Source: Malus domestica (lineage: Eukaryota; Streptophyta; Magnoliopsida; Rosales; Rosaceae). Taken from it: a DNA stretch of 64,000 nt. Positions 1 to 64,000 of the stretch are shown one piece after another (position 1 is the stretch's first letter; each line of letters starts with the position of its first letter). Position numbers and translations under genes: made by a program. Location: the NCBI RefSeq assembly GCF_042453785.1, contig NC_091675.1:7390501-7454500 (forward strand), written 5' to 3'. The notes under the pieces are model-generated. The model worked only from the letters and a program-made list of their open reading frames with translations, was not told the origin of the DNA and made no database searches.

Positions 1-333
1 AGTTCATATATCACGATAATCCTACAATTATATGCAGCTGAAGAAGAATAATTAGATTATAATCTATGAGACTTGACTCATCTGCCTTCTGTAGATCATC
101 TTTCTCAACAAGTATAGAATTGATATATCTCTTCTTAGTATCATCGGATTTCCCACAGTTTAGTTCTTCTGTCACCGTGATGGAAGCTTTGTTCGACATG
201 TAACTTGATAGGAAAATAGTAAGAAAGCTTCGCTTGTTGCAGAGCCTCCACCGGCCTTAAGATTGTCTCTTGAAGGCCGGACACCCTAGAGGCAGCGGCT
301 TAAGTTGTCTAGTGAACTCGTCACTAGACAATT
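1..333. other. Left-edge spacer with one unassigned small ORF
   Basis: A 62-codon open frame lies on the minus strand (11-199, starting MSNKASITVTEEL). It is hydrophilic and contains no motif I recognise. It may be part of an exon of a gene extending beyond the left edge, or chance. The rest up to the solo LTR holds two short hairpins and the left 5-bp target duplication (CAATT, 329-333). Confidence 0.25.
251..331. repeat. Two adjacent short perfect hairpins
   Basis: CCGGCCTT at 251-258 pairs with AAGGCCGG at 273-280, with partial pairing continuing inward. TTGTCTAGTGA at 305-315 pairs perfectly with TCACTAGACAA at 321-331 across a 5-nt loop. The second hairpin ends within the target duplication of the adjacent solo LTR, so the LTR entered at the foot of a hairpin. 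Confidence 0.75.
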
Positions 334-1758
334 TGACACGCCCCGATCCCGATATCCTCGGGATATCAGGATGGTCACGTGCTGGCCGACACCCGAGGGT
401 GACGAAAGCCATTTATTGAGTGCAATTGCTGAAAATAAAGGATAGATAAAATTTATAAATGTAAAAGAATAAGGAATATGCATTTAAGGAACGTGTTCAG
501 AGCATACAACTAACTAGAACACTAAAAGAATGATATAAAATGGAATGAATAAAAGAATGAGTCCCACACCAAGAGGACTCGAAGATGCCGATGCGGAAGT
601 GCCTTGATTGTCGGGATTGTACGCATCGATCCTAAATCCTGAAGGGGGTCGCAAAACAAACATGAGTGGACCAAGTTGATATATATATATAATAAAACAG
701 TTATCAATATACTAACCCCCAGGTTTATGAAAACAAATATATAATGATGAACATAGGTTTTCCGAAACCTAGCATGATGTACAGTATCTCAAATCATAAC
801 TCATATATAATAATCACTAGTGAATTGTCCGATAACCTGTAGGCCCCATGCCGGCTCCCCGTCTCTGAGCAGACAGTCAGAGGAAAATACACTTCAGGCC
901 CCATGCCGGCTCCCCGTCCCTGTGCTAAATAGCCAGAGGAAACACACTCCAGGCCCTATGCCAACACCAAACCGTCGCCCGGGACGGACCGGAATCTATC
1001 CCTACGTCCCGTAGCGGAAAGGACCACTAGGTAAGTACAAAACCATTGAACATACATATATTGAAAAACAACTTCATAGTATAAAGTCATCCATCATCTA
1101 TACTATAAGGAGGTGTTCGAAACATGTTCTAAATATCATATCGTCATCCATCAGATATTCTATAAGAACACGGGTTATAGGAAAAATAGTAATAATTCAA
1201 GGTAGCCTCAGTAAGCATGTTATCTCAAAACGTTTCATAAAACGTAATCATTAAATCATGCATTTCATGTATGCATTTCTACTATTAAAACATGCTTTTG
1301 AAGGGGTCCACTCACAGTACTTAGCCGCCGAAGAGCCACGCAAACTAACGTCACCAATATTGCCCCTAAGCACATAAAGGGTCCAATTAATAAAACTATA
1401 TAATAGCAATTGGATTTGGGAAAACGGACGTTGGAAACGGATCCAGAACGTCGAATTACCCTAAGAAGGGTTTGAATTAAATAAAATAGGGAATTTGGAA
1501 TTGGATGGGTTTAGGGTTTTAAAGGACTTTAGGAACCTAGGGTTTTTTGGGTTAAAATTGGTGGTTTGGGCCACACAACCAACACACACATACACTACAT
1601 AAACACACACACGGGGCCTGCACACACCCACTGTGCAGCCCAAAACACACCTCACACACATACATACATACATGTACAGCATGCATATGCATGCATGGCA
1701 TGCACACACACACACGCCTCACGGCATACACACACACAAAGCACAACACATACACAAC

Positions 1759-3661
1759 CAGTGGCGAAGCTACATAGGCGCGAGGAGTGGCGTCTGCCCC
1801 TCCCCTCACCGGAAATCAAGCCTAGGAGCGGTGGTTCCGCCCCTCCGGTCCCGTCGGAAGTGATGAAGTTCTGTGTTTTCTGGGTTCATTGTTGCTGTGC
1901 ACAGTGGCGGATTTATATAGGGACCTGGGAGGTCCCAGGACCCTTCGATGACCTTGACTCTTTGCTTGAAACTTTCCGGGGACCCCTCGTACTGGAAGAA
2001 GAAGGCATGTGCAAGCTGCAACGTCAGCGTCTTCACGAAGAAGACGACTGCACGAAGAAGAAAGGGATGTTCTTTTTTTAACCCTGGCCCAAAACGCTCG
2101 TTTTGGAAATTTGTTTTAATTTTTTAAAAAACATAAAGATTAAAACAATTGCCAAAATGTTGTTGTTAGTCCTTTTTCTGTTTTAACGCCCCAGGCCCCC
2201 CAACACGTCCCCCATAGTCCCATCCTACTTTCAACATCCCGATGCCCCCATTTTTACATGTTCACCTATTCTCCATTTCCCCAAAATTCTCAAAATTCAA
2301 GTTTGTTTATTGGTATTCTAATCTAATCTCAATTAAATTATAATATATTAATGGGGATTTATAGTCTATTATTGATAGTTTTATATTTGCATACTCATTT
2401 GATTATTGGAATTTTGTTTATTGGTTAATTGGTATGTGTTTTTTTTTTATTAATAATGTATTGTAGAAATAAGAAAATAGGAGATCAATGGTTGAATGAC
2501 AACTTAGTTGTTTACATTGAGAAAATATTTTTTCATGTATTGGTAATGAAGCTATCGTGGAATATTTTCAGACTATGAAATCTCATCATGGACGCTTGAA
2601 TTAGGATTTCATAGCTCGTAATGTTGTTGTGCGTATGATCTATGAATGAAATGTGCTATAATTTAAAATTTAAATATTATTTTTGTCTATAAATTTTTTG
2701 ACTTTTACTATTAGGACCCCCTAAGTTTAAAATCCTAGATCAGCCACTGGCATGTGCAGCTCTATTGCACGCAAGTTCCTTTTTTATTTTTGTGAAATCC
2801 AGGCCAAAACGACGTCGTTTTAGTACTGGTTAAAAAAAAATTTAAAAACTCCCTTCAGTGGGACGACATCGTTTAGGTTATTGAGTTAAAAAAATTAAAT
2901 AATTAAAGGAGACCACTATCCCAGACCCTATTCTTTCCAATTTCAAAACAATCGGAGAGTAACAGCTCCCCAAATGCTAGCCGCAACATCCTGTTAGCCT
3001 TCCCTGCTTCCAAAGTTCAAGCCACCTCCCTGCACCCTGCTGCCAGCTTCCAGGGCCCATGCGCCATCCTTTGGTTTGGTTGGCCACTTCTCTCCAAATT
3101 TTTAGATGAAATCTTTAATTTCTAAATTTATATTATCCCTAACCCTAATTCATTATTTAATACAAAATGTTGTTTAATTTATATAGAATCATAGAGTAGT
3201 TGATCAACATGGTTAAGGAATATTAATTATGGATTATTGATAAGAAATTCTATAATTATTGATTAATGAAATTGTTATTTAGGGTAAAAATTGATTTTTT
3301 TATATTATAGATTAATTGATTATTGATATTGATTAACTGAATTTTTGTTTATTGAATAATTTATATGATTATTAGTATTGATTGGTTTATTAGTTATTAG
3401 TTATATAGTATATTCAACTCTAAGACTAAGAATCTAAGATTTTTTTTTCTTTGCATTATACAGTTAATTAATAAAAAGATATTATAATGAGCCTCTTATG
3501 CGAAATTTTTATGGTATGAAACGTTGTCGGTAACTATTGTAATGTATATTGATAAAACCATGGAAGATATTACTATAAAAGGATTTGATCGTTGTCATTT
3601 TTTTGAATCTTGCACTCTTTAAGTTCGTCCCTCCCCCTAACAAATCCTGGCTTCGCCACTG
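1759..3661. mobile_element. hAT-type DNA transposon (non-autonomous) inside the solo LTR
   Basis: The terminal inverted repeats are CAGTGGCGAAGC at the left and its complement, GCTTCGCCACTG, at the right. They are flanked by an exact 8-bp target duplication TACACAAC at 1751-1758 and 3662-3669, which is the hAT signature. The 1903-bp element has no long open frame; its interior is AT-rich and hosts a second hAT copy at 1902-2749. It therefore inserted after the LTR and before the inner hAT. It depends on an outside transposase. Confidence 0.88.
1902..2749 (+). mobile_element. Second hAT element nested in the first, with hATC-like remnant
   Basis: The ends CAGTGGCGGATTTA and (complement of right end) CAGTGGCTGATCTA form hAT-type inverted repeats. 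The flanks GCTGTGCA (left) and GCATGTGCA (right) look like a target duplication with one indel. Around 2470-2600, short in-frame stretches such as DQWLNDNLVVYIEK, followed out of frame by EYFQTMKSHHG-like residues, resemble the C-terminal dimerisation region of plant hAT transposases with a TTF-type zinc finger. The frame is lost, so only a relic of transposase remains. The insertion order is solo LTR, then outer hAT, then this element. Confidence 0.72.
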
Positions 3662-3840
3662 TACACAACACACACATACACATACAGGGCCCATGCAGGG
3701 CACGGCCCAAAGGCCAAATAACCAACAGGGGATTGGGCTGAGCAGGGAAGGCCCAAGGGCTTGGGTTTGGTGGGTCGCCGGACCCAAATGGGAGAGAAAG
3801 CCGGAATTTAGGCCGGAAATGCACACTCACTTTAAACGGC

Positions 3841-4150
3841 CATAACTTTATCAAAACTCAACGAAATCAAGCGAGATAAAAATGAAAGTTGTAGCCCTCG
3901 AAGAGACGAAGAGAATGGTACCTCACACGACGTCTAACTCGCCGTGGTTTGGCCGGAAAACGCCTCGAAAGCCGTCGGACTCGCCGGAAACGGGGTAAGA
4001 TTCAAATGAGTATAACTTCTTCAATACTCAACTAAATTGAGTGAAACCAAAAGGAAAGTTGTAGTACTCGACAAGAAGAAGAGATTGATATCTTGTACGC
4101 CGGCCAAATCGCCGTGGTTTGGCCGGAAATGGCCTCGAAAGGCGTCGGTT
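3841..4150. repeat. Two diverged tandem units of about 160 bp inside the solo LTR
   Basis: Each unit runs from an ATAACTT...CTCAAC segment through a GAAAGTTGTAG segment to CGCCGTGGTTTGGCCGGAAA and GCCTCGAAA. The first covers about 3841-3990, the second about 4013-4150. This is an internal LTR duplication, not a gene; the open frames over this stretch are by-products. Confidence 0.7.
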
Positions 4151-4485
4151 TGTGTCGGAGCTCGAGTACGGGTTTTGCTGTCCTTGCAACAACTGAGAGA
4201 GAGGGAGAACGAACTGATGATGATGATGATGACGCCGTTGACGTCAGAGAGGGTGGTGTGGTGATGGGTATGTGCTCGAGGGAGGACGAGAAGGAGGGAG
4301 AGACGAGGGAGAGGGAGCTCGGGTGAGATAAGGGAGAAGAGAGAGCTACGGGAGGGAGAAACGAAGAAGAAGAAGAGAGAGATCTGAAAACATAAAAAAA
4401 TAAACAAGGTGGGCCCCACGGGCTCACCAATTAAGGCTTTAAAACAATTTTAAAATATAAAAGAGGGTTGGGATGTTTCACAATT

Positions 4486-5455
4486 GAAGCGAATGCAATG
4501 AAGGCGGTGTAAGATTTTGAGTAAACATAATCACCATAACGATAAGACTATATAGCACATAAGTCAGAGAGTTTTGTAATGGTATTTTATATGAAATGTG
4601 AAAGACATTAATCTAAAGGACGTTATTGTAATTAATGATGACTTATTTAGATACCTATTGTATTTAGGTCGGACATATTGATAAAGCATATGAAACGTCC
4701 GTTAAAGACATTAATGTAGAGGCTTAAAGACTATAAAAGTTTGGTCCATGCTCTCTTAGAAGACGGTTAACCTTACGAGTCCTGTTGAGAGCATAAGCAA
4801 TTTAGTGGGTTGTTCGTGTAGAAGACAATCTACTTGTACCGGAAAATCACATCTTCACTTGCACACACAAAAGATTGAACTAACTTAACTTCTTTCGCTG
4901 TTTACTGAGGGACAAAATGACCTTTCTACCCTCAACAGTTTCTAATGCGACACCATGACTCAAGGTTGGACATACAAAATGTTGGATAAAAATTCAAAAA
5001 TCTAATGACAAGGAGGAATTTGACTAATTATAAAAGTTCTGAGGTAACTTGACACACTAGTGGATAGGTAAGTTACAGAATTTGACACTCAATAATTGAA
5101 GCGAGATTTCGAGCTCAGAGATAAATGCTCTTACCGTAATATAAAAAAAGGATGCAACTTTTTCTTGCATGAATATATAACATGGTAAAATAAAGAAAGG
5201 AAATTGCGTATTTAAGCTTGGAACTGGAAATAAAAACATCAACATCAATGTAAAATTCCTTAAATTAAAATAAAAGAGGGAAGAACAGCAGTTAGTTTTT
5301 CCTCGCACCTAATCTCTTCTACGGCATCATCAAATGCCTCTGAAAAATAAGCTTGACCAAAACAAGGGGACTGAAAAAAGCCGAAAGGATCTTAATCTGA
5401 AACTAGGGAGATACATATATGGGTTAGCACTCTGCAGCTTCATCTGTGTCAAATG
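4486..5455. other. Spacer between solo LTR and GGCT gene
   Basis: No gene is supported. The stretch is AT-rich. At 4782-4937 a 7-bp inverted pair (TGTTGAG / CTCAACA) brackets about 155 bp but lacks a target duplication. The right part should hold the 3' UTR and polyadenylation region of the minus-strand GGCT gene. Confidence 0.5.
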
Positions 5456-7075
5456 TTACGAGTCCATGGCGATGGCTTCCGGGAGCGGATGCAGTTGGAG
5501 AGCCGGGACGTTGGACTTGAGCGGGTGGTGGGTTGGCCCGGACAACTTCTTCTCCTTTGGAAATCCTTTTCCGGCTATTCCAAGAACCTTCCTCACCTCA
5601 TTTGCTAGCTCTATCACGTAGTCCTCTTCATGGCCTGCTCATGTCAGAAATTCTCTACTCAGTATTAACATCTACACGAATTTAATAAAGAACTAATAAA
5701 CATCCGGTCATGGACCTTGCACAGATAACTTTGATTCGTAACAGGAATGTGGGTGACGTGTTTGCTCACCTATGTCGAACATAGCCTTCTCCAACAGAAA
5801 GAGATAGTCTCTATTGTTTCCGCAGGGCCCAAAAGCTGTTGCAATTTGCCTGAAAGAGAAATACTTAACGATCAGTGGAAGCCGTTGAGAGATAATAACT
5901 TTATTGCAAAAATAATTACAACCATCATTAATACCGCTAAAACCAGAAACAAATTGCAATCTGCATTACCTTGCCATGTCCTCCAATGGAGCAGGACCAA
6001 GGTAATACTTGTTTGATTCTTTGTCTGGAGTGGACGTGAAACTGCAATATCATGAACAAGTTAGGTGAGGGATACTTGGCACAACACAGCATTTTGAAAT
6101 TTTACGTAGGATAAATTTAATGAGGTGCAGGAAATGAGGGATCTACAACAAAATGACTTACACAATAACTCCTGTCAAGGAAGGCTCAGTCTCAGAGAAC
6201 TCCCCTTCCTGTACACAAAGAAAATAGATATTATTGCAAGCAGAACAAAACAATAACAAAAATCCCAAATGTAAAGAAAACCGGCTAGTCCAGGCGTGAA
6301 GGTGGAGTAATATTCAAGCTACTCTTACCTTATAAAAGTCGACGAGAGTCTTTGAATCATATTCACATTCTCTCCTTTCCAAGTACTGCAAACAAAAAGA
6401 AATGAATCAAGCATGACCATTAGATGAATAGGGTAAGACAGCGACCGCTAGTTTCTAGTTTCACAAACAAAAATGCCGAATAAAAATGTCAATTTTATCT
6501 CAAGCCATTTTTTCCTACTCTATGCAAGTACGTCCGACACTCTCAGCTGAGCTGACAATCTATCACCACAAGGATAAATGTTACAGTTGAATAAGCATAC
6601 CTCCATTGCCAATTTCTCCCTTTCTGACCCTCCACGAACAGAATAAGCAGCACCCCACTGTTAGAAACACTTTGAATGTCAGAACGAAACACTAATCGCA
6701 TGAACCATACAACAAAAGCTAAAAAATAATCGAACGTTTAACGGGTATCTGTACTACTGTAGAATGTTACTTACGCAGACAGCTCCTTCTTGGTACTCCA
6801 AAGTGCAAGTCCGAGCAGGGTGCTCAGGTGTACCTCTGTGATCAATGCATGCTTCACAATTCAAAAACATTATGACCACAATCAGTGACAATCAAACGAC
6901 GTGTAACGAATCGAAAGTACAACAATACATCCAATTTCTTCCAGTCCAGAGACTAATGACACATACCAAGATCAAACACACGCCTGTAGTTCTTGATGTA
7001 ACCTAGCACTTTCTCGTCATACTCGAATCCTGGGTTCCACACAAGTGAACCATATCCAAAGACCCAGAATACCAT
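5456..7075 (-). CDS. GGCT2: Gamma-glutamylcyclotransferase, ChaC/GGCT2 family
   Basis: Eight exons (7075-6967, 6851-6775, 6657-6601, 6385-6329, 6208-6162, 6041-5970, 5849-5770, 5634-5456) join in frame to 225 residues, with GT-AG at every intron. The protein starts [17 protein letters not shown], the substrate-binding GYGSL loop of the GGCT fold. It continues with [20 protein letters not shown] and, near residue 105, YLERRECEY, which carries the expected catalytic glutamate. The C-terminal part contains [17 protein letters not shown]. The length equals that of plant GGCT2 proteins. Family knowledge: these cytosolic enzymes cleave glutathione to 5-oxoproline and Cys-Gly, recycling glutamate, and some are induced by sulfur starvation or metals. 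Nothing looks broken. The paralog number cannot be assigned. Confidence 0.95.
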
Positions 7076-7890
7076 GGTTGCGTTTGACTACTGCAAAGAG
7101 TACATTGGTGTAAAAATCCCAAGCTCTGATAAACCAGTCCAAAACAATGAAGTTTCAAAATATAAAACGGACTTTCAATTGCAGAGCTCAATGATGCCTT
7201 ACTTTATAAAAATTAATATTACTAAAATTAAAAAGCTTCAAACTTTATTTTCCTTTTCAGGAAAGGAGTTAATTAATTTCATAAATCACCCAAAAATTAG
7301 AGATTTGATAATTATATAAATCGTTGCAAATGCGGAAAGTTTTGAGCTTTTTTTTTTTTTTTTTAAATCTCACAAAACCCAAATCATTATTAATGCTCTC
7401 GACAATTTTGGAGCTAAATGAATTGATTTTTCCATATATGTGAATTTTCCAAAAAGAGAAACATAAAGTTCGAACTTTTCCAATAATTTTCTCCTTTTCC
7501 TATTTTCCGAGCATCCAAACAGAAACTGCAGATCATGGCGCCATAGAATAATTTTAAAAAATGAGAAAAATCAGCGGCATTGTCATCCAATCGACAAAAT
7601 ATTCAACACTTACAGAGGGATCGGGAGCTTTCAACGAAGAACGCAGAAATTTTCCGAGAAAATAAAACGAGATGAAGCGTTTGAAGAAACCCCTGGGGCG
7701 GTCTGATTCGATAGATCGAGAAAGCGAAAAGAAATCGACGGTGGTGGTCAGTGGGAAGGAAAAAGAGAAACGAAAAGAGAATGAAGCTATACGCCGCGTT
7801 TCTCTCTTCTGGTTCGTTTGTCTCTCTCTTTCTCTCTCCTCGCCTACTCTTTCTCTCTCTTCTGGGTTTCGCTGGGTGAGGAAGGAGGAA
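7076..7890 (-). other. GGCT2 5' leader with an intron
   Basis: Fifteen bases upstream of the ATG, a TTTGCAG acceptor ends a probable leader intron (7091-7613) whose donor is CT|GTAAGT at 7613-7608. The upstream leader exon (about 7614-7890) is rich in GA and CT runs. The splice sites are read from consensus only. Confidence 0.55.
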
Positions 7891-7905
7891 GGCGACAGCC
7901 CACCG

Positions 7906-7915
7906 TATTTATATA
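7906..7915 (-). promoter_or_regulatory. TATA box of the GGCT2 gene
   Basis: TATATAAATA on the minus strand lies upstream of a CT/GA-rich leader and about 300 bp before the leader intron donor. It is the only strong TATA match in the right place. Confidence 0.6.
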
Positions 7916-8725
7916 TCGAGCGGAAGCGAAAACCCGCGTGGGTGTGCAGCGCGTGATTTGCCACGTGCGCTAGAGTTGATACGCATGTTGTTGTTGTCAT
8001 TTAATTTAGTTAATTTGATAATAAAAAAAGAAAAGGCGTAAGAAAAAAAATAGTGAGTGATTTTATTTCCTTAAATATACTTTAATTTTTAATAAGAATG
8101 TAATCTGATTGGATAAGGTAAAAATAATAATGTTGCATGAACCTTTTGTTTTGAACTAATAAAATAACAATGTAACATGATGGGATAAGGTAAAAAAAAC
8201 AAGTGAGAATAGCTTAGGAGACAAACTAAAAGGGTTAGGACAAATTCCAAGTTTCTAAATGTTAATATTTCAATTCAAGGTTGGAATCAAATTTGTTGAC
8301 TGATCAAAAATTAAGAGAGGACGGTGGTGTCTAATTTGTATGCAAATGTGATTCATTTTTCATATGCGTTTCTTGTTTTTCGTAACTTATTTTAACTTGT
8401 AACTTCGTTCAATAATTTTATATTCTTGTCACAACTTATTATATGTACGTAAACGAATGCCTAGTTACTTGATGTTATTAAAATATCAAGCCTTTTATTT
8501 TCTAGGACGAATGCTTTAAACTCATTGTATTGAAATTAAATCATATGTGTAAATTTCACTACCACAAAATCATATGAAATGACAAGAATCTTTTGTAGTC
8601 CATTCACGATCTTATCTTATCTTTTTTGTCTTTATATGATAATGAGTATGTTATAACTTGTGCGGTTATAGTACATTCACATTTTTTTGAAAGAAAAACA
8701 AAAGATTAACAAATAAAATATTTTT

Positions 8726-8837
8726 TTTCAAATACTTTGTCCAATTGTTATAGTTAAAACACAATTTATTTTTCTATTTGATTTCAAATACTTTGTCCAA
8801 TTGTTATAGTTAAAACACAATTTATTTTTCTATTTGA
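8726..8837. repeat. 56-bp perfect tandem duplication
   Basis: The unit beginning TTTCAAATACTTTGTCCAAT occupies 8726-8781 and repeats without visible change at 8782-8837. The identity implies a recent duplication. Confidence 0.9.
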
Positions 8838-8948
8838 TGTCTTTAAATAAATAAACCTAGACTTCACTATCTATTCCTATTGCCAAAATTGTGTAATTGT
8901 TCCAAATTTGCATCCATATTCCATACCATACATGTCCATCCCATCTAA

Positions 8949-9042
8949 TCATGATGTACGTCCACATCCATTTGCCATGATGTATGTCCACATACATAGC
9001 CATGATGTATGTCCACTTACATAGTCATGATGCATATACATA
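8949..9042. repeat. Imperfect ~25-bp tandem repeat, four units
   Basis: CATGATGTAYGTCCACAT-like units start near 8950, 8976, 9001 and 9026, each followed by a short AT-rich segment. The last unit is degenerate. Confidence 0.75.
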
Positions 9043-9111
9043 ACCATAGATTGTTTTTTGGTCTAAAACGTGAGTTGTGTTTGGTGTAACGTAACACTAA
9101 AAAGGAAATTA

Positions 9112-9268
9112 TCCAGGTTCATTGAACCTGGACAGGTTTTCACGGCTGTTATCGTGTTCCGCGTTGTCGAATTAGTGCCTTAACTCCCGATGCCTGCAAC
9201 TACCGCGAAATCGTGTCATAGAAGTCATCAACAAGGAAATCAACTGATTTCGGTTCAATGAACCTGGA
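9112..9268. repeat. 157-bp segment with 17-bp perfect inverted ends
   Basis: TCCAGGTTCATTGAACC at 9112-9128 is the exact complement of GGTTCAATGAACCTGGA at 9252-9268. The left end is itself almost a palindrome (TCCAGGTTCA T TGAACCTGGA). No clear target duplication flanks it, so it may be a tiny MITE or a hairpin of other origin. Confidence 0.6.
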
Positions 9269-10000
9269 CGCTAACTCGGCATTAAAAGTAAAAACCCTAC
9301 AGCTCCTTCGTGGTTGGCAGGGTTTTTTGGTCAATTTGGTTGGCGGGGTTAGGCAAATAGGCAAGGAAAGGGGGATTCCAACTCCGAGGTCCCGTGGATT
9401 TTGATTCCTTTGTCACTTGGATTCAAATTCCAAATTTATGGCTGGTTTCCTGCTGTTTTTGTAGGATTCCATCGAGGAATGGTGGGAAGATAAGAAGAAG
9501 ATAATGTGATGATTGAAGTGCTTTGTGCCAACAAGCTCTGAGAGGTTTCTATTTATGGGAGGATAATGTGTTTCTTGATACGAGGTTGGGAAGCTTTGGA
9601 AGGTTCTGATTCTGTGTGCATATCGGTTTCTCTTTTGATTTATCTTAATTTAATTATTGTCTAAAAAATGAAATATTATCAGGATTTGACTGTAAATTTT
9701 AACGTCGATGTTTCTTTTGATTTATTTGAATTTTTTTATTTTTTTGAAAAAGTGAAGTATTAGAATTTGACTGTAAATCTTGACCTTGACATTGAGGATG
9801 TAAGGGTGAAAGAGATCGTTGGGCTCATTCATATTTGCACGTCAATTTGTGAGTATCAACTTACTCTTTTGTAAATTTTTAAACTATTGATCATTTTGCA
9901 TGAAAAATGTACGTGAGTTGCATGCCAAACTTACGAGTTGTGCATGCAAAGTATACGTATATAAGTTTTGATTGCACGAGTATGATGTTGCTAATGAAGA

Positions 10001-10050
10001 AAACAAGTAGTGTGTGTTTCTTGCGAAACAAGTAGTGTGTGTTTCTTGCG
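10001..10050. repeat. 25-bp perfect tandem duplication
   Basis: The unit beginning AAACAAGTAGTGTGTGTTTC occurs at 10001-10025 and again, identical, at 10026-10050. Confidence 0.9.
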
Positions 10051-10842
10051 AATGGTCTGGGAAATTGACTTGCTTGTACTCAACAATTTATATATACACG
10101 TACTTGTCATGAGTTTCTACAAATTGGGGACATAAGATGGGAGTTTGAATAAATGTGACTTTAAATTATTTGTATGATCTTGAAATCATTGTGTAATGTA
10201 AGTCTAAAGGTCAGTTAAGTTCCATCAAACCTACTTTGATCATTTTTCTGGTAAGTCACGAGATTGACCTAAGTACATATGGCAACGTATTAACGGAGGT
10301 GTGGGATTATCAATGGAACAGAAGTACCACGTTTATGTGCAGTCTTTATTACGATAAAGGACGGCATTATTAATTTTTATTATTAGTGATCATAGGTCAA
10401 AATCTTTTAAACTATTTTGACTAAAGAAATCATGTATTTTATTATATTAAGGACAACGATGAATTCATCAAAATTTAAATGTCAACCATGGCCAATGGAT
10501 TTACCTTTTAGGCAGCCGGCCAACATACTTCTCAAAAGGCACATTAGATTTATTTGTTATCGACCTTTCATCCTCACAAGGGCCACCCACTCATGCATTC
10601 AACTTTTATCAGCAGATTGTTCCATTTTTATCTCGTTTCACGCGTTTTTTTATTTTAATACAATGAGATTCCAAATCATTGAAGAACATTACATTCAACA
10701 TTCAACATTCAAGTATCATTGTTTGAGACTATCTCTCGCTTTACGTTTCTCATAGTAAAGTTAACTCCGGCAATAATCAAAATGAATACGTAGTAACTAG
10801 GTGGGAGAGAAAGAGAGAAAGAAATAGGAGAGAGATGAATTG

Positions 10843-11433
10843 TGTTGATGCAAATTTTCACCGTCTTTAGTCTTGATGAAAATGCACTTGTAAAACAATC
10901 AACACCTTTGATCAAAGATCTACACCTCACGCGCCCACAAGGTGGGGGGTTAGGTCAACGGATCTTCGATGCCTAAGTTAGTTTTTTTGAGAGAGTAAAG
11001 TATTTAGGGCTTTTTTAGGGTTGCAAAAGCTCTCCAAATTTGGTAGAATATGAGGTATTTATAGGGATAGGGCCGGCCATATAGTGTTTAATGGAGAGAT
11101 ATTTTCTAAATATTCCTAATATATTTAATAGGAGATAATATATCGAGATAATGGGGTTTTTATTCCTAATTGATTTAAATTAGGATTACTTACTTGATTG
11201 GAGTTAATCTTCAAATGGGAATGAATTAAAGATAGGATTTGGGTAATTAATCCTTATCTTTAAATCCTTGCCAAGGGCAGGTGAACTATGGGCAATTGTG
11301 TTCAGCTGTTGAGTCCTTCAGGGATGTGAGAGCATATGAGAAATCTGCCTATTTATTGAGGGCAATCTTGTATTTCTTGAATAAAAATCTACGTTTCGCC
11401 TCTAGAATTTTTAGGATTATTTTTTGCTCTACA
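10843..11433. mobile_element. Solo LTR, 591 bp
   Basis: The element begins TGTTGATGC and ends GCTCTACA, with an identical 5-bp duplication AATTG at 10838-10842 and 11434-11438. It contains a TATA-like GGTATTTATAGGG segment near 11050, as expected for an LTR promoter. No internal region is present. Size and TGTTG start fit Ty1/copia LTRs better than gypsy, but this is inference. Confidence 0.82.
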
Positions 11434-11435
11434 AA

Positions 11436-11558
11436 TTGGGTTTTAAGATAGAAGAAAAGCGTGATGCTCTAGCTAACGTATTAGCTGACGATCAGTGGAG
11501 GAAAGAGATGAAAGAGAATGGGTTCAAATTTTCGATACTGCTTTCAACTCAATTGTAG
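11436..11558 (+). pseudogene. Short coding-like tail of unknown origin next to the solo LTR
   Basis: Directly after the LTR, a frame reads KIEEKRDALANVLADDQW followed by RKEMKENGFKF and ends at TAG (11556-11558). The charged, coding-like composition contrasts with the AT-rich surroundings and suggests the last exon of a gene. No matching upstream coding sequence is found on the other side of the LTR, so it is probably a relic. I do not recognise the family. Confidence 0.3.
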
Positions 11559-11748
11559 ACTTTCACTTTTTATAATCTGATTCGTATAATGAATTCAACT
11601 ATCATAATAGTTTAACTTCGCACCTACACCCTGCACAAACCTCTTACTCTAGCAGCTTGGTTGGTTCACAATAGCACGACAAGCTCGACAAGTATTGCAT
11701 TTATCAAAAATATTCTTCTTTGTCACCAAGTGGTGAAAGAATACAAAA

Positions 11749-11898
11749 ACTTTAACGTAAAACTTTCAGTACCGTTTATTTTAACGAAAAATCATATTTT
11801 TACACTAAAAATTCAATTTTGATATTATTCACTTTACCTTTTATTTTATCTTTATTGTTAAAACTCAAAATTTTTAAATATTTTTCATTAGTTTTCCT
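11749..11898. mobile_element. MITE-like repeat (copy 1)
   Basis: An AT-rich segment runs from AACTTTAACGTAAAACTTTC through TTTTAACGAAAAATCATATT to TTTTTCATTAGTTTTCC. A related copy lies in opposite orientation at 53597-53743, sharing the TTTTTCGTTAAAA, ACTATTCAC and CATTAGTTTTCC blocks. Such elements are common near genes in apple-type genomes; the superfamily is not determined. Confidence 0.6.
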
Positions 11899-12198
11899 AA
11901 AAATATATGATCACTCGTCTTTGAATTAAATGTCTTTATATTAAATACAATGGTAGAAAATAAATAAATATTTTTTAGTTTTTTAATCCATTTTCCAAAA
12001 ATTTAAAAGAAAAATTAACCCAAACTAGAAAAAAAGGAATTTTTTCAGAGCAAGTTACTACACTCCACTGTGGTTTTAGGGTTTGCACAGAGCCATCGAT
12101 CCCTCCGAAACGACTGCCAGTCCTGGGTAAGTCGATTCGACACTCACCGCCGCCCAATTTCCAAAAAAAAGATGGCATTTTGAGCACAAATTTCGAAA

Positions 12199-14204
12199 AT
12201 GAAACCCGAACAGACCCCGTCCCAGCTCGACCGATCTCACCGTTCTTCCGGCAACCGGCGCAGCACGCGTTCGCAAGCAGCACCGGACTGGAATCCGACT
12301 GACGAGCTCATCCTCGTGAACGAGGTCGCCGCCGTAGAGGGCGACTGCCTGAAAGCGCTGTCGTCGTTTCAGAAATGGAAGATCATAGCTCAGAACTGCT
12401 TTGCTCTGGGCGTGTCGCGGACTTTGGACCAGTATCGCCGGAAGTGGGAGGCTTTGTTCGGCGAGTACAAGGGGATCAAGCAGTGGGAGGCGAAGTCCCG
12501 AGCTTCCGATTCGTACTGGGTTTTAGGAATTGAAAGAAGGAAGCGGAATGGGCTGCCGGAGAATTTTGACCAGGAGTTGTTTAGAGGGATTGAGAAGCTC
12601 GTGAGAGTGAGGGGGAACCAATCGGATACAGACCCAGATAGTGATCCGGAGGATGAGGCGGAGGAGGAGCCTGATGTTGATTCAGAGCCAGGTATGCTTG
12701 TTTTTCAGCCACAAATGGAAATCTGTATTGATATATATTGCTGCATTGTGATTAATATGCAGTTGCTTGTTTTGTTTCACATTTTTCGTGCCGCATATTT
12801 TTGGGTTGGCATCATTGGTTGCTGAATGAAAGTTCGCATTTTGGATTTGATTGCTATATGGATGTTTACATTGTGAAGTATATGAGCTCATTATCTAGGA
12901 AAATTATTAATGAAGAGGGAGGGTCCAATCGAGCACCCTTCGTATGGTAAGATGTTAAAATCATCACTCACAAATCGCGTAAATAACGGATAGGTGCAAT
13001 ATGCAAGGGGCTTGTTGCTCAAGTGGCTAAGAACGTTTACTCGTGCACCTAACATCGTGTGTTTGAATCTCTTATCCCCTATATACAAAAATAACCTGCA
13101 GATGATTAAGCGAGTATGGGCTTTAAAATTTGGAAAAGAACATAATCTTATTTGTTAAATGCAATAAATGTTAAATATAAGTTGTAAACAGAACTGGAAA
13201 GTTTCTTTTTTAGTTTGTTTATGATTTTTGTAGATGAATCGTTAAGTTCACTCCTTAAACAGTTTATTTACTCACTAAACACAAATTGAGACTTGAATCA
13301 TAAGGTTAGAATGTTGATGTACATGAATGTTTTATAAACAAGGGTAAGGTGTGATATACGACAGCTTAGATATGCATACCCACTCAGTAGATAATTCTCC
13401 TATTTGTGAGATTGATTACTCGATAGCAGTGTGAATACCAATTCAAGCTTCTATAAATTCATGATTAGTTGAGTCCCCCGCTACTGGTATTATTTCTGGA
13501 AGTTAATGGTGGATGTCATGAAAGGTCTAAGGTGGTTGAATTTGCAATGTGAAATTTCTTTAGATAGTTTTTATAGGGAAACTGCATGTGTCATGCTGAA
13601 ATTTTGATTAATGGGCGAGTAAATGAATGGATTGTAGTTAAGCATTACAATCAGGTTGTTTGCGTAAGTAACCCTTGCACCATAATTCTCAACAGCTCTT
13701 TTCTTATAATTTTCTTGTATGCTAGAGTCAAAAAGGAGAAGGCGTCGATCAACATCTAAGAAAAGCTGTCCTAGAGAAAATTCAATTAGAAGCTGCAAGA
13801 GAGAAAAGCCTCAAGAAACCCATGCAGAAGAAAAACCTCAAAAAACCCAAGCAGAAGAAAAACCTGTAGGAAGTGGTTTAAAAGCAATTCCTCCGAAGAG
13901 CCTGGCAGAAGAACATCCTCAGAAGAGCTGTGTGAAGAAAAAGCTTACAAATAGTCAAAGAAAAGAGGAGGCAATCAGCATTGAAGAACAGGAGAAAATT
14001 GCGGCTATGAAATTGCATGAAAGTGCAGATTTAATCCGTGCTATCGTTACTGAGACACCTGACCATAAGGCTGCTGGCGTGAAGAGCACCGGGGACCTCC
14101 AAACTGATTTTGTTAGGTGCCAAGGGGACCGGGTCATTGCATGCCTTGGCGATATTGTGAAGACACTCGACCAGCTCCGTCATCTTGTCCAGGAATGTGA
14201 ATAG
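12199..14204 (+). CDS. Trihelix / MYB-SANT-like DNA-binding protein
   Basis: Two exons, 12199-12691 and 13726-14204, join in frame (SEP|ESK) to 323 residues; the intron has GTATGC...CTAG. Residues about 30-110 form a trihelix-type domain with spaced tryptophans: DWNPTDELILVNEVAAVEGD, FQKWKIIAQNC, LDQYRRKWEALFGEYKGIKQ, then SYWVLGIERR. An acidic stretch follows (DTDPDSDPEDEAEEEPD). Exon 2 opens with a basic cluster (SKRRRRRS), likely a nuclear signal, and degenerate repeats of EEKPQKTQA type. It ends in a predicted helical segment (ADLIRAIVTETPDH to LDQLRHLVQECE). A nuclear transcription-regulator role is inferred from the domain; targets are unknown. The intron carries a SINE-like insert. Confidence 0.82.
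13005..13090 (+). mobile_element. tRNA-derived SINE-like fragment in the trihelix intron
   Basis: A pol III A-box-like TTGCTCAAGTGGCTAAGAAC is followed about 30 bp later by a B-box-like GTGTTTGAATCTC. This spacing is typical of the tRNA-related head of a SINE. No clear tail or target duplication was found. Confidence 0.5.
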
Positions 14205-15134
14205 TTTTTCCCTAACCTTTATTTCTTTTGAACTGAATGTGAATATTTAAATGGTTAAGAGTTTGGTGTTAATGTTTATCTTTAATGGTAGATGCAATGT
14301 TGGAATTAGCTTCACTACCGTGCTGTTTGCGTGTGGAACACCCAGTTTAGGCGTGAATGAGAGTAGTTCCCGGTCTTTTTCGCGCTATAGTCCACTCTGT
14401 CTAGTCGAAATTGCAAGGCTAATTTGTCATCCTAGACACATTAATATTAATCTCCTTTAATTAGGTGAAACTTCATAATAGCCAATAGGGCGGTTACCAC
14501 TTACCTGCGGTGATTGTCAAACTTTGATGCATGTAGATCTCATTGTAGACGGTATACATCAACAATTGACGACCACCACCATACACGTAATACACGTCTG
14601 GACGACCGTCAAGAACAATCCTATTCCTATAGGCAACAAGGCCAAGTTGTAGTAGTACTGTATAATGCTGTCATGGGCTTTCACTGATGTTTTAGGACTC
14701 GGACTTCTTTTGCTTCTTTCTTAGGAGCCTCACGTGTGGAAGTTTGAGACCATTAGAAAGCAATAACTATCCTTATATCTGGCAATGGACCCGTGATTGC
14801 CAACTGTGCAAACGAATACGCAAAGACGTTGAACATAAAAAAGGCTAGGGTGGCAAGTAGACCTCTCACGAGATTTCGGACTTTGGTTTGGTTCGGTTTT
14901 TTGGAAACCTTAACTCTTTGATTGTCAAAACCGAATCAAACCGCCACTTACGTTTGAATATGCTGGTTTGATTCCCGCTTATGGTCCTTTGATCCTCGAA
15001 CCATCAATTCTTCATCTTCCGTGCAAACACAAAAGGCCTCTTCCTCTCCCAACATTGTAGCTGTCTTCACAAACTGCAGATTGTTTTACAGACTCCATTA
15101 GCTCCTTGATTTCCAACACTCACAAAACCAATCC
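14205..15134. other. Spacer upstream of the intact DUF3537 gene
   Basis: No gene is seen. It includes the 3' UTR of the trihelix gene. From about 14500 onward it shows patchy similarity to 18530-19650, so the upstream region belongs to the tandem duplication. Confidence 0.5.
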
Positions 15135-17120
15135 ATGGACTCCTCCACTTCAATGAACAACCAAATCAATGTCAACTTCACCAGCCAGAGCCACTCCGAA
15201 ATTATATCTCGCCACCCCCTCAATGACGACTCAAACCAACCCGACATTCCCTTACTTCTCCAATCCTCATATGAGCTATGCAGCTTCAGAGTCAGCCTCA
15301 AATGGTGGGCACTCGACCACTCCTCGTGCCTTGGAAAATTCGTATCTTATTTCACCTTCATCTTCTTAACAATCCTAGTCCCTATCGTGACCTCCCTCTC
15401 TCTAAATACCTCATCTGACCCTATCTCGTTCAACAAGCTAGTCCAACTTCCTGAGTCCGGCTTGGCTGCCATTGGCTTCATAACTCTGTCCGGCTTCTTC
15501 AGGAAATATGGCCTAAGACAACTTCTCTTCCTTGACGGTCTTGGAGACGACTCTGGCTTTGTTCGTCGCGAATACACTCGCGAGCTCAATAAGGCCTTCA
15601 AGTCCCTTGCTTGCATACTACTGCCTTCATTCTTCATTGAGCTTGCCCACAAGATCATATTCTTCTGCACTGTCAAGATCTCACTGCCTCATATTAGTTC
15701 AAGCGTCCCACTCAATTCCATTATGTTTGTTTTCGTTCTGGCTTCTTGGGTTTATAGAACTGGCGTGTTCTTGCTGGTTTGTGTTTTGTTTCGCTTAACT
15801 TGTGAGCTCCAAATACTTAGGTTCCAAGAACTACACAAGTTGTTTGAGGGGTGTGAATCCGATTCCAGCATCATATTTAAGGTATGCTTTGAAATTTCAA
15901 TAATTTCTTCGCTATTTTCTCTTGAAAGAGTGTGATAGGGGTAGTAATTAGTTAGCAGGTTACTAGATACCAATCTATGGTACTTGGTACTTCGTCGGTA
16001 ATTGGTCAATAATCTGTGGATATTTACAAGATATCAACAAAGTATCGATAACATAACGGTGAAGCAGAATATCAATGATGAAGCAAAAACTGGTACCTGA
16101 TACCAGACAATTTTCTCTCTTTAACGCAACATTTTGTTTTCCACATTTTTCGTGCACATTTGAACCAAGATTTGATATAATTTCTCTCGATATTTCTGTC
16201 TTTTCAGGAACATGTAAGGATAAGGAAGCAATTGTGGGTTACCAGCCATAGGTACCGGTTCTTTATCATCGGATGCTTGTTTACAATCACCGTGAGCCAA
16301 TTCGGGGCCTTGTTGCTGGTTTTGGCATCCAAGACGGAGAAGACTTTCCTCAACTCGGGTGATCTTGTGGTTTGCTCTGCCGTTGAGCTCAGCGGGTTGT
16401 TCTTGTGTCTAATGGAGGCAGCAAGAATAACTCATAGAGCTCAAGGAATTGTGGCAATTGCAACGAGATGGCACATGTTCTTGACTTGTCCATCTGCTTT
16501 ATCAGATCAGCAGTGCAAAAAATGGCTGCGCTCCGAGGCTAGCGGACATCATGGAGAGAGTGACTCTGAACATTTATCCGACGTTTTCTCTTCAGTTCCT
16601 CAAGAGGAGCCTTCCTCATTCCAAACCAGGCAAGCTCTAGGTCAGTATGCTTATTGCTTTCTAAGTTTCTAAATTCCTTGCTTGCTAGCTAGTAGCGTAA
16701 AGCTACTCATAGTAGTACAACTACTTTGGGTAACAAGAAAAATTTGAGACCTAACTCGGATACAAAGGCGTATGGAAGACTCTGATACTTGTAGTGACCT
16801 GCAAATTTGTTAACCATGCGTATCAGGTAAACCCGAATGTTTTTTGAACATGTGAAAACTCGAACCTAGGACAAGAGTAGTACCTCAGTTTTTGCCTAAA
16901 CTCGAACCTAGACTCTATACATGCTTGTATTTTATGGTTGTCGTATGGATGCATGCGGATAACTGGGGTGTGTGTGTGTGCAGTGGTGTATTTGCGACAC
17001 AACAATGGAGGGATCACGCTGTACGGATTTATGCTTGATCGGGGGTCGCTTCGCACACTGTTTGCATTTCAGTTCTCTTTGGTGCTGTGGATACTCAGCA
17101 GAGTGGTTGTTTTGCATTAA
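15135..17120 (+). CDS. GRL: DUF3537 membrane protein, plant gustatory-receptor-like (GRL)
   Basis: Three exons (15135-15881, 16208-16640, 16984-17120) join in frame to 438 residues with GT-AG introns. After a polar N terminus come CSFRVSLKWWALDHSSC and at least six hydrophobic segments, including FVSYFTFIFLTILVPIVTSL, SIMFVFVLASWVYRTGVFLL, FFIIGCLFTITVSQFGALLL and, at the end, FSLVLWILSRVVVL. The motif HNNGGITLYGFMLDRG near the C terminus is characteristic of DUF3537. Known of the family: these plant proteins share predicted fold and topology with insect odorant/gustatory receptor channels, but ligand and physiology are unknown. Length and termini match the family. It is the upstream member of a tandem pair whose partner is broken. 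Confidence 0.9.
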
Positions 17121-19653
17121 AACAAAGTTATAGGAATTTTCAGTGAAGATTCCAACACCAACAACAACAATGCTGGGGCCTTGATAGTTTGGTGTTATGG
17201 CTTGAAAAAAAATAAAACAAAAACCAAAAAGAAAAATAAATTGAAAATGGAGGATTGGTATAACGTTACCGAGGCTCATCCGGGGAGCATCAGTAGTTTT
17301 CTACCAATCCTCTCATGCTTCGATTGTTTCCTTAGTACGTTATTATATTTCATTTGAGTATTTTTTTGGTTTTCCTTCTTTTCTTCCTTTTTATTATGTA
17401 ATTGGTGTGATTATTTGTTTCTTCACAAATCATATGATGTAATTTTTAAGGTATGTAAATGCTTTAAATTGTTCCTTTTTTTTTTCGGTTTCAGAACTCA
17501 TTTTTCACAGATAATTCTGTCATTCATTTTCATTAATTTGAAGATAGCTTAGGTTATTTTTAATAAGAATGATCATGTCACTCTATTTGTCTCTGCATGT
17601 TCAATTTATGTGAGCGCTAGTCGACATCTCCAAAGTAAGAATTTGTAACCCTTCGACGGCCTTCTTGCTTTTTGCTCAAAAGGATTACCTTCAAGGTTCT
17701 AAATTTCCTTTTGAAGTCCAAAATTTTCAATAAATTATGCACATTCTAATAAGCAATGAAAAACCATTATTAATGAATAGACAAGAATGAACAAATGGTG
17801 TGATACCAAAAGGTGGTGTAACCCGTGACACTCCCAACGAATTTTGGCAGCGTAGGCGTTCCGCGGTGTGGCCATTTTGTTGCAAGTGAATATTCTGCGA
17901 CCATTAGTACTACCGTAGCAATCCATGTTGCAACTTCTGTTGTGGGCAATATTGCATAGGAGGATTGTTGATGGTCCCCCAGTCGCACAACTATTGTGTA
18001 TCGGAAGATCAAAAGATCCAAGTTATTGATTCTCGAAAAATCACAAGCAAAGTGATGACCACCATGTAGGATCACTCTTATTACTACCCCTCATGCAATC
18101 ATCTATGTATTTTGAACACAAAATATACAATGTTAATAATGTGAAACATTTGCATTTGTGAGTTAAGCTAGATGATCAACACAATGTGTCTGCCTCTTCT
18201 CCGTAATGCCTAGGTTTGAAGTTGAAAATTCACATCAGTTTGGTTTTTTTGTTTCCTCTCTTCCTGCTGCAGGGCATTGCTCTATCCGTTGATAAAAAAT
18301 TTGGTGAATTTAATGGCAAAAAAATAGATACGAGTTTTTTGTCCATTAATATTATAATACATGGCAAGTGGTTAATGGTAGTCAATGAAGTGATTATACA
18401 TGAGTGATTGATCGTCGTTAATGCATGTTTTATTTATTTTTTTACTAAAAAGAATATGACGGTATTGTTCACCGTTCATCTCTTAATCTTACTAAAATAA
18501 AAAGAGAAATACAAATAAAGGAATGTGTATACATCTCATCATAGATACTTACATACATCAACAATTAATCACCACCACTAGCGCGGATGCATGATTGTCG
18601 AAAATATATATCTAGGAAACAATGCCTAAACTCAAACACAATTGACATAGATATTTTAGGACTCAAGGACTTCATTTTCTTCTTTCTTCTTTCAGTGTCG
18701 CAAGTTGAGATCATTGGAGAGTAATAACTATCTGCCTATTGGCAATGAACCCGTGATGTTGGGTCGAGTTATCTTCCACCAAAAGCTTACTATTGTACCT
18801 TAATTTGGCACAATATACATAATACAAGTGCTTAAATACTAACTAGTTAGTAAATTAATTGGCACATTCCACAAAGTAAATAAATTATTTTTTATTTAAG
18901 TAAATTTTTACATGTATGATCTTTCAATGATAATCTAAAAAATGATCGGTTTAGATTATAAAAAATATTATGAAATAACTAACGATTGAGCAGCTCTCTC
19001 TCAATATACATTTCAATATGTATGTATGGCATTGATTTGTTTCTCAGTAATCAAAGAATATATATACAACATGTTAAGAAATTAATATGAAATGACATGG
19101 AAAACCAAAAAAGCAAGCTCATCTGTACTCTTCACTCCACTTGAAACCCCAAGTTGAAGAAACCTAGGGTGGTGAAGAGACTCTCACGAGAAAGGGCAAG
19201 CTCTTTTGCCTTTCCTTAACTTTCCAACTTCCGTTTTGTTCGGGTTTTGGATCGTTTCTAATTTGATGGTCCAACCTAAACTCAACTGATGTTATGGCTT
19301 GAATCGTCTGATTTGACGTCCACCCTAAGTTTATAAGTTGGCGTGACTTCTCGGACTTTTATTGGTCAGATTATCGAAGCAGTCGTGTCTGCAAATGAGT
19401 GGTCCAAGTGGCATTGAAGTTAGCTGGCAATAGAAAATTATGATCTTCCAAAAAGAGGAAATTAGCATGAAAAGTGTCTACCACAACAATCATTGTGAAC
19501 ACTTGCTTCATCTACCCTCCAATTACAAAGGGACTCAAATTTTTACAAAGAGCGTATTACTCTTGCCCAAATGCCAAGCAAAATCTTTCTCAATCTTCCA
19601 ACAGCGTTGCTTCCATTGACCCCTTTACTCTCCAACACTCACAGAACCAATCC
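17121..19653. other. Spacer between the tandem DUF3537 copies
   Basis: It holds the 3' UTR of copy 1 and, from about 18530, the duplicated upstream region of copy 2. A 101-codon minus-strand frame at 17770-18075 has mixed composition and no recognisable motif; I do not call it. Nothing else is evident. Confidence 0.5.
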
Positions 19654-22040
19654 ATGAACAACCAAATCAATGTCCACTGCACCAGCCACCCACAAATTTC
19701 ATCTCCCTGCGGCCAGAATGACGATGCCAACCAACCTAACATAGCTCCCTTACTTCTCCAATCCTCCGATGAACTCTGCAGCTTCAGAGTCAGCCTAAAA
19801 TGGTGGGCACTCGACCACTCCTCATGCTTCGGAAAATTCCTATCTTACTTCACCTTCATCTTCTTAACAGTCCTAGTCCCAATCCTCACCTCCCTCTTTC
19901 TCAAACTCCCATCCGGGGACCCCATCTCATTCAACAAGCTAGTCCAACTTCCGGAGTCCGGCTTAGCTGCCATTGGCTTCATTACTCTTTCTTGCTTCTT
20001 CCGAAAATATGGCCTGAGGCAACTCCTCTTCCTTGACGGTCTTAGAGATGACTCTGGCTTTGTACATCACGGATACACTCGTGAGCTCAATAAGGTCTTC
20101 AAGTACCTAGCTTGCATACTACTGCCTTCATTTTTCATTGAGCCTACCCACAAGATCATATTCTTCTCAACTATCCAACTCTCACTGCCTCATATAAGCT
20201 CAAGCGTCCCAGTCAATTCAATTATGTTTGTTTTGGTTTTAGCTTCTTGGGTTTATAGGACTGGGGTGTTCTTGCTGGTCTGTGTTATGTTCCGGTTGAC
20301 TTGCGAGCTCCAAATTCTTCGATTCAAAGGGTTGAACAAGTTGTTAGAGGGGCGTGAATCTGAATCCTGTTGTGCTAGGGTAGCACCAAACCTTTATGGA
20401 AACAACTCAAGCTAATCCACAGGAAATATATTAAATGAAATGCAAGAACAAAATATTAAAGACACCAAGATTTTAACAAGGTTCCTTAACAGTCAGTGTA
20501 ACTGGAGTACGTCATCGGAGCAGTAGGAGCTCACCCAATAATCCACTATCAACCAAATGAAAGTTTACAAAGTGTTGGCAAGCTCACAACCCAAAACTCC
20601 AATACAACCAATAGCTCACACACCAAAGAAACAAATAGAGAGAAATATAATGAATAATTTATTCTCTATATGAAGCTCAAAGCTAATACACAAATACAAC
20701 TTTGATTGAGTGAGAATTAACCAATGAAAGAAGCAACAACTTATCCTTCTCTGAAATGGGGCTGCGGCAGTGATTTTTTTCTTCTTTGTGCTGCTCTCTG
20801 TTTCAGCTGCTATGCGGCTGCCTTTTCTACTCTAATTTCCAAAGCAACAATTGCTGCCAAATAAAACCCTAAGTCACCCCGTGACTTCCACATGGACCAA
20901 AGAAAAAACTTTAGACAAAATGCACTTTTCTTTTCCCCAAAACAAGGAAGAAACATAATCATGTTGTCCCTTTTTTTTCTTTTGATTTGTTTAATAGCCA
21001 AAAGTTTTTTTTGTTTTGTTCTCCACTAGGCCACTTGCCACTTATTCAACAAATCCAGCATCATATTCCAGATATATATATGGTTTCAAATTTCGATAAA
21101 ATCTTCAATATTTCTCTTTTTAACAAGTATCCTAAAGCCAATTTAGTTGTTACAGTATTGTGTACCAATCTACAATATATGATACATAGTCCATATTACT
21201 TGCTGTAAAGTACTAGATATATCAATAAAAGATCAATAATAATGCACAACACTTTTCTTATACATTTGATAAAAAAATTCATATAATTTCAGGAACAGGT
21301 AAGGATAAGAAAGCAATTGTGGGTTACGAGCCATAGGTACCGATTCTTTATCATCGGATGCATGTTTACCATCACGGTTAGTCAATTCGGGGCCTTGTTG
21401 CTGGTTTTGGCATCCAAGGCGGAGAAGACTTTCCTCAACTCTGGTGATCTTGTGGTTTGTTCTGCAGTCGAGCTTAGTGGCAGATCAGCTCAGAGACTAA
21501 TAGACGCTGTGGAGACAGTAACTCCGAGCATTTATCTGAAATTTCCACTTCATTTCCTCCACAGGAGCCTTCTTCATTTCAAACCAGGCAAGCTCTAGGT
21601 GAGCATGCGTGCTTTCTAAGTTTATACACCCCTTAACTTTATGGTAATGCAATTATTTTTTGGATAATCAGAAAAAATCAGGACCTACTTATTAAATAAA
21701 AAACAAAGGGTAAATAAACTCCATATATGTGTAGTTACTTGCAAATTAATCAACCTCACGTATCAGGTAACCTCGAGTGTTTTTTAACATGTGAAAACTC
21801 GATCCTAGTACAAAGTACCTCAATTTGTGCACCCTCTATACATGCTTCTATTGCGCAGCAGTGATATGGATGCTAATGTATAGCTTGGCGTGTGTGCGTG
21901 CAGTGGCATATTTGAGTCACAACAACGGAGGGATCACACTGTATGGGTTTGCACTTGATCGGGGGTTGCTTCACACATTATTTGCATTTGAGTTCTCTCT
22001 GGTGCTGTGGGTGCTCAGCAAAGTGGTTGTTTTGTCTTGA
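19654..22040 (+). pseudogene. Second DUF3537/GRL copy, disrupted
   Basis: The exons correspond to those of the upstream gene. Exon 1 starts at ATG 19654 and is open up to 20367, where a 684-bp solo LTR interrupts it a few codons before its end. After the LTR the exon tail resumes (AGCATCATATTCCAG, 21057 on), but the donor GTATGC of copy 1 is ATATAT here. Exon 2 (from about 21296) has lost over 100 bp relative to copy 1 after VVCSAVELSG, covering the LFLCLMEAARITHRAQ membrane segment, and the frame shifts. Exon 3 (about 21904-22040) is intact (HNNGGITLYGFALDRG). At most a truncated protein could be made, so this is a pseudogene of a once-functional copy. Confidence 0.88.
20368..21051. mobile_element. 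Solo LTR, 684 bp, inside exon 1 of the second DUF3537 copy
   Basis: The element begins TGTTGTGC and ends TTCAACA (TGTTG...CAACA) and is flanked by the 5-bp duplication AATCC at 20363-20367 and 21052-21056. Comparison with the intact upstream gene shows the empty site, which confirms the boundaries. No internal region remains. The family is not determined. It entered after the gene duplication. Confidence 0.9.
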
Positions 22041-22551
22041 GGTATTCAGCTGGATGTTTGTGTCAGGTGCTCTCGAAGAGAATCCACTACGATAAATTAT
22101 TTGCTGGCAATGTTTTGTCAATCTCCTGTGGAATATACAAGGTTGCCAATATAAGCTTCCTTTTATAGATGTCCATTGACGATTCCTGGACCATGAATTA
22201 TGGCTTTGCGTGGTAGCACATTGAACGAAACAGGTGTTCATTAACTTTTGTGTATTTCACTTAAATCAAAATAACAAGCGATCACTTAAATCAAAATAAC
22301 AAGTGATCAACTTGTGCTTAGTAGTGCGCCGTAATAAACAAAAGACCAAAGTGTGTAGCAATTAAGAGACTAGTTTTATATAAAACCTACACATTAGTTT
22401 TCGTATGAGTAGTAAATTTAACAATATTATGCAGGATACAAAGGGTTGTGTGGGAAGCCCCTTGCGCCATTGAAATCTGATGCAGGAGCAAATTAAGGAA
22501 TTATTTCTTATTTTGTATTAAGTTTTGTTATTTATTTTATTTTTCATAATT
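22041..22551. other. Spacer downstream of the second DUF3537 copy
   Basis: No gene is seen. A short direct repeat of TCACTTAAATCAAAATAACAAG occurs at about 22258 and 22283. Confidence 0.5.
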
Positions 22552-22569
22552 ACTAAATCGACAGAGAAA

Positions 22570-22727
22570 GAGGTCGCACTTGGTGCGATGGCAAGTGCCT
22601 TCGCCCATGAGCGGTAGGTCTCGGGTTCGAGACTTGGGAGCAGCCTCTCCATAAATGGGGGTAAGACTAGCCGACATTCACCTCTCCCAGACCTTGCGTA
22701 AAGCGGGATTCTTGTGCACTGGGTACG
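22570..22727 (+). mobile_element. Au-type SINE
   Basis: The head reads GGTCGCACTTGGTGCGATGG with an A-box, then TCTCGGGTTCGAGACTTGGG with a consensus pol III B-box. The body has GGGGGTAAGACTAGCCGACA and ends CACTGGGTACG, which is the Au SINE pattern known in many angiosperms. Target duplications ACTAAATCGACAGAGAAA (22552-22569) and ACTAAATCGACAAAGAAA (22728-22745) differ at one base. The element looks essentially full length but lacks the usual T-run at its end. Confidence 0.9.
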
Positions 22728-22745
22728 ACTAAATCGACAAAGAAA

Positions 22746-23745
22746 TTAAGTACTTTTCTAATGTATTTTTATTTCTTTGTAGAACACTAGGTTATTTTCT
22801 TTAACTATATAAATACAATGTAATCTAGAATTATACAAGGTAATCTAGAGTTAAGGAGGACTTTTGGATTAATACTATTGAATATTTTCTTTGAACGACA
22901 AGAGAAAGTTGATCAATTTTTTGAGTACGAGTGAAACTACCACACTAAGTTATGATAAGATACACTTTGAAGTGTAATAAGTTTCAAACTGTCTATTGCA
23001 AACTCAAGTATTTTATTTTGCTCAAAGAAGCAAGAACTATTCTAGTAATAAATTCTACTGAAAATATGACTTTAGCCCCTGAAACTTAATTTTCTCCACA
23101 TAAAACCCGACGTAAATTTTTTGCTCAAATAAAACCCATTGACTAGACTCCACATAAGTAAATTCATTAATTATGTTTGACTTTACCCATTTAAAATTTT
23201 TTGGATGCCTAAAACACCCTTATTGAATGTTTAATGTACACAATTAATTCTATGCAAATTGTAAGGGAGAATTAATGATTTTACAAAAATAATATTTTGC
23301 ATATAAATGTAGGGATTTGTTGGTTAGTTTGGCTCTCGAATTCCAATTTACCATTACAACGTGTCCATATTATATATAGATAAATTATTGTACTTTAAAA
23401 TATATAAAAAAATTGTTGTCAAAGTAAAAATATATAAATTAAAGGAGATAAAAATTGCAGGTAAATTAATTTTAGGACAAAGAAAAAGAAAAGAACCAAC
23501 TATAGGTAAATTATTTACATATACAGTCTAGATATTTGATTCACATAAAAAATGTAGGTAAATCACGTGTGCATAATTTGCCTACCATTATTGAAATTTA
23601 CCTACTATTATATTAATTTACCTACTTGCATAATTTAGGAAAAATGCCAACAAAACATGAGAATAGTATTTGCATATATCATAGGTAAATTGCCAAAAGA
23701 AATATGAGAATATTTTGTTTATATATTGTAGGTAAATTACAGACT
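22746..23745. other. Spacer with dispersed TAGGTAAATT motifs
   Basis: No gene is seen. It contains AT-rich sequence and the motif cluster at 23459-23740. A TATA-like CTATATAAATACAATG near 22807, flanking the SINE site, could belong to an old LTR, but ends could not be found. Confidence 0.5.
23459..23740. repeat. Cluster of TAGGTAAATT / AATTTACCTA motifs
   Basis: About eight copies of TAGGTAAAT or its complement, with a few one-base variants, occur in 280 bp, in both orientations: near 23459, 23503, 23553, 23576 (variant), 23596, 23616, 23681 and 23729. One more lies at about 24398, beyond the Cassandra insertion that split the cluster. Confidence 0.7.
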
Positions 23746-23750
23746 ATAGG

Positions 23751-24385
23751 TGTCACATCCCGATCCGGGTCCACCACATCCGGGCCTGTTCCACCATCGT
23801 AACACGATATTGTCCGCTTTGGGCTTACCACTCCCTCACGGTTTTGTTTTTGGAAACTCACGAGCAACTTCCTAGTGGGTCACCCATCCTGTGAGTGCTC
23901 TGGCCTCCTTCTCGCTTAACTTCAGAGTTTCTACGGAACCCGAAACCAGTGAGCTCCCAAAAGGCCTCGTGCTAGGTAGAGATGTGAATATACATTTAAG
24001 GATCACTCCCCTGGGTGATGTGGGATGTTACAATCCACCACCTTTAGGGGTCCGACGTCCTCGTCGGCACACTTTCAGTCAGGGATTGGCTTTGATACCA
24101 ATTTGTCACATCCCTGCCCGGGTCCACCACATCCCGAGCCCGTTCCACCACCGTAGCACGATATTGTCCGCTTTGGGCTTACCATCCCTCACGGTTTTGT
24201 TTTTGGGAACTCACGAGCAACTTCCCAATGGGTCACCCATCCTAGGAGTGCTCTGACCTCCTTCTCGCTTAACTTTGGAGTTCCTACAGAACCCGAAGCC
24301 AGTGAACGCCCAAAAAGCCTCGTGCTAGGTAGGGATGAAAATATACATATAAGGATCACTCCCCTAGGCGATGTGGGATGTTACA
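23751..24385 (-). mobile_element. Cassandra TRIM retrotransposon with 5S rRNA-like LTRs
   Basis: Two 282-bp LTRs (23751-24032 and 24104-24385) flank a 71-bp interior. On the minus strand each LTR starts TGTAACATCCC and ends GGGATGTGACA. The element is bounded by the exact 5-bp duplication ATAGG (23746-23750, 24386-24390). Next to the 5' LTR (minus strand) the interior has TGGTATCAAAGCC, a primer-binding site for initiator tRNA-Met, and near the 3' LTR a purine-rich AAAGGTGGTGGA tract. Each LTR holds a 5S rRNA-like part with TTAAGCGAGAAGG and GGATGGGTGACCC. This combination defines Cassandra, a non-coding element mobilised by other retrotransposons. The two LTRs are about 90 percent alike by eye, so the insertion is old. 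Confidence 0.95.
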
Positions 24386-24475
24386 ATAGGGCGATATTAT
24401 TTATATAGGTAAAGTAGGGACGTTTAACTATTATATACAAGGAGAATAATTACACCAATAATAATGTAGTCCTTA

Positions 24476-24801
24476 TCTATATATATAAAGTGAGCACCCT
24501 AAAATGGTGAAACATTCAAAATACCATTGATTGTCCTTTAAGAATTTCATAAATTACAATTGAACCAAAAGAAGCTAAAGTATTTAACCATATTTTTATT
24601 TTGAATGAATTTAATATTTAAAATTATAGAAAAAAAACAAAAAAACAAAACCTCCCACAATAGTGGGTGGTTTCACGTTTTTAATTCATTTCTTCTTTTT
24701 TTTTTTAAATAATTTTTTAAAAATATGTAAATTAATTATTTAAATAAAAGATATATAAAAATGTCAATTGCCACACGCGTATGCGTGTGGCAAGAGACTA
24801 G
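24476..24801 (+). mobile_element. Small non-autonomous Helitron
   Basis: The 5' end is TCTATATATATAAAG preceded by A, and the 3' end is CTAG followed by T, which is the Helitron insertion signature (A|TC...CTAG|T). Ten bases before the end lies a hairpin, GCCACACGC-GTAT-GCGTGTGGC (24770-24791), the Helitron termination hairpin. The 326-bp element has no coding sequence and must be mobilised by an autonomous Helitron elsewhere. Confidence 0.85.
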
Positions 24802-25364
24802 TTTAAAGTAATGCACTAGATTGTTGTAGAAATTAAAAATAAATAAATAGAAAAAAGGTCAGGATGATTAATTAGATTTTAAGACCCACCCTTGATTGAA
24901 GCTAATTTTCAAGTGTGGGTTGTGGCAAAAATTGTAAATAATTAGTATTAGTAGGTTACTTATATTCTTATGTGGTAGTTTATTTGACTTTTGGGTTTTT
25001 GTTGGATGTTTAATTATATGTGGGTTTATGTTTAGAAATCATGAATTTTCAGGACCAATATCTAATGAACCCTAAATTCTAACAAGTTTACAAACAGTAG
25101 AGGGATCTGTTTTGCTATTTTCTTAATTATCGATGTTATAAAGGTATATATCCACTGCAATTTGAGTATATATTTTAAGGAACTGCAATTTTATATAGTT
25201 TTTTTACAAGGTATTTTATATAGCTTATATACGCAGAATATGTATGATTTAAGTATGTCATAGCAGCGTTGTAACAAAATTACTGTTTTTTGTTAACAGA
25301 ATTACTGTTTAGGACAGGTAATAATATTCTTAACTATTAAAGTAATAGTTTTTATAGTGCACAC
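24802..25364. other. AT-rich spacer
   Basis: Nothing identifiable is present between the Helitron and the SINE at 25369. Confidence 0.5.
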
Positions 25365-25368
25365 AACT

Positions 25369-25565
25369 TTTTTTTTTTGAACAATCAATATTATCTACAC
25401 TAAGGGGAGAAGATGGTCTTAGCCTCATCATGAGTTAACAATAATGTGGCTTAAATTCACCTTTGACGAGAATCGAACCTAACTCCTCTCACTAACCAAT
25501 CAAGAAGAATACTACTGTACCATAGTACTAAGAAGAATACTACTGTACCATAGTACTAAGTGGCC
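25369..25565 (-). mobile_element. tRNA-derived SINE (minus strand)
   Basis: On the minus strand the sequence starts GCCACTTAGTACTATGG, carries a consensus B-box in TTAGGTTCGATTCTCG and ends in an A-run (the T-run at 25369-25378). Flanks CACAACT and TACAACT may be a target duplication. The head contains a 28-bp internal duplication. A 3' fragment of the same family (GAACAAACGATATTATTTAC) lies at about 53283-53333. Confidence 0.7.
25503..25558. repeat. 28-bp perfect tandem duplication in the SINE head
   Basis: The unit AGAAGAATACTACTGTACCA plus eight bases occurs at 25503-25530 and identically at 25531-25558. Confidence 0.9.
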
Positions 25566-27074
25566 ATACAACTCATTTTTTAAATAAAGTACATGTAATT
25601 ACTTGCAAATCACGTACGACGTCTTATATATAATTATACAAGTATACTACTTGGAAGTGAGTTACCGTCTACATTACATAGAAGTTTGGCTGAACCAACA
25701 ATGAAGTTCGCCGTCGTCATTACAAGAACAAAGGAGCAACGTAGCTGGCTAAACAGCACAAACCAAGGTGGAAAAATTATTAGTATAATAAAGAAATTAA
25801 CGTTGTGTTTACTTTTACACACTATTCCAAGATCCAAATAATCCCAAATAAATTAAAATTTTAATAAGACAAACACGGTCCATTTGATCAAAAAGGAAAA
25901 TAAAAATAAAAAACAGACAAAAAGAGCAGTTGTAGCTAACCTGCGACAATTACAAATCTTGGATTTTATGGGGCGGTCTAAAGTTGGTCCTTTCAACAGA
26001 TTATGCTCTCTTTTTAAAATCTTAAATGTCCCAATTTATATATCTATAATTAATGGACCCATGTTTCATCAGAATATTACTTTATCATACTTAAAATGTA
26101 TCAATTTTTTTTAATGTAAGATATACCTATTTTTTTAATGTAAAATATATTATTGTTTTCGGTATAAAAAAGTTAGAGGGAAAGGGAGGATACCACATCC
26201 CAGACTAGGGCATACCACAAATTTCTGACTCGAACCCAAGTCTTAATATAGCAAAGAGAACGATCCTTACTAACTCAATCAACTCTCGTTGGCTATAATA
26301 TACCTATATTTATGAAATGTTTCATTGTTTACCATATTTAAAATAAATAAATAAAATTACCGGATTTTCACAGTATATATGAGGAAAAAAATCTCTTCTT
26401 GATACTAATCTTTGCCCAATTTTAGGGAGAATTATTAATTTTCTTGATTGAATTTCTTAATTAATATTGAAATTTAACATTTATCTTTCAATCAAAATAT
26501 TCAAACCAATTAGGTTAAGTCTAAGATATTGGTCAATTAGGGACTAGAACCAAAGTTTTCCGTAAGTAATTGGTCGACATGTCAAATGATGTTATGGTCA
26601 CACGAAAAATTACTCTTGTATGGTCAATATCTAATACAATTGAGAAATTATAACTAATTGAGGGAATGAAGTAATTAGTGAAAGTGATATCGTTGCTAAC
26701 ATAAATCCGATCGGCTGAGCCAACAATGAGATACAATTTCCCCAACACCATTAACAAGAACAAAACAGCAACCCAACGACACACACCAAGCTAAAGATGA
26801 ATAATAAACAAACACGCTTAGTATTGCTAAGGGAAAATCAAATCGAAATCTTTTAATTAAAATATTTATGCCGGCTCTCAACCCAGCTCATGATTCCCGA
26901 TAGGGCACAATGAACCTCGTCATTCTCGCACCCCTCTTCTTCTATTTGTACCTTTCCAGCTTCCCCTACTCTAGTTCTTTCACCACACCAACTTAACCTT
27001 AACCCCTTTTTATTCAATCCCTTCATTCTTCTTCTATCAAAACCTACTTTCCAAAACGAAAAACCCTATTTTTT
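25566..27074. other. Spacer and promoter region upstream of the PRK gene
   Basis: Apart from the SINE at 26165-26297, no gene is seen. The last 150 bp before the ATG are pyrimidine-rich (CCCCTCTTCTTCTATTTG and similar), as in a plant 5' leader. Confidence 0.5.
26165..26297 (-). mobile_element. tRNA-derived SINE, second family (minus strand)
   Basis: On the minus strand an A-box-like GATTGAGTTAGTAAGGATCG is followed by a consensus B-box in CTTGGGTTCGAGTCAG, and the body continues GGGATGTGGTATCC. The spacing fits a tRNA-headed SINE. The ends and target duplication are not sharp. Confidence 0.65.
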
Positions 27075-30000
27075 ATGATGGCTCATATTCACAAAGCATA
27101 TGATCACCATCACTGGCTTTTCATGCTAATTTTCTTAGTATTATCGTACGTTGCTTCATCTTCGGACCCGACGGAGGCAGCCACCCTCCTCAAGTTCAAG
27201 TCATCTCTATTGAACGCCACTGCTCTGGACAATTGGACTAATGCCACACCTCCATGCAACGGCACGGACAACTGGGCAGGTCTGTATTGTGATCACGATG
27301 ACAATGTGTTCGGGTTGAATTTATCGAAGATGGGTCTACGGGGGATCATCGATATAGACGCACTTTTGAATTTATCTGGCCTGAAAACCGTAAGCGTCAT
27401 GAACAATAGCTTTGACGGGCCTATCCCTAGTGTGAACAAACTTAGTTCACTTGTGTCATTTTACTTGTCGTACAATAACTTCTCTGGTGAAATCCCAGAA
27501 GACTTTTTTGTTGGGATGAATTCCTTGAAGAAAATTTATTTGGATGGGAATGAATTCACGGGGAAAATACCAAAGTCGTTGGCTGCATTGACTAAGATTG
27601 TGGAATTGGATATTCGGGGAAACCAATTCAGTGGGAAGCTACCAAAATTTTCACAAAATCCAAAGGCATGGAAAACTATGAATGTGTCATACAACAGACT
27701 CGAGGGTCGTATTCCGGCAAGCCTGAGAAATTCCGACCCAAGCGCTTTCCTCGGTAAGTAATCAGTTCAAGAATTTCATTATTTCATTATTGTCCATCTT
27801 TTAGTTTAGAATTCTTTATTTTTTTTCAGTTTTCAGCTAGTACAGAATACATGATTTTCCTTTAAATGTGTTTCTAAGTTCAGAATTTGACAATAAAATT
27901 GTGCTTTTACACATCCACTTATGGGCGAACTAGCAAATTGATGTGCACGATTACTCTATTTCTTTGTCGCAGTGAGAACTTCTTTTTCAATAGTCTCTTA
28001 TTATGAGATACGATTGCAGTTGTTGATATGTATGTGAATTTCACTACGAATTAATATACATCAACGGTTGACAATCGTTCATGCACGTGTAAATAACTAT
28101 CGTTAACAGTCACTTAAAATGTATTTAGTTGTGTATTTGAGTGTGAGAAGGGGAAATTCGGTCTAAATGTCATGTTAACTAATGAAATATATTAGAAAAA
28201 ATGTAATCGCATGATTTTGTACTTTCATATTAGAACTAAAAGTTTGAAACATTAACAAAAGAAGGAAAATCAAGACCTTCTAATCAATTTTAAGTAGAAG
28301 AAAAAATTGATTCGTTGACAAAAACATTTAGACATGCTCCTTCATCATTGAAACTTGATCTCCTCAAACACGATTTTTTTTATATAATGGAAGCACGTCG
28401 ATACAATGTCATTATCTTTTGTTTATTAAGCAAATTGCTTTTATCAAACAAAATGGGTTCTTTCCGTTTTTAGTTTCTTGGGCCTAATTATGGGCCTCTT
28501 GTGTTGACCAAACAGGAAACCTAGACTTGTGTGGGAAGCCACTGGCTGCGTGCAAGTCATCAAAGAAGAAACTCCTCCTAATCATCGCCGTCACAGTCAT
28601 CTCAGTGGCTGTAATCTTGTTCATTGCAGCATGCCTCGAACGACGCCGTTCAGCACAATCAAAACAAGTAACAAGAGTACAAGACAAACTAGGGGCTCAC
28701 CATGACACAGGTGCAATGGAGGTCCAATTGGCAGCTGAAGAAGAAAATAACAACTTCCATAACAATGCTGAGAGAGGAGGAGGAGGAGGAGGAGGAGGAG
28801 AGTTGTATTTTGTGCAGCAGGACAGAAATTTTGAGTTGGAAGAGTTGCTGAGGGCCCCAGCTGAGGTTTTGGGGAGTGGGTCCTTTGGGTCATCTTACAA
28901 GGCAGGGATTTTGAGTGGGTCCGTGGTTGTGAAGAAGTTTAGGCAAATGAACCAAGTGAGGAAAGATGAATTTTATGACCACATGAGAAGGCTTGGGAGG
29001 TTGTCACACCCTAATTTGCTCCCACTTATTGCCTTCTATTACAGGAAAGAAGAGAAGCTCTTGGTTCATGCTTTTGTTGCCAATGGAAGCTTGGCTAGTC
29101 ACCTCCATGGTATGTTCATAACCCTAACATTGCATTGCATATCATTACATTACTAATCACACATTTCACAAATTAAGTTGAGCTTCAAGTAGAATTTATA
29201 TGAATAAGTGGGTATTATTTATGTATGAGATAAGATTAACAATGTGATTAGTGAATGTGGTACATAATATTATCTGTTTGTAGATAATTATATAATGTAA
29301 TAATTTGGTATCTATCTTATTCTTGCTAACGTTTGCTAGACTCGATCAATTAGTACAATATTGGCCAACTTTCCAACCAATTAGAACTCGTTTGATCACA
29401 TTATTGATTACATTTCAAACACTATTGCACTTAATTAACTTGATGTTTTCCATGTATTTTCAGTTAAGCGAGAAAGCGGGCAGCCAGGATTGGATTGGGC
29501 AACTCGGTTGATGATCATCAAAGGAGTGGCAAGGGGCTTGGCCTACCTCTACAGAGAGTTCCCCGGCTTAACCGTACCCCATGGTCACCTCAAGTCTTCC
29601 AACGTGCTCCTAGACAACAACTTCAACCCCCTCTTAGCAGAATATGCCCTCATACCCTTAATCAACAGAGACCATGCACAAAAGTTCATGGTGGCCTTCA
29701 AGTCCCCGGAGTTCTACCACACCGAACGCACGTTGAAAAAGACCGATGTATGGAGCCTAGGCATACTCATCTTAGAAATGCTCACCGGAAAATTCCCAGC
29801 AAACTATCTCCAACCGGGGAAGCGAGCGAATGCAGACTTGGCGGCTTGGGTGAACTCGGTTGTGAGGGAAGAGTGGACGGGTGAAGTGTTTGACAAGGAC
29901 ATGAAGGGGACGAAGAACGGGGAAGGCGAAATGCTGAAGCTGCTAAAGATTGGGATGTGTTGCTGTGAGAGCAATGTGGAGGGGAGGTGGGATTGGAGAG

Positions 30001-30134
30001 AAGTTGTGGACAAGATTGAACAGTTGAAGGAGAGGGATACTGATGAAGATTACTCTTCTTATGCTAGTGATGGGGATGCGTATTCTTCTAGGGTTATTTC
30101 TGAGGATGACTTGTCTTTCTCTGTCACTGCTTGA
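27075..30134 (+). CDS. PRK: Pollen-receptor-like kinase (LRR-RLK III), predicted pseudokinase
   Basis: Three exons (27075-27753, 28516-29109, 29464-30134) give 647 residues. In order there are a signal peptide (WLFMLIFLVLSYVASSS), an LRR N-cap with WAGLYCD, about five LRRs (GPIPSVNKLSSLVSFYLSYN and following), a transmembrane helix (LLLIIAVTVISVAVILFIAA), an acidic/Gly-rich juxtamembrane stretch and a kinase-like domain. The P-loop is GSGSFGSSYKA and VVVKKF keeps the lysine. The HRD loop reads HGHLKSSN and the DFG position reads EYA, so the catalytic Asp and metal-binding Asp are both missing. This is usual in PRKs, which act at the pollen-tube plasma membrane with RopGEFs. Pollen expression is inferred from the family. 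An alternative is another LRR-III member. Confidence 0.9.
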
Positions 30135-31200
30135 GGGAGGTTTAAGGGTTTTTGGTGGGGGGAAACAAAAAGGTATTAATATTTAATGGAAGTTAATTAG
30201 GAGGATTTACGTATGCTTTTGTACTGTGTTTTTTGGTAAATACAATTTGCACTGCTAATTTGAGGAACAATGAATAACAATGGCCAAAGAAAAAAAAGAA
30301 AATGCGGCATGAATTTTTTCATACTCTTTTATCCTATTCTTATTTGAAGGCTTATTCTTAATTTGCAATCTATTTGCATTTCTAAGAGGGAGAGAATTGC
30401 TGAAGGCAAAGAGGACAACAGAAAAGGAGCCATTACCTAGTCACAAGTCAATTTTCTTGTTCAGTGATCTTCCGCCGAAATGTTCCAAATAATTCAGTGG
30501 GCAACCACCGAAATTCCAACTTCAGCCCACCGAACACATCCGTAACACAAGGAATTGGCTTTGTTCGGTGAAGGAAAGCAAATAGTGCAACCAAAGTGAG
30601 ATTATAGTGGAAATGAGTTCATTTTATGTTCGAAGTTTTCCTTATTCAGGACTTGCATGTACTGGGTTCACATATGTGGCGGTAACAAAAGGTAAAAAAT
30701 CAATAAAGCAATTTTATTTGAAGAGAGGTTTGCACATGACATTGTATTATTGGTTTGGAACGTCACTGTGACCATAATTAAGAATGTAAAATGGTATCAA
30801 TTGATTTCGATTTAAATGACCTTTCGTTCTAGCATAATTTCCGAACATCTTGTGACATCTTGTGCAAGCATCGCTGTGAAGTAATTTGATTTTCAATTGG
30901 TTGGTACTTTTAAGTGTCTAGTATTTTATCATGTCATTTTAATATCTTAAGAAAGTGTCTTCCAAGACGTCTACTCATTGGGTTTTAAGAGGGCTTCAAC
31001 CATTAACATCAATTTTAAAAGTTCTAAAACTCGTTTGGAAGTATTTTTAAAATTATTAATAACGTTTCTGGTAAAAATACTTTTTATACCAATATTTAGA
31101 AAAAATACAAATTAATCTTGAAAAAACAAAATGCTTCGTGCAAGAAGCAAAAGCAAAGCAACGCTTGAGATGCAGAGGTAGATAATAGTAGTCACAAGGA
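30135..31200. other. Spacer downstream of PRK
   Basis: The first 200 bp are the PRK 3' UTR and end region. The rest is AT-rich with no gene or clear repeat. Confidence 0.5.
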
Positions 31201-31202
31201 AT

Positions 31203-31520
31203 GTCCGTCGTCCGGGATTTGGAGTGCTCGATGCATTGTTTGGTGTTTTAGTTGAGGTTGGAATGCTTGAGGAAGCGAGTGTTTCTTGAGGATGAAGAAT
31301 TTGAGGTTACCAAAGCCAGGGAAGGACGATTTTGTCAAGTTTTTCGAGGATATGCTTGGGTCTGGGATTAATCCATCAGTTTTCATGTACAATATAATGA
31401 TTGGTTATATGTGCAAAGAAGGCGATTTGGATGCTGCTAGTTGCTTGTTTGCACAAATAAAACGGCTGGGCCTTGCACCTGATGTTGTGACATAATTATC
31501 TCATTGATGGATATGCGAAC
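31203..31520 (+). pseudogene. PPR-protein pseudogene fragment
   Basis: Reading frames contain RPGFGVLDALFGVLVEVGML and, in another frame, DFVKFFEDMLGSGINPSVFM then YNIMIGYMCKEGDLDAASCL, which are 35-residue PPR motifs. After LGLAPDVVT the frame hits a stop, although LIDGYAN follows in a shifted frame. Only about three motifs remain of a family that normally has a dozen or more and over 700 residues. The text resembles the At2g02150-type mitochondrial P-class PPR proteins, from memory. It is a truncated, frameshifted relic. Confidence 0.75.
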
Positions 31521-31789
31521 TGAAGCTGGTAAGTGAGCTGTAACAATGGATCTTGAGCCTTCCAATTGACCGTGACCAAGTGCTCCAGCATCCACAATGA
31601 AGCATCATCAAGAACTTATGAAATGTTATTACAAGAGGGTAAGATTTTTACTTCCAATTGACCGTGACAAAGTAATATAAGTAAGGAACAACAAAGTAGC
31701 TGAAGAACTCTGCTCAACAGTGCTATTTTTACTTCCAAGGCATCCTTGATCTGCCAACTGAAAACATTGTTCTTTTTGAAATAATTTCA

Positions 31790-32590
31790 TGGTTAAAACT
31801 CTGGTTTTCCCTGTGTTCCCAAACGTCCAAGTATAAAGGTACTTCTCTGATAAAGGCTAATCTCCATTTCCTGGTCAGTAACTTCAAATGGAAGATCCAA
31901 CTCTCTACCTGCTCGGTCAGACAAGAAGTGATTCACAACACCAGATGACAAAGAGTAAAACTTCATGAGCAACAAACTCTCACTGACCTGTGAATTCTCA
32001 ACGTATCTTCTACCATCAGAAGCGTCACCAACTAAGTCACTCTCAGCGTCAGTGTTGCTCGGATCCTTAAACCGGGGGGAATATCCAAATCGGGTGGCCA
32101 GCTTTAAGGAACTTCCAAATCACTATTCAAATGACAAAAAAGCACAAAAATTACTTGAGAATTTCAAAATCAGGAAAAGTTTGTATCTTTATATGACTAC
32201 AGAAAGAAAGCATTCGCTGCTGCTATAAATTCACGCATGCTTAGAAAAAGAAAAAGCCTAGAATGCCAAACAACATACCCCTCAGGACATGTCTCATTGC
32301 AAAGATTGATGAAACCATCTGTATAAAACGATTTGTCAATATGGGGATATCCTCCAGAGGCAATATGTCCCAAATCTTTAATACTTGAATGTATTTCATC
32401 TCCTTCACAATGTCAATTGAGCAGACAACATATAGACCTTCAACTTCATACTGCCTCAAGATTGCTGATGAGCCTCCACTAATAGTCTGTACATTTTGCT
32501 TCCTTGGTCTCCAGCCACCAGAAAGCTTAAGTAGAAGATTAAGCACCGACTTCAGAAAATTATCCCCGAAAAGTACCCAAAGATAATAGG
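31790..32590 (-). pseudogene. UvrD-like helicase (TPR/ankyrin-helicase type) pseudogene fragment
   Basis: The minus-strand frame at 32241-32546 reads LNLLLKLSGGWRPRKQNVQ, ILRQYEVEGLYVVCSIDIVK and YIQVLKIWDILPLEDIP. The frame at 31793-31975 reads LPFEVTDQEMEISLYQRSTF followed by ILGRLGTQGKPEF. In plant UvrD-like helicases of the TPR/ankyrin-containing family this order leads to a Walker A ILGRSGTGKTT. Here the GTGKT core reads GTQGK, the text stops soon afterwards, and the two blocks are not joined by one frame. It is a broken 5' fragment lacking all later helicase motifs. The family assignment is from memory of conserved text. Confidence 0.65.
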
Positions 32591-33545
32591 TTGGGGGAAC
32601 AGAAAATTATACCAACAAAAGCTTTTGAATTGACTTGCACTGATACTTCAAATTATGACATCCGAAACGATTTTGCTACACTTGGAGCTATGGTCTTTTG
32701 GATTTCTCAAGACATTAAGTTAGAGGACTATGGATATCAAGAGTTTCAACACTTGTTTTCATTTAAGACTTACGATATAGAATTCCTGCAGATCTTACTA
32801 TTTTCCCTCGCTCTCTTATTTTCTAAAATGAGAAACCGTTACTGCCAGTGCACTTATTATAAGTTCACTGGCAGCGGTCCAATTGACGATGATGGGAGGC
32901 ATTCTGCATCTATATCTCTTATGCAAAACTTTTTGATTGCCCAAGGGGTTAGTCCAACTCACAATTGAAAAATCGGTCTACAACTACCTATTGGACAAGC
33001 TAAATATAATGATTGGACCAGCATGGTAATCAAATTTTGCAACTTCAAGGAAGACAGCGCCTGGGATTTCCTAAGATTTAGTCGAATTTTGATGGTCCAC
33101 ACCCGCGACAAGGTATTTTACATGTCTTGTTTGTTGTTGAACTTTAAAATTTTGTTTAATATTTTTCCTTTTTTAGTTGTCTTTGATTGACATTGAACTT
33201 GACGTAGCCTTGAGTCAGGCTTACCCTGGGTTCTTACATGTCATTTTCGAAGTAGTTTTCCAAGTCAAACAATACCCAGTGGAGTTTACGTCAACGTGGA
33301 GTTTCAAGTAAGTTATTAGATTCATGTCATATTCTTATTATTATTTTACATAACTTAGGGAATAGAGTAAAATAAAGGTGGGTTTACTGTTTCTATTGTT
33401 ACAGGGACTTCGCTATCTCAATGGACAGTAATGAATTCGAATTAGCTCCGAGCTGCCCTCCATTTCGGATGGTGAGACGAGTAAAGACTCTCAAGTAAGA
33501 GGATGAAACATTTGGCGAAAGCTTTGAGGACTTGAACGTGTAATC
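32591..33545 (+). pseudogene. Unrecognised multi-exon gene copy forming the left arm of hairpin H1
   Basis: Open text runs from 32591 to 32968 (KAFELTCTDTSNYDIRNDF, LEDYGYQEFQHLFSFKTYDI, YKFTGSGPIDDDGRHSASIS). It continues after a stop as LPIGQAKYNDWTSMVIKFCN up to a donor at 33113. Exon-like blocks follow at 33177-33307 (LSLIDIELDVALSQAYPGFL) and 33405-33510 (DFAISMDSNEFELAPSCPPF). Splice sites are consensus-like (GACAAG|GTATTT, TTTTTAG|TTG, CAA|GTAAGT, GTTACAG|GG), so this derives from a genuine intron-bearing gene, not a retrocopy. In-frame stops mean it is no longer a full gene. I do not recognise the family. Diverged copies are at 33600-34482 (-), 35205-36085 (both strands) and 36225-36545 (+). 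Confidence 0.55.
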
Positions 33546-34482
33546 AGTGTGGTTTAGTTCCAAAATCTTATGCATAAGATTTTCCGGAGCCTATTACAAT
33601 GCATATGATTTTGGAACTAAACCACACTGATTACACGTTCAAGTCCTTAGAGCTTTCGCCAAATGTTTGATCCTCTCCTTGAGAGTCTTCACTCGTCTCA
33701 CCATCCGAAATGGAGGGCAGCTCAGAGCTAATTCGAATTCATTACTGTCCATTGAGATAACGAAATCTCTGTAACAATAGACACAGTACATCACTTTTAC
33801 TTTACTCTATTCCCCAAGTAATATAAAATAATAATAAATAACTAATAATAAGAATATGAGATGAATCTAATAACTTAGTCGAAACTCTACGTTGACATAA
33901 ACTCCACTAATATTGTTTGACTTGGAAAACTAATTCGAAAAGGACATGTAAGAACCCATAGTAAGCCCGACTCAAGGCAACGTCAAGTTCAACGTCAGTT
34001 AAAGATAACTAAAAAAACAAAAGGAAAAATATTAAACAAAATTTAAAAGTTTAAAGTTCAACAACAAACAAGACATGTAAAATACCTCGTCCCGGGTGTG
34101 GACCATCAAAATTCGACTAAATCTTAGGAAATCCCAGGCACTGTCTTCCTTGAAGTTGCAAAATTTGATTACCATGCTGGTCCAATCATTATATTTAGCT
34201 TGTCCAATAGGTAGTTGTAGACCAATTTTTCAATTGTGAGTTGGACTAGCCCCTTGGGCAATCAACACATTGTTCAAAAAGTTTTGCATAAGAGATATAG
34301 ATGGAGAATGCCTCACATCATCGTCAATTAGACCGCTACCAATGAACTTAGAATAAGTCCACTAACAGTAACGGTTTCTTATTTTAGAAAATAAGAGAGT
34401 AGGGAATATAATAAGATTTGCAAGAATTATATATCGTAAGTCTTAAATGAAAACAGGTGTTGAAACTCTTGATATTCATGTA
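32729..34482. repeat. Long inverted repeat H1 (arms ~850 bp, loop ~25 bp)
   Basis: The left arm, 32729-33574, is matched in reverse complement by the right arm, 33600-34482. The centre is sharp: TGTGGTTTAGTTCCAAAATC before the 25-bp loop (33575-33599) and GATTTTGGAACTAAACCACA after it. Similarity stays high throughout both arms and includes both introns of the copied gene, so the duplication was of genomic DNA. There are a few small indels. A transcript through it would fold into a long near-perfect double strand. Confidence 0.92.
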
Positions 34483-34487
34483 ACGGT

Positions 34488-35010
34488 CAATTGGGAAGAA
34501 ACTCTTATTTTATGTATATCTTTTATGAAAAAATATTTGAGAGATATGTGTACCACGCGAAGTTAGTTCCACCAATAATTGGAAAGACAGTTTCAAAAGG
34601 CAATTGGGTTAATAATTAAATTTAGCATATTCAAGGTGGCCATGAGAGTTTCTATGATTCAATAGAATAATGATTATCCATATTCGTGACCAGTTATGTT
34701 TTATGTGCGTTTGAAGTTTTAATAACCATAATTTAAAAACTTAAAACGCACATAAAACATGTAAGCATATCTAGTCATGAGTATGGACGACTATTATTCT
34801 ACCAAATCATAGAAAATCACATGGGTCGATTGCCTTAAATTTGCTAAAATTAATTACTAATGAGTACATTCGTTGTATTTAGGTTCTCTAATCACCTTTT
34901 TCAAACCATCATCTTTCCAATTATGGGTATAACTAACCCACAAGGTACACATTCCTCAAATATTTCTGCATAAAGAATACACATGCAAAATGGTTACCGT
35001 CGTCATTTAT
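34488..35010. repeat. Inverted repeat H2 (arms ~240-270 bp, loop ~10 bp)
   Basis: The left arm (34488-34722) and right arm (34733-35010) pair around a centre of TTTTATGTGCGTTT / AAACGCACATAAAA type. Pairing is weaker than in H1, about 80 percent by eye, and the right arm has an extra ~30-bp block. The outer parts share AAATATTTGAG...TGTGTACC and CCAATAATTGGAAAGA-like blocks. It abuts H1 directly. Just to its right, 35020-35090 repeats part of the H1 right arm (GATGAACTTAGAATAAGTCC). Confidence 0.82.
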
Positions 35011-35145
35011 TGGTTCACCTTCGATGAACTTAGAATAAGTCCACTAACGGCATCTATTTCTAATCTTTGAAAATGAAAGGCCAGGGCTAAAAAGTAAAAC
35101 CCTCCCGACGAGGAGTTAGTTTGCTCCGGCATGATCACAGACGAT

Positions 35146-35199
35146 TTGTCTCATGTAGACACAAATTGTCTCATGTAGACACAAATTGTCTCATGTAGA
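35146..35199. repeat. 20-bp tandem repeat, 2.7 units, at the edge of H3
   Basis: TTGTCTCATGTAGACACAAA occurs at 35146-35165 and 35166-35185, with a partial third copy at 35186-35199 that runs into the H3 left arm. Confidence 0.88.
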
Positions 35200-36085
35200 A
35201 GAGAAGGCAAAATTTGCTATCTGAATATTTCGAATGATTTCATCTTATACAACCCTGACCATGAAACATTTGAACTACCATGCCATGATACTTCAAAATT
35301 TAACATTGATGATGATTTTGATGGATTTAAAACTATAGTTAATTGGATTTCATATCTTGAAGGCATTCATTTAGAGGATATTCATGAGTTTAGTAATCTC
35401 TTTTCCTTAACAACTTACAATGATACAGACTTCCTGTGGGTTTTGATGTTTGCCCCAGTCCTTTCATTTTCTAAAACGAGGAACCGCTTCTCACAATGGA
35501 GTTTTTCAAAGTTCACTGGTACTGGTCCGATAGACAATGATGGGAAGCACTCTGCTTCTGAATCTTTTGTGAAAATGATTTTAAACAACCAAACCACAAT
35601 TGGAAAGTTGCTTTACCTCTTTGGTTATCAAATTCAAGAATTTCAAGGACGACAAAGGTAAAGCAACTTTCCAATTGTGGTTTGGTTGTTTAAAATCATT
35701 TTCACAAAAGATTCAGAAGCAGAGTGCTTTCCATCATTGTCTATCGGACCGCTAACAGTGAACTTTGAAAAACTCTATCGTGAGAAGCGGTTCCTCATTT
35801 TAGAAAATGAAAGGATTTGGCAAACATCAAAACCCATAGGAAGATTGTATCATTGTAAGTCTTTATTACTGAACTCATGAAAATCCTCTAAATGAATGCC
35901 TTCAAGATATGAAATCCAATCAAACATAGTTTTAAGTCCATCAAAATCATCTTCAATGTTAAATTTTGAAGTATCATGGCATGACAGTTCAAATGCTTCA
36001 TGTTCAGGGTTGTATAAGATGAAATCAATCAAAATATTCAGATAGCAAACTTTGTCTTCTCTTCTACATGAGACAATTTGTGTCA
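35178..36085. repeat. Long inverted repeat H3 (arms ~440 bp, loop 37 bp)
   Basis: The left arm 35178-35618 pairs with the right arm 35656-36085. The innermost ~75 bp (through AGGTAAAGCAACTTTCCAAT) are identical and the whole is about 93 percent alike by eye. Both arms carry the same paralogous coding text: left arm FELPCHDTSKFNIDDDFDGF and FTGTGPIDNDGKHSASESFV; right arm FELSCHDTSKFNIEDDFDGL on the other strand. The text is homologous to H1, so H1 and H3 arose from related gene copies. Confidence 0.92.
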
Positions 36086-36224
36086 ACATGCCCCTATAAA
36101 AATAAAAAAAATAATTCACAATTTACACAAAATTACACATAACAAACCAACCATGAAACAGTGAAAATGATTACCTAAGTATGGATTTAATAAGATACTT
36201 TCCATTGTGGTTAAACCTCATGTC

Positions 36225-36545
36225 CAACACGCAAGGAGTTTTGAGTAAAACAGCATCCGTTGGAGTTTACGAAGACGTTGAGTTTTGAGTAAGTAAATTA
36301 ATGTCATATTCTTATTATTAATTATTTATTAGAATTTTATATTGGAAAACAGAATAAAATAAAAGTGGGTGTACTGTTTTTATTGTTACAGGACTATGCT
36401 CTCTAAATGGATAGTGATGAATTTGAATTAGCTCTGACCTGCCCTCCATTTCAACTGATGACAATGAAGACTCCTAAGGAAGAGGATCAACCTTTTGGCG
36501 AAATCTATGAGGGACCACGACACAAGAAGAACATATACAAAGGAA
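36225..36545 (+). pseudogene. Third copy of the 3' part of the hairpin-forming gene
   Basis: It matches 33270-33550: GGAGTTTACG-like exon end, a GTAAGT donor near 36291, an intron with ATGTCATATTCTTATTATTA, a TTGTTACAG acceptor near 36392, then MDSDEFELALTCPPFQ-like text after ATGGATAGTGATGAATTTGA. It is a direct, uninverted copy. Frames are interrupted, so it is a relic. Confidence 0.6.
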
Positions 36546-39500
36546 TTTTGATGCATATTTTGTGACTTTATCACAGACAATTGCTTTAGTATAAATGTTG
36601 TGGACTATTTGGTTACTAAGAAATTAGAATTAGAATTTCTTTTTTTATGTTTGTTATTATCGGCTTGGCTTGTTGGATGTTTTATGCCTTTGTTTTTTCT
36701 GTGTTATGTTTCACAATTGTTGACACTTCTCCACCTACAATTCAGGAGCTAAACGTTGAGAGCAAAATATATTCCCCAAGCAGTACCATATTCAGTAAAT
36801 TTGTTATTATGGCATCATATAATTAAATCTTAGATTCAAAATTTTCTAACTATGGTACTCCCTTGAACAAAAATATTTGATAAGTATGAACTTATCAGGT
36901 CCAAAATCTTCAACCTGTTAATATGGCATCATATGCAGGAGAGGAACTCCTATAATATCTGTTTGTTATTTGCCAGAGTACAATTTTCCAGATTGAATAT
37001 ATTAAAACACACAAGTAAAAGTAAAACTGAAAACTGGGTTCATGAGAATAAAACAAAACCTAATACCATCAAAGATTTAACCGTAAGAAACCCCCAGCAT
37101 TCCCAATGATTAGAAAAATCGAATTTGATAACATTGTACCTTTTTTTTATTTTTTATTTAACGGTAAAAGGGAATTCATTTCACAACAAACCAAAACATA
37201 GAAGTTACAAGCCAATTGCAATCATATGAGAAATTGGTATCTCTATAACAATGTAATATTTGAACTCCAATTATCGAAATCCAACTAACAAATACACTAA
37301 TATCTGTACACAAATAAAATAACCCAATAATTTAGCAAGAATGAAAAGGAAGTAATATGAACAGAGAGAGATGTATAAAGACCCAACCCCTGGCATGAAA
37401 CTAAATCCCACGCCTACTCAAAAGACACAAAGCAGAAAATTACTCAATTTCAAAATCCAAATGAGAAAATAAAACCTCACCGTTTCTCTCGCTCACCTCG
37501 TCATCTCACATATCTTCTCTTCATATTCTGATAAAAGACCTCTCTTCAAGTCTGGTCTCAAATGGTTAGTCCATCTCAGCCTGCAACTTTTCCACACCTT
37601 TAATAATCCTGCAATTCAAACCAACCCACCACATCTATAATCAGTGAACTGTTGACATTAAAACATATGAAATTACAACCCATTTGATAGAAAGATTTTG
37701 TTGTTTTAACAGAAACACCGAAAAATGAACATTTCACAGCGAATAACTAATTTTTCATTATTTAAAAATTAGTCATCAAATTTCATAAATAAATAAATCC
37801 AAAAGAATGCAAAAAATTGGAACCTTTGGGCTTGGAGAGCGAGACACTGGACTCGGTGGGTGTTGGCGTTGAGGAGGAGATCTGAGTTAGTGACTGAGTC
37901 GTCAGTGATCCATACTCCTCACCCTCCCTCCCTCTCTCTGTCGCTCTATCTCCTCACCCTCTCTCCCTCTATCTCTATCTCTATCTCTATCTCTGTCTCT
38001 ATCTGTATCTCATCAAAGCGGCATAGCTTATATAAAAAGCCAAAATATAAAATGAAGTAAGTACTGGTCATTTCTGATTGACTATGATAAAGAAATCTAG
38101 TTAACCATTTGAGTTTTGTACAAATATGATAAAGAGATCATATTTAATATATATTAGTAATTAAGAAAATTTAGAGCAATGAATGGGTATATATTAACTG
38201 TTTTGCAGCGATGCAATATGGTTTTAGATGCTTGGGGAATCTGTTATATTTTTTGTTGGAGCCTTTGGAGTAAAAGTTGTGTCTCATATTTCCTTTGCAG
38301 CAACATCACCTGTATAAATATAAAATAGAGGAAAATGAAAAGTGTTAGTAAACATTGAGTGGTGTGGTACTTCGAAGTGTTAGTAAACATTGAGTAGTGT
38401 GGAACTTTGAACCACGGAAAACATATGAATTTGATACAAATGTTTGTGAGATGAATGAACTTGAGATGAAGATATACATGTTATATTTTGGGACCCGTAA
38501 GTGTTTCCGAAATTGCTTGGGGTTGCTTTGGTTTTCAGAGAAATCATCGGGGGCATTGTCGGAAACCGAGTCAGAAGCTGATGCCCTTTTCTATGGAGGC
38601 TTTCCAGTGGGAGTTGTGGCATCACACAGATGTAAAACAGAGGAAAAATAAAGGCATTAGTGAACATTGGCTAATGTGGAGATCAAAATTAAACGCATTA
38701 GATAAATGCATAATACATTGTTAGAGGAGAATGTTTCAGTGATTGAACTTGAGGAAAATTAATGCAATTTAAACTACAATGATTTCACTTACAAATTTTC
38801 AAAATCATTAGGCACTCTCTTCAGAGGACCAAACGATAGATATTGACGTTTCTAATCCAGGAAAAAAGAAACGAACATAAACAAACAGCGCAAACTCGTC
38901 AACCAATATGATAGGCCGATTGCACGATACAGAAGAAACTGAATGGAGATTTTATTGTTCAAAGTCCAAATTCTATAAAACAAATCCTAATTAACAACCA
39001 ACTAATAATGGATCATTGAAATTAAAAGAACAACATAAGGACGGGAGAGAGAGTAATGCAAGATTAAATAATTGTATTAGATATAACTCTACCATCCAAA
39101 CATTTATCACTACAATTTACAATAAATCAAACTCCCAATATAGCTATCAAAGTATAAAAAATAAAAATAAAAACGTTAGCAACACCTGATGAATCCACTG
39201 GAAAGCATGGTAGAGGAGAGAGAAGAATTGATCGTTTCACCATCTGGCAGTAACCCATTTCACAAAACAAATTACTTTCACAAACCCGCTTTGCAGCAAA
39301 AATAAAGAAAAAACAAACACTTAGTATGTCTTATGACTTTAATTCCAATTGCCTCTTCAAGCTCCCTAGCTTTTGAACCATCATGCTTATATTCATAAAG
39401 CCCTAACCATGAAACCAAAATTACTACCTTGACAAATAAACATAACCAACAACAAAAACAACTAAAATTTTCAAATGGGCACTGCCAAAAATTACCAGCC

Positions 39501-40340
39501 GAGTTACTGAAGACAGTGATATCAGGTCCGAAAACTAATTTCCACTATTCCAACGAAGATCCAACAGGGTCCCAAAGCGTCAAGGAATAAGGTGCAATGA
39601 TAGTATTATCCTTGTCGAACACCCTATCTATGTAATTCAGGCCAATCAATGTACCTAATATGCACATCTATTGCCTTTGATTTTATCCTTTTTGAATCTG
39701 AAAAGGAGTATGCAGTAAACTGAATTCTTTTAAGAATTGTATCCTTTTCAATAATTTCAACATAAATCCCCAAAATCACAAAAATGAAATTTCAACAGAA
39801 AACCCATTTAGAAAGGAAATTTACACATCTACACACATAATATTTAAACCACAAAAATACCCACCCCAAATCAGCTGAAGAACTCAGCGGTAAACGCTAC
39901 CTTTTCAGGGCCAAAACTCTAAATTGCGTACCTTGAGTAGAGAGAGCTTCAGAAAACGACGCCGTTGGAGAACCAGCCCTTGATGCGGCTGCGGCACATG
40001 TGGCGGTTCAATTTCGCCTGATTCACAATACAAAAAGGGTGTAAATACACCAATGAAACAACTTTTATCAGTAAGATTAAGACTAAAATTGCTGTATTTT
40101 AACATATCACGTACAACATGAAAATCACACACAATATTTTGTATGATTAACTACAATCAATTACTATTTCTTAATTTTGAATCCAGTAACTCTAGAACTT
40201 CAATTAAAACTAAACTCTGAGATCCAAATATCATCAAAATTCATCAAAACCAAAATTTTAAGCAAATTAAACAAAAACCCAAATCTTTATTCAGCAAAAT
40301 CCCCTAAAAAATTTCCAAAATCGAAAACTTTTAGAAAATT
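36546..40340. other. Long spacer without a supported gene
   Basis: The stretch is AT-rich with scattered splice-like signals. On the minus strand at about 38035 a TTTATATAAGC box precedes a GA-rich leader-like run and a TATGGATCACTGA that opens only a 3-codon frame. A downstream acceptor (TTGCAG near 37610) leads into [13 protein letters not shown] and a stop. This could be a small decayed or non-coding transcript, but I cannot support a CDS. Other frames here look random. Confidence 0.4.
37926..38010. repeat. CT/ATCTCT microsatellite
   Basis: Runs of TCTCTC and then repeated TATCTC hexamers (37970-38010) form a polypyrimidine tract; on the minus strand this is a GA-rich leader-like run. Confidence 0.8.
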
Positions 40341-40355
40341 AAAGCAAAACCCACT

Positions 40356-40448
40356 AACCTTTGTAGCTACATTCCTGAGAAGCACAACTATAATATGCCT
40401 GGTGGAGTCATCAGCTTTCACCAGCAACACTCGCATGTTCATCATCGG
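40356..40448 (-). pseudogene. Exon relic of a pseudo-response regulator (PRR) receiver domain
   Basis: Minus-strand text reads LLPMMNMRVLLVKADDSTRH followed by IIVVLLRNVATK and then a GTTAGT donor. PRR7/PRR3-type clock proteins have FLP...VLLVENDDSTRHVV.ALLRNCSYE at the start of the receiver domain, with an intron close to the same place. An in-frame stop lies just upstream and no further PRR exons are found nearby, so this is an isolated fragment. The identification rests on about 30 residues. Confidence 0.5.
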
Positions 40449-40921
40449 CAGTAGCTTCTACCACCGCATCGTCCCGACAGAAGAATCGCATTTGCTGCCG
40501 TTCTTCTCCGGAGAAAACAGAGAGCCACAATGTTTCAGTGAAGCTGGAGAGTTTGGAAAATCTCTCAATATCTTCTTCTCATCCTGATATTAGCCCTTGG
40601 ATCTCGTTGGAGTTGACAGAAATCAACGAAGCCCTGTGCGATTTCATCGTTGTGAGCTGTGAGAGAGAATACGATGGTCACATCACGATTTTATCACCTA
40701 AAGGTCATGGGATCTGGGGAGGAAGAGAAAGAGAGTGATGAAGAGCATGGGATCTGGGGAGGAAGAGAATGGTAAAGTGACGATCGCACCCTGCCTTTCC
40801 ACGATCATCAACACGCGGGCATTATGATCAACGGCAGAGAGAGTCAGTGACAGCCTCGTAAATAAAATGAAATTACTGTTTATTTCTACAGTGCCATTTC
40901 CCATGCTTTCCTTAGACAAGG

Positions 40922-41345
40922 AGGGTGTATTCAATTGAGAATTTAAGAGATTTTAATGGATTTATAAATCCATGGATTTTTATGGAGTTTAATTGATTTG
41001 TAGAGATTCCATGTAAAATTTTGATTCAATTCTCTCGAAATCTCTTGGGGGAGGTGAGATTTGTGGATGCTCAAAATACACTACGAAATCTCTCCAATTC
41101 CCTCTAATTCCTCAACTTTCTCAAATTCTTTAAAATCAAATTCTAATTGAATACACCTAGAATGTTATAAACTTCTTTAAAATTCTAATTGAATACACCC
41201 GGATTTCTAAGGATTTTCATAAACTATCTTAAAATCTTGATTGAATACACATTGAATTTCAGAGAATCACTTAAATTCCTGATTGAATACCCTTAGATTC
41301 ATTAAAAGAATTAAAATCCCTCAAAATCCTAATTGAATACACCCT
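40922..41345. mobile_element. MITE with ~30-bp inverted ends
   Basis: The left end AGGGTGTATTCAATTGAGAA and the complement of the right end, AGGGTGTATTCAATTAGGAT, match over about 30 bp. The 424-bp interior is AT-rich and repeats the TGAATACACC motif four times, as if the end had been amplified internally. It lies about 230 bp upstream of the RNASEH2B start. Target duplication and superfamily are not clear. Confidence 0.75.
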
Positions 41346-41576
41346 AAAGTAATAGCCGTCAAAACTTATCATTTGTTGAGGAGATTTTTTAACATGTCCG
41401 GAACACGAGATAACACTACTATGTCATTATGCATTGATAGGGTTCAACCATGTTACGTTTATTAGCTAAATGAAGGCCTTGACACTTCTTAACAAACCCC
41501 GCGCGGTTTCTCTTTTGTTTCGTTTGACTAGCCTTCATTAACAGCTAGGGTTTAAGGAACGGAAGCTTACACTTGA

Positions 41577-44263
41577 ATGGCTTGGTGGGAAGGCTCCGAC
41601 GAAACCCGTCTTCTCATCGCAGCAGGTAAAAACTTCTACCCCAATCTCTCGTTCCCAATTTTCAATTTAATCCTTTCTGCGCACAATCCCTAAACCTAAG
41701 CGCAAAATCTACAGATACTGCTGAAACCGGAAACGACGCCGGGCAATTGCTTTCGCTTCGCCATCCCAAGTCCGGTATTTCAAAATGCACGCATTTAATT
41801 TCTTGAAATCTTGGAAATTAGGGCATTTTTCATTTTTTAATTCATTTTTTTTACAGGAAACAAAATGTGCTGCCTTTTTGTAAATGAGGTTCTTCAGGAA
41901 CTTAATTGGTTCAAGCAATCCTACACTTCTTGGTTTCTGGGTGATTACGTTGCTGAAGGTTGTACCTTTATTGATTTTCCTTTTATTCTATTAATTTCTG
42001 ATTTTTTTTTTGTGAAATTTAATTGAATTATTCTGATAATTGGCTAATTTCTGTTGCAATTCCATATAGATGGTGGATTGTATACTGCCACTCCAGTTGA
42101 CCCTGTGTTCATTTTCTTGCCCATTTTCGAAGAAGCTAGAATGAAGGTACGAACTTCCGTGGTGCTTTAATTCCGCAACCTACTTATGAATCTTGTTTGA
42201 GTATTTTTGTACATTATGTTTATCCCATTGATCCCAGCGGTTGTTTCATTGATTTAAAAAAATGTAGAAGGGGGATGATCCTGGGAAGTTCAGGCTTTTA
42301 GATGATATAATCTTCATCGAAGGCTATCCTGGATATCATAAACTACTGTCCATTGCGGAGAACTGTATGCAATTAGTTTGCGAAATTAAAGGTGGGACAC
42401 TACCCATGCACTTGTAGTTCAGATTTTAAGTGGAAGCTTGCAAATTGATCAATGAACATGTACTGCTGCATCATGATTGCATCTTACATTGCTTGTGAAA
42501 ACACGGTTTCAGTTTCTAACAGAACTAATGACCAATCATTTAAGGCGCTATTGTTAGCCTGAGTTTCAGTGTGCTTCTTTCGTTGGAGTTTCTAATAGAA
42601 TGATTTGAATTCTAACAACTTTTAGTGTCAAATATTAGAATGGACTGTATTATAGTATTCAAGCGGATATGGTTTTTGTTTCCCTCTTTGTGTGCAGAAA
42701 TTGGATCCTCGAAATTTTTTAGGCTGGATGATTCCAAGGTTCTGGCTTGGTTGTACCACAAGGTCTGTCTACTTCTGATTTCACTCAAATTTCATGTGTG
42801 ATGATTAATGATTGTTGATGAATTACTCCCCATACTCCCTGTTTTAGTTAGTTTTCAGGTATGGAAACCTTGTTGAAAAACAGTATGATCTATAAAATAT
42901 GTATTTGACAGACCTCACCTTTCAGTTTAAGAACTGCAGTTGTACGTCGTTCACGCATCAAAGCCATATGTTAAGGATAAGCATGGATGTTTACTTTTAT
43001 CCGTTTAGCTTTTTTAAATGGAAGGCACTTTATATTACTTGCTGCGCACATGACATGGATGACCATGAACTAGTTGGTTTACTTATTCCTGCTGGCGTTG
43101 TCAAGTTAGTCTTGTTTATTGTGATAATTTAATTTTTCTTTTCCAATCCATGGCCTTTGGGGACAGTAACACCTCTTCCCCCAAATAATATGGTGGAGGG
43201 TAAGTTCGGGGGTTCAAGCAAGTGCAAGTGTTTGTAGCGTGTTGAGATTAGTGAAAATATCCATGTATAACAATGGAAGACTATCTATGTTATCCATAGA
43301 ACGTCGTTCTAAGTTTTTTATCATTTGTGTTCTGTGGTGCCAGGTCTGTCAGCTAAAACAGAGACTATCCACTTTGGACCATAATTATGCTGCACGGGAA
43401 GAGAAAGACATATGTACAACTTCAGTGAGAGAACAAGTTTTTTTTGACCTTTTTATTTCTCCCCACTTGATGGTCAAAGAATGACATTTAGGCAAGACTA
43501 TTATGGGATGGGCAAAGTGAAACATTTTGTAAACTCACCTCTGTTACTGGTGCAGTGACTGATGCAGTTTCAGTATTAGGGGAATACGTGAAGGATGAGC
43601 CCTGGTTGAAGCTTTTGAGTGACCGTTTGAGGTATTTCCTAAAAAATGGTTCTAAGTCGTAAATCTTGTTCTGTAGAAATTTGGGAACAAGCATATTGAA
43701 CATCTTATTGTCGGTAATTGTGATGATTCTTCTTAAGATGTATTAAGTCTGGGTTTCTGATTGTGTATCCAGGATAGATTTTACAGAAGCAACAAGAAAA
43801 ACGTCAGATATCGAATTTCTCCCAACTGCCACAGGGAGTGACCTGGGGCCTTTTAATGGTTTACAGGTATGACCCCCACAGTCCCAGACATAGGGCACTT
43901 TTCTCTACAAATTGGAAAAAGGAATAAATTCACTTAGTTTCAGGGTTGGAGCCAAGATTCTTTCCTGCGACCCAAACACACACACACACACACACAAACT
44001 CAAATGTTTAACCTGGAGTGTTTCTAAAGTAAATAGTTAGAGTTGATAAATGCTTTCCATATCTCATGACTGGTAAAAATTTGGATGAATTCTGATCGGT
44101 CTTTAATCTTTATACCCCCCACGTTATAACTTGCCAGGAAAAGAGTAAGAGCGAGAATAAGCCTACCCGATCTGGAAGGCAAGCGAAGAAGGCCAAAGTG
44201 GAGACGGAATCACATAACATCAGAGATATGTTTACTAGGGCTTCTTCAAGAAGGAAAAAGTGA
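41577..44263 (+). CDS. RNASEH2B: Ribonuclease H2 subunit B
   Basis: Ten exons (41577-41625, 41715-41774, 41857-41958, 42070-42146, 42268-42391, 42698-42762, 43344-43413, 43556-43631, 43773-43866, 44138-44263) join in frame to 280 residues. The protein begins MAWWEGSDETRLLIA. It has the RNase H2B triple-barrel text LYTATPVDPVFIFLPIFEEA, DDIIFIEGYPGYHKLLSIAE and RLDDSKVLAWLYHKV, then a helical part with EYVKDEPWLKLLSDRLR. The basic tail contains NIRDMFTRASSRRKK, a degenerate PCNA-interacting-like motif. RNase H2 is the nuclear trimer that removes ribonucleotides from DNA; B is a structural, non-catalytic subunit. The exon 7/8 junction (KDI|LTDAVSV) was chosen for frame and is the least certain; a donor ten bases later is possible. 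Confidence 0.9.
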
Positions 44264-45930
44264 ACCATGAGTGTGAATCATGAAGTTCCTTCGTGATTCG
44301 GTTTGCCAATTGGAACCGACTTTGATTAGCAAACAATTAAAACATCAGCATTGACTAACATGCTGCTGCCTTGTAATGCGTGACTCTATCATTGATTCGT
44401 GTCACAGTGATTAGTAACTTGTTTCTCAAGTTTGATAATGTTCAATTAGTAACATCTGAGTTTGGCACATCATGATGTATCGTGCACAACTTTGTTTAGT
44501 TTGTTGAATATGTACTGCAAATTTCTGTTCGGAGGAAAGCTAAGCACAGTAGCCAACGTGCGGGGATGGGTGACTCTTAGTTGTTGGACGGACGAACGTA
44601 GGTCCCACCTTGGTACCAGTGTCCATTAACGGTTGACAGCCCCTCACCATGGAACCTGTGTTCGTTAATGCTTGACAGTCACCCACACGCGACCTTGCTG
44701 TGGTGTCTTGCAATACAAGTTGCAATCTCAATTGCGCTCCACCCGTTCGGCCCATGAATTTGTCATGCCGTTGGTAGAGTCGGGCCTTGAAATTCGTCGA
44801 CCATATCTGATCGTTTGAATGTGACTATGAATAGTGTTTTTTTCTTTCTTTAAATGTTAGGATTTACTCTCTTTTTTTTTTTCTTTTTTTTTTGCCCAGC
44901 CCTTTCTCTGAGGAGTACTCTCTGTGGCTTTTATTCCTTGGAATTTGTATAAATATATTCGAGGCAGGATTTCAGGAATAAAAGTGTAAGGTACACTAGT
45001 TTGCCTTAATTTTGATTCACTTGAGGATTATTTTTTCTGATTTATAATTAGGTCTTCCATAAGTTTTGTTTCTGTTCATCAACACTCCGACCAGATTAAT
45101 AAACGTAATCTACAGATTTTCATTTATGACGGTGGAAATTTTCTAGGTTTTTCATGTGCATGTTATCCGTTAATGCGTTTGTTGAATTTCTTATGCATGC
45201 ATCAACAGTTGACAATTGCTGACACAGATGACGTTGATGACTATCCAAAGCATAGCTCTTTATGAAATACTAGTGTTTATGTAGTTGTAAGGACTACTAG
45301 GGAGCATTTGCCTTAACTCAAGTTCGAATTCTCCCTCCTTTTAGACTCTTATGGTCTAATTCTGCCCGGTTGCAAGTTCTTTATTCCACTTTATGTGACA
45401 CACTTGACTTGAGGGCTTGTTGCCTCATAGGATGGTAAGTTCTAGCTCCTCTTGCTTAAAACGTCATCTGCAGAGCATCTCTCACAAAAACATAAGACTA
45501 TATTTTGTCAAATGGACCTACCGAAGTTTTTTGCCCTCCTTAGTGAGGAACCATTTGTTGGAAAATTCCTCTGTCTAGATGCTCAAAAGAGTTGCCAGAT
45601 GAACCATACAAGCTAATAAGACAAAGTATATCCTCTGTTCTTTGATTTATTGGAGAATTATAAAAGAGAGAATAACTAACAAGCCAAGGTTGACAATAAC
45701 ATGTCTAGGCAGTTACAAACTGATTCATCATCCTCATGTTTCTGTCTTTCCTTTATCTGATGAGTTGCATTTTGGGGGAATAATCGATTACGAATTGATT
45801 CCTGTGGAAAATGATTTAAATTCAATCCCTATGAAGCTTGAAACATGATGTACATATACAGCAAAGATTCTTGTGCAACAAAGTCTGCCTACTTTTGTGA
45901 ATGTTGCACTTTCTTTTCGTTACAGTCGCT
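44264..45930. other. Spacer between RNASEH2B and the nucleoredoxin relic
   Basis: The first few hundred bases are the RNASEH2B 3' region. An imperfect tandem repeat lies at 44597-44675 and a T-run near 44870-44895. The 45642-45848 frame (HFGGIIDYELIPVENDLNSI) is unassigned. Confidence 0.5.
44597..44675. repeat. Imperfect ~40-bp tandem repeat
   Basis: Two units of the form CACCTTGGTACCAGTGTCCA...GACAG and CACCATGGAACCTGTGTTCG...GACAG follow each other, differing at roughly one base in five. Confidence 0.65.
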
Positions 45931-45934
45931 ATAT

Positions 45935-46763
45935 CGATGGTGACATGTACCGCAAATATCGCATCCTATCACTCATTTCATTAAGTTCAGATGGAAGACT
46001 TGGTTGGACTGATTGAAGACTATGGAGCTGCTGCATTTCCATTCAATAAGAAGAGAAGAGAAGAGCTAACGGCTGCCGATGAAGCAAAGCGTGAAGGGAG
46101 AAAACTCGAAGAGTTGTTGACGCATCAAGGACGAAACCATGTCTTGTCTAGTGATGGCAGAGAGGTAGAGTTTTAGGCCTTTACTTTGGTGCTCATTGGA
46201 GCGCTCCTTGCCGTGCTTTCACTTCCAAACTCATAGAAGGATACGAAGAGCTCATGACCTCCGGTGATCAAGACTTCGAAATCATCCTAGTCTCCATAGA
46301 CCGAGACCTCAAAGAGTTTGAACTCAACACGAGTAGCATGCCATGGCTTGCCATACCCTACCAGGATAAAACAAGGCAAGACCTTTGTGGAATCTTCGAC
46401 ATTAAAGTGATTCCGGCTCTGGTTCTGATAGGACCGGATGGGAAGGCTATTAGCACAAATGGGAAGGCCATGATATCCTTGTACGGTGCCAAGGCCTTCT
46501 CGTTCACAGAGTCGAGGATCAAGGAGCTCGAAGCAGCATTGAGAAATGAAGGAGAGGCATTGCCTCCTCAAGTGAAGGACTTGAAACATGAACATATGCT
46601 TGAGTTGGAGATGGCCAAAGCATATGCGTGTGATTATTACAAAAAACAAGGGAGGTTTTGGGCATTTTCTTGTGGTGTTTGTGATTATGATCTTCATCCA
46701 AATTGCGTAGAAAAATCGTTTGTAGAAATGGGTTTTACGAATTATGAAATTTGTATATCCTAA
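45935..46763 (+). pseudogene. Nucleoredoxin (NRX) pseudogene, N-terminally truncated
   Basis: The text starts at the end of what should be the first thioredoxin-like module (LISLSSDG, then DLVGLIEDYGAAAFPFNKKR). It runs to SSDGREVEF, where a stop occurs and about ten codons (typically ILVSDLVGKTV) are missing. It resumes in another frame with GLYFGAHWSAPCRAFTSKLI and stays open through MPWLAIPYQDKTRQDLCGIF and KVIPALVLIGPDGKAIS to a C1-like zinc motif (CGVCDYDLHPNC). The redox WCPPC of plant nucleoredoxin is WSAPC here, so one catalytic Cys is lost. Intact NRX proteins have about 570 residues in three modules. The locus lacks module 1 and is frame-broken. Confidence 0.85.
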
Positions 46764-47847
46764 AAAGTATTGTAAAATGTTGATAATATAACAAAAAATC
46801 TGAAATGTGTGTACTTCTCACTCTCAGCTTAGGTTAGTATGAAATCTGGATCTCGATGCATAAGTAAATGCTTTTAACTGTTATAATTACAAGCTCTTGT
46901 GGAGCATTAGTTGTCATATTCCCAAATAAAATGATAATTAACAACATTTTGTATTTGTAACAATAAAACGGCTACTTTTGTTAAGAAAACTAAAGTCAAA
47001 GTAAAATGTATTAATTTAGAAAACATCATTAATATTACCTGATAAAAGGTACATTTGTTAAATTAAGTTATCTAGTTTGATGAAATCTTGACTCTTGACT
47101 TCTCATATAATGGTATGATGGTTTCACTTTGACTGTATATTGTTAACTACTTCTCAAATCAGTCATGCATGCATGCGTGTGCGCATCCTGACCGTTCATG
47201 ATTGTGAACTTCATGCCCAGGTGCACGACTGATCATAACCTTTTCTTAATCTCTGTCAACGCAAGTCAGTTTGTATCCGAATTCTTATAATTTGTTTTAA
47301 AAGTGAATAACAATGACATGGATGAGAATTTGAAGGAGAGGGAGGGTTGACTGAGAGACAAAATAGTCATTAGATAGGGAGAGGCCAAAACACCAAAACA
47401 ATCCGCAAATGGTGGAGGATCTCTCATATTAACAACCCAATTGAAGAGAGCGAGATATTTATGGATTCACCAGTGAAAAAATCAAAAGCTGTTTGTTATT
47501 CCCAAAAGTGCTTTTTTTCCCTTCTTGTTTGTTGCTATCCAACAACAAAAAAAGTAACATTAAAGTCAACACAAACACAACACATACTTGAAACGCAAAT
47601 CCTTTTGTCTCTCTTTGGAGACCCTGCTGCAAAAGAGAGACAGAGGACCTTAAACAACGATATAAAACTTAAAATCCCACAAAAAAAGAAGTTAAAAACC
47701 CTTTATTAATTCTGGGATTCTAAGGCTTTGTTTGGTAGTTTGTATTGGAAATTTTGTTTCTTCTTCTTTTTGTTTTTGTTTTTGTTTTCTTCTTATTCCT
47801 GAAGAACTACAGGAAAAGAAGAGAGAAAGAGAGAGGGAGAGAGAGAG
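46764..47847. other. Spacer and leader upstream of the USP-kinase gene
   Basis: No gene is seen. A pair of ATGCATGC palindromes occurs near 47165. The last 30 bp before the ATG are a GA-rich run (GAGAGAAAGAGAGAGGGAGA), which is typical of plant leaders. Confidence 0.5.
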
Positions 47848-50800
47848 ATGTGGCTGCCCAATAATCAAGTGGACAGGAAGGAAGTAGGGAATGGGATTGT
47901 GGCAGTGGCTATAGACAAGGACAAGAACAGCCAATGTGCTCTCAAATGGGCAATTGACAATCTCATCAAACCAGGCCAATCTGTTCTTCTCATCCATGTC
48001 AAGATCAAGCCTCCCCTATTTTCTCAGTCACCTTCTCTTTCCAATTCCACCCCAAGTACGTACATATTTTCCATGTTTTCGTTTTTAGAGTAGTAATTTT
48101 CACGCTCCCATTTTCTTCTTCTGCACTGCTCCCCTTACTTCCGTTCGTTAACTGTTGCTTGATATGCAATGTCCTTCGTCGTATGTTGCTTGATATGCAA
48201 GTTAAACTCACACTTCAAGATTTTTCATAATGGTGTTTGATTTTTGGTTGCAGGAAGTAATCCAAATTGGGACCAACAGTTCGTCTGCAAAGAACCTGAT
48301 TCCCAAACCCGGGAATTGATCCGACCTTTTCGTGTTTTTTGCGCACGTAAAAATGTGAGTTTGATGAACTTATACCTGCATTCTTGACCTTAACCTGAAC
48401 CTTCATATTCATTGAGGTTTCACGGACAATTACATATCTGTTTAGGATTTGAATTTTTGATTGCTTTTTTATACTTTTGCGTTTTCTTTTCTTCTTCAAA
48501 TTCAGATACAATGCAGAGACATCGTACTAGAAGACTCCGATGTGACAAAAGCATTAGTCGAATACATTACTCAAAGTTCAATCGAGCATTTGGTTGTTGG
48601 TGCATCAGCAAAAACCGGCTTTCTTAGGTAAGTACCTCCGTTTCTAAGTCAGCAGCCCTTGAACAAATTATTTACCCTCCTAGTTGTGTAAATTACTGAA
48701 ACTATGAAACCAACTGCCTTCAAATAAATGAAAAGATTCTCTAGGGCGTTAGGATGCTTCGTATGCTTTGAAATTCCACAGAACATTGTCTTAATTTTTT
48801 GAAAAAAAAATTATGTAGATTCAAAGCATCAGATATTCCAGGAAGCATATCAAAGGCGGCACCGGACTTTTGTAATGTATATGTTGTAGCCAAGCAAAAA
48901 CTTCAATCAAGGAGGGCCGCCTCACGTCCTGCCCCGGCCACCTCACCCCTACGCAATCCAGCTTTTAACCACACCCCAAGCGCAAAGCCAGAGCCATATG
49001 TCTTCCCACCTTCTGGTAACAAAGGTTAGTTTCTTTCACCCTAAAACTTAATCATCTCCCACTAATTTTTTGCGAGTCAAGAAACCCTTAAAATGTTGAA
49101 TCCTCTTCCAGGAAATGAAAAGCCACCAGAACCTCAACGTAAATCCCACGATGAAATGGACAACTTCAGGTCAGTAGAAGCACTCAATCTCTCCCTTTCA
49201 ATGAAGATGGACAAAACGGTGTTTTTAAACATACAGCAAATTTTATCTATTTTGTTGTGAGAACTAACATAGTCGTATCATGGAAAGCAGGTCTCCTTTT
49301 ACTAGGAAGGGCCCAAATGGGAAGTCATATGCAGATCTCCCTATGCCGGATACTGACATATCTTTTGTTAGCTCTGGAAGGCCAAGCATTGACCGTATCT
49401 TCCCTGCATTTTATAACGAAAACCTAGATTCAGGGAGAGTCACCCCACCGCGAATGTCCAACAGCACGGAAATAGACTTGAACCACAGCTTTGAGTCTAT
49501 GCAATACTTTGGACGGAGGTCCGTGGATATCAACTCCTCTCCACCCACATTCTCCTCGGTTTCTCAGGATAGCGATAGGTTATCCTCTGCATCACAGCCA
49601 ATGGTAAGTGTATCTAGTCTCTATCTATTTACTAATGTGTACTTCTAGTTAAATTTTGTTACAATAGAAACATTTTTTGTCACTCGAAATTTCAGGAAGA
49701 GGTGGAGGCTGAAATGAGAAGGCTAAAGCTGGAGCTCAAGCAAACTATGGAAATGTATAGCACTGCCTGTAAAGAGGCACTCTCGGCGAAGCAAAAGGTA
49801 TGCAAAATTCTATCAGCATCTTACACCTGTCATGATTTCACATAGCTCTTATAATTGATGTTATTTTACAGGCGGTAGAACTCCAGCGCTGGAAGTTAGA
49901 AGAAGAAAGGAGATTGGAAGAGGCGCGGCTAGCTGAAGAAGCCGCAATGGCTATTGTAGAAAAGGAGAGAGCTAAGTCCAGAGCAGCCATTGAGGCTGCT
50001 GAAGCTGCTAAGAGGATTGCAGAACTAGAAGCACAAAAAAGAATTAATGCAGAAATGAAAGCACTTAAAGAACAGGAAGAGAAGAAAAAGGCACTTGACG
50101 CTCTGCAACATTCGGATGTCAGGTATAGGAGGTACTCAATTGAAGAGATTGAGGCTGCCACGGAGTTCTTTACAGAATCCCGCAAGATTGGAGAAGGAGG
50201 TTATGGTCCTGTATATAGATGTTATCTAGACCACACTCCTGTTGCAGTTAAAGTTTTACGTCCAGATGCAGCGCAAGGAAGATCACAATTCAACCAAGAG
50301 GTATGAAACAAAAAGGCGTGTGTTCTCTTTCCAAACAGTTTGACAATATAGGATACTTATGTTGCCAAACTATGTGTTTGGGCCACCAGTTTGGTTGATT
50401 CTTGTATTGCTGGGCTGTTGGACAAGAGAAAATTTCATTTCATGATAAATTTGGAAACATTACTTTTTCTTTGGTTGATTCGCTAATTACTATGAACAGG
50501 TTGAAGTACTGAGCTGTATACGGCATCCTAACATGGTTCTCCTGCTGGGAGCCTGCCCGGAATACGGATGCTTGGTTTACGAGTACATGGCTAATGGGAG
50601 CTTGGAAGACCGTCTTCTTCGTAGAGGAAACAGTCCACCTCTCTCTTGGCAACTTAGGTTTAAGATTGCAGCTGAAATTGGGACAGGCTTGCTATTCCTC
50701 CACCAGGCCAAACCAGAGCCACTAGTCCACCGCGACTTAAAACCCGCTAACATCTTGCTTGACCGCAACTATGTGAGCAAGATCAGCGATGTCGGCTTGG

Positions 50801-51406
50801 CCAGGCTTGTGCCCCCATCCGTTGCTGACACCGTGACACAGTATCGCATGACATCAACAGCCGGCACATTCTGCTACATAGACCCTGAGTATCAGCAAAC
50901 CGGCATGCTTGGTGTCAAGTCTGATGTGTACTCCCTTGGGATTATGTTTCTACAAATGATCACAGCCAAGCCGGCAATGGGATTGACTCACCATGTTGAA
51001 AGGGCTATTGAGAAGGGGACTTTCGCGGATATGCTAGATCCATCCGTGCCAGATTGGCCGGTTGAAGACACATTGAAGTTTGCCAAACTGGCTCTCCAGT
51101 GTGCAGAGTTGCGGCGAAAAGACAGGCCGGACCTTGGAAAAGTTATCCAGCCAGAACTTAACAGATTGAGAGGGATTGCTGAAGAGACAATGCACCCAAC
51201 ACTGATGGCTGGTGATCATAGCCCCTCATGCAAATACAGCCAAGTTTCGGTGCAGCTAGTAAGTGCATATGGCCAATAAACTTAGTCCTCCTTCTCTCAT
51301 CAAAATCCTAATTTCAACCCTGAAAATTGTCGAATGCAATCTAAAAGGTGTTGATTCGTTTTTGCAGGAGGGGAGTGAACCAGGTACAAGATCTACCGAG
51401 AGCTAG
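47848..51406 (+). CDS. USP-domain receptor-like cytoplasmic kinase (RLCK-IX type, no U-box)
   Basis: Ten exons (47848-48055, 48254-48354, 48506-48627, 48819-49024, 49112-49169, 49291-49603, 49696-49797, 49872-50300, 50500-51258, 51368-51406) give 778 residues. The N terminus is a universal-stress-protein fold (IVAVAIDKDKNSQCALKWAI, SIEHLVVGASAKTGFLRF, VYVVAKQKLQ). A Ser/Pro-rich linker and a long charged coiled coil follow (LEEERRLEEARLAEEAAMAI). The kinase domain has GEGGYGPVYRC, VAVKVL and HRDLKPANILL, with DVG instead of DFG. The protein ends soon after the kinase domain, without the U-box of the related PUB proteins. It is probably a cytosolic Ser/Thr kinase; its substrates are unknown. 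The catalytic Asp is present, so activity is plausible. Confidence 0.92.
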
Positions 51407-51797
51407 GAACACCCATCAAACACTCTCTATCATCTCAAACCCTTAGACTATTTAAGAAAACATGTCTAAGGATTGTAAGTAATTAAGCAGAACAAAAAAA
51501 TGTACAAGTTTTGTAGATAAACTGATGAGTCGATGAAACTCAACATGTATGTGAGTTTGGTTGCTGGTATTCTAGAGTAGTCAATTTCTTATGATCAATT
51601 ATCAATTTCTTATATATTCTCTTTGTTGAAACACAAAAAATAGAGGATTCACTGCATGTATCTAAATTGATTAAAATTTGGTTACAAATGGATCACTAGC
51701 TAATCACTATTCTCAAGTATTCTTTGTCGATAATTGATACAAGAATGAAGAATTGAAACAACCAAAGATCCTTAAAGACTACAGATTAACACTACGC
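51407..51797. other. Convergent 3' ends
   Basis: About 390 bp separate the USP-kinase stop (+) and the CK1 stop (-). This holds both 3' UTRs and nothing else that I see. Confidence 0.6.
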
Positions 51798-52706
51798 TTA
51801 TGTTTCCAGACGTTTAAGCGATCGAGTCCAATCAAAATCGTAGTCGAACTGAAAACCTTCCCTTTTAAAAACGCCATTAAAGAGTCTCTTCAGATAAGCA
51901 TAATCTGGTTTAGCATCAAACGCCAATGACCTACAGTAATGGAAGTATACCGAAAACTCGGAAGGGTAACCAGAGCATAGCGACTCGATAGAAGTTGACA
52001 TTTTCTTTTCTGCGATATTCTCATCTTTCTGCATTTTTGTCCCTGCTTTCACACCCTGCCAAGGAAGACTTCCTCTTAGAAAGTACATAAGCACATATCC
52101 TAGTGATTCCAAATCGTCCCGGCGGCTTTGTTCAATGCCAAGATGGTTGTTCACGCTTGCATATCTTGCAGTACCTACCAGACTTTTATTGTCTCTGTAC
52201 GGAATATGCCGATGAGTTGAAGAGTTTCTGTACTTCTTAGCGAGGCCGAAGTCGATGATGTAAACCTGATTCGCCCGTCGACCCGCTCCCATCACGAAAT
52301 TGTCTGGCTTGATGTCGCGGTGCAGGACTGATTTCGAATGAACAAACTCCACTCGATCGAGCATTTGATCTGCGAGCATGAGAACCGTCTTAAGGGAGAA
52401 TTTCTTGCTGCAAGCTTGGAACAAATCCTCAAGACTAGGTCCAAGGAAATCCATGACAAGAAAACTGTAGTCTCCTTCGGAGCCAAACGATCTCACGTTT
52501 GGAACTCCAGGTCCTCCATGTAGTATTTTATAAAACTTTGATTCATACAGCAGTTGTGGATGCCTCGTCTTGGCACTTTCGAGCTTGATAGCAACCTCCT
52601 CGTTTGTCTGAATATTACTACCCCGGTAGACCTGTCCAAACGATCCGCTACCGATCTTTCGAACAAGTTGAAACCTTCCACCCACCAAAGGCTCCATATC
52701 CCCCAA
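51798..52706 (-). CDS. CKL: Intronless casein kinase 1-like protein (probable retrogene)
   Basis: A single 909-bp frame encodes 302 residues. CK1 hallmarks are all present: [52 protein letters not shown], the CK1-specific [20 protein letters not shown], and [15 protein letters not shown]. The protein ends at the kinase domain ([16 protein letters not shown]). Typical plant CKLs have more than ten introns and a variable C-terminal tail giving about 450 residues. Lack of introns plus truncation suggests a retrocopy that kept an open frame, although no poly(A) tract or target duplication is evident. Catalytic residues are intact, so a functional kinase is plausible. Changes at usually invariant places (SVNNHL for the usual SMNTHL) suggest relaxed or altered constraint. 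Confidence 0.88.
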
Positions 52707-53596
52707 AACCCTACGACGGCAGAAAAACCCTAGCCCTAAATAAAAAGCTTAAGACCGAAAACAATTAAGGAACGGTTTTGAAGGGAAGGTGAAGAATCGT
52801 CAAAAGGGGGAAAATTCCTGACGAGTAACGACTACGCAACGTTGACTTAAATATAAAACATTACAACCCTAATTAGGAAACCTAGCGATTAAAACCCTAA
52901 TTAGGAAACCTTACGATTCCAAGATTATTATTACCCTTACTAAATTTTTAATACCACATTTGTACTCCTTCTTTAATCTGAGAGATTTTTCATTGTGATC
53001 AGAACACAAGATGGTACACGTGTTACTATGCAAATGATGGGATATGTGTGGTAAAAATTTAATAACTTAAAAAATATAAATTCTCATCATTTATATAAAA
53101 ACACGTGATGTACCACGCGTGTTTCGGCCACACAAAAAAATTTCTCCCTTTATTCCACATTTGGGCCGGAAGTTTTCTTTCCCAACCAATTTGGGCTTTC
53201 TACTGTTAAAATAGGTCAATGTACTTTTGTCCAACCAATATATACATTATTTTATTTTATTTTATTTTAAATAAGATGCTTTATTTTTTGAACAAACGAT
53301 ATTATTTACACTAAAGGAAGAGGAAGGGGTAGGAAATAAGATGCTTTATTAAACATAGTAAAATAAAGGAATTTTTATCAGCACTCTAAAAATCTCATTT
53401 GGCACTCCAAACTATTTATAATTAGAAACAAAAATACACTTGTGAGGAGTGTATAATGAGATTTTTGGAATGTTAATAACAATTCCTTAAAATAATACAG
53501 ATAAATATCTATTCAAAACCAAAACGTAAATATCATGAACTAATCTCTTAATTAAAAGACACGCAACTTAATTAACGTCACAAGGCATAAAATAAA

Positions 53597-53743
53597 AGGA
53601 AAACTAATGAAAAGTCCAAAAAAACTTTCCTTTTAATGAAAAGTCATTTTTAAAGGTATAGTGAATAGTACCAGGGAAATGTATAAATGTGGTTTTTCGT
53701 TAAAAATGAACAATACCGAGAGTTTTTTTGTTAAAACTCCCTA
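53597..53743. mobile_element. MITE-like repeat (copy 2, inverted relative to 11749-11898)
   Basis: It starts GGAAAACTAATGAAAAG and contains GTATAGTGAATAGTACC and GGTTTTTCGTTAAAAATG, ending GTTAAAACTCC. These are the blocks of the 11.8-kb copy read partly in the other direction, with an extra short internal duplication of the TAATGAAAAGTC end. Confidence 0.6.
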
Positions 53744-54148
53744 AAATAAAAGGTTTTTATCACAAATGGTTTTTAAAATTGACCCACTCCATTAACATGA
53801 TCACTGAAATTGAAAATCGATCAATATAATCCTTGAAAATAGGTGGTGCAAATCAATCTGGTCCTTCTATTCCATCACCATTTATCACATAATGGAATAT
53901 GATTTTCTCTCCGCCAATTTCCCTCCTCTTCTCTCCCCTCCTCTCTCACAATATCTTTCTCTCTCTATAAATAAGTCAGAACAAGATGTTGGTGGCTTAA
54001 TCAAGACCGTTCAAATATAAAAATTAAGAGGAGAGAAATTTGTAAGAGAAAGAATCTGGAAAGTTTATTATGCATCAAACCATCAGTATTTCAGTAGTTG
54101 ATAAAAGTAAACACCAAATAAATCAAAGATACCGAGAAAAAAAAACAT

Positions 54149-54210
54149 ATCTCTATTTTCAGTCATGGGTTTGATTTTTTGTAATCAAACCCATGACTGA
54201 AAATAGAGAT
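54149..54210. repeat. Perfect 28-bp hairpin with 6-nt loop
   Basis: ATCTCTATTTTCAGTCATGG and the following eight bases (54149-54176) are exactly complementary to 54183-54210, with loop TTTTGT. There is no mismatch in the stem. It lies about 390 bp upstream of the BURP start codon. Confidence 0.93.
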
Positions 54211-54479
54211 AAAATAAGTATGATTTGTATGTTCCTGAAAATATTACCCGATAGAAATTGCTAGTAAACCATAAAAACTCCCCACGAGATGGAACCTACC
54301 TACTATTTCCGTTACCAAAAACTCGAGCACAAAGGCACAACCTTGAAAAACGAGATTAATTTCCAGCCACTGCATGCTCTGTGATTGTAACGATCCATTT
54401 TAATGGAGGATGTTTACACGAGGCAATGGGAGGGTCTGCATGTCTTACACCTAATCCAGACAACCAAACTCACATGCGG

Positions 54480-54525
54480 TGCATGCATCTACTTCAGTTC
54501 TCTCTGTTCTTCCCTTCCTATAAAT
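54480..54525 (+). promoter_or_regulatory. BURP gene promoter: RY element and TATA box
   Basis: TGCATGCA at 54480-54487 is a complete RY palindrome, the site bound by B3 factors of the ABI3/FUS3/LEC2 type. GCATGC also occurs at 54372-54377 and TGCATG near 54438. TATAAAT at 54519-54525 is a TATA box 78 bp before the ATG. The combination suggests embryo or seed expression, as known for several BURP genes; this is inference. Confidence 0.65.
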
Positions 54526-54602
54526 CTTGAACCAATTCGCTCTTGTTTCATCAACTAGCAAACTTTGGGTTGCAATAGTTAAAAGAGTGTCTTCGTGTAG
54601 TG

Positions 54603-55861
54603 ATGGAGTTCCGTCTCTCAAAAATGCTTACTTTTCTCACTGTAAGTATAATTAAGCTAGCTCCATCTCTAGTTAATTTATTTGGATTATCCCTTCAAAT
54701 GATTTTTTTCGTTCAGTCTCTGCATTCTAATTGTTTACTAATTTCGTTGTTTTGTTAATTAATGATGGTTTTTCTACTGTTGCAGCTGACCACACTGGTG
54801 GGAATGGCAAGTCATGCAGCTGCTGTGCGGCAGCCGTTGCCTCAACTTTCCTACTGGAACTCCGTCCTGCCGAACACACCAATTCCAAAAGCTTTCCGTG
54901 AACTTATCCATCCTGGAGGTTTGTGTGTGTGTAAATTATTGAAAATTAATAGCAAAATGGTTATCAAACGAGTCTATATATAGTTTCACGTACGATTATA
55001 TTGACTATATTGACATGTATGCATACGTATAGTCCCTCACTTGTACTTTGCTGCGTTAATTTGGTTTATGTTGCTAAATCTGCAGACTTAGTATCCAAGA
55101 ACTTTCTCCGTCCTGCTGGCACTGAGAACCAACTTGACAAAGCCACTGATGCTCTTGGCCCTTGTGCTGGCTTAGTCCTCATGGAGAAGGACTTGCACCC
55201 TGGAAAAACAGTGAAATATGGCTTCCCCAGAGACACAACAAGCAAATCATCACGTTTCGTGTCCCGCCCAACCGCAGAGTCGATCCCCTTCTCATCAAAC
55301 AAAATGGAAGAAATTCTCAAACGATTTTCGCTGAGGCCGGAATCATCAGAAGCCAATACAATCAAGGAAACCATTGATTATTGCGAAATGCCGGCCATGA
55401 AAGGAGAAGAAAGATATTGTTCTACCTCTTTGGAGTCACTGGTTGACTTCGCCACCTCCGAGCTCGGATCGAACATCCGAACAATGTCGACGGAGGTGGA
55501 AAGAGGAGCCAACAATGATGTGGAGCAGACTTACACAATAACCGACGGAGTGAAGGTGCTGGCCGAGGACAAAGTCGTCACGTGCCATAAGATGAGCTAT
55601 CCATTTGCTGTGTTCTTGTGCCATGCCATAGAAAAGACAAGGGCCTACATGGTGCCTATGGAAGGTGCCGACGGGACCAAGGCAAATGCAGTAATTATTT
55701 GCCATCGAGACACATCTAAATTTGCACCAAACAATTGGGGCTTGTCACAGCTCCATCTTAAACCAGGAGAAGGTTCCCTCTGCCATCTTCTCTCCGACGG
55801 ACATCTTACCTGGCTTAGAGAGAAAAACCTAGATGAACAATACATAGTTTCAGTTGCCTAA
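54603..55861 (+). CDS. BURP-domain protein (USP/BNM2-like)
   Basis: Three exons (54603-54641, 54786-54918, 55086-55861) join to 315 residues. A short signal peptide (MLTFLTLTTLVGMASHAAA) is followed by a YWNSVLPNTPIPKAFRELI segment and directly by the BURP domain. There are no TxV or PG1-beta repeats, which favours the USP/BNM2 subgroup over RD22. The BURP pattern of paired Cys-His is complete: CHKMSYPFAVFLCHAIEKT, then IICHRD and SLCHLL near the end. FLRP and YCEMP blocks are also present. Secretion to wall or storage compartments is inferred from the signal peptide and family. The ATG at 54603 lies shortly after a TATA box and gives the signal peptide. Confidence 0.92.
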
Positions 55862-55890
55862 TCGTCGTAGTAGTATTAACGATGATCGGG

Positions 55891-56025
55891 CAGCTGAAAC
55901 AGAACCCCATAAGAATGGGGTACTTGTATCTGCTCCATGAAAATAAATAATAACAGGCAGCTGAATAAAAAAAGAATCTCATAATAATGGGGTACTTGTA
56001 TATGCTCCATGACAATAAATAAAGG
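55891..56025. repeat. ~67-bp tandem duplication in the BURP 3' UTR
   Basis: Units at 55891-55957 and 55958-56025 both run from CAGCTGAA through AATGGGGTACTTGTAT and GCTCCATGA to AATAAATAA. Each unit therefore brings its own AATAAA polyadenylation signal. Confidence 0.88.
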
Positions 56026-56187
56026 AATGCCTTGAGAATGGGTTGTTAGTTAATGATGCATTTGAGAGTTCTTTTTGTTCCCAACACTTCCTTACGAAGA
56101 TCTAGATCCCTATTTCAAAATCTAATTAAAATAGGTTTACAACTGTTGAATCCCACGATCTGTCGACTTGAAAAATTCAACATGGTA

Positions 56188-56252
56188 TTAGAACCAGGGG
56201 ACAGACTCGTATAGCCATGTTTAGAACCAGGGGACAGGCTCGTATAGCCACG
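56188..56252. repeat. 32-bp tandem duplication
   Basis: TTAGAACCAGGGGACAGACT plus twelve bases (56188-56219) repeats at 56221-56252 with two differences. Confidence 0.88.
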
Positions 56253-56682
56253 TGATTGGGTAAGTTCCCGTTGGCCCCGATGATTATTTTGTGCAAATTG
56301 TGAAACCTTGATTGGGATTTGAGGATCAAAATCGAAGGTGACATGATTAATAAATGATGTCGAGTAGATTTCAAGTCAGATGCCATGACTAAGAGAGAAG
56401 TTAACGTAACTAAAAAGCATCCCCATTTCATTAACAAATCCCACAAAATAAGAAGGATAATCTCATCTCTAATCACATATTACATGATACAACATACATA
56501 GGGGATCAAAAATTCATGTAACTAAAGATGAATTCCCAATCTGTCACCGGAAAGAAAGAAAAAGATCGACTCACAATCTCGTTTGGAGAACTAGTAATAC
56601 ACACCACACGCGCTGGCAAGAATTGGCACAATGCAACCAAACGCAATCGCAACTCCCACAAAACCGACTACCGGCCTTAGCG

Positions 56683-59600
56683 TTAACGGTAATACATTAA
56701 CTGGTTGCCGGATGAACTATTAGGATAGGCATCATACATAGTTTGGGACCCGCCGGAGTTCAAGGCCATGGACGTGGCAGCAGCCTGGCTCAAGGCAAGT
56801 TGCCGCCGATAAGCCATCAAGTCAGCTGGAGAATAGCCTTGGTTTATACCGGCAGTTGGAAGAATCTGATAGGGCTGGGCAGGAGGAGGTAGTGGATTAG
56901 AAGCTATCCCGGCAGGAGTTGGTTTGCTACCCCACGAGCACTGCATGCACGATTACACAAAACAAAAGATGTTTTATCATGACAGAAATAACACTGACTG
57001 TAATTTGATTGACTACCAGCGAAAGACGTAAACAGTACGTACTTGTTTGGTACTGAGGTGCTTTTATAAAAAGTGGGTATAAATAAAAGCTGAGCTTAAA
57101 AAAATGTTTGGTAAACACTTAAAAAAACAGCTTATTTTCACAGTTTTGGTGAAAAAAAACCGAAAACGTGAAGCAGAAAAAATGAGCTTATTCTCACAGT
57201 ACAGCAGAAGCAGTTTTTTTTCAAAGCACAACAATACCAAACATCGTCTGTGTATGTCAATCGTATGCATAGCAACCCACCGAAAGGTGTCAAGTGTCAT
57301 TTGCATATGTGCATTGAAGAACAAGCTGAACAAGGCAAAGGAACTGTGTGACCATCAAAATGAAAAATTTGCAGTAGAGTTTCCATTACCTTCATGGACT
57401 TTCCATGAATTATCCTGCCATTTCCCATTTGAATAGCCAAGGCTGCTTCATCATGGGTGTTGTATCTCACAAATCCAAAACCTTTATCCCTCTGCACACG
57501 TACTTCCTCAATAACCCCAGCCCCAAGAGCATGAAACTGACTATGAAGTTCAGCTTGATTAACCTGATAAGGCAAACCAGATTTTCAGCAGGATTTTATG
57601 GTTGACAACTTATAGACGTAACAAAAGTTCACGAGTTATGTCATTGGACCAAATTCAAGGTTTAAAACTCATATTTGAAACATAATAATCACCTCATGGG
57701 AGAGGTTGCCAACATAGACAGTCGTGTATGCTTGATTGTTTTCTGGGGCCTCTTCGTTGGAGTTCTCCAGACCTCCATCTGCAAAATAAAGTAAACAGAA
57801 GAACTAGCCATCAACATCAAGTCTTGTCTGAACTTCCCATCAAGTTCCGGTATCATGACTCATAATATACGGCAACATATACTAACGTCAACCATCAATC
57901 TAAGACCTATCTGCTATAGCCAATTATTTTAAATTGCAATAGCAAAATGCAAAGGTCACCTAGAAGCCCAAAACAAGAAACCTCTGGCCAACCAAGTCAG
58001 CAACTTTTCTATCTACCTGAAGATCCATTTGTAAGTACAACGGCATTTTGAGTGTCACTACTCGGCTTCTCGTCACTAGAACCAGCACTTTTAGTTGCCC
58101 AGTTGCATCTTATTTGCCTATTTCCAAGCCATTTACCTACAAAACAAAGTCCAGAACACATCAACCATTGCACAACCAGTATCACAATGTTCTTGCACTG
58201 ACGAAAACTATGCAACACAAGGCAACATGTTAGATGTGTTACCTGTTAAATCATTGATAGCACTCTGAGCTTCCTGAAAAAAATTTCCATGAGGCACTTA
58301 ATCAGTTTAAGATGTACCAGAGTTCTAAGATTGTAAAACCAACACGATAAATAAAAAAATGGCGTCATGTTAATACCAACACCTCTAGGTACACAAAGTC
58401 AGCACAAATGGTGCGGAAAAACCAATGCACTATAATAAGCGGCATTGCTTTACGCATTTCATGTGCACCACTAAGCACACGAAAGAGTGCAACACGAAAG
58501 CTACCTTGATGTGATTCAGGGTTTTTAAATAAATGTGGGAGGAGATTTAGGCTGGGATGAATCTCACCAAAACTCTCTAGTTTATAATCACTACAACGTA
58601 ATACCTGCTGTTCACGGAAAGAAACAAAGCCATATCCCTTCGAGCGGCCAGTTTTGTGATCCCACATGACCCTTGCATCACTGCAAATTAAAAATGACAA
58701 AAACAAAAAGTCTTGTAAAACTAGCATCATGCATTGCAAATTAATAGGGTAATTCAAATTGTTATCCACCCAAGTGGAAACAAGCAATAAACTAAGTGAG
58801 AACCTTTACTAAGTTTAACATGAACAGTTGATGAAAGTAATGAGGAAAAATTATAACATGCTACCCTAGCCCCTGGGATATATCTGCTACAAATTTGAAG
58901 GAAAAAAACGATAATAAAAAGAAACAGGAACTCACGAACAACTAGGGTAGACCCTGAAGCAAGCAAATAAAGTTGCATCTGTAACCTCTGGACTAAGATC
59001 ACCAACAAATATGTTGAAGTGCCCTGATCATTGTAAAATTGCATTAACGGAATGAACCCTAATAAGATTGTAATGACCCGTAGAAAAAATAAAATAAAAT
59101 AAAATTGTAAAAAGAACAGCAGTAGAACAACTGAAGCTCAAAGTAACCTGAAGTATCCTCCCTCTGGTTATTGGCATATGCCCAATTCACCTTAAGTGCC
59201 TGACCATAACTGCAAACCAGATTTATAAATACTAATGAATATAAACAATTCTCAAAGCTATTGACAGACATGCAACATACATGATCGAAGTCAAGAAAGG
59301 CAAGAAAATAATAGCCACACTTGTTCTAAAGTAAGTGAATGCTTACAGTTGGCGTCCATGCAGATTCATTATTGCAAGGGCTGCAGAGTGTCGGTCATGG
59401 TAGTCAATAAATCCATATGACGACTGCAATATATATATATATACAGCCACATCATGAATTCATAAGGAAAAGAAATCTTGAAGTTGAACATAGGATTCCA
59501 ATTTTGTTTGCCGCAATTAACAATTTCTCCAGCTAGTTACATATTTTACTTAAGAAATGCATCATGTTACAAGATCAAAGTGTAAGCACTTGTAGAATCA

Positions 59601-60556
59601 TTTCATGACTCATAATGGGTCACCAATTGGAAAACACTAGATGTCTTATAGATGTGTAGGAGACTCGGATTATCGCATATATGTCCATAAATTGAAGGAA
59701 AAACAGAACCTTCAAAAGATGAATGACAAAATTATATACAATGATTCAAAAGAACGCGAAGCATGTGATGTACCTTATCCTTTTTTATGAGCTTGCATCC
59801 TGCAAGAGGACCAACGCTCTGGAAGACTTCAGCTAGAAGCTTATCGGTGACATTTACATGAATATTTCCAACATAGCTGAAACCATCATGCCATCAAAAT
59901 AATAAGCCTTAATTCAAGATATATCCACTTGAATATTAAACGGTATGAACTACTTGAAGTTTCGCTGTCCACTTAAGCTACAAAAAAAAAATTCCGGAAA
60001 ACAAAAAAAAATTCCAAAAAAGAAAAAATGGAAAACTACTATCTAGCACTTACACACTGTTGCACTGAGACGGGTCAAATCCGGGAGGCAGATTTCCACT
60101 CGGGATAGGCTCCATCTGCACATTGTAAAAATATAAAGAAGATAAACAAATAATACTACTCTCAAACAATCTTAGAAAACACGCCGTCCCGAGAAAAGTA
60201 TGACAACAAAGAGTTCAAAAAAAAATTTTGGCAACCAAAGAGTATACAAAATCTTTCCCCACCCAAAAAATTGTATTAACAATTTATATTTGCTGTTCTG
60301 ATGAATTACATAAAGCTTGAAAATTTAAATAAATTAAGTGAAACCCAATAACTCAAATCATCTAAATTTGTCCACAAACAACAATTTCTTCACAAACAAG
60401 AGAGAGAGAGAGAGAGAGGGAGGGAGAGCGAGAGGGGACCTGAGACATGGCAGCAGCGAGCACGCCAGGATGGTACATGTGTTGTTGTTGCTGCTGAAGA
60501 AGTGCTTGCTGCATTATGGCTTCTTGTTGTTGCTGAAGCTTCAATCTTTGTTGCAT
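56683..60556 (-). CDS. UBP1: Oligouridylate-binding protein UBP1 (three-RRM, TIA-1-like)
   Basis: Twelve exons (60556-60440, 60115-60054, 59876-59774, 59423-59347, 59209-59148, 59023-58936, 58680-58605, 58273-58243, 58136-58017, 57778-57693, 57563-57390, 56940-56683) join in frame to 417 residues. The start is a Gln-rich segment encoded by CAG/CAA runs. RRM1 has [13 protein letters not shown] and [14 protein letters not shown]2 has [14 protein letters not shown] and [16 protein letters not shown]3 has [11 protein letters not shown] and [18 protein letters not shown] Pro/Gln/Gly tail ends NQLMYYR. UBP1 proteins are nuclear pre-mRNA binders of U-rich introns that move to stress granules, like animal TIA-1. 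Length and exon pattern are normal. Intron 11 carries a MITE. Confidence 0.95.
57044..57243. mobile_element. MITE in UBP1 intron 11
   Basis: The left end TGTTTGGTACTGAGGTGCTT and the complement of the right end (57243 leftward), TGTTTGGTATTGTTGTGCTT, match at most positions. The 200-bp interior is AT-rich with TAAGCTC/GAGCTTA blocks. This is a hAT-like MITE type common near plant genes. The neighbouring exons are spliced normally by inspection. Confidence 0.75.
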
Positions 60557-60571
60557 ATTACACTATACTCC

Positions 60572-60915
60572 CTAATTTAATTTTTATTATAAAAAAAACC
60601 CAAAAAAATAATCAGAAAAACAGAGGCAAATCACCCATTAAATCCCAGTTTTCAATTCAATCATTGAAATCAAAGCAAGTGCAAAAACATACAGGAAGAA
60701 AGAAATAAACCAAATTGAATTCAATAATCCAAATTCCAGAAAGTCCCAAACTTTCAATCGAAATTCATATGGGGTTCTGAAGAATTGAACTATTTTTTCT
60801 CTTGAAGGTGAAAAATCGGAGTGGCAGATAAGATAATTCAGATAAATTGAAACCCAGAAACAAAAATTAATTAAAAATTTGAAAAAGGAAGGGAGAGGGA
60901 GGGAGAGAGAGGAAC
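60572..60915 (-). other. UBP1 leader intron
   Basis: On the minus strand a CCCTCAG|GTTCC donor (60916/60915) and an AAATTAG acceptor (60572) would remove 344 bp from the 5' leader, leaving about 15 bp before the ATG. Read from consensus only. Confidence 0.5.
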
Positions 60916-61039
60916 CTGAGGGTAGAAAATGGAGCGAAACTCGGTGTGGGTTCTTCTGTGCGTTGTGTCGGAGCAACTTTCTCACGGTGAAAGGCTGAAA
61001 ATCACACGACTCGGGTTCGGGTAGATTGTCCCCATTAAT

Positions 61040-62068
61040 CATTAATCATTGTTTTTTTTTTAAATTTTTGCTGTCACATTAATGATTATTTTGTGACTCC
61101 AAAATTGTCTTTTGCTTTTGTTTTCATGGAATATAATATAAAACGTCCTTTTATCTTCGGATGTGAGAGATTTTTTTATGTCATTGAAACACAATTTCAT
61201 ACATTAAACGTCATTTTATAAGGAGAGAGAAGTTTTTTTTCCAATGCTATACCGACCTTGTTCCTAGTACACAAAAATTTCTTGTTGATTCCATTTCATT
61301 TAAATGTGATGTTTTTTTGGCTCACGTGTTGTTCAATGTACAAATGTGGACGGAGTAAAAAATTGGACGACTTGAAAATAATTGGCTCTCTATAAAAATT
61401 TAGAAGAATAAATCTTGGTCATTGAATCCTTGACTAATTATCTAACAATAAAAAATCGCAAGCAATCAATAAAATACACCAAACTAATCTGATATTTACA
61501 ATCCTTCTCATATTCTTTCACCTTCTACAGAGGCCAATTCTCAATTAGATGTGCTCAGCTTGGCACCAAATAAAATGTTTCCATGAAACAATTAGTACAT
61601 TATTTAATTTATCAAATGTCTGATAAAAAAATGATCAAATGTCATTATTCGGAACAAAATATAAAGAAATTGCAACTTAAATATACTTTACAAAAATGTA
61701 AAATTCCCCACCCAAACTTGGAACATGGCTACCAATTACTAGCTGAACTCAATACCGTAATCCTATACGGTAATAAAAGACGCCGTATCTACGGTGTTAC
61801 GGTGTATAGCAGGCAAATGCGCAAATTTGACCATACAAAATGGTTTCCTTCACTTCTGAATCCTAAGTAATTCAATGCAGGTACGTGCACAAAATAAGGT
61901 CGTTTTTCAATTTGCTCAGCATTTCTGAATTTGGAGCTCGTGGAGCAAGAAGCATACACACCTCCCTGGGTGCTGAACGAACTTCAGCATCCCACGTTCA
62001 GTTGAACCACCTTGTGAGGGAGAATTGGTGAATGTTCATATGAATTGAGTTGTGAAAGGTAGTGATCA
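61040..62068. other. Spacer between UBP1 and topoisomerase genes
   Basis: It contains the UBP1 promoter side (left) and the topoisomerase 3' region (right). A palindrome-like GCCGTATCTACGGTGTTACG lies near 61781. No gene is supported; the 61583-61870 frame is AT-rich and unassigned. Confidence 0.5.
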
Positions 62069-62416
62069 TCATAGTGCTGCTTGGGCTTCTTCAATTTGTT
62101 CTCTCGTAGGTCGACCAATTTTTCTTACATCCTTACCAGACAAAAGCTTCAATGCACCCTCGAGGGTGATTTCAGTGGGTTTGCTATACTGCATGTGTAA
62201 TTAAGATAATCCAACTCATTAAACTCGGTAAAATCTTGTGCAATGTTGATCAAAACTCTTGACAACAGAATTCTGAATGTATATAAAAAGAATACCTTAG
62301 GAACAGAAGCAATTGTGCGCCGATGTCTAACTGCAAACCCAACCTTTGAAACCTTTAAAATGACTGGTTGTCCATCAGCTGGATGTTTTCCCTGAAATGA
62401 AATTAAAACAGGTAAT

Positions 62417-62469
<53 letters not shown>

Positions 62470-64000
62470 TTCAAGGATGATAAAGAGCAGGAAATGGAAC
62501 TCAGCAATAAGAATGAAAAACAAACCAATGTCACAGGATATCGCAGCAACTCCAGCGCATATTCAAGGGTAATCGAGTTCACATCCTTTATCTGAAAAGT
62601 AATTTCATGTGAAAATATAGATTCAGATTTCAAATAAAAGTGTGGTGAGTCTTCAATACAAGTGCACACAAAGACGGAAGGAGGAGAAGAAAAATGAGCA
62701 AAAGGCATTGGTAAACTTGAAACGGGCATCGAAATTTTGTTGGTACATCAATGCACTAGTCAAAACAACTACTACGTAAGACAGCACATATTTCAAAACA
62801 ACTACTACGAAAGACAGCACATATTTAAGTATTATGGATATGATTTTGGACAGCAGTTTTCGAATGAACACAAAAAATGGCAAGAAGATGTGTAAATGAA
62901 TGAAACAAGAATAAAATGTTCCAATATGTAGTTGCAACACAACTTTTACATACATGGGATACATTGGCTCTTTTAGGTACGTAAGTCTTCCTGTCTTCAC
63001 CAAGTTGTACATAGCATCCGTAAGGACCTTTCTTCAAAAGAACCTGAAAGAGTACATAGGCTTTTTTTAGTGTAAACATATCTTGTAAATAATAAATTCA
63101 AGAAAAGCCACTGCTCCACCCTTAAAGCAACAAAATATCAAAATTCAAAGCAAACCTTTTCACTGGAAACTGGACTTAGACCTAGCAGTTTTGGTTCCTC
63201 CATGCTGCTGTTCTTTTTTTGACCGTCTTCTTCTTCTTCTTCTTCTTCATCACTGTAAAATGTCTTAGCAATGTATCTATTTGCAGCAACAAAAGGAAAC
63301 ATTGATCAATTATGGATAGTGATTTTTCTTTCGCTACAACTAAGACAAATTTAGGCCAACAAAATGCAACTTGAAACTAGAACAAAGCTCAGCAATTTCA
63401 GTTTATTATGTTATAGAAAGGAGCCATGTCTGATAACTCAATCTTTCGTTTCAGTTTAAATGACCTGGAAATACTTAGTCAATTGACTTGCCAGCTCTGC
63501 CCATATATGTAGGCACACGGCCACGGGCAATGAAACTGGTTTGTTTGTTACTCTGAATTTTCCTTTTCCTTTCTTGTCACTTGTACTGCTACTGGCAATA
63601 GAATGATCAACTCACAATATAGCCCACATGCATGAGACTTTATACCATAGCTTTTCATACTCACTTGCACTGTGGGTGTTGATCACAACCTATAAAATAG
63701 CCAGCACCGAACCGACTCACTTTGAAAATCAAACTGCCTTCCGCACAACTGAAACATGTACAAGTTAAAATTGTAATGTGTTAGAAAAATGTTCTCAAGA
63801 AAACAGTTTCAATCACAACATAAATTACATGATAATGACAGCATCTGCTTACTATGGGCATGTCCTGCTTTGGTCGGGAAGAGAAGCAAACAAGAAGTCT
63901 CCAAATTTCTTCTCCATCATCTTCTCTACCTGTGATATTGAATGGCTTATTATAAACAGGAAAGTTATTCCAAGTACAGGTATTTTACAAAAAGAGGCTT
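62069..64000 (-). CDS. DNA topoisomerase I, bacterial (TopA) type, 3' part, partial at right edge
   Basis: Seven exons read in frame: 63929-63853, 63748-63665, 63276-63156, 63043-62954, 62591-62526, 62391-62296 and 62188-62069 (stop TGA). The text starts VEKMMEKKFGDFLFASLPDQ and continues with a zinc-binding pattern (RTCPYCAEGSLIFKVSRF ... GCDQHPQCKYIAK). An acidic Asp/Glu run follows, then two repeats of the plant C-terminal type (GPYGCYVQLGEDRKTYVPKR, then ITLEYALELLRYPVTLGKHP) and VGFAVRHRRTIASVPK. It ends EEAQAAL. Plant type IA topoisomerases with this tail are nuclear-encoded and act in chloroplasts and/or mitochondria, relaxing negative supercoils. The catalytic Tyr domain lies beyond the window. 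Intron 62392-62525 holds a GA microsatellite. Confidence 0.9.
62419..62466. repeat. (AG)n microsatellite in a topoisomerase intron
   Basis: About 24 uninterrupted AG repeats lie 28 bp upstream (plus-strand sense) of the exon at 62296-62391's boundary. Such a run is likely polymorphic. Confidence 0.95.

Follow-up and report, generated by a model that had tools for sequence, protein, structure and literature searches.

Inverted gene duplications are already known as a source of plant siRNAs, the comparison cases being single or unrelated loci. According to the excerpted text of PMC13213937, the VIM4-VIM2 and PAI loci of Arabidopsis Cvi are gene-family members naturally arranged as inverted repeats, which yield siRNAs and have silenced homologues. 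For maize, the available passages of PMC11390486 describe Teosinte Pollen Drive, with the hairpin Tpd1, its processed 22-nt siRNAs, and its target Tdr1, together with 28 pollen hairpin loci, one precursor measuring 4,480 bp. The Drosophila hairpin RNAs Nmy and Tmy act against the Dox family (excerpts of PMC10292708 and PMC10317233), and gene conversion is reported, in the part of the source at hand, for palindromes of the willow W chromosome (PMC7023750).

The locus described here lies in a window of 64,000 nucleotides from Malus domestica (the whole stretch analyzed, C15:7390501-7454500; w denotes window coordinates), within an assembly of 651 Mb in 19 contigs. It comprises three adjoining palindromes, H1, H2, and H3, formed from one uncharacterized gene family, here called family A (Table 1). 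Another long natural hairpin, apple MdhpRNA277, reportedly silences resistance genes and probably belongs to the same genus. The window locus and the VIM4-VIM2 and PAI loci are alike in being natural inverted repeats of gene-family members, and the window palindromes resemble Tpd1 and the maize pollen hairpins in being long natural hairpins; siRNAs and silenced homologues, or processed 22-nt siRNAs and a target, have been shown in those systems, whereas at the apple locus siRNAs and a target are putative and the arms are broken genes. Repeated conversion of one gene family to hairpins is a feature of family A that is not seen for the maize hairpins in the passages available (PMC11390486). Nmy and Tmy, as excerpted, likewise are related hairpin loci from one fast-evolving gene family, but they belong to an animal system with living target genes, whereas no target was found for family A. 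The willow case, in the portion of the report at hand, shares with family A consecutive plant palindromes and signs of arm gene conversion; it differs in extent (200 kb in total as opposed to 0.9-3.4 kb), in its location on a sex chromosome, and in its expressed genes, family A having broken genes and no known sex linkage. Among the listed matches in the open-licence literature, which are weak evidence on this point, there was no report of family A or of a palindrome-only plant gene family. A family with all its detectable members inside palindromes or next to them, and with several origins, would allow tests of whether hairpins were favored, of how palindromes persist in plants, and of what the lost target was.

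Table 1. Features of the family A locus, its copy on C16, and related palindromes (window coordinates unless a contig is given)
Feature	Position	Strand	Remarks
Duplicated block	31194..40769	+	Aligns in four pieces with its copy, C16:591458-601504
Family-A 5' piece	32619..32729	+	Just beyond the H1 palindrome; resembles H3 arm
H1 left arm	32730..33575	+	Family-A gene copy, sense, with introns and stops
H1 apex spacer	33576..33598		23 nt
H1 right arm	33599..34479	-	Left arm copied inverted
H2	34507..34991		Weaker, older-looking palindrome; core 34609-34860
Junction	35160..35172		C16 copy has 574 extra bases (137 + 437), the H3 outer left arm
H3 left arm	35172..35625	+	Contains 160-codon open frame 35179-35658
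H3 apex spacer	35626..35648		23 nt
H3 right arm	35649..36090	-	Inverted copy
Family-A 3' piece	36233..36512	+	Resembles w33250-33529; C16 counterpart is part of H3 outer right arm
H3, C16 version	C16:595524-597466		94%; longer than in the window
H4	C16:610783-613728		H1-gene palindrome
H5	C16:613722-616876		Palindrome of cyclophilin-like fragment; 3.2 kb, 78%
P52	C15:52227387-52230734		Palindrome; 3.3 kb, 87%
P52b	C15:52043801-52046731		Palindrome; 83% over the 1.95 kb examined; matched by P52-member query
P8	C15:8119965-8123388		Palindrome; 3.4 kb, 83%

Aligned with their own reverse complements, H1 was 88% identical over 1796 columns (arms of 846 and 881 bp) and H3 89% identical over 932 columns (arms of 454 and 442 bp), while H2 showed 74% identity in its core and 80% in its outer pieces (34507-34587/34912-34991), its right half being similar to H1 in the minus direction. 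The longest run of exact duplex was 83 bases in H1, 74 in H3, and 17 in H2. Folding was far stronger than in shuffled sequences: -660 kcal/mol for H3 versus a mean of -194 (sd 8.3) for 20 dinucleotide shuffles (z -56), -1279 for H1 versus -372 to -386 (5 mononucleotide shuffles), and -171 for H2 versus -73 to -88 (5 shuffles). By sequence and by folding, the locus thus has the long near-complementary arms and short spacer of a hairpin-RNA locus. Self-alignment and folding against shuffles bear out the original prediction of three adjoining inverted repeats, H2 the weaker, and of a single gene family that was inversely duplicated more than once and could give double-stranded RNA of great length. 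The 75 identical inner bases proposed for H3 hold to within one base; for its loop, proposed as 37 bp, self-alignment gives a spacer of 23 nt. With a search for repeats of at least 200 columns with partners within 20 kb, the window had no inverted repeat beyond w32619-36512. H1, H3, H4, and H5 were the only palindromes with arms of more than 400 bp in the window and C16:550-650 kb, and none was present in 17 kb at two further loci, including C15:52.2096 Mb.

The arms of H1 and H3 are paralogous, as proposed, with 68-69% identity in DNA and 48% in the protein pieces, and dN/dS between them was 0.50-0.52 at a dS of 0.64-0.68. Read by eye, GT-AG introns separate the family-A coding pieces, indicating that a gene with introns was copied at the DNA level; stops interrupt the reading frames. 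The family-A pieces tested matched no Pfam family, Nup54_57_C for the 8.12-Mb piece being at chance level (E 0.73), and a search of solved structures returned nothing better than E 0.73. An AlphaFold model from three aligned window sequences had a mean pLDDT of 39.8, too low to use.

A block including the whole locus is duplicated on C16, with 96-99% identity by part, gaps left out. Outside the block, C16:550-650 kb shows only short matches (151-438 columns); with this and the 96-99% identity, whole-genome duplication is unsupported as the source. H1 to H3 recur in the C16 copy with the same arm-specific differences. The C16 version of H3 has its arms ordered 3'-part(-), 5'-part(+) / 5'-part(-), 3'-part(+), and the 3' piece at the right edge of the locus is without a partner in the window because the 574 bases at the junction are present in the C16 copy only.

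The H4 palindrome, 13 kb further along C16, has its apex region in common with H1 and is abutted by H5. The latter gave a Pro_isomerase match in Pfam (E 0.0012) of 19.5 bits, under the curated 21.7, while a single, nonpalindromic cyclophilin-like copy at C15:52.2227 Mb scored 30.6 bits, over that value. Since H5 is cyclophilin-like, palindromes were made from more than family A. At the start of the H4 outer arms is an exon similar to exon 1 of a different gene, which lies at C15:52.2096 Mb; the cyclophilin-like copy, P52, and this exon match hint at an old segment common to C15:52.2 and C16:0.61 Mb. Further along, at C16:618850-620570, two inverted arms of 0.53 kb (85%) flank 655 bp, with a small palindrome inside; this is perhaps a transposon.

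Genome-wide, the searches score the best candidates only, and far-diverged single members could be missed. With the H3-type protein query, all 15 matches lay inside H1-H4 or at palindrome edges; with the H1/H3 exon query (E up to 10), 30 of 31 were in palindromes or at their edges, the remaining one, on C10, being at chance level (E 0.12) and without a palindrome in the 2.5 kb examined. Two places weakly matched by the exon query, C15:52.229 Mb (E 5.7e-5 and 0.0014) and C15:8.1227 Mb (0.032), led to distant relatives at C15:52.23 and, more weakly, 8.12 Mb, and the P52-member query added one at C15:52.05 Mb; these have about 30% identity and are all long palindromes. Every match to the P52-member query (21/21) was in a palindrome, and the P8-member query matched P8 six times and H1 once (E 0.36). 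P8 aligns with family A across the same intron (E 9e-08, for a search space of 3.5 kb only) and is the least certain relative, its kinship being drawn from weak matches. P52, P52b, and P8 were located by protein match, not by structure, and all three are palindromic; as P52 and P52b are siblings, this amounts to at most two independent cases. No palindrome is formed by the non-family genes near the distant relatives, namely the cyclophilin at C15:52.2227 Mb and the C15:52.2096-Mb exon.

Family A is palindromic at five places besides the window (the C16 copy, C16:0.61, C15:52.23, C15:52.05, and, less certainly as to kinship, C15:8.12 Mb), so that the repetition originally proposed stands while its confinement to one site does not. 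Exceptions to palindromic location are the 5' piece just outside H1, the 3' piece that is partnerless in the window, and a 59-bp piece at C16:595440, between H2 and H3. A fourth, at C15:8113753-8114279, 6 kb from P8, is a single-orientation 527-bp relative of the outer part of P8. Neither a separate family-A member (H3-arm and H1-arm DNA searches and protein searches) nor a homologous target gene for the hairpin was found among the best-scoring candidates, and the suggestion that siRNAs act on surviving members of the family was not upheld within that scope.

In H1 and H4 the apex is at the gene's 3' end; in P52 and P52b it follows an exon ending in an HT-D motif (by eye, H2 has it about there), in H3 it falls within the gene, and in P8, arranged head-to-head, it is 5' of the core. 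Because these positions differ, about three or more separate palindrome origins are likely, unless rearrangement shifted an apex. In P52 and P52b, 30 bases spanning the asymmetric spacer are identical and run in the same direction, suggesting copying of one palindrome. In this pair, 15 informative columns group the arms within each palindrome versus 2 and 2 (tree support 99/98), and in H1/H4 the figures are 15 versus 2 and 4 (tree support 90/93). These patterns suggest gene conversion between the arms in both sibling pairs; alternatively, there may have been independent fold-back at the same spot, the spacer perhaps being plain gene sequence. Since the C15/C16 duplication, no sign of arm conversion was found in 761 (H1) and 449 (H3) gap-free columns, of which 55 showed an arm difference common to the two copies, 1 was conversion- or compensation-like, 1 crossed, and 1 complex.

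Together, the palindromes, their strong folding, the location of nearly all protein matches inside or at the edges of palindromes, the protein-led finding of further palindromes, the differing apices, and the site patterns of arm exchange support a family-A cluster produced by repeated inverted duplication, for which we propose that hairpin RNA is formed and processed to siRNAs, with a probability of about 0.5. Also supporting this explanation, transcribed natural inverted gene repeats yield plant siRNAs in the excerpted reports (PMC13213937, PMC11390486). Short inverted repeats would prompt the fold-back copying that makes the palindromes, the arms would at times exchange sequence through gene conversion, and they would otherwise decay, pairing not being under selection. 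Read-through transcription of each would give a hairpin RNA of 0.9-3.4 kb, to be cut by Dicer-like enzymes into 21-24-nt siRNAs that act, or formerly acted, to silence family-A genes no longer present in this assembly. If transcribed, the window locus is probably a hairpin-siRNA locus, and family A may now act through double-stranded RNA rather than protein. A more far-reaching version, which we consider unlikely, would make family A a hairpin-RNA gene family with the palindrome as its kept working form. A fast-evolving and perhaps selfish gene would have given rise to it several times, and occasional gene conversion between arms would have preserved its folding. It would be a plant counterpart of Nmy/Tmy-Dox in which the silenced genes are gone from the assembly and the silencers remain.

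The proposed hairpin-siRNA function is weakened by pair-breaking changes, the lack of a target among the candidates, the lack of a clear methylation footprint, and the weak kinship of P8. Single changes that followed the C15/C16 duplication numbered 69 (43 in H1 and 26 in H3), 49 breaking a pair and 20 yielding G-U. Transitions made up 46 of the 69 and, half of them giving G-U by chance, about 23 G-U would be expected without selection. Compensatory changes between C15 and C16 amounted to at most one candidate column in H3 and none in H1. Selection for pairing since the duplication is not seen. Comparing the C15 and C16 copies, dN/dS of the H3 arms was 1.14 and 1.0 (0.6-1.14 over all H3 comparisons), and at 52 Mb it was 0.25-0.98 for the core and e3 exons, undefined where dS = 0. 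Recent conservation is clear neither for pairing nor for protein. No methylation-type footprint was clear, with C>T at 3/38 CG, 7/53 CHG, and 22/333 CHH sites.

Such decay would also fit inert pseudogene palindromes, fold-back copying having repeatedly hit a dead or dying gene family and left untranscribed, functionless products. This account keeps a considerable, if below-even, probability: besides the missing selection for pairing and the dN/dS near 1 among the H3 arms, it accommodates the stops in the family-A frames and the palindromic state of the neighboring cyclophilin-like fragment, a sign of a process wider than family A. It leaves unexplained, however, why the relatives found by protein are palindromic when nearby non-family genes are not. 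Several palindromic copies at dispersed sites might also suggest a foldback-type transposon family with long inverted ends carrying family-A sequence, but this is improbable, as seven palindromes read by eye lack shared ends or obvious target-site duplications, the copies are few with differing apex positions, and the C16 copy arrived as a 10-kb block including flanking sequence. Still less probable are young MIRNA genes at the palindrome centers: Rfam miRNA matches occur at the centers of H1, H2, and H3, but none of the 12 Rfam matches listed for w30000-38000, 11 of them to miRNAs at palindrome centers, reaches its gathering score, and they are to unrelated families, including animal ones, on both strands, as expected from hairpin shape alone. 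False inverted duplications do occur in genome assemblies, yet with arms that differ by 7-12% and 55 arm-difference columns common to the C15 and C16 copies, the assembly artefact that the original prediction had allowed for is ruled out for practical purposes.

As for the surroundings of the locus, H1 is adjoined on the minus strand by open frames (w31796-32606) without a Pfam match, which we take to resemble a plant helicase-type gene fragment. Elsewhere in the window, w15102-16669 and w19471-21595 hold two similar tandem genes, the second matching DUF3537 and the first recognized by eye from frames only.
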